A stretch of DNA of 64,000 bases, from NCBI GenBank assembly GCA_016218715.1, contig JACRDG010000068.1, positions 1-64,000 of the forward strand. The letters run 5' to 3'. Source of the stretch: Desulfomonile tiedjei. GTDB taxonomy: Bacteria; Desulfobacterota; Desulfomonilia; Desulfomonilales; Desulfomonilaceae. The notes below the pieces were generated by a model. That model saw only the letters and a list, made by a program, of their open reading frames with translations, was not told the origin of the DNA and made no database searches. This document shows positions 1 to 64,000 of the stretch, one piece after another; position 1 is the stretch's first letter; each line of letters begins with the position of its first letter. Both the position numbers and the translations under genes were made by a program.

Positions 1-240
1 GCTCGCCATGCCCTCCGATCGCCCCAGCTTCTCGTCGATCTCGAGCGCCTTCCGATGCATCTGCTCGGCACCGTCCAGATCGCCCCGGACCCGGAGCACG
101 ATGCCCAGGTTCCCGTAGTGGCTCGCCATGCCCTGGGAACGCCCCAGCTTCTCGTCGATCTCGAGCGCCTTCCGATGCATCTGCTCGGCACCGTCCAGAT
201 CGCCCCGGACCTGGAGCACGTTGCCCAGGTTCCCGTAGGC
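1..240 (-). repeat. Tandem 120-bp TPR-coding repeat
   Basis: Positions 1-120 and 121-240 are the same 120-bp unit, differing at only about seven positions. Each unit encodes one 40-residue TPR, so the two are in register with the protein. Such near-identity points to recent duplication or gene conversion; further units probably lie left of the window. Confidence 0.9.
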
Positions 241-1101
241 TCTCGCCAGAGCCTCCTGGTCTCTCTGGTCTTTCGCAAAGCTGACCGCCCCTTCGATGAG
301 CACCGTTGCCTGATCCAATCGACCGAGCCTGGCGAGAAACCGCCCATACTCTATGAAAGGCTGAGGTTGCGACTGTCCGACGATCGACTTGGCAAAGTTG
401 ACTTCTGCCTCTGTAATACGCCCCTCGTCAGCCAAAGCCCAGGCTTCCGCAATCAACGACCCGTCGGGAGGCGCGGGTGGGTGATCTTGCGGACCACTAG
501 GGAGATCCACGGCGGCATCCGGGCCAACGTTTGGTGGAGGCTGCTGGGGCACCGATGCACCGCTCTCCTCGTCACGCAGCCATGCTGCCAGGTGCTTTCG
601 CACTAACTTCTTGAAGTCATCGATGGTATCAAAACTATGAAAGAGATGAGTTTTCTTCTCTTCAATCGCCGTTCTGAATTCCAGAACCTTCTGAAGCTGC
701 GGACCTGGGTCGCTCATCTGTTGCGGATTGACTGCTTTGAACATTAATACCAGACTGCGCATTGGAGACCGATCGTCGGTGAGGCATTCGAGAGCAACGT
801 GGTACTCTTCCTCCGTGCCCGAAGTGAACCGCGACGGATTAACGTCCGGCGGAGAGCCCCAACGATTCCAGAGCAGCAACATGAGGTAATCCGAACATCG
901 CACATCTTCGTTGATAATGAGCTGTGGGCGCCCAACCCCACCAAGTGTGTCCTCCCATCCGACTGGCCGAAATAGCACCCCTCGTGGTATGGCATCAGTA
1001 TCGTTGTACTCGTTAATCGCGTCGCGAAACGCTTTGCGTTCTTCAGCGAGTCCGCCCGGTGATGCGATGAAAACTCTGAGACATGTCAGCTTACTCGCCA
1101 T
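1..1101 (-). CDS. DUF4062-TPR protein, C-terminus beyond the left edge
   Basis: The frame is open for 367 codons from the left edge to an ATG at 1101-1099, with GAGAGG about nine bases upstream. The first 95 or so residues fit DUF4062: FIASPGGLAEER (11-22), INEDVRCSDY (63-72) and LLLWNRWGSP (75-84). A Pro-rich linker near 185-215 leads into helical repeats. From about residue 285 these are 40-residue tetratricopeptide units (YGNLG, then ALEIDEKLGR) of kinesin-light-chain type. DUF4062 is known from the N-termini of multi-domain sensor or conflict-type proteins; its biochemical role is unsettled. The gene lies 47 bp after the sigma-54 activator gene on the same strand, so it is probably the last known member of that operon. 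The total length and any C-terminal effector domain cannot be seen. The domain call is strong, the function open. Confidence 0.85.
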   Translation of the reverse strand, partial: MASKLTCLRVFIASPGGLAEERKAFRDAINEYNDTDAIPRGVLFRPVGWEDTLGGVGRPQLIINEDVRCSDYLMLLLWNRWGSPPDVNPSRFTSGTEEEYHVALECLTDDRSPMRSLVLMFKAVNPQQMSDPGPQLQKVLEFRTAIEEKKTHLFHSFDTIDDFKKLVRKHLAAWLRDEESGASVPQQPPPNVGPDAAVDLPSGPQDHPPAPPDGSLIAEAWALADEGRITEAEVNFAKSIVGQSQPQPFIEYGRFLARLGRLDQATVLIEGAVSFAKDQRDQEALARAYGNLGNVLQVRGDLDGAEQMHRKALEIDEKLGRSQGMASHYGNLGIVLRVRGDLDGAEQMHRKALEIDEKLGRSEGMAS

Positions 1102-1148
1102 CCGTTCTTGCCTCTCGACCGCGTGATGTCTTCGACCGCGAATTTCTA

Positions 1149-2678
1149 TCAGTCTTCCGAGGTGGGGAACTCCATGCCGAGGGTTGCCAGGTAGTGGTTC
1201 ATGGAGTTACGAGATATGCCGAGAATCCGCGCGGCTCCCATGCGGCTGCCTCGGGAACGGTGGAGTGCTTCGACAACGAGGGAGCGTTTGAGATCTCTCA
1301 CGACCTCGTTGAGTGACCGATCCTCCGGGAAATTCGTCGCGAACGTCCAGTCGTCCGAGCTTACCTCCAGGCCCAGATGAGATCGGGTGATCCGCCCGCC
1401 GCCCGACAGGATCAAGGCACGTTCGAGCACGTTGCGCAGTTCTCTCACGTTTCCCGGCCAGTCGTACGCCTTCAAGGCCTCCACCGCGTCGGAATCGAAG
1501 ACCGGCGGCGCCGCGAGTCGTAGTTCGGATTGCAGATGCCTCAAAAGCTGCTGAACGAGGACCGGGATGTCCTCGATCCGCTCGTGTAGCGGAGGAATGC
1601 GAATGGAAAGCACGTTGAGGCGGTAAAACAGGTCCCGTCGAAACTTCCCCTCCGCAACGTCCTTTTCCAGCTCTCGGTTGGTCGCTGCGATGAGGCGTGC
1701 GTTCACCGAGATGTTCTTTTCACCGCCAACTCGGGTGAACGACCTTGTATCGAGAAAGGTGAGGAGCTTGGCCTGCAGGGTCGAGGAGAGTTCGCCGATT
1801 TCATTGAGGAAGAGGGTTCCCCCCTCGGCCAGCTCCAAGAGGCCCCGCTTGCGAGCTCGCGCACCGGTGAACGCTCCGGCCTCGTGACCGAAGAGTTCCG
1901 ATTCGGCAAGTTCCGGGGCAACCGAAGCGCAATTTATCGCGAAAAACGGCCCATTCGCCCGCTCCGAATGCTCGTGGATATAGCGGGCCAGAAAGTCTTT
2001 GCCCGTTCCGCTCTCCCCCAGCAGCAGCACCAGGCTGCTCTGCGATGCCACCAACCTTGCTTGTGCCAGGGCGGCCTGCATCAGTTTGGAAGGGTATTCC
2101 TGTCGAGCGACTGGAGGAATCGGGGCTCGGCTTTTCCGGTCCGTAATGTTGTGGGCGATCCCGCAGATTCCGACGATATTTCCGGCCGAGTCGCGCAGGG
2201 GCACCTTGGCTTCGAGCAAGGTGGTCGGAATCCCGTTGATCGGCCGCGTGTGCTCCTCTTCGACCGACTCTCCTTCGATCACTCTTCGATCGGTATCTTT
2301 CAGATGCTGGCCGGCTTTCCTGCCGTAGAGCTGTTCGTCGGTCCGACCGATGATCTGGGACGTCTTGAGCTGGAGGAGGTTCTCCATGGCGGGATTGACG
2401 TGGGTGTACCGGAGAGAGCTGTCTTTAATATAGACGCAATCCTGTGCAGTCTCAAAAATGGCGCGGAAGCGTTCTTCGCTTTCTCTAAGGGCCTGCTCGG
2501 TTCTCTTGCGCTCCGCGATCTCATGGAGGAGCTGTTCGTTGGCCTCCTCGAGCTGTCTTCGTTTGGCTTTTTCCTCCTCATAAACCCTTACGATGTCCTG
2601 GGCGTAGCGAAGGGACTGATCGATCAGCAACGCATTCTGTTCCGACTGCCCTCGGTTCGTTTCGTCCTTGTCCCTCAT
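1149..2678 (-). CDS. PAS-domain sigma-54-dependent transcriptional activator
   Basis: A 509-residue bacterial enhancer-binding protein. A coiled-coil (about 30-65) leads into a PAS domain (about 68-182), then the AAA+ domain with Walker A GESGTGKD (221-228), the sigma-54 contact loop GAFTGA (268-273) and Walker B GGTLFLNE (286-293). A Fis-type helix-turn-helix closes the protein (about 465-505, with GAARILGISRNSMNHYL). The Walker B aspartate of the usual DE pair is Asn here. There is no receiver domain, so the PAS domain is the likely sensory input. The start has GGAGG seven bases upstream. The gene sits 19 bp after a stand-alone receiver gene and is followed by the DUF4062-TPR gene; all four minus-strand genes from 4963 leftwards look co-transcribed. 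Its target sigma-54 promoters were not identified. Confidence 0.93.
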   Translation of the reverse strand: MRDKDETNRGQSEQNALLIDQSLRYAQDIVRVYEEEKAKRRQLEEANEQLLHEIAERKRTEQALRESEERFRAIFETAQDCVYIKDSSLRYTHVNPAMENLLQLKTSQIIGRTDEQLYGRKAGQHLKDTDRRVIEGESVEEEHTRPINGIPTTLLEAKVPLRDSAGNIVGICGIAHNITDRKSRAPIPPVARQEYPSKLMQAALAQARLVASQSSLVLLLGESGTGKDFLARYIHEHSERANGPFFAINCASVAPELAESELFGHEAGAFTGARARKRGLLELAEGGTLFLNEIGELSSTLQAKLLTFLDTRSFTRVGGEKNISVNARLIAATNRELEKDVAEGKFRRDLFYRLNVLSIRIPPLHERIEDIPVLVQQLLRHLQSELRLAAPPVFDSDAVEALKAYDWPGNVRELRNVLERALILSGGGRITRSHLGLEVSSDDWTFATNFPEDRSLNEVVRDLKRSLVVEALHRSRGSRMGAARILGISRNSMNHYLATLGMEFPTSED

Positions 2679-2697
2679 GATGGCCTCCGGAGAAGCA

Positions 2698-3066
2698 TCA
2701 CCCTCCGATTAGCGCGTCCACCTTTTTCATCAATGCCAGCGGACTGAACGGTTTGACGAAGTAGTCGTCGGCTCCGGCCTCGAACCCCTCTTCCAGATCT
2801 TCGGTCTGACCTTTTGCGGTCAGAAATATGACTTTGCAGTCCTTGGTCCGTACGTCACCCTTCAGGGCACGAGTGGCTTCCAGGCCGTCCACGGGCCCCG
2901 GCATCATGATATCCATCATGATCAGGTCAGGCTTTTCCCTCCGGGCCAGCTCAACGGCTTCCTCGCCCGTTTTGGCCTGGATGACGTGTCGGTCCGCCCT
3001 CCGAAGGGTCATGGTGACGAGATCCCGAATCTCTTCGCTATCATCAACGATCAGTATTTTCTTCAC
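2698..3066 (-). CDS. Single-domain response regulator (REC only)
   Basis: A 122-residue CheY-like receiver with the acidic pocket VDDS near residue 8, phospho-acceptor Asp52 (LIMMDIMMPG) and the conserved Lys in FVKPF. No output domain follows. I chose the GTG at 3066 because GGAGGGAG lies six bases upstream and the product then begins VKKILIVDD, as in most receivers. A longer ATG version from 3150 would add 28 residues with no receiver homology. The start overlaps the end of the upstream histidine kinase gene by 23 bp, which suggests translational coupling and a cognate pair. With no output domain it may act by phosphotransfer or protein contact, perhaps with the adjacent sigma-54 activator (inference). 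Confidence 0.9.
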   Translation of the reverse strand: MKKILIVDDSEEIRDLVTMTLRRADRHVIQAKTGEEAVELARREKPDLIMMDIMMPGPVDGLEATRALKGDVRTKDCKVIFLTAKGQTEDLEEGFEAGADDYFVKPFSPLALMKKVDALIGG

Positions 3067-4963
3067 TGGCACTCCCTCCGGCAACAGCGTCAGCCCGTCT
3101 AATCGGTAGGGTAAAGGTGACCGTGGTGCCCTGGCCGTATTCGCTCTCAACCTTCACCCGTCCTCCCATGGCTTCGACTATGCGTTTGACCACCGTCATT
3201 CCCAAACCGAGACCTGGTGTTGCCTTATTGGAACTATCTCCCCGGTAGAACTTGTCGAACAGCCGTTCAATTTGCTCCGCGGTCATCCCGATTCCCCGGT
3301 CCTGGATCGCGATCTCGCACTGGTCCCCTGTTGCGGCGCAAGTCACTCCGATCGGTGACCCCTGGGGGGAATACACGGCCGCATTGGTCAGAATCCGTTG
3401 TAACACTTCCGTAAGGGCTCGTTCATCCAAAAAGAACTCCGGGAGGTTGTCAGTCAAGGTCACATCGACCTGCCGCGATGTGTTCTGTTGGCGAAAGCGC
3501 TTGATGACGGCTCGAATTACCTCGTCCACGCGGCGTCGCGAAAGATTGAGCGTCCACTCTTCGCCCGATTCCAAGTGCGAAATCTCGAGCAGCGTGGTGA
3601 CTAGTCTCGCCAGATGCCCAGCCTGATCGTTGATGCGAGTCAGACAGCGCTCCTTCTCCTCGGGCGACAGATCGTCCTTGATCAGAAGAAGCTCTGAATA
3701 ACCGAGAATCGACGTGAGAGGGCCTCTCAGCTCGTGCGCTGCCGTGGTAAGGAAATCAGCCTTGGCTTGTTCGATTCTCTTCCGATCGGTGATGTCACGC
3801 GCGACGGCGAGAATGCCCACCGGCCGGCCGGCTTCGGTCAATGCGGTCGCTCCCACCTCGAGCCAACGAGTGGAACCGTCTTTGTGAAAGCCTTCAATCT
3901 CCTGGGTCCGTGAGGCCGATGAGTGTGTAGTCCGATCGTCCTGGAGTTCCAGAGTTTCCCGGCACATGTTGAGGAATGGCTCCCGCGAAAACGGAGGCAT
4001 AAGGTCGAGGGGATCGAGGTTCAGGATCTCGTCAACTGCATAGCCCAGTACCGACGTGACAGAGGGACTGACGTACGAGAAGCGCATATCGCGGTTGATA
4101 CACCAGATCACATCTCCGGCGTTCTCCACGAGGGTGCGGTATCTGGTTTCGGTCGCTTCCAGGGCTCGCTCGATTTCTTGTCTCTCGGCCCTTTCGTCCA
4201 CGAGCATCTCTCGAACCTGTCTGAGTTCCGCGGTTCGCTCCTGGAAACGTGCCTCGAGTTCCGCCGTGGCCTCAGTCATGGCTTCGTCTGCCGACAATCT
4301 TTCCAGCACGATGCCGGCGCATGTGCCGATCTCCTCCAAAAGCCCGATCTGCTGAGCAGAGAAAAAACCTTCGGCAGAATCGCCGAGTTGCAAGACGCCG
4401 ATAACAGCTTCGTTCGAACGCAAGGGGATGAGGGCTACGGACCGGTAACCCTGCGCGAGGCACCGGCTCCCTTTTGGGGAGAACATCGCCTTTTCAGAGG
4501 ACGCGCTCACGACCGCCGGAATATTGTTGATCCAGAAGCTTCCGGATGCCGTGAAACACCGGAGAGAAGGGTCGGCCAGGCCGGACATGACGGCAGAGCA
4601 GGCGCACGCGACCGCCGAGTCCGTCTCGACGCTGAGATCCGCTTCGCCCGCGGCGGTCAGAATACACGGAAAGCCATCGGCTCCGGGCGCACTGAGTGAG
4701 AATCCTTCGTGAACGAGGTACGGCAAGCCCTCGTCCTCACGCAGGCGGATCCCCGCGGCCTCGCATCCGGTGAAGTCTTTGACCATGCGGAGGATCTCCC
4801 GAGCTGCGTTGACAAGCCCCAGACCTTGGCCCAGAAGCGCCAGAACCCTGAACGAGAGCACCAGAGCCGGGGCCGTCGCTTCCTTGCTCTCTGGAACGGA
4901 ACCGGAACTCCCGCAAGGCGAACCTGAATCTGCCGACCCGTCAAGCAGTCCACTGGCGGCCAT
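3044..4963 (-). CDS. GAF-PAS sensor histidine kinase
   Basis: A 639-residue soluble kinase with no membrane segment. A GAF-like domain spans about 40-225, a coiled-coil 228-272, a PAS domain 273-395 (ending in the usual DITDRKRIEQ), a HisKA dimerisation helix with phospho-acceptor His410 (AAHELRGPL), and a HATPase_c domain with N-box (RILTNAAVYS), DRGIGM and GLGLGM glycine boxes. The many Cys residues in the GAF region (about residues 68-135) could signal a redox or metal cofactor, but I see no classic motif. The start is supported by GAGAGG upstream. It is first in the minus-strand operon and probably phosphorylates the receiver encoded by the overlapping next gene. Confidence 0.93.
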   Translation of the reverse strand: MAASGLLDGSADSGSPCGSSGSVPESKEATAPALVLSFRVLALLGQGLGLVNAAREILRMVKDFTGCEAAGIRLREDEGLPYLVHEGFSLSAPGADGFPCILTAAGEADLSVETDSAVACACSAVMSGLADPSLRCFTASGSFWINNIPAVVSASSEKAMFSPKGSRCLAQGYRSVALIPLRSNEAVIGVLQLGDSAEGFFSAQQIGLLEEIGTCAGIVLERLSADEAMTEATAELEARFQERTAELRQVREMLVDERAERQEIERALEATETRYRTLVENAGDVIWCINRDMRFSYVSPSVTSVLGYAVDEILNLDPLDLMPPFSREPFLNMCRETLELQDDRTTHSSASRTQEIEGFHKDGSTRWLEVGATALTEAGRPVGILAVARDITDRKRIEQAKADFLTTAAHELRGPLTSILGYSELLLIKDDLSPEEKERCLTRINDQAGHLARLVTTLLEISHLESGEEWTLNLSRRRVDEVIRAVIKRFRQQNTSRQVDVTLTDNLPEFFLDERALTEVLQRILTNAAVYSPQGSPIGVTCAATGDQCEIAIQDRGIGMTAEQIERLFDKFYRGDSSNKATPGLGLGMTVVKRIVEAMGGRVKVESEYGQGTTVTFTLPIRRADAVAGGSASEENTDR

Positions 4964-5162
4964 TCTTAACCTCTCGCGTGGTCACGGCTCCAAGGCTTCT
5001 CGGCATTCCTCCAAGTGCTGTTGACGGGCGCGACCATCATGATTCATCATGCCCGTCCCCTGTACGGGAGTCAACAGCAAACCGCGGCCTGTTGCATCCG
5101 TTCAGATTTCTGGAGCAGGCCTCCAGCAGGCAATCGGTGCGATGCGTCTCATGTGGATTCTG

Positions 5163-5534
5163 TCAGGCCTCGATCAGTTGGCACACCGCGTCCAACAACC
5201 GGCTCAAATCCAAAGGCTTGGTAAATGTGTAGGCTGCGCCGAGTTTCTGGGCTATCTGAAGGCACGTCTCCCCGCTTATGGCTGTTCCTCCTCCGGAAAT
5301 GGCAATAATCTTCGCGGTGGGGAACTCGCGGAGCAGTTCCATAATGGTTTGTATCCCTTCCTGATCGGGCATGACAATGTCGGTGATGATCACGTCCGCG
5401 GGTTTCGATCGGTACAATCGGGTCCCCGCTATCCCGTCGGACGCCTCGCTTACGGTGTATCCCTCCCTCTCCAGCACCCGGCGAAGGAGCGCCCTGATAT
5501 CTTCATTGTCGTCGATGACAAGAACAGTCGACAA
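5163..5534 (-). CDS. Single-domain response regulator (REC only)
   Basis: A 123-residue receiver: VIDDNEDIR near the N-terminus, phospho-acceptor Asp52 (VIITDIVMPD) and the switch Lys in TFTKPL. The TTG at 5534 is preferred because a strong GGGGGGAGGG lies just upstream and the domain starts immediately; an ATG at 5582 would add 16 residues. It stands alone, about 200 bp upstream of the GAF-PAS kinase gene and 280 bp downstream of the hybrid kinase gene on the same strand, so its partner is not fixed by position. The hybrid kinase carries an HPt domain and could donate phosphate to it (inference). Confidence 0.88.
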   Translation of the reverse strand: MSTVLVIDDNEDIRALLRRVLEREGYTVSEASDGIAGTRLYRSKPADVIITDIVMPDQEGIQTIMELLREFPTAKIIAISGGGTAISGETCLQIAQKLGAAYTFTKPLDLSRLLDAVCQLIEA

Positions 5535-5814
5535 GATTTTGCCCTCCCCCCGTTCGGACTTGTAATCCAGTGCCGCGCCCAAACGGTGATCGTGGCAACG
5601 TCACACCCTGTCTCACAGGAAGAAGTCCCATCAGGACGCTCTCTCCCCTTTAGGACGGCGGTGACGGTGATAGAGGTCCTTGCTAGGCATCACTAGGGTA
5701 CGACACCCTGCTTCCTGCATAGCACAAGCAGCGCAGGCTGGCCATGGAAGAGTTCAGGACTGTGAAGAAATAGTCGGAAATCTCCCCCACTGGAGAATTC
5801 CGGAAACCCAGGAC

Positions 5815-8490
5815 TCAGTTCAGCGTATCCTTACCAAGGGCGACGAGTTCGATGGTCACCCGCTCCATCTCTCGTTCCAACTGCACGATGGCCTGGGGCG
5901 CTGGCGCCAGATCGCGGTTTCTGCCCAGAGCCTCGAGCCTCGACGCGGCCTTGAGGGCGGATTCGACAGCGAAGCTGGCCACAGCCCCTTTGAGCGCGTG
6001 GGCAGCATGTTCCAATCGCTCAGGATCTCCCTGCTGGAATGCCTCGCGAGTTTCGGACAACAGCCTTGGACAGTCATGCACGAAGCCGGATACGAGTTTT
6101 CTGAGCAGTTCAGGGTCTCCGCCGGTCCGATCGAGAATTCGAGCTTGGTCCAAGACTTGCGCGGAGGGCTGAGAGCCTGAAAGCGGTACAGCGCCTTTTC
6201 TGAGCCTCTGGGCAACTTGCTCGATTGCCCGGTACAGTTCCCGTGCGTTGATAGGCTTGGAAATGTACTCATCCATGCCGGCTGCGAGACATCTCTCTCT
6301 ATCCCCCGTCATGGCATAAGCGGTCATGGCGATCACGGGAACGTGGCCTCCGATCAGCGCCTCCCGCTCGCGAAGGGCTGCCGTTGCTTCGAGGCCATCC
6401 ATCTGGGGCATTTGGACGTCCATAAGGATAAGGTCGAAGTTCGCACGCTGAACCAGTTCCAGGGCCTCACGGCCGTTGCCTGCCACGGTTACCGTATGGC
6501 CCATCCGTTGGAGCATTTTCATAGCAAGTTTCTGATTCACCGCGTTGTCTTCTGCCACAAGAATGGAGAGCCGACTCTCCGTTTCGCGGATGGTGTGTCG
6601 CGTGATGAGCGTCGGCCGGCTCGCCGCTACAAGCGGTTCCTGGAGCACCTTGGAAATGGCAAACAGCAATTCCGACTGTTTTACCGGCTTGAGGAGATAC
6701 GCTGCAACCCCCAATTCCAGACACCGGCACGCGTCCCCCCGCGCCCCGGCAGAGGTGAGCATCACGATGGCGGACGCTGCCAGCCGAGTGTCCTGGTTAA
6801 TCTGCTGGGCCAACTCAAAGCCATCCATTTCCGGCATCATGCAATCGAGAATCGCCAAACGAAAAGGTTCACCGAGATCGCACGCCTTGCGCATCGACGT
6901 GAGGGCAGCAGCTCCGCTCTCCACCGATGTAGGTTTCATGCCCCAGTGGAGAAGCGTTTGTTCCACGATCTTCCGGTTCGTGCCGTTGTCGTCCACAACG
7001 ATGACAGGGAGGCCCTGCAGCGTGCTCGTGTCCCCGGAAATATCCCGCTTCACCCTTTCAGCATTGAGTCCGAGGCGGACCGAGAAGTGGAATTGGCTCC
7101 CCTTACCGACTTCGCTCTCGACCCAGATATTTCCACCCATCATCCGGCAGAACTGGGAGGTAATGGTTAGCCCTAACCCGGTTCCGCCGAATTGCTTTGA
7201 GGTCGAGCCGTCAGCCTGTTCAAACGCGCGGAAGATCCTGTCTCGCTTCTCAAGCGGTATGCCTATGCCTGTGTCCGCCACGACGAAGTGCAGGTGCAGG
7301 TCGTCCTGAACCTCCAACACCGATTGCACTCCTACGACGACCTCGCCGGCAGAGGTGAACTTGATCGCGTTCCCCACGAGATTGACGAGAATCTGACGGA
7401 TGCGACCCGGGTCACCGATGACCGAGTCGGGTATGGACGGAGGGATATCGTACACCAGTTCGAGCCCTTTCTGGTGAGCTTGCAGGGCGAGCATGGTCAT
7501 GACGTCCGCAACGGTGTCGCGCAGGCTGAACTCGACGTCGATCAACTCCATTTTTCCAGCTTCTATCTTGGAGAAGTCGAGGATATCGTTGACGAGTTTC
7601 AAGAGTGAATCTGCGGAAATCTTGACAGCGTCGAGGTACTCCTGCTGTTCCGCCGTGAGTTCGGTGCTGAGAGCCAGTTCGGTCATGCCGATGATTCCGT
7701 TGATGGGGGTGCGAATCTCGTGACTCATGTTTGCCAGGAACTCGCTCTTGAAGCGACTGGCCTGCTCGGCAGCCTCACGGGCCTGGATAAGTGCCATCTC
7801 CGCTTGCTTTCGTTCGGTAATGTCCTCCGAGATCCCGAGCAAGTACGCGGGTGTACCATCCTCGTGGAGGATCGGCAGTTTCTTCGTGTGCAATACCCTC
7901 GCACCTTGGCGCCGGGTATCCACGGCCTGCTCCGGGATCGAGAGAAGCTTGCCGGATCGCAAAGCCTCCCGGTCCTGCATTTGAAAGCGATCTGCCTGAT
8001 CGGAGGGAAAGAACTCGTGGGCCGCCTTTCCGACGACCTCGGCGCTGGAGTAACCGTACAGATCCTCACTGGCTCTGTTCCACAGGACATACTTCAAGTG
8101 TTCGGCATCCTTGAGGAAAACCGGGGTCGGAAGATTCTCGACGATCGAGTGGAGCAGTGCCTTGACTTGCTTGCCCTCTTCTTCGGCTTGCTTGCGCTCG
8201 GCGATTTCTTTTTCCAGCAATAGGTTCGTTTCGGCAAACTTCGCGGTACGCTGCTCCAGAGCCATTTCGGCAGCTCGATGCAACGAAAAGGCTCGCGACA
8301 CGATCAGGCCAAATATCACGAAACCGAGCGTCACCACCGAACGGTGAAAAATGGCATGTCCGGATACGTCGAACACGAGGAAGTCCAAGAATGGTTTTTC
8401 GGGGAAAAGAAACGATTCAAAGGCTGCGTCACCGACACAGATCAAAACAAAAAAGATCACAGAAAGGCCAAGGATTCTATGCGTCTTCAT
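5815..8490 (-). CDS. Membrane hybrid sensor kinase: PAS-HisKA-HATPase-REC-REC-HPt
   Basis: An 891-residue multistep phosphorelay protein. Two membrane segments (about 6-24 and 50-68) flank a short outer loop. A PAS domain (110-228), HisKA with His257 (MSHEIRTPI), HATPase_c (N-box VGNAIKFTS, glycine boxes DTGIG and GGTGLGL), two receivers (first about 494-612 with Asp549; second from about 640, LILMDVQMPQMDG) and a C-terminal HPt with HALKGA follow. The architecture is that of BarA/ArcB-type kinases with an extra receiver. I use the ATG at 8490 because GGAGGAG lies eight bases upstream; an in-frame ATG at 8547 would add 19 unrelated residues. The output partner is not obvious; the lone receiver at 5163-5534 is the nearest candidate. 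Confidence 0.95.
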   Translation of the reverse strand: MKTHRILGLSVIFFVLICVGDAAFESFLFPEKPFLDFLVFDVSGHAIFHRSVVTLGFVIFGLIVSRAFSLHRAAEMALEQRTAKFAETNLLLEKEIAERKQAEEEGKQVKALLHSIVENLPTPVFLKDAEHLKYVLWNRASEDLYGYSSAEVVGKAAHEFFPSDQADRFQMQDREALRSGKLLSIPEQAVDTRRQGARVLHTKKLPILHEDGTPAYLLGISEDITERKQAEMALIQAREAAEQASRFKSEFLANMSHEIRTPINGIIGMTELALSTELTAEQQEYLDAVKISADSLLKLVNDILDFSKIEAGKMELIDVEFSLRDTVADVMTMLALQAHQKGLELVYDIPPSIPDSVIGDPGRIRQILVNLVGNAIKFTSAGEVVVGVQSVLEVQDDLHLHFVVADTGIGIPLEKRDRIFRAFEQADGSTSKQFGGTGLGLTITSQFCRMMGGNIWVESEVGKGSQFHFSVRLGLNAERVKRDISGDTSTLQGLPVIVVDDNGTNRKIVEQTLLHWGMKPTSVESGAAALTSMRKACDLGEPFRLAILDCMMPEMDGFELAQQINQDTRLAASAIVMLTSAGARGDACRCLELGVAAYLLKPVKQSELLFAISKVLQEPLVAASRPTLITRHTIRETESRLSILVAEDNAVNQKLAMKMLQRMGHTVTVAGNGREALELVQRANFDLILMDVQMPQMDGLEATAALREREALIGGHVPVIAMTAYAMTGDRERCLAAGMDEYISKPINARELYRAIEQVAQRLRKGAVPLSGSQPSAQVLDQARILDRTGGDPELLRKLVSGFVHDCPRLLSETREAFQQGDPERLEHAAHALKGAVASFAVESALKAASRLEALGRNRDLAPAPQAIVQLEREMERVTIELVALGKDTLN

Positions 8491-8764
8491 GGAGGTGCTC
8501 CTCCGGAATTGCGTGCTTCCGTCGGGATCAATCGAGTTTTCGGCCACGGATACCTCTCGGAATTAAGCTCACGATCAGGCCTTCACTGCGGGCCGCTTCA
8601 CGGCAACCCGGGGGTTGCCGGTTTCCCGCGCTCAGCCTTGCGATGCGCTGTCCTTCTAAGGTTAATCATCGCTTTGAGTCTGTCTACTTCTTCACCTTTG
8701 ACCGGTCGCTTCGCCAGAGAGGCCAGCGAGATACTGGCCCCTGCGAACTCGTGGAATGCGGCAG

Positions 8765-9919
8765 TCATCGGCTGATGCCTGCAAGATTGAGCAGATGCGC
8801 GGCCAAATCGGGATGCTCGCGCTGCAGGCTCTGCCACGCGCCCATGGCTTTGTTCAGAAGAGGTTCCATCTTGGAGATCCGGTCGGCGAGTGCCCCCTTC
8901 TGCTGCAACTCACGGATGCGCTTATCCGCATTGGGATACTGGGCCTGAATCCGGTCCCATGTTTCGACGGCCTCCCGGAGTGTCAGTTCCGCGTTCGTAA
9001 CGCTCGTCTCGGTGCGAGGTCCAGTCGCTGCTTTCCCCACGCCTGCGCTGTTGCCGGGATTTCGGCCGGCCACCAGCGCCTTGCGGACCTCCGCTCTGCT
9101 CTGCTGTTCGCACAACGTTGCCAGCCTGTCGTTCAGAGCGGCAGCCTGAACGGAGACCGCCTTCAGGGGCACATCAGACCCCACAGCCTGACAGTCAGTG
9201 CAAAAGGACTCCAGGACGTCGGGATTCCGCAGGTATCCGGCCAGACGCACGCGCTCGGGGCCGCGGTAGCCGGAACTGATCCTGGCAAGCGCTCCCTTCA
9301 ACATTTTCACCTGAAGCTCGGGATCCGCCCCGTTGGCCACGAGCAAGACCTTCACATGCTGGTAACCTTTCCGATCGGCAAGCGAGAAGGCTGTCTGTCC
9401 GTCCTTGGTCATGGCGTTGGGATCAGCTCCTTTTGCCAGCAAACACTCCACCGCGACAACCTGTCCGTACGCGGCGGCATCCATCAGCGGAGTCCAGCCG
9501 TTTCGGCTCCGGCTGTCCACGCTGGCTCCTCGCTCCAGAAGGACCTCCATGATTGCGTCGCGCCCTGCCATTGCCGCCTGGTGCAATGCTGTGTAACCCC
9601 CTCCGTCCGGCGCATTGATCTCCGCACCTCGATCCAGAAGCAGCTTGACCGCTTCCGGCCGGTTACCCAGTTGAGCCCAGATCAGCAGGGTGTACCCGTC
9701 ATCGTCGCGAGCATTAGCGTCCGCCCCTTGGGCCAAGAGCCTGTGTATATCCTGAAGGTTCCCCTCGAATACGGCGCTTCTGAGCAGATCTGCGGGCGCT
9801 ATCTGGGAAGCTTTGCGGCTGCCGAGCGTTCTCGTGAAATCCGCTGCGTAACACACCGATCCGACCAGGATCGTGGCGACTGCCAACATGAGAATTAGAC
9901 TGCTGCGCTTGGTGTTCAT
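8765..9919 (-). CDS. Exported ankyrin-repeat protein
   Basis: A 384-residue protein starting with a clear signal peptide (MNTKRSSLIL, hydrophobic core, cleavage near VCYA). About five ankyrin repeats follow (roughly residues 43-205, each with the G-T-L and LLL.GA signatures). A C-terminal helical, charged region has no recognised domain; a CTDC motif lies near residue 228. The start at 9919 has GAGGG upstream; the longer open frame to 10114 is not supported. Likely a periplasmic or surface protein-binding scaffold. Two other signal-bearing ankyrin proteins occur in this window (26054-27271 and 50237-51436). Its partner is unknown. Confidence 0.88.
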   Translation of the reverse strand: MNTKRSSLILMLAVATILVGSVCYAADFTRTLGSRKASQIAPADLLRSAVFEGNLQDIHRLLAQGADANARDDDGYTLLIWAQLGNRPEAVKLLLDRGAEINAPDGGGYTALHQAAMAGRDAIMEVLLERGASVDSRSRNGWTPLMDAAAYGQVVAVECLLAKGADPNAMTKDGQTAFSLADRKGYQHVKVLLVANGADPELQVKMLKGALARISSGYRGPERVRLAGYLRNPDVLESFCTDCQAVGSDVPLKAVSVQAAALNDRLATLCEQQSRAEVRKALVAGRNPGNSAGVGKAATGPRTETSVTNAELTLREAVETWDRIQAQYPNADKRIRELQQKGALADRISKMEPLLNKAMGAWQSLQREHPDLAAHLLNLAGISR

Positions 9920-10248
9920 CTTGCCCTCCCGTGCAGGTTGCCTGCTCTCGATCGCTGAGGCGTTCAAAGCCTTTGCCCAGGTTAAGCAACTCTGATGCCA
10001 GTTTGCCGGGAGAGATTGACCGATGGAAAGAATCAGCAATAACAGTGCGTTGCGACTAGGAGTCGATCGCGAGCTGACCCGGACGAGCGTGCCGGGATGG
10101 ACACGCATGCACAAAAAACCAACATGCCCTGTTGGAGCGGGGACAGAAGCCGGTTACCGCGGCTGGTGAAGCGTCTCCCCATCTCACCTGAGCCCTGCCG
10201 GTTATCGGACGTTTGCTTCGGCAGCGCTCCGGTGCCGCATTCCGCGAG

Positions 10249-10437
10249 CTAAGTACAGGATTTCGTAAATACGGTGTCACAGTCTAGCTGACTCCATTCT
10301 GCCGTTCGGTAGTGCCCGGCGTCCCTGCCGGGCCTCTTTGAACGACCGGCACGGAGGCCGGTCGCTACCATGAACGATTTTTGCCGTCACCGTGGGAACG
10401 AGAATCCGTGACCGTATTTATGAAAACGAGTACTAAG
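10249..10437 (+). mobile_element. MITE-like 189-bp element, copy 1
   Basis: The ends are imperfect terminal inverted repeats of about 28 bp, sharing AAATACGGT plus an outer AGTAC. Inside are two perfect hairpins: GCCCGGC/GCCGGGC (about 10313-10332) and GACCGGC/GCCGGTC (about 10344-10363). A second copy of almost the same length lies at 49225-49415 in the opposite orientation, with the same ends and hairpins. No coding capacity. I read it as a non-autonomous, transposase-mobilised element; the transposase is not in the window. Confidence 0.75.
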
Positions 10438-10516
10438 GCTGCCACACCGTGGCCGAGAGGAATGTCCGATTGAGCACGTGAGTCGTAATACAATGCGGAA
10501 GATCCGTTCAATCTGC

Positions 10517-10602
10517 GCCGTCACCCCGGCGGAAGCCGGGTCCAGAAGACACCGAATCACGCCCGCAGCGCCACTGGATTCCGGCCGTCGTCGGAAAGAC
10601 GA
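10517..10602. repeat. Inverted pair of CCGG-rich palindromic repeats
   Basis: Two related palindromic units face each other: CCCGGC-ggaa-GCCGGG at 10525-10540, and a degenerate CTGGATTCCGGC unit at 10574-10598. The same family appears as a clean hairpin at 36729-36760. These resemble the REP-type repeats that occur many times in such genomes. Confidence 0.6.
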
Positions 10603-10901
10603 GATTCAGCCTTGAGGATCGTGCAAATATTTTAGGCTACGTACCGGTACTACTTCAGGAAAACAACACTCGGCACGCGGAGGCCTGTCAGTTGGCAGCG
10701 AAGAACCCCCTGCTGGTTTTTTGTTCTTGACGCTGAGCGGGCACCGTACCTGTTTGTTTTTTGTGCAGATGGATCTGCGAGGAATCGCGCTTCGAGGTTT
10801 GTTTGACCGTGCCGGTCCGCGGAAATGACCGGACGCGTGATCGAGAACGCGTCTGAGGTAGCGAAAGGTAGGATTGGAGGCCTAATCGAATGGATAAGAC
10901 C

Positions 10902-12527
10902 CTACGACAATGACCGCGCAACGGGGAGCCATACGGTGAAGAGGGTGCCGTCTTCGTTGGATCTCACTGATATGGAACCCTGGTGATCTTCGACGATTTT
11001 CTTGGAGAGAACCAGGCCGATCGCAGCGCCGTAATCCTTTGTCGTGGCGAACGGATCGAAAATCTTCTCGGCATCTTCCGCTGGGATAATTTTTCCCACA
11101 TGGTGAATCTTCAGCTCAAAATACGTGTTTGAATCGAGTTCCCCGGTTTCGTGTGCCCGCTCGCTCGGGACGACCACTGCGGTTTGAACTCGAATCAGCT
11201 CTCCAGGAAGAGAAAACTCGAGCGCCTGGGTGAGCAGATTGCGCACCACTTCCTGGAAACGGTTCGCGTCGAGGAAGATCTCGCCAACGTCGCTCCCCAG
11301 TTCGGTTTCTAAGCGAACACCCTTTTCCTTGATTTTAGGTTCATGGATACTCAGGACATACTGCACCAGGTCATTCGGGTTGACAGGCTGCCATTGAACG
11401 GTTTTGTGGCTGGTGTAATCGACCAAACGATCGAGGATCTTTTCGAGCCTCTCGACTTCCTGAATGATGATGGTCACCGCGTTGGCTCGCGGGCCATCGT
11501 CCATCGTGGGCGCTGCAGGCCTCTCTTTTCCAATCCTGCGAGCAAACCCGCCAATGATTGCGAGAGGCTGCCTCAGCTCATGGGCGACTCTGGCCGCGTA
11601 CTCGGCAATGGCCTTGGATTTGCACGATTGCACGAGGTGCTCGTACAGTTCATCAATAATCTTTATCTTTTCGAACAATTGCTCCTGGACACGTTTCCGT
11701 TCGGTAATATCCCGTCTAATCCCCCAGAAAGTCTCAAGGCAGCCTTGTTGCACGTTCCCGAGGAGCGTATTCTCGAAATGCCGTGGATCTCGATCCAGCC
11801 CGTTCTCGATTGTTTCCAATGAGCTTATTTGGAAGCCGCTTTCAATCCACCTTCGGTAGAGTTCCCCCGCACTCTTCCCCGAGGGGAAGACCGCTCTCAG
11901 TGTTACGCCCATCAGGTCATCGACTCGATCGTGACCGTGCGAGGTCGCGAAAGCGATGTTCCCGCCTGTCAACTTGGCGTCCAAGATCGAGGGGAGGAGA
12001 TCTTCGTGAGGGAGGTCCGTCCGGATCGGCGAAGCGACAACAAATTCAGCAATGCCGTAGGGGAAGAAGTGGACGAGCTTTCCATACTTTTCGTTGAGCT
12101 GAACCTGAGCATCGAGGCCGCGTTCGTGCTCTTGGGCGAGCAGGGTCAGTCGGCGGCGCTCTAAGGCCTCGCTGACGTTGACGACGAACTCGTTCCTGTC
12201 AAAAGGCTTGATCAGGTAGCCATAGGCTCCAAGCTCCACTGACCTCACCGCGATCTCCCGATCGTCCACCGCGGTTACGACAAGCACCGCCACATTCGGG
12301 AACGAACGCTTCATGTACGTGACGAGGTCTATCCCGGACAGGCCCGGTACGGTGATGTCACTGACCACCAGATGGAATTCGGCACGCTTCAACAGCTCGA
12401 TGGCGGCTTCTCCGCTCGATGCGGCACTGCAGAAGTGGCCTTCGCTCGTGAGCCAACGAGATAAGGTCGCGCACATATCCGGCCTGTCATCTACGACGAG
12501 GATCCTCGCGTCCCGGCTCCCGTTCAT
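10902..12527 (-). CDS. REC-PAS-histidine kinase with degenerate ATP-binding boxes
   Basis: A 541-residue protein: N-terminal receiver (about 7-125, phospho-acceptor Asp57 in VVSDITVPG), a middle PAS-like region (about 150-280), a HisKA-type helix with His316 (VAHELRQPL) and a C-terminal HATPase-like domain. It is closely related to the kinase at 22610-24910 over the last 260 residues (shared IIDELY, AHELRQPL, IIGGFARRI, SKKIVE and FTVWLP). The ATP site looks impaired: the N-box Asn is Gln (NLLTQALEF), the G1 box lacks DxGxG (HHVGKII), and the G2 box reads GAAIGL instead of GTGIGL. It may bind nucleotide poorly and act as a receiver-controlled scaffold (inference). It is a single gene, with a copy of the AATCGGTATCA repeat just upstream of its start. 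Confidence 0.9.
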   Translation of the reverse strand: MNGSRDARILVVDDRPDMCATLSRWLTSEGHFCSAASSGEAAIELLKRAEFHLVVSDITVPGLSGIDLVTYMKRSFPNVAVLVVTAVDDREIAVRSVELGAYGYLIKPFDRNEFVVNVSEALERRRLTLLAQEHERGLDAQVQLNEKYGKLVHFFPYGIAEFVVASPIRTDLPHEDLLPSILDAKLTGGNIAFATSHGHDRVDDLMGVTLRAVFPSGKSAGELYRRWIESGFQISSLETIENGLDRDPRHFENTLLGNVQQGCLETFWGIRRDITERKRVQEQLFEKIKIIDELYEHLVQSCKSKAIAEYAARVAHELRQPLAIIGGFARRIGKERPAAPTMDDGPRANAVTIIIQEVERLEKILDRLVDYTSHKTVQWQPVNPNDLVQYVLSIHEPKIKEKGVRLETELGSDVGEIFLDANRFQEVVRNLLTQALEFSLPGELIRVQTAVVVPSERAHETGELDSNTYFELKIHHVGKIIPAEDAEKIFDPFATTKDYGAAIGLVLSKKIVEDHQGSISVRSNEDGTLFTVWLPVARSLS

Positions 12528-12545
12528 CTTGCACCGCTCCCCAGA

Positions 12546-12573
12546 ACACTTCCTTGAAAGCGAATCGGTATCA
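12546..12573 (+). repeat. Dispersed AATCGGTATCA repeat, copy 1
   Basis: The string TTGAAAGCGAATCGGTATCA at 12554-12573 matches 20 of 20 bases at 54348-54367 and most of 62214-62234. Here it sits about 20 bases upstream of the start codon of the REC-PAS kinase gene, inside its leader. Confidence 0.7.
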
Positions 12574-12799
12574 ACTCTCCGGTTTCATGGTACAAAGAAC
12601 AGTCATCCGAGTCAAAACATTCCGACTGTCTTCAACCGGGCAGAGGGGAGCGGTCGGAGAAAGATGTGTATAAACGAAGAATTAATCGGTTCCTAGCACT
12701 CTCCTAACTTGCGTGAGGCAGATTCTATTGAAGGAGAATTCTGAGGCAGGCCTTCGGTTGTGGCCCGCCCCCGATGCAACGAGAATTTGAGGAGAGAAC

Positions 12800-13171
12800 A
12801 TGGAATACTATCTGCATGAGGTGCCAGGGCGCTTGAGAATTAAGATTCCGGCTTTGAAGAGGGATGCGTACCGGGCACGAGAGATCCAGCAAGTGATTCG
12901 GAGCCTCCCGGGTGTGCAGTCAACCTCCGCGAATACCCTTACCGGCAGCATAACGGTCCACTATGACCCGGGACAGGTACGCTCCGGGGTAATCGTTGCC
13001 CATCTGTCACGAGAGGACTATATTGACGTGGCTCGGGCTATTTCCAATAAGCCAAAAACGGACACGGCTCTCGCAAGAGCCGGCCAGACCGCTGCCAAGG
13101 TTCTTCTGGGACTTGCTATGGAACGACTTTTCCAGGGCTCTCCGCTGGGAATTCTGACGGCTTTTATTTAG
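12800..13171 (+). CDS. HMA-like small protein
   Basis: A 123-residue protein with GAGGAGAG just before the ATG. The first 70 residues have the beta-alpha-beta-beta-alpha-beta pattern of heavy-metal-associated domains of the type found before P-type ATPases and as free HMA-like proteins (opening HEVPGRLRIKIP, then SLPGVQS and ITVHYDP). The metal-binding CxxC is absent and there is no Cys at all in the protein. The C-terminal part ends in a Gly/Leu-rich, mildly hydrophobic stretch. A role in membrane-associated regulation or protein contact is more likely than metal carriage. It is a single gene converging on the chemoreceptor gene. Confidence 0.75.
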   Translation: MEYYLHEVPGRLRIKIPALKRDAYRAREIQQVIRSLPGVQSTSANTLTGSITVHYDPGQVRSGVIVAHLSREDYIDVARAISNKPKTDTALARAGQTAAKVLLGLAMERLFQGSPLGILTAFI

Positions 13172-13196
13172 CCCCTGGCAGTACGCGTCACTAGGG

Positions 13197-13216
13197 CTGG
13201 GTCCCACTGCACCCAG
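13197..13216. terminator. Weak hairpin between convergent genes
   Basis: CTGGGT-tcccactgc-type loop-ACCCAG forms a six-bp stem in the 47-bp gap between the convergent HMA-like and chemoreceptor genes. There is no long T-run, so termination by this hairpin is only possible, not shown. Confidence 0.3.
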
Positions 13217-13218
13217 TA

Positions 13219-15285
13219 TCAAACTGTGTATCTTTGAACGAGTTCCTGAAGCGCCCCTCCCAATTCCTCCAGCTTTCGTGCCGATCCTTCAAGTTGAATC
13301 GTCCCTGCGAGCGTCTGCTGCACTGCCTGCTCGATGTTCGTCATTGCATCGGCAACCTGATCCACCCCCACAAACTGCTGCGCCACCGAACTGCTGATTA
13401 CCGTTGCAGCCTGTGACGATTCCGACACGCTGACGGAAAGCGCCCGGATGGAGCCAGCTGCAAGCTCGGATTGCCTGACCCCTAACTCGACCGCCTTGGT
13501 TCCCTGCTCCGCGGCCATTACCACCGAGCTGACCCATCTTCGGTTATCTTCCAGCACCCGGCGGACTTCTGCGGTGGCGCCCGACGACTGATCCGCCAGG
13601 CATTTGATCTCGTGGGCCACCACAGCGAACCCCTTGCCCCGATCGCCGGCCCTCGCGGCTTCGATGGAGGCGTTCACGGCCAAGAGGTTCGACTGATCCG
13701 CAAGATCCCGGACCGTTTCGATTAGCCCTTCAATGGCTTGCCTGTGTTCGCTGAGCCTCACCACTGTGGCCCCGATGCTCTCCATCTGTTCGTGAATCAG
13801 GTTCATCTTGTCCATTGTCTCTTCCGTGGCCCTCCCGCCGACCTCGGACACCGCCACGGATTGCAGCGCGGTATCCGCGACCTTTCTGGCCTCTTCATTG
13901 GAAAGCCTCGCGGCCTGCTTGACCTGTTCCACCGTCGTGGTCGTCTCAGTTATCGCGGACGACGTCATGGAGGTGTTCGACGCCAATTGGGCCACGGTGG
14001 CCGAAATCTCCGCGGCGCAGACCGTCAGGACCCGGACGCCTTCGACAATCCCTCCAATCTGTTCACGGCCTCTCTTCACCATGACTTCGACAGCCTGAGC
14101 CAGCCGCCCTATCTCGTCCGCGCGCCCCTGAAACGCGACTTTCACGGTGAGGTCGCCTGCACTCACCTGGTTGACCTGTTCGGCAATCGTCGTGATCGGC
14201 CGTGATATGGAACGAGCCAGGAACAGTGCCGCCAATGCCACGACGAGGACAATCACGGCCCCGATGAGACCGAAACGGTGCGCAATCCGCACCGCTGGTT
14301 GTATTGCCTCGTTCTCGTCAATCTCCGCCAAAACCGCCCACTCGAATGCCGCACCGAGTTCCGGTTTCGTGCGAATCCCAGCCTCTCCGTAGGAGCTGAA
14401 AACACGCAGGCCCCGGTAGTTGGCAGCAACGGTGCACCCATTCTGGCCGTGGAGAGCAGCCTCCGCTGGCGCGGTGGTCACCTTTTGTTTCAGAAAGCTG
14501 TCAGTACCGGTAAAAGTGCTCTGGGTCCGCATGAGGCCGTCCGTACCGACAAGGTATGCCTCCGCGGTGTTACCTGCTGCCTCGGTAACCCTCAGGATCT
14601 TGTTCAGCCTGTCGGGGCCGAACCGTATCGCGAGAACTCCGGCAATTTGGTCGCTCATCCTCAAGAAAACTGGTACTCCCACGAATGCCGCCGGTGAGCC
14701 GGCCGGCTGATAAAGGCCAAAATCGATGATGGCCGGCTTTTGCGTCGCCATCACTCTTTCCCACAACTTGCCCAGACCACTTTCTCGTAAGTCTCCCTTC
14801 TTGAGGTCCGCGCCGCAATCAGCCAGCCAGTTCACCGTCACCATGACCTGTCCGTCACGGCGGATGACCAGCACGTCTTCCTGCGCCTCGTACTGTCCTC
14901 GCAATTGAATGTACTTGGTCAGGATACGGGTCAGGCCCACGGTGCTCTGACTCTCTCCCAACTCCTTTCCGGGCGATGGCTGGTTTTCATCGGGGGCTTC
15001 GCCGGGCTGAGCGCCAGGTGCGGAACTGGCGAGGACCTGGAGGACCAGATCGTAGTCGGCAAGGAATCGGGCCGCGTCGACCATTCCTGCGAGGTAGTCT
15101 CTGACTTGAGCGCTCTTTTCTTCCCTGAGTTCATTGAGCTTCCGAAATTCCGCATCGTAGAGCGCGCTCCTGGCGGTGGAATCGGACAGGTACCCGACTA
15201 TCGCGATCGGTGCCAGAGCTATTGCCATGAAAACAACGACAAGCCTTCTCATAAGGCTACTGGTAACCAAACCGGACATGGACAT
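13219..15285 (-). CDS. Methyl-accepting chemotaxis protein
   Basis: A 688-residue chemoreceptor. Membrane segment one (about 13-32) is followed by a long periplasmic sensor region of Cache type (about 35-330), membrane segment two (about 333-353, ending ARSISRPI), a HAMP domain (about 350-405) and the cytoplasmic signalling domain. The conserved hairpin tip [20 protein letters not shown] lies near residue 545. The ligand is unknown; Cache domains usually bind small organic acids or amino acids. No che genes are nearby. It ends 47 bp from the convergent HMA-like gene and lies downstream of pstB on the same strand with a 190-bp gap, so it is probably transcribed separately. Confidence 0.95.
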
Positions 15286-15479
15286 TCCTTGCCCCCATTA
15301 TTCATAAAGTTTGTGCCAGGTGTGCATGTAAGATGTCACATTAGGGCATAACAGTACAAGCTGGTCGTGATGGTAATCCCCGATTCCCCCGCGGACGTCT
15401 CGATCAAAAACGGTCCGTAATCGTGCACCGGGGCATTTGCCTTCCCTTTGAATGACGATAAAGGACGATCGCAACAATT

Positions 15480-16319
15480 TTAGCCAAAGCAGCCGGTTAT
15501 GTAGCCTTGCGTCTGCCGATTTTTCGGGTTCGTAAACACTTGATTTGTCGGCCCCGCTTCGATTATGCGACCTTCATAGAAGAAGGCCGTGAAGTCGGAG
15601 ATCCGGGCAGCCTGTTGCATATTGTGCGTAACGATGACGATGGTGAGCCGCTGCTTGAGAGACTCCACCAACTCCTCGATCTTGTCGGTCGCCCTCGGAT
15701 CGATAGCCGAAGTGGGCTCGTCCATCAATAGGACTTCGGGCTGGATGGCAATGGCCCGCGCGATGCAAAGCCGCTGCTGTTGCCCGCCGGAAAGCGAAGT
15801 GGCCGGCTCACCGAGCTTGTCCTTCACCTCGTCCAAGATCGCCGCGGCGGCCAGCGCCTGTTCAACGCGTTCGGCAAGGTCCCGTTGAGACAGTTTGTAA
15901 TGCAACCTCAATCCCCACGCTACGTTGTCGAAGACAGTCATGGGGAATGGCGTGGGTTTCTGGAATATCATGCCTATCTTTCGCCTCAGTTCGAGGATAT
16001 CGACGGCGGGGGACAGGATGTTGACGTCATCAAGCAAAACCTCTCCGGTGGCTTTCTGTTCGCGGTACAGCTCAAAAATTCGGTTATAAATACGTATGTG
16101 GGTGGACTTACCGCAGCCGGACGGACCAATAATGGCCGTCACTCGCTTGGAATGAATGTCCAGATTGTTGGCAAAGAGCACTTGCCGACCACCGTAAAAG
16201 AAATCAAGGTTTCTGACCGAAAACCTGACCTCGGTCTCCAACTCTTTATCGATGGATCTTCGCATCTGTTGACTCGGTTCCTGCTTCGCCAGGCGAGACA
16301 AAGCTATAACTCTGCTCAT
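15480..16319 (-). CDS. pstB: Phosphate ABC transporter, ATP-binding protein PstB
   Basis: 279 residues. Walker [10 protein letters not shown], signature [14 protein letters not shown], Walker [13 protein letters not shown] and the switch His in [10 protein letters not shown] are all intact. The family-typical phrase [11 protein letters not shown] supports PstB over other ABC ATPases. It has an N-terminal extension of about 30 residues before the core. It overlaps pstA by 4 bp (stop/start ATGA) and is the last gene of the pstSCAB operon; no phoU follows. It powers high-affinity inorganic phosphate import. Confidence 0.97.
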
Positions 16320-17161
16320 CGTCGAGACTCCCTGAAAACGACCCGCGCCGTTACGGTGAGCGCCAACACCGCGGCCATGATCAAGAGCGAAGCCCCCCAG
16401 GCAATTTGCTGCCAGTGCTCATAGGGTGACATTGCGAAATTGAAGATGGTAACCGTAAGGTTGGCAGTGGGCATGGTAAACGTGTTGGGCCAATAAGGAC
16501 TGTTGAGCGCGGTAAATAACAGTGGGGCCGTTTCACCGCTTACTCTGGCCACGGAAAGAATTATTCCAGTAAGGATGCCGGCTTTTGCCGCCCGAAAGAC
16601 GATCTGCAGCGTCACTTTCCATCTTGGCGCGCCCAGAGCTATGGCGGACTCGCGCAATTCGTTCGGCACCAGGTTGAGCATGGACTCAGCCGTGGTGGCA
16701 ACTACGGGAAGCATGATGATCGCCAACGATACCGCTCCCGCGTACCCGGAAAAGCCTCCCATGGGAGCGACGAGCGACGCGTACACGAAAAGCCCCACAA
16801 TTATCGACGGTATCCCAACCAACGAATTCGCGGCAAATCGCGCACAGGTCGCGAGGGCCGTCTCGCGCCCGAGTTCCGACAGGTACGTGCCGGCAAGTAT
16901 GCCGAGGGGGACGCTCATGACTGTGGCCAGGCCGGTGATCCCCAGTGTTCCCACAATAGCGTTGGCCACTCCTCCGCTCTCGACCCCCGGCGGAGGCGGA
17001 AGCTGGGTGAAGAAAGACCAGCTCAGCGCGGCCCCGCCCCTCTTGAGGACCTCGAAGACGATCCACCCGAGAAAGAAGATTCCCAGTAATGCGCCGAAAG
17101 CAGCGACGACCTGGGTTACGAGATTCAGAAAATTGCGCTGTTTGGAAGACCGGTGAATCAC
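16316..17161 (-). CDS. pstA: Phosphate ABC transporter permease PstA
   Basis: 281 residues with six predicted membrane helices and the EAA-type cytoplasmic loop ([13 protein letters not shown]). The PstA phrase [19 protein letters not shown] is present in the first third. The length is typical for the family. It overlaps pstC at its start and pstB at its end by 4 bp each, so the three are translationally coupled. It forms the inner-membrane channel with PstC. Confidence 0.97.
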
Positions 17162-18096
17162 AGCCCTGCCCCCACCGCATCACGGATTTTGCTGAGCCAG
17201 AAATGCGAGATTATTTGTATGATGAGCGTGATGGCGAACAATATGAGACCGAGTTCCACAAGGCTGCTCACGTAGAGCGGCTCTGATGCTTCGGCAAACT
17301 CGTTGGCCAGAGTGGAGGCTATGGTGTTCCCCGCGGCAAAGAGGGACACCGAGATGGCATGCTTGTTCCCTATGACGAAGGTCACTGCCATCGTTTCACC
17401 CAGTGCCCTTCCCAAACCCAGGAAGGATGCCCCGAGAATCCCTGCGAAGCCGTACGGCATGGTCACGTATCGAGTCACTTCCCACGTGCTTCCTCCCACA
17501 CCGTAACCCGCTTCTTTGACGACGGCCGGAACCATCGTGAAGACATCTCTCATGACTGCACTGATAAAGGGCAAGATCATAAGAGCGAGGATAATCCCCG
17601 CGGTGAGCATGCCGATCCCCATTGGCGGCCCATGGAAGAGCGGGAGGAAGGAGAGGTGCTTGCCCAAAAACGGCTGCACGCGGTCTGCCATGAAAGGCGC
17701 AAAGACGAAAAGACCCCACATCCCGTAGATGATACTCGGGATCGCCGCCAACAGCTCAATGGCATAACCCGTCACCTTACTGACCGCGGGCGGCGCGAGT
17801 TCCGCGAGAAGGAGCGCGATGAAGAAACTCGTCGGAACGGCAAGAAGCATCGCGATGGCGGTTGAAACGAGGGTGCCGAGGATGCTGCTCGCCGCGCCGT
17901 AATCGCCGGTGACGGGATTCCATGCTTCAGAAGTAAGAAAACCAAAGCCAAATTGCTGGAGGGACAGCGTGCTGTAGCGGACAAGCTGAAACATGATGCC
18001 TGCCATGACCAGCAAGAGGATGGCTGTGCATGCTGCGGCGATCAGTTTGAAGAGGAAGTCCCCTTTGCTATGGCGCGTGTTTCCAGCTTGTTTCAT
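17158..18096 (-). CDS. pstC: Phosphate ABC transporter permease PstC
   Basis: 312 residues, six membrane helices, PstC features in order: FGFGFLTSEAWNPVTGDYGA, AAIPSIIYGMWGLFVFAPF and the EAA-like GYGVGGSTWEVTRYV. I place the start at the ATG 18096, which gives the usual short N-terminus ending in KGDFLFKL. A GTG at 18126 is also in frame but lies inside a strong hairpin. Neither start has a good ribosome site. It follows pstS after a gap containing that hairpin. Confidence 0.95.
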   Translation of the reverse strand: MKQAGNTRHSKGDFLFKLIAAACTAILLLVMAGIMFQLVRYSTLSLQQFGFGFLTSEAWNPVTGDYGAASSILGTLVSTAIAMLLAVPTSFFIALLLAELAPPAVSKVTGYAIELLAAIPSIIYGMWGLFVFAPFMADRVQPFLGKHLSFLPLFHGPPMGIGMLTAGIILALMILPFISAVMRDVFTMVPAVVKEAGYGVGGSTWEVTRYVTMPYGFAGILGASFLGLGRALGETMAVTFVIGNKHAISVSLFAAGNTIASTLANEFAEASEPLYVSSLVELGLILFAITLIIQIISHFWLSKIRDAVGAGL

Positions 18097-18125
18097 ATTC
18101 TTGACTACCAAGCAGTTGCCATACA

Positions 18126-18151
18126 CTCGAGAGAGCGCAAACTCTCTCGAG
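18126..18151 (-). promoter_or_regulatory. pstS-pstC intergenic hairpin
   Basis: CTCGAGAGAG and CTCTCTCGAG form a perfect 10-bp stem with a six-base loop, 15 bp after the pstS stop codon and 29 bp before the pstC ATG. There is no T-run. Such hairpins behind a binding-protein gene commonly stabilise the upstream message or reduce downstream expression, which fits the need for excess PstS. Confidence 0.7.
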
Positions 18152-18166
18152 CGAACGGCGCTACCC

Positions 18167-19246
18167 TTACTTCCAAAGGTGGTTTCCTTTTGAGACGACG
18201 TCGGATTTCCAGTTGGCCTTCACGAGATCGACCACATTCTTGGGCATTGGGATGTAGAGCAGTTTTGCTGCCATCTCCTCACCCTTGTCGTAACACCATG
18301 CAAAAAACTTGAGGGCGTGTTCGGCCGCTGCCGCGTCTGGTTGCTCCTTGTAGAACAGGATGTACGTCGCTCCGACGATCGGCCAACTCTCTTTACCTGG
18401 CTGTTCTACGAGGACAATGTAAAACGCCTGTGCATCTTTCCAGTTCGCATTGGCAGCCGCGGACTTGAAGGTCTCGATGGTTGGCTGCACGAAACTGCCG
18501 GCTTTGTTCTGGAGCTGGGTATAGACGAGGTTATTTTGCAGGGCGTAGGCAAACTCCACGTAGCCGATTGCTCCATCGGTGCGCTGTACGAACGCGGAGA
18601 CCCCTTCATTGCCCTTACCGCCGATCCCCGTGGGCCACGGGACGGATTTGCCTGCGCCAACCTTTTGCTTCCACTCGGGTGAAACGGCGCTGAGGTAGCT
18701 CGTGAAAATCCAGTTCGTTCCGGAACCGTCGGACCGGTGCACCACCACGATGGGTTGGTCGGGAAGTGTAAGGTCGGGATTAATGGCTTTGATCGGCTCC
18801 TCGTTCCACTTCTTGATCTCACCGAGGAGGATCTTGATCAGCACCGGTGGGGTGAGTTTGAGTTTCCCTTTTTCGATTCCTTTGATGTTGACAACCGGAA
18901 CAACCCCTCCCATGACCATAGGAAACTGAATGAGGCCCAGCTTATCAAGCTCTTCTTTTTTGAGCGGCTCATCCGATGCTCCAAAATTCACGGTCTTGGC
19001 CTTGATTTGGGCGATTCCGCCACCGGAGCCTATCGACTGGTAGTTGAGCTGCACCCCGGTGAGTTCGTGGTATTTGTTGGCCCATGCTGCATAGATGGGG
19101 TAGGGGAAACTTGCCCCAGCGCCACTAATCGCAGCCGTCTCTTTCGCGTGACCGACCGAGCCGAAAACGGTAATCAGAATCAACAGAGCGACGGCAACGG
19201 CTGCCGTGATCCGGAGGTCCGATGTAATTTCCTTTCTGGCCTTCAT
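18167..19246 (-). CDS. pstS: Phosphate-binding periplasmic protein PstS
   Basis: 359 residues with a signal peptide (positively charged start, hydrophobic core about 12-30, cleavage near GHAKE). Family landmarks are ISGAGASFPYPIYAAW, YQSIGSGGGIAQI and HRSDGSGTNWIFTSYL, which carry phosphate-contacting Ser, Arg, Asp and Thr residues. GGAGA lies upstream of the ATG. It is first in the pstSCAB operon on the minus strand, followed by a hairpin before pstC. A candidate PhoB-type control region lies about 80-120 bp upstream. No phoBR genes are present in the window. Confidence 0.97.
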   Translation of the reverse strand: MKARKEITSDLRITAAVAVALLILITVFGSVGHAKETAAISGAGASFPYPIYAAWANKYHELTGVQLNYQSIGSGGGIAQIKAKTVNFGASDEPLKKEELDKLGLIQFPMVMGGVVPVVNIKGIEKGKLKLTPPVLIKILLGEIKKWNEEPIKAINPDLTLPDQPIVVVHRSDGSGTNWIFTSYLSAVSPEWKQKVGAGKSVPWPTGIGGKGNEGVSAFVQRTDGAIGYVEFAYALQNNLVYTQLQNKAGSFVQPTIETFKSAAANANWKDAQAFYIVLVEQPGKESWPIVGATYILFYKEQPDAAAAEHALKFFAWCYDKGEEMAAKLLYIPMPKNVVDLVKANWKSDVVSKGNHLWK

Positions 19247-19327
19247 CCATGTCTCCTTTCATTATCACTGTTCTGTAACGGAACGGTGAGCCACCCGCTG
19301 GCTTGGCCCTACGATACGTACCGTTTA

Positions 19328-19367
19328 TGAGAATGAAGTGAGCGGATCGTTAAGAGTTGGCTAAGAA
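19328..19367 (-). promoter_or_regulatory. Candidate Pho-box array upstream of pstS
   Basis: Read on the minus strand, four seven-base half-sites occur with an exact 11-bp period: TTCTTAG, CTCTTAA, CCGCTCA and ATTCTCA. PhoB/PhoP boxes in several phyla are direct repeats at 11-bp spacing, often containing TTAAC or CTTAA. The position, ahead of pstS, is right. The match to any single published consensus is only partial. Confidence 0.35.
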
Positions 19368-19617
19368 ACGTACTGCTCCGGTCACGGCAACTCTGCTATA
19401 GAGAGGACGAGTCAATGGTTTGCAGGTGATGACTGAAGAACGCGAAGACGGTGGCCAAGTTCACGGGGGAGCTGCGGATAACTGCAGGAAAGACTTGAAA
19501 ATGCGCCGCGTCTGAGGTAACGTCTAACCGGGGGACTGTCTTCGATCCACAACCTGATCCAATCCTTTCGGGGGGAGAGGTCTCCACTGGTGCTCGTGAT
19601 ATTCACTACTGCGAAGA

Positions 19618-21258
19618 ATGGGGGTTCTTGGCGGCTCTAGCCTCGGCCGCGGGCGGTCTGAGATGACTATGGTCGAACCGAAACGGGCTGACGTGTCCGC
19701 CCTTCAAATCGAACGTCTGGGTCTCCAGCTCCGCTCGGCTCAGATAAGACAGCTCTATGCGCAAGCCCGACCCGGCCTGATAGGGACGGCAGTCGCGGCC
19801 GTAATCCTGGTCGCGGCACTCCGAGGCGAGGTTTCTTGGTCTCGACTTCTGGTGTGGCTTGCCTGCTATCTGGCGTTACAGGTGCCACGCCATCTGCTTG
19901 TGAGAGCTTTCAACAAGACCGCTCCTGACGATAGTTCTACCATCCGTTGGGGTGCATGGTTCGCTGCAACCACCATTGCCTCCGGTCTCCTGTGGGGTCT
20001 GGCGGGGGTATTCCTGTTTCCAGCGCACACGCCGGCCTATCAATTCCTTCTGGCCCTTTTCGTTGCCGGTATCAGTGCTGCCGCTGCGGTGGCTTATGCC
20101 CCATGGACCCCGTGCTGCCTGCCGACGCTCCTGGCAATGCTGTGCCCACTCTCAGCACGGTGCTTCTACGAGGGTGAGGAGGTCCAAGTTATCACAGGGG
20201 TAGTGATACTCCTCTTTGCCGTCGTTCTCATCCTCACCGCGAGAAGGATGAACCTGTCAATTACAGAATCGTTGCTATTGAGATTTGAGAAGACGCGCCT
20301 CATTGAATCCCTGACCGAAGAGAAGATCAGGGCGCAACGATTCAGCGAGGATCTCCTGCGGGAAGTGGAGGAACGAAGGCGAGCCGAGACCCGATTGACC
20401 GCGGCAAAAGAGAGGGCGGAGGCCGGTGATAGGGCCAAGAGCGAGTTCCTCGCAAACATGAGCCACGAATTCAGAACTCCTCTCAATGCTATCATCGGAT
20501 TCTCGGAGATCCTCCAGGATCGACTTCCTGGTTCTCTGAACGACAAACAAATGAGATACGTGCATCACATAGTCAGCAGCGGCCATCATCTTCTCCAACT
20601 CGTCAACGACATTCTCGACCTGGCTAAAGTGGAGTCCGGGCGGATGCGATTGCATCTGTCGCCAGTGAATCCAGGTCTCCTCTTGAACACGTGTCTCCTT
20701 TTGGCCAGGCAGGAGGCACAGGAGCGTGCTCTCAACCTTGATTGCAGCATTCAAAAGGAGTTGATGGCAACCGGAATCATGGCGGATGAGGTCAAGCTCA
20801 GGCAAATTCTGCTCAACCTTCTCTCCAACGCGATCAAGTTCACGCGCAACGGCGGCCGCATCCGCGTCACGGCCGGATGCAACGGGACCGATTTCATGGT
20901 TAGCGTCTCTGACAGCGGCATAGGTCTGGCTCCCGAAGATAAAGAGCGGATCTTTGGAGCTTTCGAGCAGGTCGACGCCTCCTACACCAAAAAAACCGGC
21001 GGAAGCGGCCTGGGACTGGCTTTGACGCGCACGCTTGTGGCATTGCACGGCGGGAAGATTTGGTCGGAAAGCGAGGGGATCGGCAAGGGGAGCACCTTTA
21101 CGTTCACGCTACCGCTCGTCGCAGCCCCTGAAGTCCCGGACTGCAGCGTGCCGGATTCAGAAACCTGCCAATCTGCGGCCACCACCGCTTTGCCGGAATT
21201 GAACATCGCTATGGACGGTCCTTCGGGAGATCTTCCCGCTGCTGTCGACAAAGATTAG
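19618..21258 (+). CDS. Membrane sensor histidine kinase with six-helix N-terminal domain
   Basis: 546 residues. Six hydrophobic helices (about 54-72, 75-95, 113-135, 140-160, 165-182, 190-208) form a MASE-like membrane sensor without a large outer domain. A coiled-coil (215-270) leads to HisKA with His283 (MSHEFRTPL) and a complete HATPase_c domain (N-box LSNAIKFT, DSGIGL, GGSGLGL). A 40-residue tail follows. The start is uncertain between the ATG at 19618 and ATGs at 19663/19669. It lies divergently from pstS with a 370-bp gap but is not a PhoR by domain content. No receiver gene is adjacent, so it is an orphan kinase. Confidence 0.93.
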   Translation: MGVLGGSSLGRGRSEMTMVEPKRADVSALQIERLGLQLRSAQIRQLYAQARPGLIGTAVAAVILVAALRGEVSWSRLLVWLACYLALQVPRHLLVRAFNKTAPDDSSTIRWGAWFAATTIASGLLWGLAGVFLFPAHTPAYQFLLALFVAGISAAAAVAYAPWTPCCLPTLLAMLCPLSARCFYEGEEVQVITGVVILLFAVVLILTARRMNLSITESLLLRFEKTRLIESLTEEKIRAQRFSEDLLREVEERRRAETRLTAAKERAEAGDRAKSEFLANMSHEFRTPLNAIIGFSEILQDRLPGSLNDKQMRYVHHIVSSGHHLLQLVNDILDLAKVESGRMRLHLSPVNPGLLLNTCLLLARQEAQERALNLDCSIQKELMATGIMADEVKLRQILLNLLSNAIKFTRNGGRIRVTAGCNGTDFMVSVSDSGIGLAPEDKERIFGAFEQVDASYTKKTGGSGLGLALTRTLVALHGGKIWSESEGIGKGSTFTFTLPLVAAPEVPDCSVPDSETCQSAATTALPELNIAMDGPSGDLPAAVDKD

Positions 21259-22023
21259 CCGCGTCGCTTGCCACACATTTGCATGCGCCTCTACGTCGCC
21301 GGGCCGGAGCTATGCGAGGGCACTGTCGCACACCCTTGGAGTGAATTCTCTCGACAATTGCTAGAGAGGCTTTTAGTTCGCGGGGAGAGTGGCGTGAGGA
21401 GATCGGGGCGGGTTCGAAACGAGGTGAGCCCATGTGGTCCTTGCTCTACGGAGAACCGCCAGTCAATGCCTTAACTCTTCTCCACTTGGCGTGTTCCCTC
21501 AGAGCATGAGAGACAACGGGCACACCGCCTGTGCCCTGCACACGGGCTCTATGTCTAGTGACACCCCGGGCGTCTCAAAGTTTCACCGAATTTGGTCGAT
21601 TCGGCAAAAAAGTTCTTCGCGCGCGGACCTGCCAGGGGCCTAAGACGAAAAGCCTACCTGATTCTGACCTCCTTGGCACGCCCGGATTGAACGGTGTAGG
21701 CGCTGTCCGCTGCCGCGCGGAGACCACGCGGAGAGACCGCTAAGGTGAGCGGGTCGCTTTCCCGGGCATTTAACGAAAGACAGAGCCGTCCGTCTAGTGA
21801 TTAAAGATGAGAGAAGAGGTATTCCAGCAAGAGCTCCTCTCCACCACATGCTTGGCTAGTGTCTCGTTGGTTCCGGACGACGGCTGGCACGTGAGCTTGG
21901 CATCACTTGCAGGCATTTTTTGACGCTGCCGCCATTAACAAGGCGCTCCAGTAAATCGTGTCGAGCATATGGCATGCGAAATACGGGCGATGAACGTCAA
22001 TTGAGAGAACGGAAGGAAACACC
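21259..22023. other. Intergenic region, no gene seen
   Basis: No plausible coding frame, tRNA or known RNA was recognised in these 765 bp. A short CTCTC/GAGAG hairpin followed by CTTTT near 21349-21375 may terminate the kinase transcript. A GGTTCGAAAC string at 21411 resembles a tRNA T-loop but has no matching acceptor or anticodon arms. Confidence 0.6.
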
Positions 22024-22392
22024 ATGAGAACTTCAGTGACGTTGCTGGCGGTCGGAATTGCTGCCGTCCTGGTCATGATGGGCACGATCGGTTCACTCGC
22101 CGCCGGCCAGACTGTGGGGACTCCACCCACTACCCTGACTGCGGCCACTGCAGCCTGGACCGGCGACGGAGGGCACCAGGTGTTGCTCGTCAAGAAGGGA
22201 CATCAAGGTTCCCACAGAGGCTCCGGGCATCACGGGCGGCATTTTCGTAGTGGGTTGTTTTTCTCGACCCCCTTGTACGGGTATCCGTACTATGGGGGCT
22301 ACTATGACAATGACACCCCGATCGACCAGCCGGCCTGTATATGGAACGGCTATAAATACAGATGCTTTGACCCTGATGGCAACCCTTTATGA
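22024..22392 (+). CDS. Small exported His/Gly/Tyr-rich protein
   Basis: 122 residues with AAGGA eight bases before the ATG and a clear signal peptide (hydrophobic core about 5-26, cleavage near SLAAGQ). The mature part has a Thr/Ala-rich start, a His-rich basic stretch (GHQGSHRGSGHHGRH), a Tyr/Gly-rich stretch (YGYPYYGGYY) and a C-terminal pair of Cys (CIWNGYKYRCF). The His cluster could bind metal, and the two Cys could form a disulfide. I do not recognise a family. It is a monocistronic gene. Confidence 0.72.
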   Translation: MRTSVTLLAVGIAAVLVMMGTIGSLAAGQTVGTPPTTLTAATAAWTGDGGHQVLLVKKGHQGSHRGSGHHGRHFRSGLFFSTPLYGYPYYGGYYDNDTPIDQPACIWNGYKYRCFDPDGNPL

Positions 22393-22609
22393 GGTGGTGA
22401 TAATGGAGCGCCTGTAGGATTGCTGGAGCATGCAACAGGGTTGGAGACCCTGCCGAGGCTCACCCGCCAGAATTGGCGCTCCACTATCCGGGCGGGCACA
22501 GGTCTTCTTGACTGGCCTCCGGCCTCGACTTATTATTTTGAGTGTATTGGTAACGAGCGGCTCTTAGGCAACGGCGACGGCCGGCCTCATGGAACGTCGG
22601 AGGCCAACT

Positions 22610-24910
22610 ATGGAACCTCAAGACGAGATTGAAGATGGGGATTGCCTTCAATCAGTCGACCTCCCCGATGATTCTGTTCCGTCGAAGGCTTCGGCCTCCG
22701 AGAGTGACCATTCAGGGCGGTTCCCGAAATCCAATCTGAAATTCTTCCGACAGTTGTTCGTCGATAGGCCTTTCGGCGCGGCAGCGGTGAACTGGGACCG
22801 TCAATTGCTGTCAGTTAATCCCCGCCTCTGCCGAATGCTGGAGTTCACGGAAGACGAACTCACCGGCCTCACCCTGTCCGCCATCATCCATCCGGACGAC
22901 ATTGAGAAAGAGATCGAATACTCGGGGAGACTCTTCGCGGGGGAGATCCGCGACTACACGATAGCAGTGCGTTTCGTGAGAAAAGACGGAGAGCCTTTGT
23001 GGATCGACCTCACCGCTTCCCTCATTCGTGATGCCGGAGGCCGAGTCGTCTATGGCTTATGGACGATGCAAGACATCAACGAGCACAAGCGGGCCGAAGA
23101 CGAACTGAGAAAGTCTCTGGATCAGCTCGAAGCACGGAACGAAGAAGGGACCGTAAGGTTGACACAGGCTAACGAAGGGCTTGTCAAAATGGTTGCCGAT
23201 GTCAGCAGAGCGGAAAAAGCCGTGCTGGAGAGTAACGAGCGCCTGCTGTCGGTGGTGGAAACCGCAAACGACCCCATCCTCGGCGCGGACTGTGAAGGGA
23301 AGCTCATTATGTGGAACTCCGCCGCCACCCGCGTCTTCGGGTACACTGCCGAAGAGGCCTTGAACCAACCGATAACGCTCCTGATGCCCCAGCGGTTTGC
23401 GAAAATACATGAACGCGCCCTGGAGAGGGCGGTCGAGTCCGGACGCCTCTACTATGCCAAGCGGGTTCGCGAGGTTGCCGGCCGCAGAAAAGACGGCACC
23501 GAATTTCCGGTGGAGGTTTCTATTTCGGGATGGAAGGCACAGCAGAATATGTTCTTCACTGCTATCGTGCGCGATATTACCGAACGCAAACAGAAGGAGG
23601 AGCAACTGAGACGGGCTTATGAGGAACTGGAATCGCGCGTTGTGGAACGAACGATGGAACTGGTCGAGGTGAATGAAAACCTGAGACGGGAAGTTGAAGA
23701 GCGCACTCGGATAGAAGAGATGCTGCGCACTTCAGAGCGACTCTACCACACCTTGGTCGAGGAGGTCCCGGATGTCATCTTTGTTCTCGACCACGAGTTG
23801 CGGTTCAATTACCTCAACGCCCAGGCAGAAACGCTGTTTGGGCGGCCGCTGCAAGACCTGTTGGACAGTGCATTCGCCGCGTACGTGGTCCCCGAGGAAA
23901 AGAAAAAAATCGAGGCTATCTCCGAGGCGTCCCTCGATTCCACATGGGATGAAGAAATAAGGTTGGCGGACGCGGACGGGCAAAAGAAATTTGTTCGCGT
24001 TCGCTGCAAGCCATTGGGCAATGACGGGAACGGCAACATCCATTATGAAGGTGTCATGAGGGATATAACCCGGAGGCGACGGTTGGAAGAACAGCTCAAG
24101 GAGTCCCGGGAACAGTTGCTGGAAAAGATCCGCATTATTGACGAGCTTTACGCTCATATTGTCGAGTCGGGAAAGGCGAGGGCAATTGCCGAACATACCG
24201 CCGAGGTGGCTCATGAATTGAGGCAGCCGCTCACCATCATCGGAGGGTTCGCTCGACGCATAGCGAGGCAACTCGATGCGTGCAACATGGCAAGCGATAC
24301 GGGACAAGCTCAGGCAGCACGGATAATGAGTTCCGAGATACAACGGCTTGAGAAGATACTGAACACCCTGATCGATTTTACGAGACGAGAAACCATAAGC
24401 ACACAAATGTCGAATCCCGATGCCATCATCGAAAAGGTACTTTCCCTCTATCGGGAGGTGCTTGAGGAAAAGACCCTCAAATTGGATGCCACCCTTCGCG
24501 GCGAAGTGGGGGAGATTTCGGTGGATCCGGAGCGTTTCGAGCAGGTGGTGCGCAATCTGGTTTCCAATGCAATAGAAGCGTCACCGGTTGGGGAGACAGT
24601 GCACATAGAGACAGGAATCTCCATCCCCAGTCATAAGGCCCTTCAGACCGGGGCTTTGGAATCGGAAAGTTACTTCGAACTGAAGATTCGCAATCACGGG
24701 CCCGTAATCAAGGAGAAAGATCTGAACAGCATCTTCAGCCCGTTCTTCACGACCAAGAGCTACGGTACGGGCATTGGCTTGACCGTGTCCAAAAAGATTG
24801 TTGAGGCCCACAACGGCTCCATATCTGTCCATTCGGACGACACCGGAACCTCGTTCACCGTGTGGCTTCCTCTGAATCAACAGGAATCGGCTGTGAGATT
24901 GCCGGCATAG
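22610..24910 (+). CDS. Sensor histidine kinase with three PAS domains
   Basis: 766 residues, soluble. PAS domains lie at about 45-165, 205-328 and 370-490, the first two ending in the PAC-type phrases DINEHKR and DITERKQ. HisKA with His535 (VAHELRQPL) and a HATPase-like domain follow. The N-box is intact (NLVSNAIEAS) and the G2 box is GTGIGL. The G1 box reads RNHGPVI, lacking the aspartate that contacts adenine in typical kinases. The ATG at 22610 is chosen because CGGAGG lies seven bases upstream; the ATG at 22589 is 21 bases earlier with no such site. It shares its kinase core with the REC-PAS kinase at 10902-12527. No receiver gene is adjacent. Confidence 0.93.
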   Translation: MEPQDEIEDGDCLQSVDLPDDSVPSKASASESDHSGRFPKSNLKFFRQLFVDRPFGAAAVNWDRQLLSVNPRLCRMLEFTEDELTGLTLSAIIHPDDIEKEIEYSGRLFAGEIRDYTIAVRFVRKDGEPLWIDLTASLIRDAGGRVVYGLWTMQDINEHKRAEDELRKSLDQLEARNEEGTVRLTQANEGLVKMVADVSRAEKAVLESNERLLSVVETANDPILGADCEGKLIMWNSAATRVFGYTAEEALNQPITLLMPQRFAKIHERALERAVESGRLYYAKRVREVAGRRKDGTEFPVEVSISGWKAQQNMFFTAIVRDITERKQKEEQLRRAYEELESRVVERTMELVEVNENLRREVEERTRIEEMLRTSERLYHTLVEEVPDVIFVLDHELRFNYLNAQAETLFGRPLQDLLDSAFAAYVVPEEKKKIEAISEASLDSTWDEEIRLADADGQKKFVRVRCKPLGNDGNGNIHYEGVMRDITRRRRLEEQLKESREQLLEKIRIIDELYAHIVESGKARAIAEHTAEVAHELRQPLTIIGGFARRIARQLDACNMASDTGQAQAARIMSSEIQRLEKILNTLIDFTRRETISTQMSNPDAIIEKVLSLYREVLEEKTLKLDATLRGEVGEISVDPERFEQVVRNLVSNAIEASPVGETVHIETGISIPSHKALQTGALESESYFELKIRNHGPVIKEKDLNSIFSPFFTTKSYGTGIGLTVSKKIVEAHNGSISVHSDDTGTSFTVWLPLNQQESAVRLPA

Positions 24911-25085
24911 AGTGCCCATTCATCCGGCCGGACCTGCGAACGAACCGGTATTACCCCGCGATCCTTGAAGATCGGCCTTCCTTGTGATAGACAATCTGAA
25001 GAAACCACCACACCGCCTTATGGAAACCAGCGATCTCGACCCCCGCCTCTCCCAGGTGGAGCCGGCGAAAGAGGAGGAGCACCGT

Positions 25086-25910
25086 ATGCCCTTTGCTGAA
25101 ATTGATGGTATCGAACTGTATTATGAAATTCAAGGCTATGGAGATCCACTTTTGCTGTTGCATCATGGTTTCGGGTGCACAAAAATGTGGGACAAACTAA
25201 TTCCTCCGTTGGTCGAGCACGGTTATAAGACCATCTGCTACGATCGAAAGGGGTACGGCCAATCTGATTACGGGGCTGCTTTTGATGATTTCTATGTCAG
25301 CGAGCGGTTCAGGTCCGAGAGCGTGGCCGAACTGGAGTTGTTCCGGCACTGGCTCGGCGTCGATTCATTTCATGTGGTCGGCCAGTGCGAAGGAGGTGTC
25401 GTGGCAATGGATTACGCGGCTCGATATCCAGACCGCGTCAAAGATATCGTGATATCGAGCACCATGTGTTACAGCTCAGGCACGATGTCTGAATTCAATG
25501 CCTCAAAATTCACCAAGACCTTTGAAGAACTGGACCCGGACCTCAAGACAAAGCTCAGCGGCTGGCATGGAGAGCGGACCGAACGGTTCTTCAACCAGTT
25601 CCGCCTGTTCGGCGGAGCGTATGGAAAATCCCTGTTCGATCTGAGGCCGACCCTGCAGTCGGTGAATTGCCCGACCCTGGTTCTCTATCCTGACAGAAGT
25701 TTCCTTTTTGAGGTCGAACAGGGGATTGCAATGTATCGGAATCTCCCTCAAGGAGAGCTCGCGGTGCTGCCGGATTGCGGCCACAACACCTACGAGGAGC
25801 AGCCCGAAGAATACGTTGCTCACATCGTCAGCTTCCTGGCCCGCCACAAGTTCGGCGAGCAGCGCGGCCGGTTCGGCAAGACCCCACGTGCCATAACCTG
25901 TGCCGGCTGA
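25086..25910 (+). CDS. Alpha/beta-fold hydrolase with Cys nucleophile
   Basis: 274 residues beginning MPFAEIDGIELYYE, with AGGAGG upstream of the ATG at 25086; the frame is open further upstream but unlikely to be translated. The oxyanion-hole phrase is LLHHGFG (24-30). The nucleophile elbow reads VVGQCEGG, placing Cys101 where most family members have Ser. A probable acid Asp lies in LVLYPDRS and the base His in LPDCGHNTYEEQ near the C-terminus. Cys nucleophiles are known in dienelactone hydrolases of this fold. The substrate is unknown. It lies between a kinase gene and an ankyrin gene, all on the plus strand, without clear operon links. Confidence 0.88.
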   Translation: MPFAEIDGIELYYEIQGYGDPLLLLHHGFGCTKMWDKLIPPLVEHGYKTICYDRKGYGQSDYGAAFDDFYVSERFRSESVAELELFRHWLGVDSFHVVGQCEGGVVAMDYAARYPDRVKDIVISSTMCYSSGTMSEFNASKFTKTFEELDPDLKTKLSGWHGERTERFFNQFRLFGGAYGKSLFDLRPTLQSVNCPTLVLYPDRSFLFEVEQGIAMYRNLPQGELAVLPDCGHNTYEEQPEEYVAHIVSFLARHKFGEQRGRFGKTPRAITCAG

Positions 25911-26053
25911 GCCAACCCAACCGGCTGGACGAAAGCCTTGTCGGCCTCGGGAGGCTATTACTTGACCCTTCCAGGGTGCCATCGCACTCAAGATGGCAAG
26001 ACCGCCGGCAGGCATGCACTTGTCCGGTGCTAGAGTTCAACGAAGGGTATGTC

Positions 26054-27271
26054 ATGTCTGGAAAGCACACCAGGGTTCTAGGAGTCGTTGCAACGCTTAC
26101 CCTGATCGTCCTGTCAGCGATGCTGTCACCTGCTTCTTCAATGACGGGGGCCGGCGAGAAGAGTCGAGAGCTGATTCTGGCCTGTGTGAGGGGTAATCTG
26201 GCTGCGGTGACACGTCTTTTGGAGAGTGGTGCTGACGTGAACGGCAAAGACCAGAAGGGCTGGACAGCCCTGACATGGGCTCTCAAAACCCGTCAGTGGA
26301 GCGTAGTGAAAGTCCTTTTGGAGAAGGGCGCCGCTATCGACAGACAGGTCGAATTGGGCCGGGAAGCTGTGATTAGGGCGGCAACAAACGGTCATCTTGA
26401 CGCGGTGAGAACGCTGCTGGACAAAGGCATCAAAATCGACATAACGGACGCAGAGAACTACAAGGCCCTGATTCAGGCTATTGCCGACGACAACCAGTCC
26501 GAGGTCATACGCCTCTTGGCGGGTAATCCCGAAATCGTTCCAGAGGACAACCCAGAGGACAACCTGACCGATGAACCCGGCACTCAACCTCTGCATCCAT
26601 CCGACATTTCTTTTGGTCTTCCTTTCTGGGCGGCATACCGGGGTTATGGGCCGAAACATCCCGAAGGGCTGGCTTTGGCTGATCCATTTGATCCCGGACG
26701 TCCTGTGACACTCATATCCAGCTCGGGAGTCTGCACCATGAAGACCGCATCTAAGTTCCCCTACGACATTCCGGGTGGTGCGGAATTCGAGGCGACTCAT
26801 TTGGAAGGATCTGAAAAATGCTCTGGCTATCTTGGGGTGGTTGGAGTGGACCTTTCAGCGATTCGGCCTGTGCAGCCGAGCGATGACAAGTCTCCGGTCC
26901 CTCATGAAGTAGAATTAGAGGCACGTCGTGTTGCGAGACGCTCGGATGCAGTACAAGAGCGGTGGCCTTTCTCGGATGTTTCACCTGAGATTGTGAGAGT
27001 GGGGGATGTCACTCTCGTCAAGTTCGGACTCCACACGGGGTCCCGCGAAGATGAACCAGGGTTCTTTGCTGCGGTGCTGATTGTGAACGGCAAACCCTTT
27101 GAGTTAGAAGCACGGTGCACGGACGACCATCATTTCTTTGCAGTAAATGACAGACTTCATCTGACCTACACTGGCCATTGCTGCGGTTGCGGCTGGATTT
27201 CTCAAGTCGTGTACGACCTCTCAAGTGGAACGCCAAGGAAGGTTTATGAGAATGCTCTGCTCGGTGACTAA
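26054..27271 (+). CDS. Exported ankyrin-repeat protein with Cys-containing C-terminal domain
   Basis: 405 residues. A signal peptide (about 1-30, core VLGVVATLTLIVLSAML) is followed by about four ankyrin repeats (35-165), an acidic linker, and a C-terminal domain of about 220 residues with no recognised family. That domain has several Cys residues, including a CCGCG cluster near residue 376. GAAGGG lies upstream of the ATG; the open frame continues about 280 bp upstream without a good start. It shares only the ankyrin fold and export signal with the other two ankyrin proteins. Likely periplasmic; function unknown. Confidence 0.82.
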   Translation: MSGKHTRVLGVVATLTLIVLSAMLSPASSMTGAGEKSRELILACVRGNLAAVTRLLESGADVNGKDQKGWTALTWALKTRQWSVVKVLLEKGAAIDRQVELGREAVIRAATNGHLDAVRTLLDKGIKIDITDAENYKALIQAIADDNQSEVIRLLAGNPEIVPEDNPEDNLTDEPGTQPLHPSDISFGLPFWAAYRGYGPKHPEGLALADPFDPGRPVTLISSSGVCTMKTASKFPYDIPGGAEFEATHLEGSEKCSGYLGVVGVDLSAIRPVQPSDDKSPVPHEVELEARRVARRSDAVQERWPFSDVSPEIVRVGDVTLVKFGLHTGSREDEPGFFAAVLIVNGKPFELEARCTDDHHFFAVNDRLHLTYTGHCCGCGWISQVVYDLSSGTPRKVYENALLGD

Positions 27272-27498
27272 TGTTTGTAGCCGAGGTGGGGCGAATTCTC
27301 AGCAGAGGACCCGAAACGGGACATTCTTCGAACTCGCCGTCTTTTTGGGATGTTCCTTCACGGTATCGTCTGCAGACATCTTCGCTCTCGGCTTTTCGTC
27401 AAAAAGAGGTTCCCTGACGGCCCGATCAGGTCCATAATAGGGTGCTGAGCCGGCAAGTGACCTGCCGGACAAACGGCCCCAGGGAGAGGATCTGCATC

Positions 27499-28695
27499 GT
27501 GCAAGAAACGATATTGAAGCCCCAGTCCGCAATCGGGAGCGGCCGCGTGCGCCGTTTCGACGCGCCGGAGAAGAACCTTCGCGTCACGCAAATAACCACC
27601 TTCTGTCCCGATGTAATCGGACCGGGTCCCACCCACCTTTATCTCATAGAGGGTTCCGCTATAGTCCTCTTGGACGCGGGCATCCCCACTCATTTGGCCC
27701 AGGCGTTCTTCTACCAGTGGCGGAATCAGCCCATGCCCGCCGAGGTCCAGGCACTTCTCCCGGATCACACCCTCCAGGAGTTCTTCCAGGGACTGGAGTT
27801 GGCCGGGCGTTCCGTGTCGGACATCGACCTGGTCGTGATTTCCCACGGACACCCCGACCACTTTCTCATGCTTCAGTCGATCCTGAACGGGGCCAAGCCT
27901 GCTATTGCAGCGCACATTCTGGATACGCCCGAGATCTGCAATCCGTGGGGGCTGCTCAGTATGTGGTTGTCGCGGACGGAGCAGCTCCAAGCCACGGGCA
28001 TGCCTTCCGCGTGGTCCCCGCGGCCCGCAGTGAGAGACGAGCTGTTCCGCAACCTGAATCTGGAATCCATGGGGGTTGCGGTCCGGGTCGATACGCCGAT
28101 CTTCGACAACGGCCCCGTAAGACTTCGCGGCGCGACTCTGTCAGAGGTGGAGGCGATTCACCTGCCCGGCCATACTCCGGGAAGCATCGGCCTGATCCTG
28201 GGCCAAGGCGATGACAGAATCCTCCTGTGCGGGGATGTGCTGCTCAACCCGATCACGCCGCATCCTGACAATCTTCTGGTCTATCTGCGGACCCTACGCG
28301 TCCTGGGACAACTCGACCGCATCGGACTCGTGCTCCCCGCGCACGGGGAGGAGATCAGGGACCTGAAGGCTCGCGTCCAATTCCTTCAGGAGCACCACCG
28401 CCAACGGCTGAACCTCACCTACGAGGCCTGCGGCTCCCCGTGCTCTGTTTGGGAGATCGCGAGCAGGGACGGGTATTTCGATACGTACGTCAACCCGGCC
28501 AAGTTCAATCCATTGGCAGCGCTGGAAGCGCTCGTCCACATGGAACTCCTCAATATGGTCGACGGACTCCGTCGCTGCGACATCCGGAACGACGTGCATT
28601 ACTTCAAGAATTCGGGAGAGCCGTTCGACCGGGTGTACGAACGCATAGTGGACCTTGTCGAGGGACGAAACTCCGGCGCAATGATGAGGTACTGA
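27499..28695 (+). CDS. Metallo-beta-lactamase-fold hydrolase
   Basis: 398 residues from a GTG with GGAGAGG upstream. Zinc-binding motifs of the fold are present in order: SHGHPDH, HLPGHTPGS, CGDVLL and the late His in PAHGEE. A C-terminal helical region (about 300-390) resembles the winged-helix tail seen in some thioesterase-like members. The fold hydrolyses esters, thioesters or lactams; a role with CoA thioesters is suggested by the acyl-CoA dehydrogenase gene that follows on the same strand. The pair is probably co-transcribed, separated by 145 bp that may hold a tiny frame. Confidence 0.88.
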   Translation: MQETILKPQSAIGSGRVRRFDAPEKNLRVTQITTFCPDVIGPGPTHLYLIEGSAIVLLDAGIPTHLAQAFFYQWRNQPMPAEVQALLPDHTLQEFFQGLELAGRSVSDIDLVVISHGHPDHFLMLQSILNGAKPAIAAHILDTPEICNPWGLLSMWLSRTEQLQATGMPSAWSPRPAVRDELFRNLNLESMGVAVRVDTPIFDNGPVRLRGATLSEVEAIHLPGHTPGSIGLILGQGDDRILLCGDVLLNPITPHPDNLLVYLRTLRVLGQLDRIGLVLPAHGEEIRDLKARVQFLQEHHRQRLNLTYEACGSPCSVWEIASRDGYFDTYVNPAKFNPLAALEALVHMELLNMVDGLRRCDIRNDVHYFKNSGEPFDRVYERIVDLVEGRNSGAMMRY

Positions 28696-28859
28696 TGCCA
28701 ATGGGCATCCCAACAAGTGATATCGGGGGAAACGTCTTTCAAATCCACAGCATCGCGGAATTCGAGGAAGAGCCTACCAAGCGACAATTCATCATCTGGG
28801 AGGGGTTTCCCTGTAGACTACGAGCTGAAAGGGGACGGTCATGTTCGATTTTGTCATGA
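28695..28859 (+). CDS. Possible small protein between hydrolase and acyl-CoA dehydrogenase genes
   Basis: A 54-codon frame starts at an ATG that overlaps the hydrolase stop codon (TGATG) and ends 19 bp inside the acyl-CoA dehydrogenase gene. The stop-start arrangement suggests coupled translation. The first 40 residues have ordinary composition (acidic EFEEEPTKR, then QFIIWEGFP), but the Arg/Ser-rich tail looks like out-of-frame sequence. No family recognised; it may be chance. Confidence 0.3.
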   Translation: MPMGIPTSDIGGNVFQIHSIAEFEEEPTKRQFIIWEGFPCRLRAERGRSCSILS

Positions 28860-30085
28860 CGGAAGAGCAGATCGATATCAGACAAGAAGCCCGCGAACTG
28901 GTGAAGTGGGTTCCCAGGCAGATGATCCTGGACATGGACGCGGACAACATAAAGTTCCCGAAGGAGTTTCTGAGAGAGGCCGGCCGGAGGAATCTCTTCG
29001 GATGCCGGTACCCGCGCCAATGGGGCGGCCGGGATATGGACTGGGTGACCACGTGCATGGTCATGGAGGAAATCGGAACCCTCGGTTACATCTTCTCTTG
29101 CACCTTCGGCGTCGGAGCGGAACTGGTCTGCGACGCCGTCATCCTCCACGGTACCGACGAACAGAAAGAAAAGTACGTCAAGCCTCTGCTGCGAGGGGAC
29201 ACGTTCGCGGCTGAATGCCTGACCGAGCCCCGCGGAGGTTCGGATTTCTTCGGCACGACGACCACCGCTGAAGACAAAGGGGATCATTTCCTCATCAACG
29301 GCCAGAAACGATTCATCGTCGGCGCTGAAGGGGCCGACTATTTCCTGGTGTACGCCCGCACCGATCCAAACGGGGAACCCCACAAGTCGCTTACGGCTTT
29401 CATAGTCGACCGCGCGGAAGGGGTGGAGACGAAGTACCTGTACGGGCTCCTCGGATGCCGCGGGGGAGGAGCAGGCCGGGTTGTCTTCCGGGATGTGAAG
29501 GTGCCGAAACAGAATGTGGTGGGAGAGATCAACGGGGCGTACCCGGTCTTTAACACCATGATGATCCCGGAACGTCTCGGGACCTCGGCAATGACCATCG
29601 GCGCGGCCCGGCCCGCGCTGGAGATCGCCACGAGATACACGACCAGGCGAAAGGCCTTCGGAAAGACCATCAATGAATTCCAAGGGGTAAGCTTTCAGGT
29701 GGCTGAGGCTGCGATGCTTCTGGATGCATCCAGGGCAATGGTCTACGCCACGGCCCGGGCAGTCGACTCGGGCGCAGAGCCCCATGTTATCCGGAGAATG
29801 GTGTCGGAAACCAAGAAGTTCGTGACCGAATCGTGCCAGAAGGTGGTCCACAACGCCATGCAGGCGATGGGCGGCATCGGGTACACGAACGTCTACCCGA
29901 TCGAACGCATCTTTCGGGATCTACGCCTCGCCACCATATGGACCGGCAGTAACGAGATCATGTCCGCTGTCATAGCTGCCGAGTGGTACAGGGAGTTCGC
30001 CCGCGTCACCGAGCCGCGGCTTGCGAGGGATTTTGAGGCTGATTCGGCAGAGGCCTTCGCGGAGGACGAAAAAATTTACGAGTAA
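28841..30085 (+). CDS. Acyl-CoA dehydrogenase
   Basis: 414 residues with AAAGGGG before the ATG. The flavin and substrate motifs of the family are present: LTEPRGGSDF (signature 1 region), RKAFGKTINEFQ, and MGGIGYTNVYPIERIFRD near the C-terminus. The usual C-terminal catalytic position (YEGT in short-chain enzymes) reads IWTGSN, with no Glu. As in isovaleryl- and long-chain enzymes, the Glu in IPERLG may serve as base. It introduces a double bond next to a CoA thioester and passes electrons to an electron-transfer flavoprotein. It follows the metallo-hydrolase gene and converges on a PilZ gene. Substrate undetermined. Confidence 0.93.
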   Translation: MFDFVMTEEQIDIRQEARELVKWVPRQMILDMDADNIKFPKEFLREAGRRNLFGCRYPRQWGGRDMDWVTTCMVMEEIGTLGYIFSCTFGVGAELVCDAVILHGTDEQKEKYVKPLLRGDTFAAECLTEPRGGSDFFGTTTTAEDKGDHFLINGQKRFIVGAEGADYFLVYARTDPNGEPHKSLTAFIVDRAEGVETKYLYGLLGCRGGGAGRVVFRDVKVPKQNVVGEINGAYPVFNTMMIPERLGTSAMTIGAARPALEIATRYTTRRKAFGKTINEFQGVSFQVAEAAMLLDASRAMVYATARAVDSGAEPHVIRRMVSETKKFVTESCQKVVHNAMQAMGGIGYTNVYPIERIFRDLRLATIWTGSNEIMSAVIAAEWYREFARVTEPRLARDFEADSAEAFAEDEKIYE

Positions 30086-30208
30086 AGGTCTTGGGCTTGT
30101 CTCCAAGCAGCGGTTGTCGGACGACTGGTGCCACTGCTGGTGTGTCCGGCAGTGCCCCTGTTTATGCCAGTTCCCGGAATCAATGTCCTGAATTCGGCCC
30201 AGTCCGGC

Positions 30209-30898
30209 TCAACCTCCTGTGGTGATGATACGTACGAGCTTGCGCAACTCCCCCAAATCCTCGTCGGATATCCTGGTAATGGCAAACCCGGTCAAGGAGG
30301 TCCCTTCGTCCGGATCGGTGAAACACCACCTGCAGTAGCCCTCGAACTCAAAAGCCGCGAACTGGCCGAACTCGTCCGCGAGGATGACGAGGGTTTTCGC
30401 GTCTCCAACGTTCGCTTCGAGCCCCGCGATGCTGACCCCCTCTTCGGAGATGTCTCGTACCGTGCCCTGGACCTCGGGCCGCGCTGCGTCGTACACAGGG
30501 ATCTCGAGATCGACCTCGTGTCTCACGAACTCAGAAGTCGTAATAAAATCGGCAGGTTCTTCAATGATCGTCTCGGGATCATCGTCAACGGACCTGCTCC
30601 CTCGCGCTTCGAGGAGCTTCTTACCTACCCGTTTAAGCATCTCCGCGGACAAGTCGTACTTCTTCATGAGTTCCGACCGACTCATTCCCCCCCGGATGTC
30701 GGCCAGGACATTTACAATGTTGAGCCTGCGAAGGACCGTATCGACTTTGTGCCCGAAAAGTCCCGCCTCGATCAGCTTCTCGTAGAGGCTCTTCACACCC
30801 TTGGCCGACAGGTTGTATTTCTTCTGAATGGCGGTTTCGTCCATGCCCGATCGAATGTCCTGCAGGATTTCCTTTTGAGATATCTTTACTACAGCCAT
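30209..30898 (-). CDS. Two-module helical N-terminus plus PilZ domain protein
   Basis: 229 residues. Two copies of a 37-residue helical module (about 10-46 and 62-100) share the pattern ILxDIRSGM....L.KKY.LS....L..KL. Each looks like a helix-turn-helix-sized unit. From about 124 comes a PilZ-type domain with DISEEG (the D/NxSxxG motif) and a weak RxxxR region (VRHEVDLEIP). PilZ domains bind cyclic di-GMP, so this may be a nucleotide-responsive regulator (inference). The start at 30898 sits close behind GGGGAGGG; an upstream in-frame ATG at 30931 exists. Paralogues are at 31249-31770 and 62232-62939. Confidence 0.75.
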   Translation of the reverse strand: MAVVKISQKEILQDIRSGMDETAIQKKYNLSAKGVKSLYEKLIEAGLFGHKVDTVLRRLNIVNVLADIRGGMSRSELMKKYDLSAEMLKRVGKKLLEARGSRSVDDDPETIIEEPADFITTSEFVRHEVDLEIPVYDAARPEVQGTVRDISEEGVSIAGLEANVGDAKTLVILADEFGQFAAFEFEGYCRWCFTDPDEGTSLTGFAITRISDEDLGELRKLVRIITTGG

Positions 30899-31248
30899 AG
30901 CCCTCCCCGGAGCGGTGAATTGGGGCGCCATTGTATGCGATTGCCCTGCCGGATGGAATAGAAAAAAACAGTGCGCCGAGTAGGCGCGGTCAAGGACTTG
31001 ACCGAGCTGCCCTCAATAATGGCGGCCCATAGGCGGTCCTCTTACCGGTGCCGTGTTGCGCCATCTTTCAGTCGGCTGCACGTTAGTCATTGACGGACGG
31101 GGTATGGTGAAGTACGGTGGGAGAGGATTGCGAGGCACCCGGCAACGAGAACCTGATAGGGTAGAGGGACCGCATACACGGCAGAGGAAGGGTACCCGGC
31201 CAATAAGGCTTCATCCTGCGTGATCCGTGCTTCAGGACAAGGGGGGCC
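30899..31248. other. Divergent promoter region between two PilZ-module genes
   Basis: This 350-bp gap separates two divergently transcribed paralogues. I see no coding frame, hairpin or clear promoter pair in it. The shared gap could allow joint control of both genes. Confidence 0.5.
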
Positions 31249-31770
31249 ATGAAAAATACAAGAAAAATCAATGGAAAAGAGTTTGTCGGCGACCTTCGGG
31301 CAGGTTTCTCTCCCCACGAGTTGATGGAGAAGTACGAATTGTCCGGAGATGACCTGCGGAAAATCCTCAGGATGGTCCTCGATGCCTCTGCCATGAAGAA
31401 GACGGAGATCGAATCCCTGCCGAGCCTGTACGAGGGAACCAACGGACAAGCAGGTATCCGGCGATTTCAGCGCAAGCGGCTCGACTACACGATGTACGTT
31501 TACGACAGCGTCGATCAGCTCGACGGCGGCGAGGTGATGGATGTCTCCGAACAAGGGATGCAAATCAAGGGCCTGCGCATAGCAAAAGGGGAAGAGCGCA
31601 CGTTCATTGCCCGTTCCAAGGCCCGCTCTCAGCACCGGCCTTTTGTGTTCGAGGCGATATGCTGTTGGGTGGAGAAACCGGACGGCGATCCGAAGAACTG
31701 GCTCGCGGGACTGAAGATCACCCGCATCTCCCACCTGGACGCCAAAGAACTCGGAGAACGGCTGCTCTAA
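31249..31770 (+). CDS. One-module helical N-terminus plus PilZ domain protein
   Basis: 173 residues with GGGGGG just upstream of the ATG. It has a single helical module (about 4-42: VGDLRAGFSPHELMEKYELS, then a KIL helix) related to the two-module proteins in this window. A PilZ-type domain follows from about 62, with a basic RFQRKR near its start and DVSEQG as the D/NxSxxG motif. It is divergent from the paralogue at 30209-30898. Probably a cyclic di-GMP-responsive or similarly regulated protein; no diguanylate cyclase is in the window. Function inferred from the domain only. Confidence 0.75.
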   Translation: MKNTRKINGKEFVGDLRAGFSPHELMEKYELSGDDLRKILRMVLDASAMKKTEIESLPSLYEGTNGQAGIRRFQRKRLDYTMYVYDSVDQLDGGEVMDVSEQGMQIKGLRIAKGEERTFIARSKARSQHRPFVFEAICCWVEKPDGDPKNWLAGLKITRISHLDAKELGERLL

Positions 31771-31930
31771 GAGGCTGTCGCGTACCGCAATGCTTTCCAC
31801 AAATCCGCACGCTGGTGTCGATTGCGACAGGGCGTCGTCAGAGGCGACGCCCGAAAAGTTTAGTATGCCAGCTCTTGGTGCTGAGTCTCGCAAGTTCGGC
31901 GTCTTTCCCGAGGTTCCCGCTCTCGGTTTC

Positions 31931-31961
31931 TTGGTGCCAGGCAAGATGCCTGTCCCACCAA
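31931..31961 (+). repeat. Half-copy of the GGTGGGACAGGC palindromic repeat
   Basis: TTGGTGccAGGCAagaTGCCTgtCCCACCAA is an imperfect palindrome immediately before the methyltransferase start. It is the same family as the full two-armed element at 41516-41576 (shared GGCAAGATGCC and GTCCCACCA). Confidence 0.65.
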
Positions 31962-32753
31962 ATGGGCGCATGCTTCATGGCTGCGCTGAAGTGGGATTAT
32001 GATAGGAAGGAACTCCAGTTGGAACCGTACGCGATGATCGATGAGGCGCTCCTCGCAGACGTGCTTCCAGGAGATGTGAGCCTCAGGCTTGTCGAACCGC
32101 ACATCTACTCCCTCTATCCGCCGGGCGAGAGCACGAACGCCTATGACGAGTTAGGAACCGTCTACGACCTTGTGGCGTGCAATCGTTTGTACAACCGTTT
32201 TGTGTGGGGGTATTGGATCGACGAGTATGCGACCCTCTGTCAACGAGCGCTGACTTCCTCGACCGACGGGTGGGTGTTGGACGCGGGATGCGGTTCGCTG
32301 GCCTTTACGGCAAGAACCTATGTCGAGCACGCGAAACGGCCTGTGATCCTATTGGACCAATCCGTCAAGATGCTCCGGTTGGCCAAGTCGAGACTCGTCA
32401 AACTGAACGGCAAAGTCCCTTCCAACCTCGTTTTTCTGCACGGAGACGTGCTCCGGCTGCCCTTCAAGCCGAAGAGCTTCGACACGATCGTCTCCATGAA
32501 CGTTCTCCACGTGCTCAATGACGTCAGGAGCGCATTGCGGGGTCTGAGACGCGTATTGCGGGACGGAGGCACGATTTCCTTCACCACGCTCGTCGAGAAC
32601 GACCGGTTCGCGGACAGATACATCCAGTTGCTGGGCAGAAAGGGCCATGTGGTCCCCAGAAACGCGAACCAGCTCATGGAATTTTTTCAAGCAGAATCCA
32701 TGCCGGTCACCTGCCGCGTCAGGGGTAACCTCGCGTTCATCTCCTATGGGTGA
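31962..32753 (+). CDS. Class I SAM-dependent methyltransferase
   Basis: 263 residues from the ATG at 31962; a second ATG at 31977 is equally possible, as neither has a good ribosome site and a palindromic repeat abuts the start. The Rossmann motif I reads VLDAGCGSLAFT, followed by an acidic end of strand two (VILLDQS), and a motif IV region (FDTIVSMNVLHVL). This is the Methyltransf_11/25 type, which methylates small molecules or quinone-like lipids. It follows a PilZ-module gene after 190 bp. Substrate unknown. Confidence 0.87.
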   Translation: MGACFMAALKWDYDRKELQLEPYAMIDEALLADVLPGDVSLRLVEPHIYSLYPPGESTNAYDELGTVYDLVACNRLYNRFVWGYWIDEYATLCQRALTSSTDGWVLDAGCGSLAFTARTYVEHAKRPVILLDQSVKMLRLAKSRLVKLNGKVPSNLVFLHGDVLRLPFKPKSFDTIVSMNVLHVLNDVRSALRGLRRVLRDGGTISFTTLVENDRFADRYIQLLGRKGHVVPRNANQLMEFFQAESMPVTCRVRGNLAFISYG

Positions 32754-32889
32754 GTCAGGAAGTGTTGCGTAATCCCGCGTTCCTCAGGACTTTCCCGAAA
32801 TCTTAACAGGGCGGTGTCGATCGCCGGAGAGCTTTGTCAGCACCGCCAACTGATTCAGGTTGGAGATTCGACGGACGGATGAAAAACAG

Positions 32890-33585
32890 ATGACCTACGG
32901 ACTGGACTACGATTTTTTTCAAATTTTCTATGCGGTTGTCTACACGATCGCCATTGGGTTGGGAATATACGCCCTTGTCAATCCGGACTTCTTCAGGAGT
33001 GAGGACCGAAAAGGCCAGCCTCGAAGTGCGAGAGACAGCTTGTTGGGCACTTGCCTAATTGTCGCTGGGGTGTCATTGGCAGCATTTACGTTCGGAAACC
33101 TGTTCTTCGGCCTCCAATACAGAACAATGTTTTCCGAAGCAACGGTAGAAGAGTTTCAAAGCCTCTTCTGCAAGACCGCCAGATCTTCCCGTTCGGAAAA
33201 CCTTCCCGTTGCGAGCACCCTCCCTGCACCCCCTTATGTCCTGATACATTGCATGGAAAAGGGTTCCGAAAGCGCTGGTGTTGATTGTTCCGCGGAATGC
33301 ACGGTTGTCTACCGACCCGAAGCGCATCCGGCCGATTCGGCTGAAGGAGCCAACGCATACATCTTCATCGTCACGCACGACCGAGAAATCGGACCAGTTC
33401 AGGGAATTTCTGCCCAGGTCATCGTTTTCGACAAGACGAACAATCAGGCTTCTTTTTGGTTCGACACTCAGGTCAGCCGAGGGAATACCTATAGCCGGAC
33501 GATCGGTCCAGGCCCGTTACAGCGCCTTGTGAACAGAGTGGCTGCCAAGATTGCAGAAGAACAGAAGGCTCCGCGGACTGAGTGA
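32890..33585 (+). CDS. Membrane protein of unknown function
   Basis: 231 residues from ATG 32890 (a TTG at 32860 is also in frame). Two N-terminal membrane helices (about 7-28 and 50-72) are followed by a soluble domain of about 155 residues containing four Cys, one in HCMEKG and two in a CSAEC motif. I do not recognise the family. No operon partner is evident; the genes on both sides are on the same strand but well spaced. Confidence 0.65.
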   Translation: MTYGLDYDFFQIFYAVVYTIAIGLGIYALVNPDFFRSEDRKGQPRSARDSLLGTCLIVAGVSLAAFTFGNLFFGLQYRTMFSEATVEEFQSLFCKTARSSRSENLPVASTLPAPPYVLIHCMEKGSESAGVDCSAECTVVYRPEAHPADSAEGANAYIFIVTHDREIGPVQGISAQVIVFDKTNNQASFWFDTQVSRGNTYSRTIGPGPLQRLVNRVAAKIAEEQKAPRTE

Positions 33586-33920
33586 GCATTTTCTCCCACC
33601 ACGTCCCAAGAGTCGCTGCAAAACCCATAGTTGAGGTCAAACGCGCAATATAGCAGGCCAAATAAGGCATTGTACTTTCAGCATTTTCCGTGTAGAAACT
33701 CCTCGGAGGTAATCCGATAAGTGGGCGAAAATCATTGTTGACCGATGGGCCGTGAGGTTCTGCAACCAGTTCTCGTTCGGCAGCCTCATTGGAGCCTCCC
33801 GAGGGAAGCCGGATGTGCGGTTACTTCGCGGCGTGCCATCATTACTCCAATGTGAAGGGATAAGCGACAGGCCCCTCGGCTCCTGCAAGGGAAAGACTGT
33901 TGCTCAGAGAAAGACAAGGA
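33586..33920. other. Intergenic region, nothing recognised
   Basis: 335 bp between two plus-strand membrane-protein genes. No coding frame with a credible start, no strong hairpin and no known repeat were found. Confidence 0.5.
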
Positions 33921-34373
33921 ATGGATAAGTTCAAGTTCTGGCAGATCTGGCTGTTCGTGGTCGGCCTCGCCATCATCGTCTTCGGCTTCGTACTCGCGTT
34001 CTTCAATCAGACCGCGGTCTTCGACCTGCTCTTCAACAACTGGATCGATCCGGCTTTCTGGATCGCAACAACCTCTATCGGCGCGGACGTCAAGCTGTTC
34101 CAGCAATGGATCTACGGAGTTCTGGGCGCAACGTGCATCGGTTGGGGCATATTCATGGCGTTCGTGGCGCACCACCCGTTCCGTGCAAAAGAAAAATGGG
34201 CGTGGAATTGCTTCGCGTTGGGAATCACCGCCTGGTTTGTGGCCGATACCGGCATCTCGCTGTACTTCGGGGTCACCTTCAATGCTGCATTTAACCTCGT
34301 GCTCTTCGTCGCGGTCGGCCTGCCGCTGGTGTTCACGAGAAAGGATTTCGTCGAGCCGAAACCCCGGATCTGA
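33921..34373 (+). CDS. Four-helix membrane protein of unknown function
   Basis: 150 residues, mostly hydrophobic, with AAGGA directly before the ATG. Four membrane helices lie at about 8-30, 62-85, 98-117 and 120-137, joined by short loops. Trp and Phe are frequent near the interfaces. No active-site motif or family recognised. It converges on the DUF4209 gene, only 18 bp apart. Confidence 0.75.
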   Translation: MDKFKFWQIWLFVVGLAIIVFGFVLAFFNQTAVFDLLFNNWIDPAFWIATTSIGADVKLFQQWIYGVLGATCIGWGIFMAFVAHHPFRAKEKWAWNCFALGITAWFVADTGISLYFGVTFNAAFNLVLFVAVGLPLVFTRKDFVEPKPRI

Positions 34374-34391
34374 CCGTCGCAGCTCGCTTTT

Positions 34392-36215
34392 CTACTGTTC
34401 CGGCTGCCTCGGTTCCACTTCACACTGGGTCAATATCAAGAACAAATGAATGACCATCAACGTATTGGTCTCATTGCACTCTTCAGGTCTTATCAGTCCA
34501 TGTGCGACATCGTTTCTCAGGTTGAAGCCCGTCTGATCCACCATAACCATTTCTACATACTTGTGGAAGTTCGGTCCCAGAGCACTCTTGACATCTTCCT
34601 GCTTTAGGAAACTGCCCAAGGGCTGCTCGTACTGAGTGCCACCTTCTCTGCTCGTTGTAGTCGGATAGCCCGCCTGGGCAAACATTCGTCTCAAGCAGCA
34701 CTCAAACTGGGGCACCAGTACGTGCAACGCACTGACATAGTCCCTGGCGAAGAATCTCTCAATGCCGACAGTCAGAATGGCAGCATTTCTCTCATCGAGG
34801 GGGGGCCACCTCCTGAGGAAGCCTATAACATCCTGGTCCTCCATTCCGCGCTGTTCAATGAGAACCCGGAAGATCGCTTTCAAGAGTGCCTCGGCATTGA
34901 TTAGTAGCTTTGTCTTGTAGTTGATGTTGGCAAGATACTGAAACCTACTACAATCTGAATCGGCTGCGAATACTTTTCGGTCATCATCCAGAACAAACTT
35001 CGGGATTTCGAACTCAAAAGGCGATGCGTCTTTGTCGTCCGCTGTTTGTTCTTCCACCGACGCAAGATCGACGACGAGACCCTCATCCGAGGCTACTTGA
35101 CAGAGGCTGTTGGCGACCGACAATTCCTTGTATTGCGAAAGGCGTTTCTCAATTTCTTCGATGGGGATTTTCATAGTCCTATGAATCTGACAGGATTCCG
35201 CTTTACTCGCAGCATAGGCCTGCCGGACAAGTACTTTGAGTTTGTCTCTCTTCTCCTTTGCTCCGATCTTCTCGTAGTGCCTGAGGGCATCTTCCAAAAT
35301 AACTGCTTTCATGATGTTGCTGCCGTATTGATTCACAGCAATAGTGGCTTCACGCTCGTATGATTCCCCTATTTCCCTTTGGTAATTTGCTAAGTCCACC
35401 TCCGCCCAGGGCAGGAGACGGCCCCAGGCCACAAGCTCCTTGCAAAAATTCCTGTGCCACATGAGCAGCTCCTCTGATTCAAGGAAGAAGGCTCTAGCCT
35501 CGTCCACACGGCGTACCAGCGCTGCATAGACTTCGTTGGAGACTGTTGCTCCCAGAGGACTCGAGAACACGCCACGCATGATCCGTGAGATTTCGTAAAC
35601 CCACCGAAGCCTCTTACCGTCAAGACTCTGGGAAAGTGCCATGAGACGCTTTATGACAGGCGTCAATAGTTCTGCACTGTGGAGCCTGATTGAGACATCA
35701 GCGGCCCGAGCAATGTCGAACAGGCATAAGGGATACTCTGGCTCGGACTGGTTCAGATGTGATGTCCCAGTTTCCTGGAGCAGATGGACCAAAATCATCC
35801 CCAGTTCAAGCCTGGTGAGTCTGCACCCTTTAGGATGACATTCAAAAAGGACGTCCGCGTAGCGGCATTTGAGAAAAGGATTTGCAGTGTCATGCAGTCT
35901 ATGTTCATAGTGGTCGAACTGCTCTGGTGAGAAGCCTTCAAGACACGGCCATTCAGTGCCATCACTGTGTCCGAACATCCCGGCAAACCTTTGACGGTAA
36001 TCCTTGTTTATGAATGGGTGGCTTACTCCAAGGTGGTGAATTTCTATCTCAAACTGTGCCTGTAACGCTAGTTCTCGTTCGCCTCGCTGTTCTGCGAGGT
36101 CCCGAACCGTCTTGAACATCTTTCCGGCTTCTGACATCCAGCGGAAATGTGGAGTCTTTTCAATTTGATCCCAAAGGTCCTGAGTGGACTTTTCAGTGTC
36201 CGTGTCGTCTCCCAT
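34392..36215 (-). CDS. DUF4209 protein with HEPN-like RNxxxHG motif
   Basis: 607 residues, soluble and mostly helical. The C-terminal region carries RNDVAHG (about residue 580), matching the RNxxxHG signature of DUF4209, which resembles the catalytic motif of HEPN ribonucleases and transferases. The preceding 550 residues have no recognised domain. The ATG at 36215 has CGGAG upstream; a GTG at 36224 is also in frame. It lies 36 bp behind a HigA-like antitoxin gene on the same strand, so the two are likely co-transcribed. That order suggests a regulated RNA-targeting or defence protein, but DUF4209 proteins are also found singly and are not proven toxins. Confidence 0.82.
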   Translation of the reverse strand: MGDDTDTEKSTQDLWDQIEKTPHFRWMSEAGKMFKTVRDLAEQRGERELALQAQFEIEIHHLGVSHPFINKDYRQRFAGMFGHSDGTEWPCLEGFSPEQFDHYEHRLHDTANPFLKCRYADVLFECHPKGCRLTRLELGMILVHLLQETGTSHLNQSEPEYPLCLFDIARAADVSIRLHSAELLTPVIKRLMALSQSLDGKRLRWVYEISRIMRGVFSSPLGATVSNEVYAALVRRVDEARAFFLESEELLMWHRNFCKELVAWGRLLPWAEVDLANYQREIGESYEREATIAVNQYGSNIMKAVILEDALRHYEKIGAKEKRDKLKVLVRQAYAASKAESCQIHRTMKIPIEEIEKRLSQYKELSVANSLCQVASDEGLVVDLASVEEQTADDKDASPFEFEIPKFVLDDDRKVFAADSDCSRFQYLANINYKTKLLINAEALLKAIFRVLIEQRGMEDQDVIGFLRRWPPLDERNAAILTVGIERFFARDYVSALHVLVPQFECCLRRMFAQAGYPTTTSREGGTQYEQPLGSFLKQEDVKSALGPNFHKYVEMVMVDQTGFNLRNDVAHGLIRPEECNETNTLMVIHLFLILTQCEVEPRQPEQ

Positions 36216-36251
36216 TGGCGTCACTCCGACGTGGCCGTCAACATGACCAAT

Positions 36252-36575
36252 TCAGGGCTGTCCGGTCGTTCCCGCCGCCAGACGTGGGATCACTTCCTTC
36301 TTGATCCTCTCCGCCAGCTTGTTGTCCTCGGCCACTTCCAGTTCATAATGAGTCTGGAGGTTGAGCCAGAACTCGACGGAAGTGCCGAGGTGTCTGGACA
36401 GCCTCAAGGCGGTATCTATCGTAAGACCTCGCTGACCGCGAACGATTTCGTTTATTCGGCGTGCAGGGACCTTGAGGTCGCGAGCGAGTTCATTCTGGCT
36501 TATCCCCATAGGTTTCATAAACTCTTCGAGGAGTATTTCCCCGGGATGGACAGGAGGCAATACCTTCTTTGTCAT
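36252..36575 (-). CDS. higA: HigA-family XRE-type antitoxin/regulator
   Basis: 107 residues. It opens with the HigA/VapI phrase PPVHPGEILLEEFM, then a helix-turn-helix (about 25-60: ISQNELARDLKVPARRINEI) and GTSVEFWLNLQ typical of the family. HigA proteins normally follow a higB toxin gene and repress the operon through the HTH. No higB-like frame lies upstream on this strand (the 270 bp up to 36848 hold only a palindromic repeat). Instead, the DUF4209 gene follows directly. A plausible promoter lies just upstream (TTGCGC, 16 bp, TATATG near 36630). Confidence 0.9.
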   Translation of the reverse strand: MTKKVLPPVHPGEILLEEFMKPMGISQNELARDLKVPARRINEIVRGQRGLTIDTALRLSRHLGTSVEFWLNLQTHYELEVAEDNKLAERIKKEVIPRLAAGTTGQP

Positions 36576-36728
36576 CGGCGTTCATCCGTTTTGTGGGCTT
36601 CCCTGCCGTTGAAGCACGCATCATCATTCACATCATATAAAGGGGATGTTCGAGGCGCAAGAACAATCCGTCTCTCGGAGCGAGCGCTCAGTCATCAGGG
36701 GCCGCAGCTGGGAACGAATTTGAATTAT

Positions 36729-36760
36729 CTGGATTCCGGCCTCCGCCGGAATGACGGGGG
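36729..36760. repeat. CTGGATTCCGGC palindromic repeat
   Basis: ATTCCGGC-ctcc-GCCGGAAT is a perfect eight-bp stem at 36733-36752, flanked by CTGG and GACGGGGG. It is the intact form of the family seen as an inverted pair at 10517-10602. It lies between higA and the acyl-CoA dehydrogenase gene. Confidence 0.75.
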
Positions 36761-36847
36761 AAGAGGCCCTCTTTCTTGTCGTTCAGGTTGAGCCCTCGCA
36801 TGCCCCGAGTAACTGAATGGATGCCTCCCGGATATCGGGATGATAGA

Positions 36848-37990
36848 TCACAGCATCATCTTGGAGATGATTTCCTTCATAATCTCGGAGGTGCCGCCGC
36901 CGATGGAGAGGATGCGGCTATCGCGGTACAGACGTTCCACGAGGCATTCCCGCATGTACCCGTACCCGCCGTGGATCTGCACTGCCGCGTGGCAGACGCG
37001 ATCGCAGATGTCCGTGGCAAAGATCTTGGCCATGGAGATCTCCTTGACCATGTTCTCTCCGGCCTGGATCTTCGCTGCGATCCGATAGGTGAACTCGCGG
37101 CTCACTTCAACGAGCGTGGCCATGTCCACCAGCTTGTGCCGGGTCACCTGGAATCCCATGAGCGCCTTGCCGAACGCTTCCCGGAGCCGAGCGTACTTGA
37201 TGGACTCCTCCAGAGCCAGAGCTGCGGTGGTGTTGGCCATCAGGGCCAGGTAAAGCCGCTCTTTCTGGAAGTTGTTCATGATCCCGTAGAAGCCCGCGCC
37301 TTCCTCGCCCAGGAGGTTTTCCGCAGGCACCCGCATGTCCTCGAAGGAAAGCTCGGCGGTATCCGAAGCCCACCATCCCATCTTGCGGAGCTTCTTGGAA
37401 ACGCTGAATCCCGGCGTGTCGGTCTCCACCACCAGGAGGCTGATCCCGCGATGTCCCGGTCCGCCGGTGCGCACCGCGAGCGTGACCTGGTCCGCACGGG
37501 TGCCGGAGGTGATCATGGTCTTGGAGCCGTTCACCACATAGTGGTCGCCGTCACGGACCGCTCGAGTGCGGAGATTGGCCACATCGGAACCGCCGCCGGG
37601 CTCGGTGATGCCGAGCGCTGCAACCTTCTCGCCTCGCAATACCGGAGGAATAAAACGCTCTTTCTGTTCGGGAGTGCCCAGCGCCAGAATGGGCGGGAGC
37701 GCAATCGAGAGGGACATAAGCCCCGCAGACACACCGCCCGATCCCGATCGGGTCAGCTCTTCGGTGAGCACAACCTCATGGAAGATGTCTGCCGGGCTGC
37801 CTCCATATTCTTCGGGGTAGTTCACCCCCAGCAGACCGATTTCCCCGGCTTTTCGGTACAATTCCCGCGGAAATTCCCCCGCCTCTTCCCACTCGTCCAC
37901 AAAAGGCTTGACCTCACGTTCGACAAAACGAGCGACCGTCTGGCGCAGAATGTGATGCGTCTCCCCAAAATAGTCGAGGCTGCTCTGCAT
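36848..37990 (-). CDS. Acyl-CoA dehydrogenase
   Basis: 380 residues. Family motifs: LGITEPGGGSDVA (signature 1), REAFGKALMGFQVTRHKLV, and IHGGYGYMRE...RLYRDSRILSIGGGTSEIM at the C-terminus. The short-chain catalytic Glu position is Gly (IGGGT), while KERL in the middle helix supplies the Glu used by isovaleryl- and long-chain-type enzymes. It lies at the end of the carboxylase operon but is separated from the MaoC-SCP2 gene by 390 bp of hairpin-rich DNA, so it may have its own message. A strong hairpin sits just 28 bp before its start codon. Confidence 0.94.
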   Translation of the reverse strand: MQSSLDYFGETHHILRQTVARFVEREVKPFVDEWEEAGEFPRELYRKAGEIGLLGVNYPEEYGGSPADIFHEVVLTEELTRSGSGGVSAGLMSLSIALPPILALGTPEQKERFIPPVLRGEKVAALGITEPGGGSDVANLRTRAVRDGDHYVVNGSKTMITSGTRADQVTLAVRTGGPGHRGISLLVVETDTPGFSVSKKLRKMGWWASDTAELSFEDMRVPAENLLGEEGAGFYGIMNNFQKERLYLALMANTTAALALEESIKYARLREAFGKALMGFQVTRHKLVDMATLVEVSREFTYRIAAKIQAGENMVKEISMAKIFATDICDRVCHAAVQIHGGYGYMRECLVERLYRDSRILSIGGGTSEIMKEIISKMML

Positions 37991-38017
37991 GTTCGTTCCC
38001 TTTCAAGGGAGCAATCC

Positions 38018-38049
38018 GGGGAGGACCTTTTTTCAAAAAGGTCCTCCCC
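38018..38049. terminator. Perfect 15-bp inverted repeat, terminator-like
   Basis: GGGGAGGACCTTTTT and its exact complement are separated by two bases. The GC-rich stem enclosing T/A runs would act in either direction. It lies 28 bp before the acyl-CoA dehydrogenase ATG at 37990, so it is likely to terminate read-through from the upstream operon or to shape the 5' end of the downstream message. Confidence 0.6.
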
Positions 38050-38067
38050 GTGCCCCTCTCCAAAAAC

Positions 38068-38133
38068 TTCTCATTTCCGTGGTTTCTCGGCTTTCCTCTG
38101 CGAGGAAATCCGGGAAACCACGGGAGTGAGAAT
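38068..38133. repeat. Long imperfect hairpin
   Basis: CCGTGGTTTC (38077-38086) pairs with GAAACCACGG (38114-38123). Inside, TTTCCTC pairs with GAGGAAA around a three-base loop; outside, TTCTCA pairs with TGAGAA. The whole forms an almost continuous stem of about 66 bases, probably a palindromic intergenic repeat. Confidence 0.65.
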
Positions 38134-38382
38134 TTCCTGGCCGGAGCCTGGCGGGAACGTCCTTCCGCAAAAAGGTTCCCCGTGGATCGAACCTTTGACA
38201 GCGAACCGGCGTCGGCCTGCCGGCTGAGCGAGCACAAGAAGGATCGGGTCCTGTCGCAAGGACCTCTCTCCAAGAAAGGGCATGCAAGGAATTGGGAATT
38301 GTTGAAAGGGGTCCCGGGAGAAACCCCTTGAGCACAGTTTCCCCCGGAAATTTTCGCAAGGGCTCCGAGTTTTTCAACGCTC

Positions 38383-39183
38383 CTAAAGAGGGAAGAGCGA
38401 CGGAATACGCTGTGCGGCCATGATGTCGCCGGTCGCCTTGAGTTTCCCGGTCATGAATGCGGTCATGCCGTTGAGGGTGCCGTTGCACATGGCGATCCAG
38501 TCCGCGTCGGCCATGGTGAGGGTCACGCTGGGAGCGTCGTGCACGCCGCTCTTCACGTCGCAAGTGCCGTTCTCGATCACCACGTACCAGTCGCCGGCTT
38601 CCCCACCGGTAATGTGGAACTGAAAGATAACGTTCAGTCCGGTAGCCGCGGGGGCGTTGAACACCGTCGGCATCTTCTCGAAGACCTCTTTTACTGAAGT
38701 AAGTGCCATTTTCTTTTCCTCTCTCTTTGATTGACTGGAAAAAAGTTCTTCCTGTGTTGGCGGCGGCAGGACGATGGCTTCACCGGTAGCCACCGTCTCG
38801 CTCCGCTGGTTGGTCCAGGTGAGCGCCAAACGGACACGGCGTTTCGCTTCTATCTTTTCGACGACCTCGGCCGTCGCGGTGATGGTATCGCCAAAGTACG
38901 TCGGCGCTCGAAAACGAGTGGTAACCTCCAGGGCGACGGTCCCGAGGCCCGGGAGCTTCATGCCGAGGACCGGCGCGATCAGGCTCTGCGGAAGAGCGCC
39001 GTGGGCAATACGCGTCCCGAAAGGGGTGAGCCGGGCGAATTCCTCGTTCACGTGCATGGGGTTGAAGTCGCCGCTGATCCCCGCGAAGAGGTACACGTCA
39101 GTCTCGGTGATCGTCTTGCTGAAGGACGCCTTCATCCCCACTTCAAGCTGATCGTACGTCAATCCAAGCTCGAACTGCATCAT
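38383..39183 (-). CDS. MaoC-like hydratase fused to an SCP2 domain
   Basis: 266 residues. Residues 1-140 form a hot-dog-fold MaoC/(R)-hydratase domain with the motif DFNPMHVNEEFA (catalytic Asp39 and His44), followed by FGTRIAHGA. Residues 159-266 form a sterol-carrier-protein-2-like lipid-binding domain (VTLTMADADWIAMCNG). The linker contains AGAGAGGAAAAG just before an in-frame ATG (38709), a plausible internal start that would yield a free SCP2 domain. MaoC hydratases add water to enoyl-CoA; SCP2 domains bind acyl chains. It is in the carboxylase operon, 21 bp after the BKACE gene. Confidence 0.9.
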   Translation of the reverse strand: MMQFELGLTYDQLEVGMKASFSKTITETDVYLFAGISGDFNPMHVNEEFARLTPFGTRIAHGALPQSLIAPVLGMKLPGLGTVALEVTTRFRAPTYFGDTITATAEVVEKIEAKRRVRLALTWTNQRSETVATGEAIVLPPPTQEELFSSQSKREEKKMALTSVKEVFEKMPTVFNAPAATGLNVIFQFHITGGEAGDWYVVIENGTCDVKSGVHDAPSVTLTMADADWIAMCNGTLNGMTAFMTGKLKATGDIMAAQRIPSLFPL

Positions 39184-39204
39184 CGACTCCGCCTCCCGGC
39201 TCTG

Positions 39205-40092
39205 TCAAGCATGGACCAGCTTCAGCCGCTCGCGGCATTCTGCGACGGTTGCAACTTCGCGGCCCTGATCGCGGATCATCCGGGCGGCCTTTTCCACGAG
39301 TTTACCATTGGATTCGGCCATGACACCGGGGCTAACGTAAAAATTATCTTCCAGACCCACCCGCACGTTGCCACCCAGACCGATGGCCGCAGCCACCAGA
39401 CGCCACTGGTCCTGACCGATGCCGATGACTTCCCAATCGCTGCGTGGCGGAAGCATTTCCACCATGTGGATCAGGTTCGGCACAGTCGGCGGAATGCCGC
39501 CAAGGACGCCGACGATCAGGCTGTACTGAAACGGTGGCTCCAGCAGGCCCATGTCGATGAGCGGCAGAGAATTGCCGATGTGCCCGGTATCGAAACACTC
39601 CAGCTCCGGTTTCGTCCCGACCTCTTTCATCGCGCTGACGATCTGCACGATCTCGGCAAAAGGATTGGGGAATACGAACTCGAAGACGAAGTTCTTCTTT
39701 TTGGGATTGTACTTGGCGTAGTTCATCGATCCCATGTTCAATGCGCCGATGGCCGGCTTGACCGCCTGAATGTGCGCGATCTTCTGCTGGGTCGTGATGC
39801 TGATCGCTCCGGTCGAGAAATTGATGACAATCGGACAGGCAGCGGTCACCGCGTCGTAGATATTCCGGTAATCCTGCACCTCGTAGCTCGGCAGACCATC
39901 CGGCGTCCGAGCATGAATGTGCACCACCGCCGCGCCCGCGTCGTACGCACGTTTCGCCTCCGCGGCATACTCCTCGGGAGTGTACGGTATCGCGGGACAT
40001 TGCGCCCGATTGGCCACCACCCCGGATAACGCACACGTTATCATGCAGGATCGCTCGTAGTCCTGATTCTCTCTAACCCACAAAGACGGCAT
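39205..40092 (-). CDS. BKACE family (DUF849) beta-keto acid cleavage enzyme
   Basis: 295 residues, TIM-barrel family that includes 3-keto-5-aminohexanoate cleavage enzyme. The Zn-binding HIH pair is in VHIHARTPDG, and the late RVGLEDN supplies the third ligand Glu with neighbouring Arg and Asp, as in characterised members. These enzymes condense a beta-keto acid with acetyl-CoA and split the product to acetoacetate plus a new acyl-CoA. GGAGGTG precedes the ATG. It lies between the enoyl-CoA hydratase and MaoC-SCP2 genes in the operon, where an HMG-CoA lyase would be expected in a liu pathway. The substrate cannot be read from sequence. Confidence 0.92.
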   Translation of the reverse strand: MPSLWVRENQDYERSCMITCALSGVVANRAQCPAIPYTPEEYAAEAKRAYDAGAAVVHIHARTPDGLPSYEVQDYRNIYDAVTAACPIVINFSTGAISITTQQKIAHIQAVKPAIGALNMGSMNYAKYNPKKKNFVFEFVFPNPFAEIVQIVSAMKEVGTKPELECFDTGHIGNSLPLIDMGLLEPPFQYSLIVGVLGGIPPTVPNLIHMVEMLPPRSDWEVIGIGQDQWRLVAAAIGLGGNVRVGLEDNFYVSPGVMAESNGKLVEKAARMIRDQGREVATVAECRERLKLVHA

Positions 40093-40109
40093 CTAAACAC
40101 CACCTCCGC

Positions 40110-40883
40110 TCATCGGCCTTTCCAGGTCGGTTGTCGTTTCTGGATGAATGCTGTCATCCCTTCCGCGGCGTCCTCGGTGGCCGCAACGGCGACCAGTTGC
40201 TCGCACAGGTAGTCGAGCGCTTCATCCAGGGGTTGACCTTCCACGGCCGCGAGGGCCTGTCTCCCCAGCTCGATCGCGAGCGGCGCTTTGGCTGCTACTG
40301 CCGCGAGGGTTTCATCCACCACCCGGTCGAGATTCTCGGCAGGGACCGCCCGGGTGATGAGCCCCATTTCCTCAGCTTCCGCTGCGGAAAGCGACCGCGC
40401 GGTATAGATCATCTCAAGAGCTTTCTTACGACTCGCATTGCGGAAGATCAGGGCGCCGATCATCATGGGGAAGAGCCCCACCTTGACTTCCGGGGTTCCG
40501 AACGTTGCCCCGTCAGCCGCGTACACCATGTCACAGGCGAGCATGAGCCCCATGCCGCCGGCCAAACAGTGGCCGTTGACCCTGGCGACGAGCGGTTTGG
40601 ACAGGTGCGCCATCATCTTCAAGAGGGTTGCGTACTTCTGCGCCCCCGCGGCAACGCCGCCTTCAGCCAGGCTCCCGGCAAGGTCCGCGCCAGAACAGAA
40701 CACCTTCTCTCCTGCGGCTGTCAGGCAGATCGCCCGGACGTTGTCGTCAGCCTCGGCTTCTTCCAGGAATCCGAGGAAAAGGTCGATCATGGCAGGGCTC
40801 AGGGCGTTGCGACGGGCCTCGCGGTTGATGGTTATCCACCCGATCCTGTCCCTGACCTCGTAGAGCAGTTCCGGTTCACTCAT
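40110..40883 (-). CDS. Enoyl-CoA hydratase/isomerase family protein
   Basis: 257 residues from ATG 40883, which overlaps the biotin-carrier stop by 8 bp and has GGAGGG upstream. Crotonase-fold motifs: CSGADL in the first oxyanion loop, HCLAGGMGLMLACDMV in the second, and FGTPEVKVGLFPMM. The operon position next to an MCC-type carboxylase suggests a methylglutaconyl-CoA hydratase-like role (LiuC/AtuE type), adding water to the carboxylated enoyl-CoA. Catalytic Glu residues typical of hydratases are partly replaced (MIGA region), so isomerase or other chemistry is possible. Confidence 0.92.
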   Translation of the reverse strand: MSEPELLYEVRDRIGWITINREARRNALSPAMIDLFLGFLEEAEADDNVRAICLTAAGEKVFCSGADLAGSLAEGGVAAGAQKYATLLKMMAHLSKPLVARVNGHCLAGGMGLMLACDMVYAADGATFGTPEVKVGLFPMMIGALIFRNASRKKALEMIYTARSLSAAEAEEMGLITRAVPAENLDRVVDETLAAVAAKAPLAIELGRQALAAVEGQPLDEALDYLCEQLVAVAATEDAAEGMTAFIQKRQPTWKGR

Positions 40884-41397
40884 CGTCCGTACCCTCCGCT
40901 GCCCGGTCGATCTCGACCAGGATCTCACCGGGGCTTACCTTTGCGCCGACCTCGGTGTTGACCGCGGCGACGGTTCCGGAATACGGCGCGGAGAGCGTCA
41001 GCTCCATCTTCATGGCCGAGACCACCACCAGCGCCTGTCCCTTGGTCACTTCGTTTCCGACCTCGACCAGGACCCGCATCACGGTGGCAGGGGTCGGAGG
41101 AGTGACCTCACCCGGCGCATCATCGAGTCCGCGGCCCTTGCGTCGAGGGATGGAGTCCGCATCCTGGACGAACCGCGCCTTCCCGTTGAACCAGACCCAG
41201 GTGCCGTCTTCCGCAGGGGACAAGAACAGGTTGAAACACTGCCGATCCACGGTGAGGTGCATCTGGTCCGGAGAAACAGCCTTGACTGTCACGGAGCGGG
41301 ATTCCCCTCCCGTAGTCACCTGGCAGGAACGGGTCTCGTCGAGCCGACCGACTTCCAAGGTGACCACGTCCTGTCCGATTTTGAGTCTGTAATTCAC
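40876..41397 (-). CDS. Biotin carboxyl carrier protein of an acyl-CoA carboxylase
   Basis: 173 residues. The C-terminal biotinyl domain (about 98-168) has the modified lysine in VSAMKMEL. The N-terminal 75 residues (MNYRLKIG...) resemble the BT-like domain that links biotin carboxylase to carrier in MCC/PCC alpha subunits. It appears to be the second half of an MCC-type alpha subunit whose first half is encoded by the next gene upstream (41630-43129), the two being separated by 232 bp with a palindromic repeat. Biotinylated in the cell by BirA. Confidence 0.93.
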   Translation of the reverse strand: MNYRLKIGQDVVTLEVGRLDETRSCQVTTGGESRSVTVKAVSPDQMHLTVDRQCFNLFLSPAEDGTWVWFNGKARFVQDADSIPRRKGRGLDDAPGEVTPPTPATVMRVLVEVGNEVTKGQALVVVSAMKMELTLSAPYSGTVAAVNTEVGAKVSPGEILVEIDRAAEGTDDE

Positions 41398-41515
41398 GAA
41401 CCGGCTCCTCTGCGGTCAAGGCATGCGCAAATGCTTGGTACCGCATTTCATAAATGCGGTTCGGATGTCAGTGGGACGCTGTCTCAATTCAGCACCGCGG
41501 CCTCACTGGCTGTAT

Positions 41516-41576
41516 TGGTGGGACAGGCGTCCCGCCTGTCATTTCCCGAGGGACAGGCAAGATGCCCGTCCCACCA
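41516..41576. repeat. Two-armed GGTGGGACAGGC palindromic element
   Basis: TGGTGGGACAGGCg starts the element and cGTCCCACCA closes it. Each arm is itself palindromic (GGCGTCCCGCC; GGCAAGATGCC). The element lies in the gap splitting the biotin carboxylase from its carrier domain. A related half-copy is at 31931-31961. Confidence 0.75.
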
Positions 41577-41629
41577 TGATCCCCGGAATGCGCTACCGAA
41601 CTTGCGCAAACAAGTACTCAGGCCGGCTG

Positions 41630-43129
41630 TCAACCAAGAAGATCCAGGGCCCCGAGCCGCTGCCACGGGGACTGTTGCTCGGCCGTCCCGATGTCCGCCT
41701 GGGATGCGAGAGCAGGCCGCACGCCGGCCAGGTCGTTCAACACGAAACCGAGCGCGGCAACATCGTCCGTGCTCGTGTCAGGCTTCCACTGCGCGAAATG
41801 CTCCTCGATGAAGCGAGTATGAATGTCCCCTGCCCGGAACGGCTCGGAAGAAATGATGTCCAGCAGGAATTCCACCGGAGTCTTCACGCCCAGCAGTACG
41901 CTCTCCTGCAAGGCCCGGATCATCCTCGCGCATGCCGAGGTTCGATCTTCGGCCCAGACGATGAGTTTCCCGAGAATCGGATCGTAGTTCACCGGCACGT
42001 CGAACCCGCGGTAGATGCCGTGGTCGTACCGAATCCCCGGACCTTCCGCTGGCCTGAAGAGGAGGATCTTCCCGGGAGAGGGCATAAAGTTGGCTTCAGG
42101 GTCTTCCGCGTATATGCGGCATTCGATGGCGTGCCCGCGGCGGAACACCTGCTCCTGAGTGAACGGCAACGGTTCGCCTGCTGCAATCTCGATCTGATGC
42201 TTGACCAAGTCCAGGCCCGTGGTCATTTCCGTGATGGGATGCTCCACCTGGAGGCGCGTGTTCACCTCCAGGAAATAGAACGCGCCGGTCCTGTCCAGGA
42301 GGAACTCCACCGTCCCCGCGTTGACGTATCCAGCGGCCTTGGCTGCCGCAACAGCGGCTGCGGCCATGCGCTGCCGGAGGTCCACGGTGAGGGCAGGGGA
42401 GGGGGTCTCCTCGATGATTTTCTGGTGACGGCGCTGCACCGAGCATTCCCGCTCGAAGAGGTGAACGACATTGCCGTACCTGTCGGCCAGGATCTGAAAC
42501 TCCACATGGCGGGGCCGGTCGAGGTACTTTTCGAGGTAAATGGAACCGTCTCCAAAGGCCGCCAATGCCTCGCTCGCAGCCATTGCGATCGCGTCGGCCA
42601 ACTCATCTTCGGACCAGACGATGCGCATCCCCTTGCCGCCGCCGCCGGCCGCTGCCTTCACGAGAACCGGATACCCGAGCGTTCCGGCTGCAACAGCGAG
42701 TCGGTCGGGGTCAGCCTCGGACGCGGTCATGCCGGGGATGATGGGGACGTCGCTGCGGGCCATGATGGTCCGCGCGGTAGTCTTATCGCCAAGGTTCGCC
42801 ATAACGTCCGCAGGCGGGCCGATGAAGACCAACCCCTCTTCAGTGATCCGTTTCGCGAAAACGGGGTTCTCAGCGAGGAAGCCGTACCCGGGATGAATAG
42901 CCTGTGCGCCCGTGTCTTTGGCTGCCTGCACGATCTTGTCGATGTTCAGGTAGCTCGACGCTGGATCGGATTCACCCAGCAGGACCGCCTCGTCCGCGGT
43001 CAAGACGTGCAGGGCTTCGCGATCCGCTTCCGAGTATACCGCCACGGTGGCGATACCCATCTCCCGTGCCGTGCGCATCACCCGGACTGCTATCTCCCCG
43101 CGATTGGCTACAAGGATCTTGGAGAACAT
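41630..43129 (-). CDS. Biotin carboxylase subunit of an acyl-CoA carboxylase
   Basis: 499 residues from ATG 43129 (AGGGG upstream); the frame is open further but lacks homology. The ATP-grasp motifs are intact: ILVANRGEIAVRV, HPGYGFLAEN, KAAAGGGGKGM, RRHQKIIEE and EVNTRLQVEHP. The core ends near residue 447; about 50 more residues lead into what would normally be the BT and biotin-carrier domains. The gene stops there, and those domains are encoded by a separate downstream gene. It lies 10 bp behind the carboxyltransferase gene. It carboxylates biotin using bicarbonate and ATP. Confidence 0.94.
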   Translation of the reverse strand: MFSKILVANRGEIAVRVMRTAREMGIATVAVYSEADREALHVLTADEAVLLGESDPASSYLNIDKIVQAAKDTGAQAIHPGYGFLAENPVFAKRITEEGLVFIGPPADVMANLGDKTTARTIMARSDVPIIPGMTASEADPDRLAVAAGTLGYPVLVKAAAGGGGKGMRIVWSEDELADAIAMAASEALAAFGDGSIYLEKYLDRPRHVEFQILADRYGNVVHLFERECSVQRRHQKIIEETPSPALTVDLRQRMAAAAVAAAKAAGYVNAGTVEFLLDRTGAFYFLEVNTRLQVEHPITEMTTGLDLVKHQIEIAAGEPLPFTQEQVFRRGHAIECRIYAEDPEANFMPSPGKILLFRPAEGPGIRYDHGIYRGFDVPVNYDPILGKLIVWAEDRTSACARMIRALQESVLLGVKTPVEFLLDIISSEPFRAGDIHTRFIEEHFAQWKPDTSTDDVAALGFVLNDLAGVRPALASQADIGTAEQQSPWQRLGALDLLG

Positions 43130-43139
43130 GCGAACGCCC

Positions 43140-44756
43140 CTACATCCTGAAGGTGCCGTGCCCCTGGTTGCGACCTGCCAGAGGCGCACCGAGCGACACC
43201 GAAATCGCGAGGCCCAGCACATCCCTGGTTCTTGCAGGATCGACGATCCCGTCATCCCAGAGGTTGGCCGTGCTGTAATACGCGTTCCCTTCCTTCAAAG
43301 CCGAATCGATGATCGGCTGGCGGATGCCTGCAACCAACTCCGCAGGGAGCGGCGGCTGGCCTTCCCGGGCCAACTGGTCGTTCTTGACCGAAATGAGAAC
43401 GCTCGCGGCCTGCTCGCCTCCCATGACGCCGATCTGCGCGTTGGGCCACATCCAGAGAAACCGCGGCGAGTAGCCGCGGCCGCACATGCCGTAGTTCCCC
43501 GCGCCGAAAGAGGCTCCGATGATGACCGTGAACTTCGGCACGGTCGCGGTGGAGACCGCGTGGACCATCTTGTGGCCGTCTTTGGTGATGCCGCGGCGCT
43601 CGTATTCCCGCCCGATGATGTACCCGTTGATGTTCTGCAGGAACAGGAGCGGGATTCCCTGCCGGTCGCAGAGCGATATAAACTGCGTCGCCTTGAGCGA
43701 GCTGTCCGAAAAGAGCACGCCGTTGTTGCCCAGGATTCCCACCTGGTACCCATGGATGTACGCCCAGCCGCAGACCAGAGTAGGGCCGTACATGGCCTTG
43801 AATTCGAGGAATTCCGATCCGTCCGCGATCCGGGCGATCACCTCCCGCACATCGTATGGCGTCGAAATGCTTCGAGGGACGATGCCCCAGATCTCTTGCG
43901 GGTCGTAGAGCGGTTCAGACGGAGCACGGGTCGGGATGGTCGCCTTTTCCTGCCGAGGCAAGAGGCTCATGACATCGCGAATGATCTGGATCGCGTGCTC
44001 GTCGTCTTCCGCGAAATAGTCGGACACGCCCGATTCCTGGCAATGAACCCGCGCACCGCCCAGGTCTTCCGCGGTGACCTCTTCGCCGGTGGCAGCACGC
44101 ACCAGCGGCGGGCCGCCAAGGAATATGGCGCCGGTGCCCGTCACATGAACCACATGATCGGACATGGCCGGGATGTACGCTCCACCCGCGGTGCACAGCC
44201 CCATCACCGCGGTGAGCTGCGGAATATTCATCTTGGAGATGATGGCCTGGTTGTAGAAGATGCGGCCGCCATCGTCCACGTCAGGGAATATCTCGGACTG
44301 GAGCGGCAAGTACGCGCCGCCGGAGTCGACGAGCATGATCATGGGGAGGTTATTCTCCATGCAAATGGTCTGACAGCGCAGCGTCTTCTTGACCCCCATG
44401 GGATAGACGGTGCCGCCCTTGATCATCGGATCGTTTGCATGAACGAATACTTCCCGGCCCTGGACGATCCCGATGCCTGCGCGGGTGCCGGCGCCGTGGA
44501 CCTTGCCGTCGTACATCCCTTTTGCCGCGAGCGGCGCGATCTCGAGCCAGGGCGTGTTTCTGTCCAAGAGCTTGTCCAGGCGCTCCTGCACGGTCAGCTT
44601 CCCGAGTTCCGCGTTCCGCTTGCGGGCCTTTTCCGAGCGATCTTCGCGAGCCTTCTTGAGTTCGGCCTTGAGGTCCGCGACCATCTGCTCCATGGCCGCG
44701 AAGTTGGCCTTGTACTCGTCGCTGCCCGTATCGATCCGGCTTTCAATCACTTCCAT
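43140..44756 (-). CDS. Acyl-CoA carboxylase carboxyltransferase, methylcrotonyl-CoA type
   Basis: 538 residues with both crotonase-like halves of a beta subunit. The wording is MCC-beta-like: LVDSGGAYLPLQSEIFPD, GRIFYNQA, GLCTAGGAYIPAMSDH, IFLGGPPLVRAATGEEV and the second-half GASFGAGNYGMCGRGYSPRF. It transfers CO2 from carboxybiotin to a branched enoyl-CoA such as 3-methylcrotonyl-CoA or geranyl-CoA. It is tightly packed between an acyl-CoA dehydrogenase gene (4 bp) and the biotin carboxylase gene (10 bp). Distinguishing MCC from geranyl-CoA carboxylase would need alignment of the acyl pocket. Confidence 0.94.
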   Translation of the reverse strand: MEVIESRIDTGSDEYKANFAAMEQMVADLKAELKKAREDRSEKARKRNAELGKLTVQERLDKLLDRNTPWLEIAPLAAKGMYDGKVHGAGTRAGIGIVQGREVFVHANDPMIKGGTVYPMGVKKTLRCQTICMENNLPMIMLVDSGGAYLPLQSEIFPDVDDGGRIFYNQAIISKMNIPQLTAVMGLCTAGGAYIPAMSDHVVHVTGTGAIFLGGPPLVRAATGEEVTAEDLGGARVHCQESGVSDYFAEDDEHAIQIIRDVMSLLPRQEKATIPTRAPSEPLYDPQEIWGIVPRSISTPYDVREVIARIADGSEFLEFKAMYGPTLVCGWAYIHGYQVGILGNNGVLFSDSSLKATQFISLCDRQGIPLLFLQNINGYIIGREYERRGITKDGHKMVHAVSTATVPKFTVIIGASFGAGNYGMCGRGYSPRFLWMWPNAQIGVMGGEQAASVLISVKNDQLAREGQPPLPAELVAGIRQPIIDSALKEGNAYYSTANLWDDGIVDPARTRDVLGLAISVSLGAPLAGRNQGHGTFRM

Positions 44757-44760
44757 ACGC

Positions 44761-45909
44761 TTACACCCGGTGCAAATTCAGCAGGTCCTGTGCGATAGAC
44801 ATTCGGGCCAGCTCCGAGGTGGTCCCCGCGATGGCCGCGTACTTGGCGTCCCGGTACCCGCGTTCCACGACATTCCCCGACACGTACGCGTCCCCTGCCG
44901 CGATCTGCATGGCCAGGGAGGCAACCCGCTCCGAGGCCTCTGCGGAGAATACCTTGGCGCAGTGAATCAAGGTCGGCGCTTCGTCGGCAGCGGTCGCGTG
45001 CAGCCATGCGGTACGATATGCCAGGAGTTGAGCGGTCTGCGCGAGGGTCAGCATCTCCGCCAGCTTGAACCGGACCTCCTGGTGTTTGCCTACCGCCTTT
45101 CCATCACGAACATGCCCGCTCGCGTGCCTTCTCGCTTCTGCGAGGGTTCGGTGCATGAGACCCACGGAAGCGACGCTCAAGACCAGATTGTCAATCTGTC
45201 GGAGCCATTCGAGCGGCTTCGCGTCGCGAAAAGGGCCCAGCACCCGCGATCGAGGGACCCGCACCGCGGTCAGATCGAGCGATGACACGGCAACCCCGTT
45301 GTACCCGAGGGTCTGAAGCCTCGTACCTACAGCGACTCCCTCCATCCGCGGCTCCACGAGAAACACAGCGAGGAGTCCGTCCACCTCGCCGGTCACCGCA
45401 ATGTAATCCGCAATGGGACCGTTGCTCGCGAAGCTCTTTCTCCCGTTGACGACAAAGGAATCGCCGTCCTCGCGGGCCGAAGTTCTCGAAGTACCGGGCT
45501 CGTTTCCCGCCGGTTCGCTCATGGCGACTGCAGCGACGATTTCTCCCCGGAAGAGCGGCTCAAGGATGTCTCGCACCTGTTCCGGTTCGCCGAATCCTTT
45601 GAGAAGCCCGCCAAAAAGGCGCGCGGTCGTCTCCACCGCTAGGAACAGAGAGCCAGAAAACAGTGCCACCTCTTCCTGACCGGCCATGAGCCGCAAAGTC
45701 TCGGACGCGGCCTCCGGGCCCATGCCAAGGCTGAGATACCCCGTTTCCGAGAGACGCCTGAGAAACATACCGGTCGTGGCTTTCAACTCAGGCAGTTCCG
45801 CTCGTTCCAGGCCTTCCAGCGCGGTCACGGACTCGCTGTCGAAGAGTGCGGCAACACGGCTCTTGAAATCCAGGTCTTCCGCGGTCCAATCGAAATTCAT
45901 GGGTTCCAA
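44761..45909 (-). CDS. Divergent acyl-CoA dehydrogenase family protein
   Basis: 382 residues with the acyl-CoA dehydrogenase fold but weak motifs. MSEPAGNEPG stands for the usual TEPGAGSD; the helix that carries the Glu in its relatives reads RQIDNLVL; the late IHGGYGY segment reads IAAGDAYVSG; and the short-chain Glu site is Ala (AIAGTTSEL). Neither usual catalytic Glu is visible. It may be an inactive partner of the neighbouring dehydrogenase, or use a different base. It lies 3 bp from that gene and 4 bp from the carboxyltransferase gene, so it is firmly in the operon. Confidence 0.9.
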   Translation of the reverse strand: MEPMNFDWTAEDLDFKSRVAALFDSESVTALEGLERAELPELKATTGMFLRRLSETGYLSLGMGPEAASETLRLMAGQEEVALFSGSLFLAVETTARLFGGLLKGFGEPEQVRDILEPLFRGEIVAAVAMSEPAGNEPGTSRTSAREDGDSFVVNGRKSFASNGPIADYIAVTGEVDGLLAVFLVEPRMEGVAVGTRLQTLGYNGVAVSSLDLTAVRVPRSRVLGPFRDAKPLEWLRQIDNLVLSVASVGLMHRTLAEARRHASGHVRDGKAVGKHQEVRFKLAEMLTLAQTAQLLAYRTAWLHATAADEAPTLIHCAKVFSAEASERVASLAMQIAAGDAYVSGNVVERGYRDAKYAAIAGTTSELARMSIAQDLLNLHRV

Positions 45910-45912
45910 CCT

Positions 45913-47055
45913 TCACATGAGACGGGAGATGAGAACCTTCTGCACATCCGAGGTTCCGCCGCCGATGGGCGCGAGACGACTATCCCGGAAAATCCGTTCC
46001 ACATCGTATTCGTGGCAGTAACCGTATCCGCCCATTATGATCATTGCGTCATTCGTGGGGCCGAGCGACCAGTCGCCGACGAAGAGCTTTGCCACCGCTG
46101 CCTCCAGGTGATTCAGCGGCCTCCCCTGGTCTTTGCACCAGGCAATGCGGTACACGAGCGACCGGGCAGCTTCGAGGAAGATCTTCAAGTCGGCGAGCTT
46201 GTGCCTTACCCCCTGGAAGTAAGCTATCGGGCGGCCGAATTGCTCTCTCTGCTGCGCGTACCGAGTGCACCGCTCGATGAGAAATGCGATAGCACCAATG
46301 AACGGCGCGAGCAGAGCGCTCCGATCCCACTCCACCGTCTGCATGGCCATCATGAAGCCGTTGCCTTCAGAACCCACAAGGTTTTCAGCAGGGATAACAC
46401 AATCCTCGAACACCAGTTCCGACGTGGGCGACGAGTGAACCCCCATCTTGATGAGGTTCCGGCTGACGGTGAAACCAGGAGTACCTTTTTCCACGATAAA
46501 TGCCGAGATCCCCGCATGGCCCGCGGCCGGATCGGTCTTGGCGTATATCAGGGCCACGTCCGCGATCCCGCCGTTCGTGATGAACATCTTGCTCCCGTTG
46601 AGGACCCAGGTATCTCCTTTTCGCTCGGCCCTCGTGCGCAGAGATGCCACGTCGGAACCGGCACCCGGCTCGGTGAGCCCCATACAACCGACCTTCGCTC
46701 CGGTCGCCAGGGGTGGGATGTATTTCCGCCGCTGCTCTTCGGTGCCGTGCGCGAAGATCGTGTCCGCGCAAAGGAATGTGTGTGCGCCGTAGCTGAGCGT
46801 GAGGCCGCCGTCGACGCCGGATTCACCGAGCGCCTCCGAGGCCAGCACCGTGGTGACCACGTCAGCGCCGCTGCCGCCGTATTCTTCAGGGAAATGCAGG
46901 CCGAGAATCCCAAATTCGCCGAGGCGCTTCCAGGATTCCCAGTCAAAGCGGCTTTCGAGATCGTGTTGCTGGGCCCTCGGCGCGATCTCCTTGCGGGCAA
47001 ACTTGAGCACCTGCTCCCTGAACATGAGCTGTTCATCGGAAAAGGAAAAATCCAT
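45913..47055 (-). CDS. Acyl-CoA dehydrogenase
   Basis: 380 residues with strong family motifs: LTEPGAGSDVASLRTRAE, REQFGRPIAYFQGVRHKLAD, and MGGYGYCHEYDVERIFRDSR. The short-chain Glu position is Gly (IGGGTSDV), and the mid-helix position reads VEWDRS, so the base may be Asp or the preceding Glu. First structural gene after the TetR gene in the operon. By analogy with liuA/atuD it would make the enoyl-CoA that the carboxylase acts on. Confidence 0.95.
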   Translation of the reverse strand: MDFSFSDEQLMFREQVLKFARKEIAPRAQQHDLESRFDWESWKRLGEFGILGLHFPEEYGGSGADVVTTVLASEALGESGVDGGLTLSYGAHTFLCADTIFAHGTEEQRRKYIPPLATGAKVGCMGLTEPGAGSDVASLRTRAERKGDTWVLNGSKMFITNGGIADVALIYAKTDPAAGHAGISAFIVEKGTPGFTVSRNLIKMGVHSSPTSELVFEDCVIPAENLVGSEGNGFMMAMQTVEWDRSALLAPFIGAIAFLIERCTRYAQQREQFGRPIAYFQGVRHKLADLKIFLEAARSLVYRIAWCKDQGRPLNHLEAAVAKLFVGDWSLGPTNDAMIIMGGYGYCHEYDVERIFRDSRLAPIGGGTSDVQKVLISRLM

Positions 47056-47080
47056 GGAAAATTCCCCCGGGCGGATTGCT

Positions 47081-47710
47081 CTACTTGCCTTCCTGCGAGG
47101 CGCGTGCCCCTTTAAGAAATACTTCCAGGAGGGCCGTGGCGATGCGTTGCTTTTCAGATCGGCCTTTGAGCGGGCGTCCTTCGAGGACCATGATGGAGAT
47201 GAAGCTTTCCAGGGCGCCGAGAAAGATGTACGTCAGGTACCGGGGCTTGATGTCTGAACGGAGTATTTTTTGAGTCTGACCCCACGCGATGATCTTCTCG
47301 GTATTGCCCATGAAGACCCGGAACATCTGCACGCGTTCCTGGGTGAGGGCGGCAGAAGAACGAGAGATCTCCGTGATGAAAATATGCACCAGATCCGGTC
47401 TCTTCTCGTATTGGTCGAGGAAATAACCCACGATTGCAGCGAGTTGTTCCTCAAGGGACGGAGGCTGGGTCTGGTACTGGTCCATCATGGTGAAGAGGCC
47501 GCTCCACCACTCGGTCAGGATGGCATCGAACAGGTCGGCCTTGCTCTTGAAATAATGATAAACGAGGCCATAAGAGATGCCCGCGGCCTGGGCAATGTCC
47601 GTGATCCGCGCCTGATGGTATCCTTTCTCGCGGATGACGCGACAGGCCGCGTCGAAGATGGCGGCTTCTTTTTCTTTCTTGGCGTCGTTGTGCGTCTTAT
47701 GGGGCTGCAT
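47081..47710 (-). CDS. TetR-family transcriptional regulator
   Basis: 209 residues. The N-terminal helix-turn-helix (about 18-62) has ITDIAQAAGISYGLVYHYF followed by KADLF, typical of TetR/AcrR proteins; the rest is a helical ligand-binding domain. It is the first gene of the operon, 25 bp before the acyl-CoA dehydrogenase gene, and probably represses it until an acyl-CoA intermediate binds (FadR/LiuR-like logic, inference). No ribosome site precedes the ATG, and a promoter -10 lies only six bases upstream, suggesting a leaderless message. Confidence 0.92.
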   Translation of the reverse strand: MQPHKTHNDAKKEKEAAIFDAACRVIREKGYHQARITDIAQAAGISYGLVYHYFKSKADLFDAILTEWWSGLFTMMDQYQTQPPSLEEQLAAIVGYFLDQYEKRPDLVHIFITEISRSSAALTQERVQMFRVFMGNTEKIIAWGQTQKILRSDIKPRYLTYIFLGALESFISIMVLEGRPLKGRSEKQRIATALLEVFLKGARASQEGK

Positions 47711-47716
47711 ACCGGG

Positions 47717-47747
47717 AAAGTACCAGTCTTAGATTGATATGTCAATC
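47717..47747 (-). promoter_or_regulatory. tetR promoter overlapped by a palindromic operator
   Basis: On the minus strand, TTGACA (47745-47740), a 17-bp spacer and TACTTT (47722-47717) form a sigma-70-like promoter. The palindrome GATTGA-TATG-TCAATC (47732-47747) covers the -35 box, a classic place for TetR-type autorepression. The start codon is at 47710, so the transcript would be almost leaderless. Confidence 0.55.
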
Positions 47748-47909
47748 AACTTTTCTCCCCGTACTCCCTCTTCCCCGCGGACCCCGCACTTGACACAGGC
47801 GGGTCGGAATTCTAAGCTGCCGCCATGTCGTGGAAATTGGTGAGCCGCTGCCTGCCTCTGTAAGGAGCGATGGACCGGGGCTGACGCGACGATCCCTCAA
47901 AGGTGGAAC

Positions 47910-49022
47910 ATGGCTTCGGCATTGCCGTCCTATCTCCCAACCAGATTCCAGCGGATACACCTGGAACTGACCAACCGCTGCAATTTCTCGTGCGTGTTCT
48001 GCCCTGACGGCAGGATGACCCGGAAACGCGGGAGCATGGACGAGGCGCTGGCAAAGTCCGCGATCGACCAGATCGCTGACCTGGACATCACGGAAAAGAT
48101 CACCTTTCACGTTATGGGAGAGCCGCTCCTTCACCCTGCGTTCTTCTCGATACTCGACCACGCGGCGTTGCGAAAAGTCCCCGTCGGGCTCACCACCAAC
48201 GGCGCAATGCTCAGGCCGGAGACGATCCGCAAGCTCGCGGAGCGGGACCTTCATCAGATAGATATTTCTCTCCAGACCCCTGACGAAGAGACCTTTCAGA
48301 AGACAAGAGGCGCACGAGTCGATTTCGCCGCGTACCGCAATGGCCTGCTCGATTTGATGGCCGCGTGCGCGAGCCGACCGAATCCCCCGATATTCAAGAT
48401 TCGTATCATGACCACGCGGTTTGCCGGCAAGATGCGCGAAAAGCTCGGAATCCCGAACTTCATGGGAAGCTCCGCGCTGCTCAGGCAGACGGTGCGGGAA
48501 TGGACCGACGTGATCTACGAGCGCCTCGGGCTGGAGCCGATCCCGCCGGCCAAACTGGCCAAGCGGATCAACAGAATCTCCATCCACGCGTGGAACGTGA
48601 TCGAGGTGAGCCCCAAGATCGTCATCGAAACGTACATCCTCACCGACTGGGGGAACGCGTTCACGGACGGAGAGGTCATCGAAGCCCGAAAAGGGTATTG
48701 CTTCGGCATGCGGGACCACTTTGCGATTCTGCACTCAGGAGATGTGACGCTCTGCTGCATCGATTACGAGGGTCGCACCGCGGTGGGCAATCTGAAGGAG
48801 TCTTCGCTGCTCGAGATCCTGAGCAGCCCGCGAGTCGAGGAAATTGTGCGGGGATTCCACCGCGGTCTCCTCGTCGATCCGTACTGCCGGAGATGCCTCG
48901 GGAGCAGTACCAGACTCGGCTCGTGGGTCAAACCCACGATGTCCGTGATCGGCCTGAAGATCCTCAAACCCTTTTTCTACCGCAAGTACCGGCTGTTCGA
49001 TGATGAATCGGCTGGCAGGTAA
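47910..49022 (+). CDS. Radical SAM protein with SPASM-like C-terminus
   Basis: 370 residues. The radical SAM cluster CxxxCxxC is CNFSCVFC (24-31). The SAM-binding region has HVMGEPLLHP. The C-terminal part has CFGMRDH, CCIDYEG, then VGNLKESSLLEIL and CRRC, the usual layout of a SPASM auxiliary [4Fe-4S] domain. Such enzymes modify peptides or act on carbohydrates and cofactors. No precursor peptide gene is evident nearby. It is divergent from the tetR gene, with AAAGGTGG before its ATG. Substrate unknown. Confidence 0.92.
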   Translation: MASALPSYLPTRFQRIHLELTNRCNFSCVFCPDGRMTRKRGSMDEALAKSAIDQIADLDITEKITFHVMGEPLLHPAFFSILDHAALRKVPVGLTTNGAMLRPETIRKLAERDLHQIDISLQTPDEETFQKTRGARVDFAAYRNGLLDLMAACASRPNPPIFKIRIMTTRFAGKMREKLGIPNFMGSSALLRQTVREWTDVIYERLGLEPIPPAKLAKRINRISIHAWNVIEVSPKIVIETYILTDWGNAFTDGEVIEARKGYCFGMRDHFAILHSGDVTLCCIDYEGRTAVGNLKESSLLEILSSPRVEEIVRGFHRGLLVDPYCRRCLGSSTRLGSWVKPTMSVIGLKILKPFFYRKYRLFDDESAGR

Positions 49023-49051
49023 GTTCTCAGAAGAGTGGAGCGCCGAGACAA

Positions 49052-49210
49052 ATGAGAAAAGAACTCTTCGATGAATTGGTGGAAAGCGTAAAGGAAGGGA
49101 TGGCGATTCTTCGTGGGGCAATAGAGCCTTCTTCGGCTGTAGCGGTTGAAAAGAAGGAAGGACCGGAGGTGAAGTCTATCGGGAAGACCATTCGCCAGAC
49201 GCCCTCCTAA
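49052..49210 (+). pseudogene. Truncated XRE-type antitoxin fragment
   Basis: A 52-codon frame begins MRKELFDELVESVKEGMAIL, the helical N-terminus typical of HigA/XRE-type antitoxins that normally continue into a helix-turn-helix. Here the frame ends at TAA with no HTH. The 190-bp inverted-repeat element begins only 14 bp downstream. I read it as a truncated antitoxin gene, possibly damaged by that insertion; a functional short peptide is less likely. Confidence 0.6.
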
Positions 49211-49224
49211 TGATGCACACCTCC

Positions 49225-49415
49225 CTTAGTACTGCGTTTCATCAATACGGTCTCGGATTCCTGCTTCTCCTGTGTGAGTAGGAGCCGCCTTTACTTGTAG
49301 CGACCGGCCTCCGTGCCGGTCGTTCAGAATGGCCCGGCAGGGACGCCGGGCTCGACGAAGAGGGGGATGGCGTGAAGTACCGAGTGGCACCGTATTTACG
49401 AAAAGAAGTACTTAG
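49225..49415 (-). mobile_element. MITE-like 191-bp element, copy 2
   Basis: Same element as 10249-10437 in the opposite orientation. The left end CTTAGTACTGCGTTTCAT matches the other copy's right end, and the right end (CGTATTTACG) matches its left end. The two internal hairpins (GACCGGC and GCCCGGC stems, 49300-49352) are conserved over about 55 bp. It sits between the antitoxin fragment and the next membrane-protein gene, whose stop codon lies inside its last bases. Confidence 0.75.
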
Positions 49416-50155
49416 GGCCGTTTCCAAGAAGACCGATCCATCCAGACAAGGATTGTGGCGAACACGAGCATCCATAGCCCCATTACCGAGAACGCGAGCA
49501 GCGCCCTGAACCTGCCCTGTACACCAAGACTGTCGGCCAATAAGTATCCGAGGATGACGGTGATCGGAACGCCCATTCCGCCTACAACCGCAAGTGCGAC
49601 CTTTGGCGGAGACCAGTCCCTTTCTTTCGTTTGTCGGGTCCCTTCAGCCTGTTCGCCGTGCGAGACGTCGGTTATCATCCGATGCAGCATCCAATAATAA
49701 CCGACTACAAGACAGATCGGAGATACCGGACTCTCAAGCAACTGATTCCCTGGTTTCCTGAGCTTGTCTGCCATCGCGGACAGAAATGACGCAGGTCCCA
49801 ATGAAGCCGAAGGAATGGATTCGAGACAGGCAAATGCCAGTAACACTGCCGACAACATCACCACAAAGCTTACCGCGACGGGCCAACCCAGGCAGATCAT
49901 TCTTCCGATGAAATCGGTATTGTCCCCGTTTCTGTTGACCCTGTAGCAAATTATGGTTCCGATGATCGCGATGGTCAGGTATACAGCCGCGTAAATTAGG
50001 GACTCAAGTCCTAAACTGCCTCCTGAACAGAACAATAGGAGAGCCCCTATGCTCAATGCGACTAGGGTGGCCAGCAAGTACTTGAGCCGTTCCCGTTCGT
50101 CGACCCGGCCCGCTCGCAAGTCTTCCGCCAGTTTCGACGTATTCCACCAGTACAT
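49412..50155 (-). CDS. Polytopic membrane protein of unknown function
   Basis: 247 residues. ATG 50155 has GGAGGGAG nearby, so the product starts MYWWNTSKLAEDLRAGRVDE. About six membrane helices follow (roughly 25-45, 50-70, 85-107, 145-163, 185-205, 215-237) with a charged cytosolic stretch between the fourth and fifth. No family recognised. Its stop codon falls within the terminal repeat of the MITE-like element, so the C-terminus could have been altered by the insertion. It follows the ankyrin gene on the same strand after 81 bp. Confidence 0.78.
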   Translation of the reverse strand: MYWWNTSKLAEDLRAGRVDERERLKYLLATLVALSIGALLLFCSGGSLGLESLIYAAVYLTIAIIGTIICYRVNRNGDNTDFIGRMICLGWPVAVSFVVMLSAVLLAFACLESIPSASLGPASFLSAMADKLRKPGNQLLESPVSPICLVVGYYWMLHRMITDVSHGEQAEGTRQTKERDWSPPKVALAVVGGMGVPITVILGYLLADSLGVQGRFRALLAFSVMGLWMLVFATILVWMDRSSWKRP

Positions 50156-50236
50156 CTGCTCCCTCCTCGGCAAACGGTATTACACCATGCGAGCCACCCT
50201 CTGGAGTCTCACTCCTGCCTCGGTCGGTTGCATTTC

Positions 50237-51436
50237 TTAGTGCCGCGGCCGGTCACGTTTTCGCAATCCCTGGATCGCGTCCCAGACACTGCCTCCTTTA
50301 ACCAAAAGGAGTGCAGCGGCGTCAATCTGACCTTTGGCGACAGCAAGCGTCATTGCAGTCAGGCCATCGGGAGTCCTTGCGTTGACATCGGCCCCTTCCT
50401 CGAGAAGCAGCCTCACAACGTCAGAGTGACCGAACATGGAAGCGGTCATCAATGCGGTCAAACCACGCGCATCTCGTGCTTCGAGATCGACGTCTTTACT
50501 CAGGAGCAGTTTCGCCATATTGACGTATCCTCTGGACGAAGCGGCTATCAAGGCCGTGTCGCCACTGCTATTCGCTATATTGACATCAGCTCCATTGTCC
50601 AGAAGCAGCCTTACCACCCCGGAGTGTCCAGACAGGGAAGCCCGCATGAGTGCCGTCATGCCGCTCATGTCACGTGTATCGAGGTCGGCTCCTTTATTCA
50701 AAACCAATTTGACGATTTCCAGATATCCACTATCGGAAGCACAGATCAATGGAGTTCGTCCGTCGCTTCCTTGCACTTGGACATCGGCACCTCTTTCCAC
50801 CAGGAGATCCACAAGGCCTAGGTGGTGATCATTACATGCCCTCATCAGTGCTGTCCAGCCGTCGTGCGACTTCGCATCTATCTGAGCCCCTTTATCGATC
50901 AAGAGCTTGACGACATCGAGCTGACGATGACAACAAGCCTGCATCAATGGAGTCCAGCCGCGGGTATCTGCTGCGTTGAGATCAGCTCCTTTGTCTAGCA
51001 GAAGCCTGACTACATCTGCATTGATCTCGGCTGAAGCCCATGTCAACGCGGTCATGCCGTTGTAGTCCTTGGTATCGACTTCCGCTCCATTTTCCAGGAG
51101 CTGCCTGACGATTTCGAGATCTCTGCTGTAAGAAGCGCAGATCAATGCCGTCCCGCCGTCGCGTCCTTGCATACGGACATGGGCACCCTTTTGAAGTAGA
51201 AGTTTCACGGCATCAAGGTGCCCATAACGACTTGCCCACATCAAAGCCGTCCAGCCCCTGGCATCCTTTGTATTGACATCTGCTCCCTTGTCCAGGGACT
51301 CTCGAACCTGATGCAGGTCGCCACGTCCTGCACCCAGTATCAATTCCATGTCGTGGCCAGCATAGGCGGTCGAACACCAGACCGCACGTGCAATCAGCAC
51401 CCCTGCGCCTATCCACCCGATCCAGTGCCGATGCAT
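50237..51436 (-). CDS. Exported protein of eleven ankyrin repeats
   Basis: 399 residues. A signal peptide (about 1-27, cleavage near AYAGHD) is followed by eleven 33-residue ankyrin repeats that fill almost the whole protein, ending in a short basic tail. Repeats 2-4 and 6-8 match closely (both contain TALI/TPLICAS, GMTAL and the VQ/RMQG linker), so a four-repeat block was duplicated. ATG 51436 has GGAGG upstream; the in-frame ATG 51457 is less supported. A periplasmic protein-binding scaffold is likely. It is upstream of the membrane-protein gene at 49412-50155 and may be co-transcribed with it. Confidence 0.9.
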   Translation of the reverse strand: MHRHWIGWIGAGVLIARAVWCSTAYAGHDMELILGAGRGDLHQVRESLDKGADVNTKDARGWTALMWASRYGHLDAVKLLLQKGAHVRMQGRDGGTALICASYSRDLEIVRQLLENGAEVDTKDYNGMTALTWASAEINADVVRLLLDKGADLNAADTRGWTPLMQACCHRQLDVVKLLIDKGAQIDAKSHDGWTALMRACNDHHLGLVDLLVERGADVQVQGSDGRTPLICASDSGYLEIVKLVLNKGADLDTRDMSGMTALMRASLSGHSGVVRLLLDNGADVNIANSSGDTALIAASSRGYVNMAKLLLSKDVDLEARDARGLTALMTASMFGHSDVVRLLLEEGADVNARTPDGLTAMTLAVAKGQIDAAALLLVKGGSVWDAIQGLRKRDRPRH

Positions 51437-51674
51437 CTTGAGCCTCCTGCCCCGCATTGTGGTTGGTTAGATTATTCCTCGGATACTCCGGACGCTTAGA
51501 GTTCGCAGTCCTGAACCTTATGGCTACGCTTCCTCTCCGGCATGGTCAAGCAATTTGATCCTGGCTGCCAAGTTTGACATTGGACCTTTGCCTCAGCCAG
51601 TGAGATACGCCGTTGGTCTTTTCTTGTGCGGTGAGTATTCTTAGGACAGATTCAGCAAGCGCAGGTGAGTTCTG

Positions 51675-52127
51675 ATGAAAGTCGTCTACTACGACCACCA
51701 CGGCCCCAAGAATCAGCCGGGTTTTCGGGGCGGAGGCTCTGCCTGGTGGGTCGGCTCCGACCCGGATAGGCCTTGGGACGAGCATTTTGCAGAGTTCGAC
51801 ATCTCGGAGCAGCTCTATTGGGCGATATTTCATCTGGGCATTGTTGATGATTTCTATGAGCTGCCCCATGACGGCCTGTTGGGAGCATATGAAGAGGGCA
51901 TTCTGCTGGCATCGGCCCTCGCGGATGCTTCCGCACTTCTCCGTGAAAGGGCAGGTGGACTTACGGAATCGACCTATGAATGGAGCTGTGGGACACAGGT
52001 CCGCCCGGACCAGATAGAGTTCAAGATACGCGTGGATGCAGGGACGCTCAGGCAAGAACTACTGGGGCTTGCCGACTTCTTCAGTTCAGCCGCTTCGCAC
52101 GGCTATGGCGTGCAACTCTGGCTTTGA
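51675..52127 (+). CDS. Hypothetical acidic protein
   Basis: 150 residues with AGGTGAG before the ATG. The protein is acidic and aromatic-rich, with no signal or membrane segment. Phrases such as WWVGSDPDRPWDEHFAEF and FYELPHDGLLGAYEEGILLA look like ordinary folded sequence. I do not recognise the family. A frame also exists on the opposite strand, but composition favours this one. It stands alone. Confidence 0.62.
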   Translation: MKVVYYDHHGPKNQPGFRGGGSAWWVGSDPDRPWDEHFAEFDISEQLYWAIFHLGIVDDFYELPHDGLLGAYEEGILLASALADASALLRERAGGLTESTYEWSCGTQVRPDQIEFKIRVDAGTLRQELLGLADFFSSAASHGYGVQLWL

Positions 52128-52398
52128 GCGACAAGACCGCGTCAATACCTACCCAACGTCGTAGCGAGCATCCAAACCCTGTTCATACATGGATCGGCCA
52201 CACGAGGGTCCACGAGACGTCTTATGACGTGCTGAAGTATAGAAGTAGATGAAAGTCCCCAAACCGTCAGTTTCTGATGCACGGTTCCCATGGCGTTTAT
52301 TCCAGGTCCTGTGTTAGAATTGAAAATGGCTCTCGTTCAGGGCCGGTTCGACCTCACTCTATCGGTCATACCAGTGGGTCGCCGGCCAAGGGGTGTGC

Positions 52399-54261
<1,863 letters not shown>

Positions 54262-54300
54262 GCAGACCTCACCTCATGCCAACTCACATTCCATAGAGTA

Positions 54301-54367
54301 ATTGGGGGGAAGCCTTATTCTAAAGAAGTTCTTCCCGGATTTCTTCTTTGAAAGCGAATCGGTATCA
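54301..54367 (+). repeat. Dispersed AATCGGTATCA repeat, copy 2
   Basis: This copy is the longest: TTGGGGGGAAG, then AAGAAGTTCTTCCC, then TTGAAAGCGAATCGGTATCA. GGGAAG and CTTCCC can pair. The last 20 bases are identical to 12554-12573, and the G-run plus AAGTT portion resembles the hairpin at 62156-62217. It lies between asnB and tatC. Confidence 0.7.
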
Positions 54368-54526
54368 GCCGCTTGCGAGGATAACTCCACCCCGCGGCCG
54401 GAAAACTCCCCCTTACTCCTGCCGCCCTCTGCACCGGGCATGGCCGTCGAGAATGAACGTTGCCGGGGAGGCATGGCTCATGATAGGTTGTGAGCACCAT
54501 TCGCCGGTTCAGGAAGGAAACAACGC

Positions 54527-55621
54527 GTGGAAAACGACGAAGAAGTCCGGATGTCCTTTGTCGATCATCTGGAAGAACTCCGATCCCGCCTCGTAAAGGG
54601 TGTTATAGCCATATCCATCGTGTTCGGCGTCTGCCTCTGGTACGGCGAACAGCTCTTTCACTGGGTAGCCAATCCCATAACCCAGAAGCTCCCCGAGGGG
54701 CACACCCTCGTCTATATCGATCCAACCGCTCCCTTTTTCATGTATCTGAAGGTGGCCTTCTTTGCGAGCATCTTTGTCTCGATGCCGTACATTATCTACC
54801 AGATCTGGCTGTTCGTGAAACCAGGGCTGTACGAACGAGAGCGCTCGCTGGCCATCCCGTTCGTCGTTTTGGCCACAGGCCTATTCTACACAGGGGCTTT
54901 ATTCGCCTACTTCCTGGTGCTCCCCGCGGCGTTCGCGTTCTTTCTGAGCTGGACAACCACAGAACTGAAGCCGATGATCGACATCAGGGCGTATGTCTCA
55001 CTCCTGATTAAGCTCTTACTTGCCTTTTCCGCGATATTCGAGACGCCCATGATCGTGGTCTTTCTCGGTTTGCTGGGGGTCTTCAACAGCGGTCAGCTCA
55101 AGCGCGGGCGACGGTATTTCGTTGTCCTGGCCTTCATTATCGGCGCTATCCTAACGCCGACCCCCGATCCGTTGAATCAAACGCTCATGGCCGGGCCGAT
55201 GATCCTCCTGTATGAGGTGGGCATCCAGATTCTCGTGCGCCTGGAGAAGAGACGACAACGGGAGGATGAAGCGCGCGCCCGGGAGGAGACGGAAGAAGAG
55301 ACGGCCGATCGGGAGCGCAGGAAGCAGCAAGGTGTGCAGGAGTCCACCGACCCTGACGACGTAATCGACGGGTACCCGGTCGAAGAACCCGCGTACGCGG
55401 CATTCGCCGACCCGCCGGCCGTGACCGGGCCCTCCACCGAGGCCGAAGAAGAGCGGGAGAAGAAGGAAGAGACGGAACGCCCAGAGGAGACGAAGACAGG
55501 ACCCGCGTCGAGGCCGACCCTTCGAAAGAAGGGGACGCCGTGGCGGAGCCTGAAGAAGCGACGCCCCTGGAACGCGGGGAAGGGATCAAAGGCACGGTTC
55601 GCCAGAAAGAGAGGCAAGTGA
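54527..55621 (+). CDS. tatC: Sec-independent protein translocase TatC with long charged tail
   Basis: 364 residues from GTG 54527 with AGGAAGG upstream. Six membrane helices and family motifs are clear: SFVDHLEELRSRL at the N-terminus, FVKPGLYERERS in the first cytoplasmic loop, FAIFETPMI-like FSAIFETPMIV and LTPTPDPLNQ. TatC binds twin-arginine signal peptides. After the last helix (about residue 240) comes a tail of about 120 residues rich in Glu, Lys and Arg, ending in a basic stretch (WRSLKKRRPW). Most TatC proteins stop soon after helix six. tatA/tatB genes are not in the window. Confidence 0.96.
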   Translation: MENDEEVRMSFVDHLEELRSRLVKGVIAISIVFGVCLWYGEQLFHWVANPITQKLPEGHTLVYIDPTAPFFMYLKVAFFASIFVSMPYIIYQIWLFVKPGLYERERSLAIPFVVLATGLFYTGALFAYFLVLPAAFAFFLSWTTTELKPMIDIRAYVSLLIKLLLAFSAIFETPMIVVFLGLLGVFNSGQLKRGRRYFVVLAFIIGAILTPTPDPLNQTLMAGPMILLYEVGIQILVRLEKRRQREDEARAREETEEETADRERRKQQGVQESTDPDDVIDGYPVEEPAYAAFADPPAVTGPSTEAEEEREKKEETERPEETKTGPASRPTLRKKGTPWRSLKKRRPWNAGKGSKARFARKRGK

Positions 55622-55633
55622 GAGGAAGCCTTG

Positions 55634-55679
55634 GTAGGGTGCGGTTCGCAGGCCGTCGCCGTGCTCACCGGCACCCTAC
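55634..55679 (+). terminator. GTAGGGTGC hairpin after tatC
   Basis: GTAGGGTGC and GCACCCTAC pair as a nine-bp stem with a long loop 12 bp behind the tatC stop. No T-run follows. It resembles a common palindromic intergenic repeat more than a clean rho-independent terminator, though it could do either. Confidence 0.45.
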
Positions 55680-55743
55680 GCATGCAGCCTAGCTTGCTTG
55701 CGAGTAGAGAGGCTTCCTTGAGGTCCCGGCTCTTGGCTGTTCA

Positions 55744-55766
55744 GTGGGGCCGGCATCTTGCCGGTC
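55744..55766 (+). repeat. GGGGCCGGCATCTTGCCGGTC repeat, copy 1
   Basis: A 23-bp unit with the palindrome CCGGCatctTGCCGG. The reverse complement of 61449-61471 matches it with a single difference. Confidence 0.6.
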
Positions 55767-55896
55767 AGTCTTCAGAGGAGGTTCTTGCCATTGCCAGTAT
55801 TCCGGTAGCCAGATTCAGGTCGGTTGTGCGGGCATCACCGGGAGTTGTGCGTTTGCCGATGGCAGAATCCCTGACACTCACAATTCCAGACACCAG

Positions 55897-56544
55897 TTAT
55901 TTTGGCCTCAGATCAACCTGGTGATGCTGGTACGCTGCCTGTTTAGTCGGCTCGACTCCTTCTCTGACATAGAGCGTGAGTCTCTCGAAAGTGGCATCGC
56001 GGCGAAAGTGCTTGGTTTCCGTATGCTCCTCGGCACGTAACTCAAAGTCGAGTTGATATATCCCCGTGGCGGCAGGGAGAAATTCGAGCAGAATGACTTC
56101 TCCTTCTCGCGCGCTCTTGTAACTCTCCCCCTTGAACGGCATCGACCATCCCGAATTCCTCGAACCGGCAAAACTGAGAAAGTTGCAGAACGATCGCTGC
56201 TCCTCGAACACGCTCTTACCACGACGGTTCGACAGGCGAATCGTATACGGATGGAACTCGCTGAAATTCGGATACTTCCCGAGGAGACGGTCCGAATACC
56301 ATTCCGATTCGTTCATGGAAAAATCGGCACCGATCCGGCACCACTGTCCGACCGTCGAAATATCGAACGAACTACTGACCTTGATCGTGCCGCGTTCCGG
56401 CCGGAGCTCGAACCGCGCTACTTCCGTGCCGGAGGACAGCATCCGAGCCTGTCTGCGACGCGCGTAGAAGAAGAGCCCCGCAAGGCCGAACAACACGGCA
56501 AAGAGAAAGAGGGCAGCCGATGTCTGCGAATCCATGACCTTCAT
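55897..56544 (-). CDS. Single-pass membrane protein of unknown function
   Basis: About 215 residues. One membrane helix near the N-terminus (LFLFAVLFGLAGLFFYA) is followed by basic residues (RRRQAR) and a soluble domain of about 175 residues rich in beta-type sequence, with two Cys (WCRIG; SFCNFLSF). ATG 56544 or 56535 are both possible starts; ribosome sites are weak. It lies 43 bp downstream of the glycosyltransferase gene on the same strand and is probably co-transcribed with it. No family recognised. Confidence 0.72.
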   Translation of the reverse strand: MKVMDSQTSAALFLFAVLFGLAGLFFYARRRQARMLSSGTEVARFELRPERGTIKVSSSFDISTVGQWCRIGADFSMNESEWYSDRLLGKYPNFSEFHPYTIRLSNRRGKSVFEEQRSFCNFLSFAGSRNSGWSMPFKGESYKSAREGEVILLEFLPAATGIYQLDFELRAEEHTETKHFRRDATFERLTLYVREGVEPTKQAAYQHHQVDLRPK

Positions 56545-56587
56545 CCCCGTAAGACGTTGTTCGTAGTCGCGTGAACGCAATTCCCGG

Positions 56588-58183
56588 TCAGTTCTTGCCT
56601 GGAACTACCTGATACACCGCGGCGGCACCCCGGATCATCACCGGTTTCAGAAAATCGGGAATGTCCCGACCGGCCAACAGTCCCTCCGGACGCTGCCCCA
56701 GTGACGCCCTGCCGACGATCAGGAACGCGGCGTTCTCCTCTCTCGCCTTTTTCCGGAGCTGCTCATAGTACTCATCTCTTGAATGCGGTTGGGTCAGAAA
56801 ACCGTCGTCATTGAGATGAACGTACCGATATCCCACATACCGTTGCATGAACGGAAACGATCCCAAAACCACTGTGTTGTTCCCGGCCGTCCGCTCGATC
56901 CATTTCGCGGCCGTCAGCTCGTCCACCGGGTGGCTGAGAGCAGCCTCGGACCATGCCGGTAGGAGTCCGTAGCCTAACAACGCGACGAACAGGGCGACTG
57001 CAGGTACGTACGCGGGCATTCTGAGATTGCGGATGGCTACCACATCGGGCAGGGCCTTCTCCATAATGAAGGAGAAGACCATCAACAGACAGATCGGCAA
57101 GATCGGCAGCACGAGCCTCGGAAAAGGCTCGATGGTGACGCAGATCATCAATCCGTAGGTTGCCAGGTAGACTAGAATGAGCAGGTTCTTCCGGTCGATC
57201 TGTACCACCATGAGATATATCGCAGCCAAGAGAGCGGCCATGAAGATCGCGGCTGTGAGAAATTCTCTGTTCCCAGCCACATACGCCACCATGCCGTCAA
57301 CGATCCACGTCCGGGCCGTGCTCGCGGTGGATGAGAGCACCGCGCCGGGTGAATGCAGCACCACAGCGGCAATCCCGCCGGGCGGAGCAGCCTCTTTTGT
57401 TATCTCCAGGTCGATGCGGAAAACCTTTCGCACCAGGTTCTTCGAGTTCTCGTTGTAGAAGGGGCTCCCAAACACATGCGTGTTCAAGGCAAAGTGAGGC
57501 GTGAGCAACACAAGCACGATGGCGGCAAGCAGGAAGCCTCGTCTGAGGCGATCCTTGAAAGACGGTAACGGGCAACAGGCCAGTGCAATGAAGATGCTCG
57601 GGATGAGCGCCACCGCCGCGTAACGGGTGAAATAGGCGAGTGCGAAACAGATCCCGAGCGCGACGAGATCGCCCAACCGTTCGTCAGAGCCCACCTTGAG
57701 CGAAAAGTACATCGTGGCCAATGCCAATGCAGCGAACATCATGTCCGTCGTGGTGAGCATTCCGGAGAGAACGAAGGTGGAGTTGGCAGCGAGCGCCAGG
57801 AGCGCAGCAAGGGCAATCTTCCGGCTGAAGAATCGCATCCCGAGCAGGTAGGTCAGAACCAGGACAGCACCGGTAGCGAGCGAGGAAATCGTTCTCGCCG
57901 CGGTGAAGGTGTCCCCCACCACTGCGGCCAAGGCGGCAGTCACGATCGGGTACAGGAGCGGATGGTATGGATCGCGCGGGATCGTTCCTTCCCGGAGTTT
58001 GTCTGCCTTTTCGACGTACCGGTCGTACTCCGAGGAGTAACACATTTCGATGTAGTGGAATTCAGCGCCGAACCAGAGGAATAGACCGAGGTACCCGAGG
58101 ATCAGCACGTACACGGCCTTGTCAGTCACAGCCGCAGCAGTTGTCTCTTCGGTACGCAAATGAGCTGTAGGACTTCCTCTCAT
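56588..58183 (-). CDS. Glycosyltransferase family 39 / ArnT-like membrane protein
   Basis: 531 residues with a dozen or so membrane helices. The first outer loop has acidic residues (YSSEYDRYVEKADKL then DPYHPLLYP), the region that holds the catalytic Asp in protein mannosyltransferase and ArnT relatives, which use polyprenyl-phosphate sugars. A C-terminal periplasmic domain of about 110 residues follows (from LSHPVDELTAAKWIE). Likely transfers a sugar to lipid or protein on the outer face of the membrane. Acceptor and sugar are unknown. It is the first gene of a probable two-gene unit with the single-pass protein. Confidence 0.87.
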   Translation of the reverse strand: MRGSPTAHLRTEETTAAAVTDKAVYVLILGYLGLFLWFGAEFHYIEMCYSSEYDRYVEKADKLREGTIPRDPYHPLLYPIVTAALAAVVGDTFTAARTISSLATGAVLVLTYLLGMRFFSRKIALAALLALAANSTFVLSGMLTTTDMMFAALALATMYFSLKVGSDERLGDLVALGICFALAYFTRYAAVALIPSIFIALACCPLPSFKDRLRRGFLLAAIVLVLLTPHFALNTHVFGSPFYNENSKNLVRKVFRIDLEITKEAAPPGGIAAVVLHSPGAVLSSTASTARTWIVDGMVAYVAGNREFLTAAIFMAALLAAIYLMVVQIDRKNLLILVYLATYGLMICVTIEPFPRLVLPILPICLLMVFSFIMEKALPDVVAIRNLRMPAYVPAVALFVALLGYGLLPAWSEAALSHPVDELTAAKWIERTAGNNTVVLGSFPFMQRYVGYRYVHLNDDGFLTQPHSRDEYYEQLRKKAREENAAFLIVGRASLGQRPEGLLAGRDIPDFLKPVMIRGAAAVYQVVPGKN

Positions 58184-58335
58184 CGTTGGCGACAGCTACC
58201 GATTCGTGGCGATCCTGTCGTATACGGGCCGCAATGGCCTTCGAAGCTGTGTTCAGGGAATCACGGGAGCCCGTGAAAGTCAAGGCGCAGAAATTCGGCG
58301 GGGAAGGTCAGCGCAGGTCCACCAGAGGCGCTTTG

Positions 58336-58596
58336 CTAGGGGCAGCCAGCCGAATTAAGAAAACCTTCCGCTTGAATGTGAATCCGGTGCGCGTCAGGGT
58401 GAATCGGCGACCGTGTCGCACAGGGCTTGAAGCCCAGGGGAGGGCCTGTCGGGATCATTTTCGGTATCGGCCCTCTATCGAGACCGAACTGGTTGGCGAA
58501 TCCGTCGTAGAGGTACCGGAGAAGACCGAAGGCATGGGAATGAGCGGGGCAGGTCATGGTCAGGATGATGGCGACGACGAGAAGTTTGATTTTCAT
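58336..58596 (-). CDS. Small exported protein
   Basis: 86 residues with GGAAGTG before the ATG. A clear signal peptide (MKIKLLVVAIILTMTCPAHS, cleavage near SHAFG) is followed by about 60 residues with no recognised family: an aromatic start (LLRYLYDGFANQFGLD), a Pro/Gly-rich middle and two Cys. Monocistronic, with a candidate promoter upstream. A plus-strand frame covers the same DNA but lacks a signal or ribosome site. Confidence 0.62.
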   Translation of the reverse strand: MKIKLLVVAIILTMTCPAHSHAFGLLRYLYDGFANQFGLDRGPIPKMIPTGPPLGFKPCATRSPIHPDAHRIHIQAEGFLNSAGCP

Positions 58597-58628
58597 ATAA
58601 CACTTCCTATAATATTATCCAGTAATTG

Positions 58629-58655
58629 GATATACTATATGAAGCAAAGTGTCAA
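58629..58655 (-). promoter_or_regulatory. Candidate promoter for the small exported protein
   Basis: On the minus strand, TTGACA (58655-58650), 15 bp and TATATC (58634-58629) lie about 33 bp upstream of the ATG at 58596, within an AT-rich patch that contrasts with the GC-rich surroundings. Spacing is two bp shorter than ideal. Confidence 0.4.
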
Positions 58656-58681
58656 GAAAAATCTCCAGGGGATCGACCTGC

Positions 58682-59716
58682 TCACCATCCGCGAAAGACA
58701 GGGTCATCGAGGTTATCCGGCGTAATCGGCCTCCTGCGGGCCTCGATCTCCTTGATCACTTCGACTACCGCATCATTGAGCGGGGTCGGGACCCCGTACT
58801 GGGCCGCGCGCGAACAAACGTACCCGTTGAGGTAGTCGATTTCCGTGAGGCGGCCCCGCTCCAGCGATTGAAGACTGGATGACCTGATGCGGCGGTACTT
58901 GAGACCGATCATGCGGACCACGAGGTGACGTTTCAAATTCGAGAAGAGGCTTTCTCCGTCGAGGAATCGATAGAAATCGAGCTTTCCGCCCGCGGCCGGT
59001 TCGACCTTGATGCCGGAAGCCGCGGCCACGGCCATGGCCTCACGCATCAGGCCGACGAAGATGCGCCTTACCTTGGCGATGGCCAGCAGCTTGCCCAGCT
59101 CCAGGCCTGCTATGACACCGAGAGAATTGATGCACGAGTTGATGATGAGCTTGGAATAGAGTTCACCCATGATGTTCCCGGAGATCCGGGTCGGCTGGGC
59201 TGCATCGAGAAGCTCCTTCAGGAACGGCAGCCTGTCGTCCGTCCGCCCGTCGATATTACCGACGACGAATTCACCGGGAGACGTGACTTCCAGTTCCGCA
59301 GGGCCGTGCATGGTGGCACCCCACCCGACCACGCATCCCACGACGCGGTCTCTCCCGACGATTTCAGCAATGGCATCTTCACAGATACCGTTCTGGAGCG
59401 ATACGACGACCGAGTCATCCCGAAGGACCGGGAGGAGCTTGCGAGCAGCGTCCGTGCAATCGTTCGCTTTTGTAGCCAACAGCACCACGTCCGCGGCCCG
59501 CGACAGGTCGGAAATCTCCTTCACGGCTCTCACGCGAGCGAATTTCTCCCCCTTGACGCCGAACACGTGCAGGCCCCTGGTCGCCGCGAGATCCACGGTT
59601 TCCCGGTGCTTGCATACGAGTTCCGGATCCCACCCCGCGTCCGCCAGGAAAGCCGCGGTAGAGCCGCCGATTGCGCCGGCCCCCACAATGACGATACTCC
59701 GTTTTTCCCGTTGCAT
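58682..59716 (-). CDS. Ketopantoate reductase (PanE/ApbA) family protein
   Basis: 344 residues. The N-terminal Rossmann motif is VGAGAIGGSTAAFLA; LLATKANDC and SLQNGICED follow; the C-terminal helical domain has the family phrase KLIINSCINSLGVIAG (putative catalytic Lys). It reduces a 2-oxo group with NADPH; in pantothenate synthesis the substrate is 2-dehydropantoate, but paralogues act on other oxo acids. It is longer than typical PanE by about 40 residues. A single gene with an unusual terminator-like hairpin about 100 bp upstream. Confidence 0.9.
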   Translation of the reverse strand: MQREKRSIVIVGAGAIGGSTAAFLADAGWDPELVCKHRETVDLAATRGLHVFGVKGEKFARVRAVKEISDLSRAADVVLLATKANDCTDAARKLLPVLRDDSVVVSLQNGICEDAIAEIVGRDRVVGCVVGWGATMHGPAELEVTSPGEFVVGNIDGRTDDRLPFLKELLDAAQPTRISGNIMGELYSKLIINSCINSLGVIAGLELGKLLAIAKVRRIFVGLMREAMAVAAASGIKVEPAAGGKLDFYRFLDGESLFSNLKRHLVVRMIGLKYRRIRSSSLQSLERGRLTEIDYLNGYVCSRAAQYGVPTPLNDAVVEVIKEIEARRRPITPDNLDDPVFRGW

Positions 59717-59813
59717 GGCATCCCTCCGGCTCGCGATTCCCGTATATCACATGCGAGTCTTCCGGAAGTCAAGGCGGGCCTTCAGCGAACGGTGTTCCCC
59801 GGGAACCGCCAAC

Positions 59814-59858
59814 AAAAAAGCTCGGCCGAGAGACCAATGACGGACCTCTCGACCGAGC
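59814..59858 (-). terminator. Intrinsic terminator ahead of the panE-like gene
   Basis: On the minus strand, GCTCGGTCGAGAG pairs with CTCTCGGCCGAGC (one mismatch) and is followed directly by TTTTTTG. This is a textbook rho-independent terminator. No minus-strand gene lies upstream within about 2 kb, so it either ends a short leader or small RNA made in the 59860-60060 region, or attenuates the panE-like gene. Confidence 0.75.
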
Positions 59859-60149
59859 CATTTGTACGTATGAGCCTTTTAACGTCGTGCTCAGGACCGC
59901 GTACTACAGCCGTCGCTGCAATGCGCAACTCTCGGAATCATGTATCTCTTCACGAGTGGCTCCTTTCCCTCCGCCGAGGAGAACAGTTTCCTAAAAGGTA
60001 GTCATGAAGTACCTCTGTTGTCAAGACCGAACGCTGCTTTTGAACTGATTAGCGCTTGGCAAATGCCTCGGGGTACGTATATGGTGAGGGGGGTGTGCGG
60101 CGAAATGTCGCAAGGGGCTTTGTCGGCTCGCGCGGGGTGCAGGAGCAAC

Positions 60150-61394
60150 ATGGACGGCAAGCGGTTCCATTACGGTTGGGTGGTGATTTTCACAGGGCTG
60201 CTGGTAACAATTGGCGCCCACGGTTTCGGCCGGATGTCTTACACGCTGATCCTCCCTCCCATGAAAGAAGGGCTCAGCTTCACGTATGCTCAGCAGGGGT
60301 TGCTGGGGACCGGGAATTTCATCGGGTACTTGCTCATGGCGTTCATCGGGGGATTCCTTGCCGCGCGATTCGGGGCCCGGCTGGTAATAGCCTTTTCTCT
60401 GCTGCTCATGGGGGTGACGCTGATCCTGACCGGCATCTCGGATACGTTCGGGTTTGCTTTTGCCATGCGGCTGCTCACAGGCCTGGGCAACGGAGGCGCA
60501 TACGTTCCTGCCATGGCCCTCGGTTCCGCGTGGTTTGCCATGGAGCGGCGAGGGTTTGCCACAGGGATCGTCTCAGCGGGCATAGGCGGCGGGACCATGA
60601 TAGCGGGGCTGGTCGTCCCGATCATCCTGCAGGCGTACGGTTCTGAAGGGTGGCGCTTCGCGTGGTACTATCTCGGTGGAGGCGTCCTGGTGATTTCAGG
60701 CGTGGCCGGACTCTTGCTTCGAGGGCGACCCGAAGATCTGGGACTCAATCAAGTGGGAGTCAAGGAGGTCGCCCAAGGCTCCGCGGCTCCGAAGCCGGCC
60801 GCGGGTGCCCTGGACTGGGGACTGATCTACAAGATGCCTGCAGTGTGGTACCTCGGAGTCGTTTATTTCCTCTACGGTTTCTCGTACGTTATCTACGCCA
60901 CCTTCTTTGCCGCGTACCTCGTGCAAGAGATGAAGATTCTTCCAGCCGAGGCCGGCCGCCTGTGGGCCCTGGTCGGTGGTCTGAGCATCTTCTGCGGGAT
61001 TATCTGGGGTGGGTTGTCCGACAAGCTCGGTCGGGCCAAAGGCGCGGCGCTCGCCTATCTGGTGCTTGGCTCGTCGTATGCACTCTTCGCCCTCTTGCCG
61101 TTTTCGGTAGGATTCTACCTGTCTTCAGTGGTGTTTGGACTCACCGCCTGGAGCATCCCCACGATCATGGCCGCGACTGCGGGAGACTACGTGGGGCCGA
61201 GGTTGGCGCCCGCGGGTTTGGGGTTTGTGACACTCTTTTTCGGCATCGGCCAGGCTTTCGGGCCATACCTGGGAGGGTACCTGGCAGACGTAACCGGGTC
61301 GTTCAAGGGGCCCTTTCTCCTCGCGTGCGGGATTTCGCTGCTGGGGATGGTGCTGTCGCTCGGCCTGAAACCGATCCGGAACGAACACGGGTGA
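60150..61394 (+). CDS. Major facilitator superfamily transporter
   Basis: 414 residues from ATG 60150 with AGGAG six bases upstream; the open frame before it is not supported. Twelve membrane helices. The N-terminal phrase FHYGWVVIFTG and a loop 2-3 motif (GGFLAARFGARLVI) are as in the monocarboxylate/oxalate-formate (OFA-like) branch. The central loop carries LGLNQVG and an Ala/Pro-rich linker. Likely exports or imports an organic acid. No adjacent enzyme fixes the substrate; the panE-like gene is divergent. Confidence 0.9.
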   Translation: MDGKRFHYGWVVIFTGLLVTIGAHGFGRMSYTLILPPMKEGLSFTYAQQGLLGTGNFIGYLLMAFIGGFLAARFGARLVIAFSLLLMGVTLILTGISDTFGFAFAMRLLTGLGNGGAYVPAMALGSAWFAMERRGFATGIVSAGIGGGTMIAGLVVPIILQAYGSEGWRFAWYYLGGGVLVISGVAGLLLRGRPEDLGLNQVGVKEVAQGSAAPKPAAGALDWGLIYKMPAVWYLGVVYFLYGFSYVIYATFFAAYLVQEMKILPAEAGRLWALVGGLSIFCGIIWGGLSDKLGRAKGAALAYLVLGSSYALFALLPFSVGFYLSSVVFGLTAWSIPTIMAATAGDYVGPRLAPAGLGFVTLFFGIGQAFGPYLGGYLADVTGSFKGPFLLACGISLLGMVLSLGLKPIRNEHG

Positions 61395-61448
61395 TAGCTG
61401 CGCGCTGAAACCGTGAGTGCGAGCAAGGCCCGCCAGGATTGGGGGGAG

Positions 61449-61471
61449 GACCGGTAAGATGCCGGCCCCAC
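61449..61471 (-). repeat. GGGGCCGGCATCTTGCCGGTC repeat, copy 2
   Basis: GACCGGTAAGATGCCGGCCC and the following CAC are the reverse complement of 55744-55766 with one difference. It lies between the MFS and nitroreductase genes. Confidence 0.6.
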
Positions 61472-61615
61472 GGGGTGGAGCGGGAGGCTCGAGCCGACGC
61501 CTTGCACGATGGCCGGTCATTCGACGAACCGCAATGGTTATGCCGAGCGGTTGCAAGCGGAGCTGCGGCACAAGTATCATGAGGAGTTAACCATACCAGC
61601 AGAAGGAAATCGGTC

Positions 61616-62122
61616 ATGGATGCCTTGGAAGCGATTCTCACGAGACGAAGTATTCGAAGGTACACGGAGGAACCCGTTTCCGACGAAGCGCTGGAAACGC
61701 TCCTCGAAGCGGCTATGGCCGCTCCTACCGCGGCAAATCAACCATGGCACTTCGTGGTGATCCGGGACCGCAGCTCCATGGAAGCCATCACCGGCTTCCA
61801 TCCCCACGCGGAGATGCTCAAGCAGGCGCGGGTTGCCATTGCAATCTGCGGAGACCCTAGCCTGGGTCACCTGACGGGTCGATGGCCCCTCGATTGTTCA
61901 GCGGCCACGGAGAATATCCTCATTGCGGCCAATGCACTCGGGTTCGGCGCATGCTGGGTGGGAATCTATCCTGTAGAAGAGCGCATCGAGGGCCTGCGCA
62001 AACTCCTGGCCATTCCCGAGCACGTGATTCCGCTTTCGATGGTTGCCCTCGGGCATCCGGCGGAACAGAAGGCCCCGCCCAATCGATTCAAACGCGACCG
62101 CATACACCGGGAACGCTGGTGA
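61616..62122 (+). CDS. Nitroreductase-family flavoprotein
   Basis: 168 residues with AAGGA upstream. The FMN-binding opening TRRSIRRYTEEPVSDEAL, AAPTAANQPWHFVV, and the mid-region CSAATENILIAANALGFGACWVG are all typical. It is the short form common in anaerobes. It probably reduces nitro, quinone or flavin substrates with NAD(P)H as a homodimer. Single gene convergent with a PilZ-module gene; a perfect 27-bp hairpin lies between them. Confidence 0.93.
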   Translation: MDALEAILTRRSIRRYTEEPVSDEALETLLEAAMAAPTAANQPWHFVVIRDRSSMEAITGFHPHAEMLKQARVAIAICGDPSLGHLTGRWPLDCSAATENILIAANALGFGACWVGIYPVEERIEGLRKLLAIPEHVIPLSMVALGHPAEQKAPPNRFKRDRIHRERW

Positions 62123-62155
62123 GCGCGAGAGACAGGAAGTGATCTTCCTCGCAGC

Positions 62156-62217
62156 CCAAGAAGTAATTTGGGGGGAACTTCTCCGCACAAAGAAGTTCCC
62201 CCCAAATTACTTCTTGG
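62156..62217. terminator. Perfect 27-bp inverted repeat between convergent genes
   Basis: Bases 62156-62182 are the exact reverse complement of 62191-62217, with an eight-base loop (CCGCACAA). The stem includes TTTGGGGGGAACTTCT. It lies between the nitroreductase (plus) and PilZ-module (minus) genes and would serve as a bidirectional terminator. The stem shares the G-run and AAGTT portion of the dispersed repeat family at 54301-54367. Confidence 0.8.
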
Positions 62218-62236
62218 ACAGCAAATCGGTATCAGG
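62208..62236 (+). repeat. Dispersed AATCGGTATCA repeat, copy 3
   Basis: ACTTCTTGGACAGCAAATCGG then TATCAG continues from the right arm of the hairpin. The AATCGGTATCA core equals the other two copies. The stop codon of the PilZ-module gene (62232-62234 on the minus strand) is formed by the last bases of the repeat. Confidence 0.65.
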
Positions 62237-62939
62237 TGCCGAACGAAGTCAATTTGATGAGCTTGCGGAGTTCTTCCCGTGCGGTGTCGGATAGTGCGAG
62301 GATCTTGAATCCCGCGAGCACGACCTGTTCAGGCCCTTCTCGCCGACTCCACCGGCACTCGGCTTCCACGTCGAAAGGAGCCACGACGCCGAAGGCATCG
62401 CCGAGGATCACCAGCGTCTTGATCTGCTCGGTCTCCACCTCGAGCCCTTCCACCCCCACCCCTTTTTCGGAAAGGTCTCGCAGCCTGCCCTGGATTTGGG
62501 GGTTCTCGGACAGATAGACGGGTATCTCGAAATCGAGAGAATAGCGCTGCAATTCGCGGACGAAGTGAGAGACCGCGGTTTCATACTGGATCCCAACTTC
62601 TCCGAAAAGGGTGTCGCGGTCAATGGCCTTGAGGTCGAGGAGCTTCTTGAACAGGACCTGCAATGCGTGCCGGGAGATCCGGTATTTCTCCATCAGCTCG
62701 ATATCACTCATGCTCGCCGAGATGTCCTTGACGATCTCCCGAATCCGGATACGCTGCCTCGGCGGTCGGAACCCGTCCCGAGCCGACGGAGTGTGCAATA
62801 GACCCAGGTCATCCAACTCGCGGCGAAGATTCTCAAGCCCCTGGGGAGTGAGTCGATACTTCTCCATGAGCTCTCGATCGCTCATGCCGGATCGGATGTC
62901 CGTAATGGCTTCTTTCGCCTTTATCTCTCGCTCGGTCAT
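62232..62939 (-). CDS. Two-module helical N-terminus plus PilZ domain protein
   Basis: 235 residues from ATG 62939 (CGGAG upstream; longer in-frame starts exist up to 63101). Two helical modules (about 8-47 and 66-105) share DIRSGMSDRELMEKYRLT and DISASMSDIELMEKYRIS. The PilZ-type domain from about 125 shows RELQR (RxxxR) and DLSEKG (D/NxSxxG), the two cyclic di-GMP-binding signatures, more intact than in the paralogues at 30209-30898 and 31249-31770. Its stop lies in a dispersed repeat. Function inferred from the domain. Confidence 0.78.
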   Translation of the reverse strand: MTEREIKAKEAITDIRSGMSDRELMEKYRLTPQGLENLRRELDDLGLLHTPSARDGFRPPRQRIRIREIVKDISASMSDIELMEKYRISRHALQVLFKKLLDLKAIDRDTLFGEVGIQYETAVSHFVRELQRYSLDFEIPVYLSENPQIQGRLRDLSEKGVGVEGLEVETEQIKTLVILGDAFGVVAPFDVEAECRWSRREGPEQVVLAGFKILALSDTAREELRKLIKLTSFGT

Positions 62940-63162
62940 GGGTGACTCCGAAGAAACTGGTGATCGATCACCTGACATCCCTCGAGGCCGCGGTGGGTGC
63001 AATCCGCTGGGACCCCCCACGGCGGCCGGAGATCGTCTGGACGGGAGACGCAAACCTATTTTGCCACAGAACACAGCTCGGGGTAAAGACGGATGATGCA
63101 CTGCTTCACTGACCGTGAATCCGGCCGAGATCCTTCTCTCGGCTCAACCGCTGACGAACTCA

Positions 63163-63190
63163 TTGACTCTGTGAGAGAATAGAATATATT
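63163..63190 (+). promoter_or_regulatory. Candidate promoter for the korDA operon
   Basis: TTGACT, a 16-bp spacer and TATATT, followed by TATAAT-like AT-rich sequence, 37 bp ahead of the ferredoxin ATG. A seven-bp hairpin (GCCGAGA/TCTCGGC, 63124-63143) lies just upstream. Confidence 0.45.
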
Positions 63191-63226
63191 ATAATAGTTT
63201 CTTACGTTCTTGGCGGAGATGGTCGA

Positions 63227-63565
63227 ATGAAGTTCTGGCGGCTACCCCTGGATTCCGAAGTCCATTCTATACCTGTGGGACGAGTGCAGATAATAGAGAA
63301 CCGCTGCAAAGGGTGCGGGTTTTGCATCGAATTCTGTCCGAATGCCTGTTTGAAAGAGAGCAAACGCTTCAACGCAAAGGGGTATCATCCACCCGAACTC
63401 ATCTTCCAGGCTGAAGACTGCGTCAATTGCGGACTCTGCAGTCTGATTTGTCCTGAATTTGCCATCTTCACCGAACTTCAGGAAGCGAAAAAAATCACCG
63501 AGGACGACATACGCAAGGTGACCACCCGGTATTCGCGAAAGGACAAGCGATTCGCGAAACGGTGA
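63227..63565 (+). CDS. korD: 2-oxoacid:ferredoxin oxidoreductase delta-like subunit (2x[4Fe-4S] ferredoxin)
   Basis: 112 residues. Two complete ferredoxin motifs: CKGCGFCIEFCP (about 27-38) and CVNCGLCSLICP (about 65-76), each CxxCxxCxxxCP. A basic C-terminus follows. In KorDABC-type enzymes this subunit carries electrons from the thiamine-pyrophosphate site to ferredoxin. The next gene encodes the matching alpha subunit N-terminus, 142 bp downstream on the same strand, which supports the assignment over a generic ferredoxin. Confidence 0.88.
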   Translation: MKFWRLPLDSEVHSIPVGRVQIIENRCKGCGFCIEFCPNACLKESKRFNAKGYHPPELIFQAEDCVNCGLCSLICPEFAIFTELQEAKKITEDDIRKVTTRYSRKDKRFAKR

Positions 63566-63707
63566 ACCGGGTCAATCTGCGGCAGCGTCGAAGGCTTGGT
63601 TATCGGGACGTCGCCGTGTTTTGGCGCGACGCACCCATGACCGGATCTGCGACGAAGGATCGGTAGGTCCTCGACCATCCCGTACATCGCTATTGTTAGG
63701 GCATTGC

Positions 63708-64000
63708 ATGGCTGACAAACAGGTCTTGACCGGAGAGCATTTCGTTCATGGCGACGCGGCCTGCGCCGAAGGCGGAATAGCCGTTGGTTGCCGTTTCTTC
63801 GCAGGCTACCCGATCACCCCCGCGACCGAGGTCGCGGAACGAATGGCGCGGCGGCTTCCGCAGGTGGGAGGGGTCTACATCCAGATGGAGGACGAGATCG
63901 CGTCGATGGCTGCCATTCTCGGGGCTTCGTGGGGCGGCCTGAAGTCCATGACCTCGACCTCGGGGCCCGGTTTTTCCCTCATGATGGAGAATATCGGCCT
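63708..64000 (+). CDS. korA: 2-oxoacid:ferredoxin oxidoreductase alpha subunit, N-terminal part
   Basis: 97 codons are visible before the right edge. The start MADKQVLTGEHFVHGDAACA leads to the family phrases FFAGYPITPATEVAE, MEDEIASMAAILGASWGG and STSGPGFSLMMEN, the pyrimidine-binding domain of pyruvate/2-oxoglutarate ferredoxin oxidoreductases. Beta and gamma subunit genes are expected to the right. The enzyme converts a 2-oxo acid and CoA to acyl-CoA, CO2 and reduced ferredoxin, or the reverse. The choice between 2-oxoglutarate and another oxo acid cannot be made from this fragment. Confidence 0.9.
   Translation, partial: MADKQVLTGEHFVHGDAACAEGGIAVGCRFFAGYPITPATEVAERMARRLPQVGGVYIQMEDEIASMAAILGASWGGLKSMTSTSGPGFSLMMENIG

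Follow-up and report, generated by a model that had tools for sequence, protein, structure and literature searches.

Genes and Domains at the Locus

A stretch of 64,000 nucleotides from Desulfomonile tiedjei (the window) contained three open reading frames that join a small helical module to a PilZ domain, at 30209–30898 (−), 31249–31770 (+), and 62232–62939 (−). The initial annotation had described them as carrying one or two modules each and a C-terminal PilZ-like domain, with two of the genes as divergent neighbors, and this description was confirmed. A profile search located two modules in the 30209 protein, one in the 31249 protein, and two in the 62232 protein. Pfam PilZ (PF07238) scored 29.3, 24.3, and 29.5 bits in the three proteins, respectively, above the gathering score of 22.5. 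The 30209 and 31249 genes were divergent, with a gap of 350 bp. The features of the locus are listed below; helices are those of AlphaFold2 (AF2) models.

30209..30898, − strand: protein 1, 229 aa, two predicted HTH modules and PilZ (ORF with ATG at 30898, Pfam PilZ, AF2 model)
30749..30886, − strand: protein 1, predicted HTH module 1; profile E 1.8e-18; helices 8–16, 21–28, 32–44 (AF2)
30605..30730, − strand: protein 1, predicted HTH module 2; profile E 1.5e-11; helices 61–69, 74–80, 85–98 (AF2)
30233..30532, − strand: protein 1, PilZ (PF07238, alignment); Ser instead of the first Arg of RxxxR; Z 13.5 against c-di-GMP-bound PP4397
30899..31248, no strand: intergenic region of the divergent genes 30209/31249; inverted repeat GGTCAAG-GA-CTTGACC at about 30988–31003
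31249..31770, + strand: protein 2, 173 aa, one predicted HTH module and PilZ (ORF, Pfam PilZ)
31261..31419, + strand: protein 2, predicted HTH module; profile E 1.6e-17
31456..31764, + strand: protein 2, PilZ (PF07238, alignment); RRFQR motif intact
62232..62939, − strand: protein 3, 235 aa, two predicted HTH modules and PilZ (ORF, Pfam PilZ)
62787..62930, − strand: protein 3, predicted HTH module 1; profile E 1.9e-20; helices 8–16, 21–28, 32–44 (AF2, tandem)
62604..62753, − strand: protein 3, predicted HTH module 2; profile E 4.7e-18; helices 66–74, 79–86, 90–102 (AF2, tandem)
62256..62555, − strand: protein 3, PilZ (PF07238, alignment); RELQR motif intact

The repetition of the module was not due to chance: the window modules were matched at E 1e-11 to 1e-20 in the whole-genome search, with a profile built partly from these same modules. 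The closest orthologue of the 30209 protein was found in the relative genome G003, with 66% identity. Conservation of the 30209/31249 pairing was rejected, as no 31249-like ORF adjoined the orthologue at the locus retrieved from G003. The palindrome GGTCAAG-GA-CTTGACC was not seen upstream of this orthologue and was absent upstream of the other module genes. No GGDEF or two-component gene was identified beside the three genes of the window. Elsewhere, a divergent module-PilZ pair was kept between this genome and G005 (L029:3082–4692 and L078:353–2055), as reciprocal best hits with 39% and 45% identity.

Length and Fold of the Module

The module was longer than the 37 residues first assigned to it. 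It comprises a three-helix core of ~38 residues and, after it, a conserved 'aGxIxxxELxxR' tail, which together span about 53 residues. The AF2 model of the 62232 tandem contained two three-helix units and a low-confidence linker (mean pLDDT 82.7, pTM 0.44). In the model of the 30209 protein, two such units preceded a barrel of six strands and a C-terminal helix. The pLDDT of the modules was mostly >90. In these predicted structures, each module is an independent three-helix HTH, separate from the PilZ barrel, in line with the HTH-type unit initially suggested. The proposed check by structure prediction of the tandem modules thus placed them outside the PilZ fold. A module forming part of that fold was ruled out by the 30209 model, which separates both.

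The structural neighbors of the tandem were mostly HTH domains of regulators (AsnC/Lrp, ArsR, MarR, LuxR), with Z of 5–6. Such values are middling for small helical domains and fall within common helical arrangements; they support the fold, not a function. The winged HTH domains of AsnC/Lrp, ArsR, and MarR share the three-helix geometry over ~50 residues, whereas the modules have no wing strands in the AF2 models, carry Met at HTH position 5, and are joined to unrelated partners. Position 5 is small in classical HTH motifs; it was Met in 73 of 101 modules. The modules were mildly basic, with a mean charge of +1. No significant match to the module was found among solved structures by sequence search of the PDB.

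The more frequent subthreshold Pfam matches of the modules were mostly HTH families. DUF433 (COG2442, PF04255), which includes VapB10, was the most frequent, with a weak match over the HTH core in 27/60 modules; the methyltransferase-type dimerization families PF08100 and PF21212 were also among the weak matches. Membership in DUF433 was rejected, however, since the best module in the whole-genome search reached 20.0 bits and the gathering cut-off is 23.6 bits. The window proteins scored 12–22 bits, also below the cut-off. Searched as whole proteins, several further members had lower E-values against DUF433 (best 8.5e-8, a comparison by E-values only). In the PF04255 genome search, a genuine DUF433 gene, located on contig C114, scored 87.8 bits.

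Size and Distribution of the Module Family

The initial count of three proteins was a large underestimate. The profile search gave 104 module matches at E ≤ 0.01 in the genome (5.55 Mb, 124 contigs). The matched places yielded at least 68 proteins, which together carried 101 modules (E < 1e-4), a set that leaves out a few further weak places. One module was present in 41 of these proteins and two in 24; three, four, and five modules occurred in one protein each. The first module lay ≤8 residues from a Met in 54/68 proteins. An ORF of 596 aa, in which five modules stand in tandem and membrane segments are predicted, lay ~14 kb beyond the window (L019:3206–4993; contig C21 about 77.7–79.5 kb).

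Nine relatives within the Desulfomonilaceae had 1–69 module matches each in the profile search, and one genus of the family had zero. In the class sample, no genome of the sister family had the module. Strong copies occurred in only three of 395 genomes of the phylum, all of them Desulfomonilaceae. When 84,980 species were scanned with a strict pattern, which may miss distant members, every relative detected lay on a contig titled Desulfomonilaceae or Desulfomonile. Two weak matches outside the Desulfomonilaceae (E 1e-5) were rejected as members; one was like an Rrf2-type regulator, and the other had no recognizable resemblance. By these sequence searches, the module appears to be essentially confined to the Desulfomonilaceae. 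No model for the module was found in Pfam or NCBIfam, and a literature search found nothing on its motif, nor on Desulfomonile together with PilZ. The folds are already known; the databases and literature searched yielded nothing on the module family, its scale, or the joining of HTH and PilZ.

Partner Domains

The partner domain was PilZ in 25/68 module proteins. The other Pfam partners were ankyrin repeats (6), PQQ propellers (2), and pentapeptide repeats, Yip1, and HD_5 (one each). CxxC zinc ribbons were present in 21/68 proteins and predicted membrane segments in 14/68, according to simple pattern counts. One protein had the order module-PilZ-PAS-kinase-receiver, and another module-receiver-PAS-HD. 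Since PilZ was one partner among many, the family cannot be described essentially as one of PilZ effectors. The module was present on most Pfam-detectable PilZ proteins of the genome; the module-free genus had one PilZ match in each of two genomes.

Six small, module-only proteins (L011, L016, L024, L026, L027, and L045) had a second conserved segment after the module, resembling 'lsxTxxQxxxAFxExxxAxxELD'. Two of them, L016 and L026, adjoined GGDEF genes. In three genomes (L013:3534–6068, L119/L117, and L063/L064), a gene encoding module-zinc ribbon-PQQ preceded one encoding module-zinc ribbon-membrane, apparently as conserved neighbors.

PilZ Domain and Related PilZ Proteins

The PilZ barrel of the 30209 protein (AF2 residues 121–229) resembled PP4397 with c-di-GMP (Z 13.5), MotI (13.4), and MrkH (13.2). 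The PilZ profile was matched at E ≤ 0.01 by 31/38 relatives. In the alignment, the first Arg of RxxxR was present in 38/43 relatives and the second in 41/43; the Gly of [D/N]x[S/T]xxG was retained in 41/43. Both Arg residues were present in the 31249 and 62232 proteins. In the 30209 protein, the first Arg was replaced by Ser, and its c-di-GMP binding is therefore uncertain. Judged from these motifs, the module-linked PilZ domain likely binds c-di-GMP. With the module outside the PilZ fold and RxxxR kept, neither of the two contrary results open to computation was obtained.

Known PilZ proteins (PF07238: YcgR, MotI/DgrA, PP4397, and Alg44) share the barrel of six strands, the C-terminal helix, and both motifs, RxxxR and [D/N]x[S/T]xxG, with the proteins described here. 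The PilZ subfamily of the module proteins differs in a 'CxW' strand with near-invariant C and W (Cys 42/42, Trp 41/42; alignment columns 81 and 83). Compared with YcgR, the N-terminal partner is one or two predicted HTH modules, not a YcgR-type domain. MrkH, a PilZ c-di-GMP-dependent transcription activator, likewise combines PilZ with a putative DNA-binding part, but the proteins described here carry HTH modules and no MrkH-like N-terminal DNA-binding domain. A 2025 review of c-di-GMP effectors names MrkH as the PilZ-based transcription regulator and describes its DNA-binding domain as novel, in place of a canonical HTH; it also points to PilZ proteins whose partner domains are undefined as a research direction (PMC12564702).

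Genome Neighborhood

Four of the 10 GGDEF genes found in the genome were immediate neighbors of module genes. The probability of this adjacency by chance was about 5e-5 (2.5e-5 to 8e-5 for an assumed 4500–5500 genes; 0.002 by a cruder length-based estimate). In L022, a receiver-GGDEF gene lay directly upstream of a module-PilZ gene on the same strand, and in G003 a GGDEF match adjoined a module-PilZ gene. Among 106 neighbors of module genes, receiver domains were counted 10 times and kinase ATPase domains 7 times, as counts without a background rate. Genome context links the module family to c-di-GMP.

Target of the Module

The explanation preferred here, tentatively and at slightly under even odds, is an N-terminal HTH recruitment module common to paralogous signaling proteins of a c-di-GMP/two-component network, with one shared target. 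In these Desulfomonilaceae paralogues, the module would stay constant while the domain behind it was swapped (PilZ, ankyrin, zinc ribbon, membrane segment, kinase/receiver, or HD-GYP-like HD). Local GGDEF enzymes would make c-di-GMP, and PilZ would bind it through RxxxR and [D/N]xSxxG. Bound PilZ would alter the position or availability of one or two tethered HTH modules. The module would recruit all partner domains to a protein hub or the nucleoid, not to separate operators, because the same module stands ahead of many unrelated domains. No hub protein for recruitment was identified.

A somewhat less probable explanation is that the proteins are one-component transcription factors. Each HTH or tandem would bind its own operator, a C-terminal PilZ or other domain would act as sensor, and c-di-GMP would switch DNA binding. 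The nearest structures are DNA-binding regulators with the HTH fold, the tandem modules in 24/68 proteins could stand in for a dimer, the mild basicity suits DNA, and divergent pairs such as 30209/31249 fit autoregulation. VapB10, a protein of the nearest Pfam family, DUF433, is a sequence-specific DNA binder that binds its own promoter (PMC3834315), which also favors this explanation. Against it, a comparison of 57 module genes with 153 controls revealed no motif enriched upstream, in a test that could detect only a site common to module genes. The dyad search gave no enrichment beyond the control split, with the top dyads at chance level after 174,000 tests. The candidate common operator CATTGCCG/ATTGCCGA occurred in 7/57 against 1/153, but one intergenic site was counted twice, and the candidate was rejected.

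The predicted contact residues also lacked preferential conservation. In 55 orthologous module pairs, identity was 37% at five predicted recognition-helix positions and 47% at the remaining positions presumed to be exposed, where position classes were assigned by pattern, not coordinates, and the orthologues compared are distant. The corresponding values in paralogues were 15% and 29%. In favor of a shared target, the charged residues D11, K24, and R53 were kept across paralogues (70–75% pairwise) whatever the partner domain, although they may only hold the fold together. The frequent Met at HTH position 5 and the multi-span membrane, ankyrin, pentapeptide, and PQQ proteins among the partners likewise speak against one-component transcription factors. 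It is improbable that the module is only a dimerization domain or structural cap, spread by gene duplication and with no dedicated external target. Three-helix HTH-like units are able to act as dimerization domains, and PF08100 and PF21212 were among the weak matches, but the unrelated partner classes and the clustering with signaling genes exceed the needs of a cap.

The null dyad result and the contact residues, set against the DNA binding of VapB10, give recruitment to a shared target only a modest lead over DNA binding specific to each gene. The new class of c-di-GMP-controlled effectors suggested in the initial annotation was therefore partly upheld. The separate predicted HTH, the retained PilZ motif, and the c-di-GMP context agree with it, whereas the minority share of PilZ among the partners and two computations that did not favor DNA binding do not.

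A broader possibility, rather unlikely as judged at present, is family-wide addressing, in which one HTH-derived module would direct c-di-GMP receptors, kinases, and membrane and ankyrin proteins to a single target, as a scaffold private to the Desulfomonilaceae. With as many as ~100 module copies in a genome, 68 mostly uncharacterized proteins could be grouped and tested together in the Desulfomonilaceae, the bacterial family of Desulfomonile.
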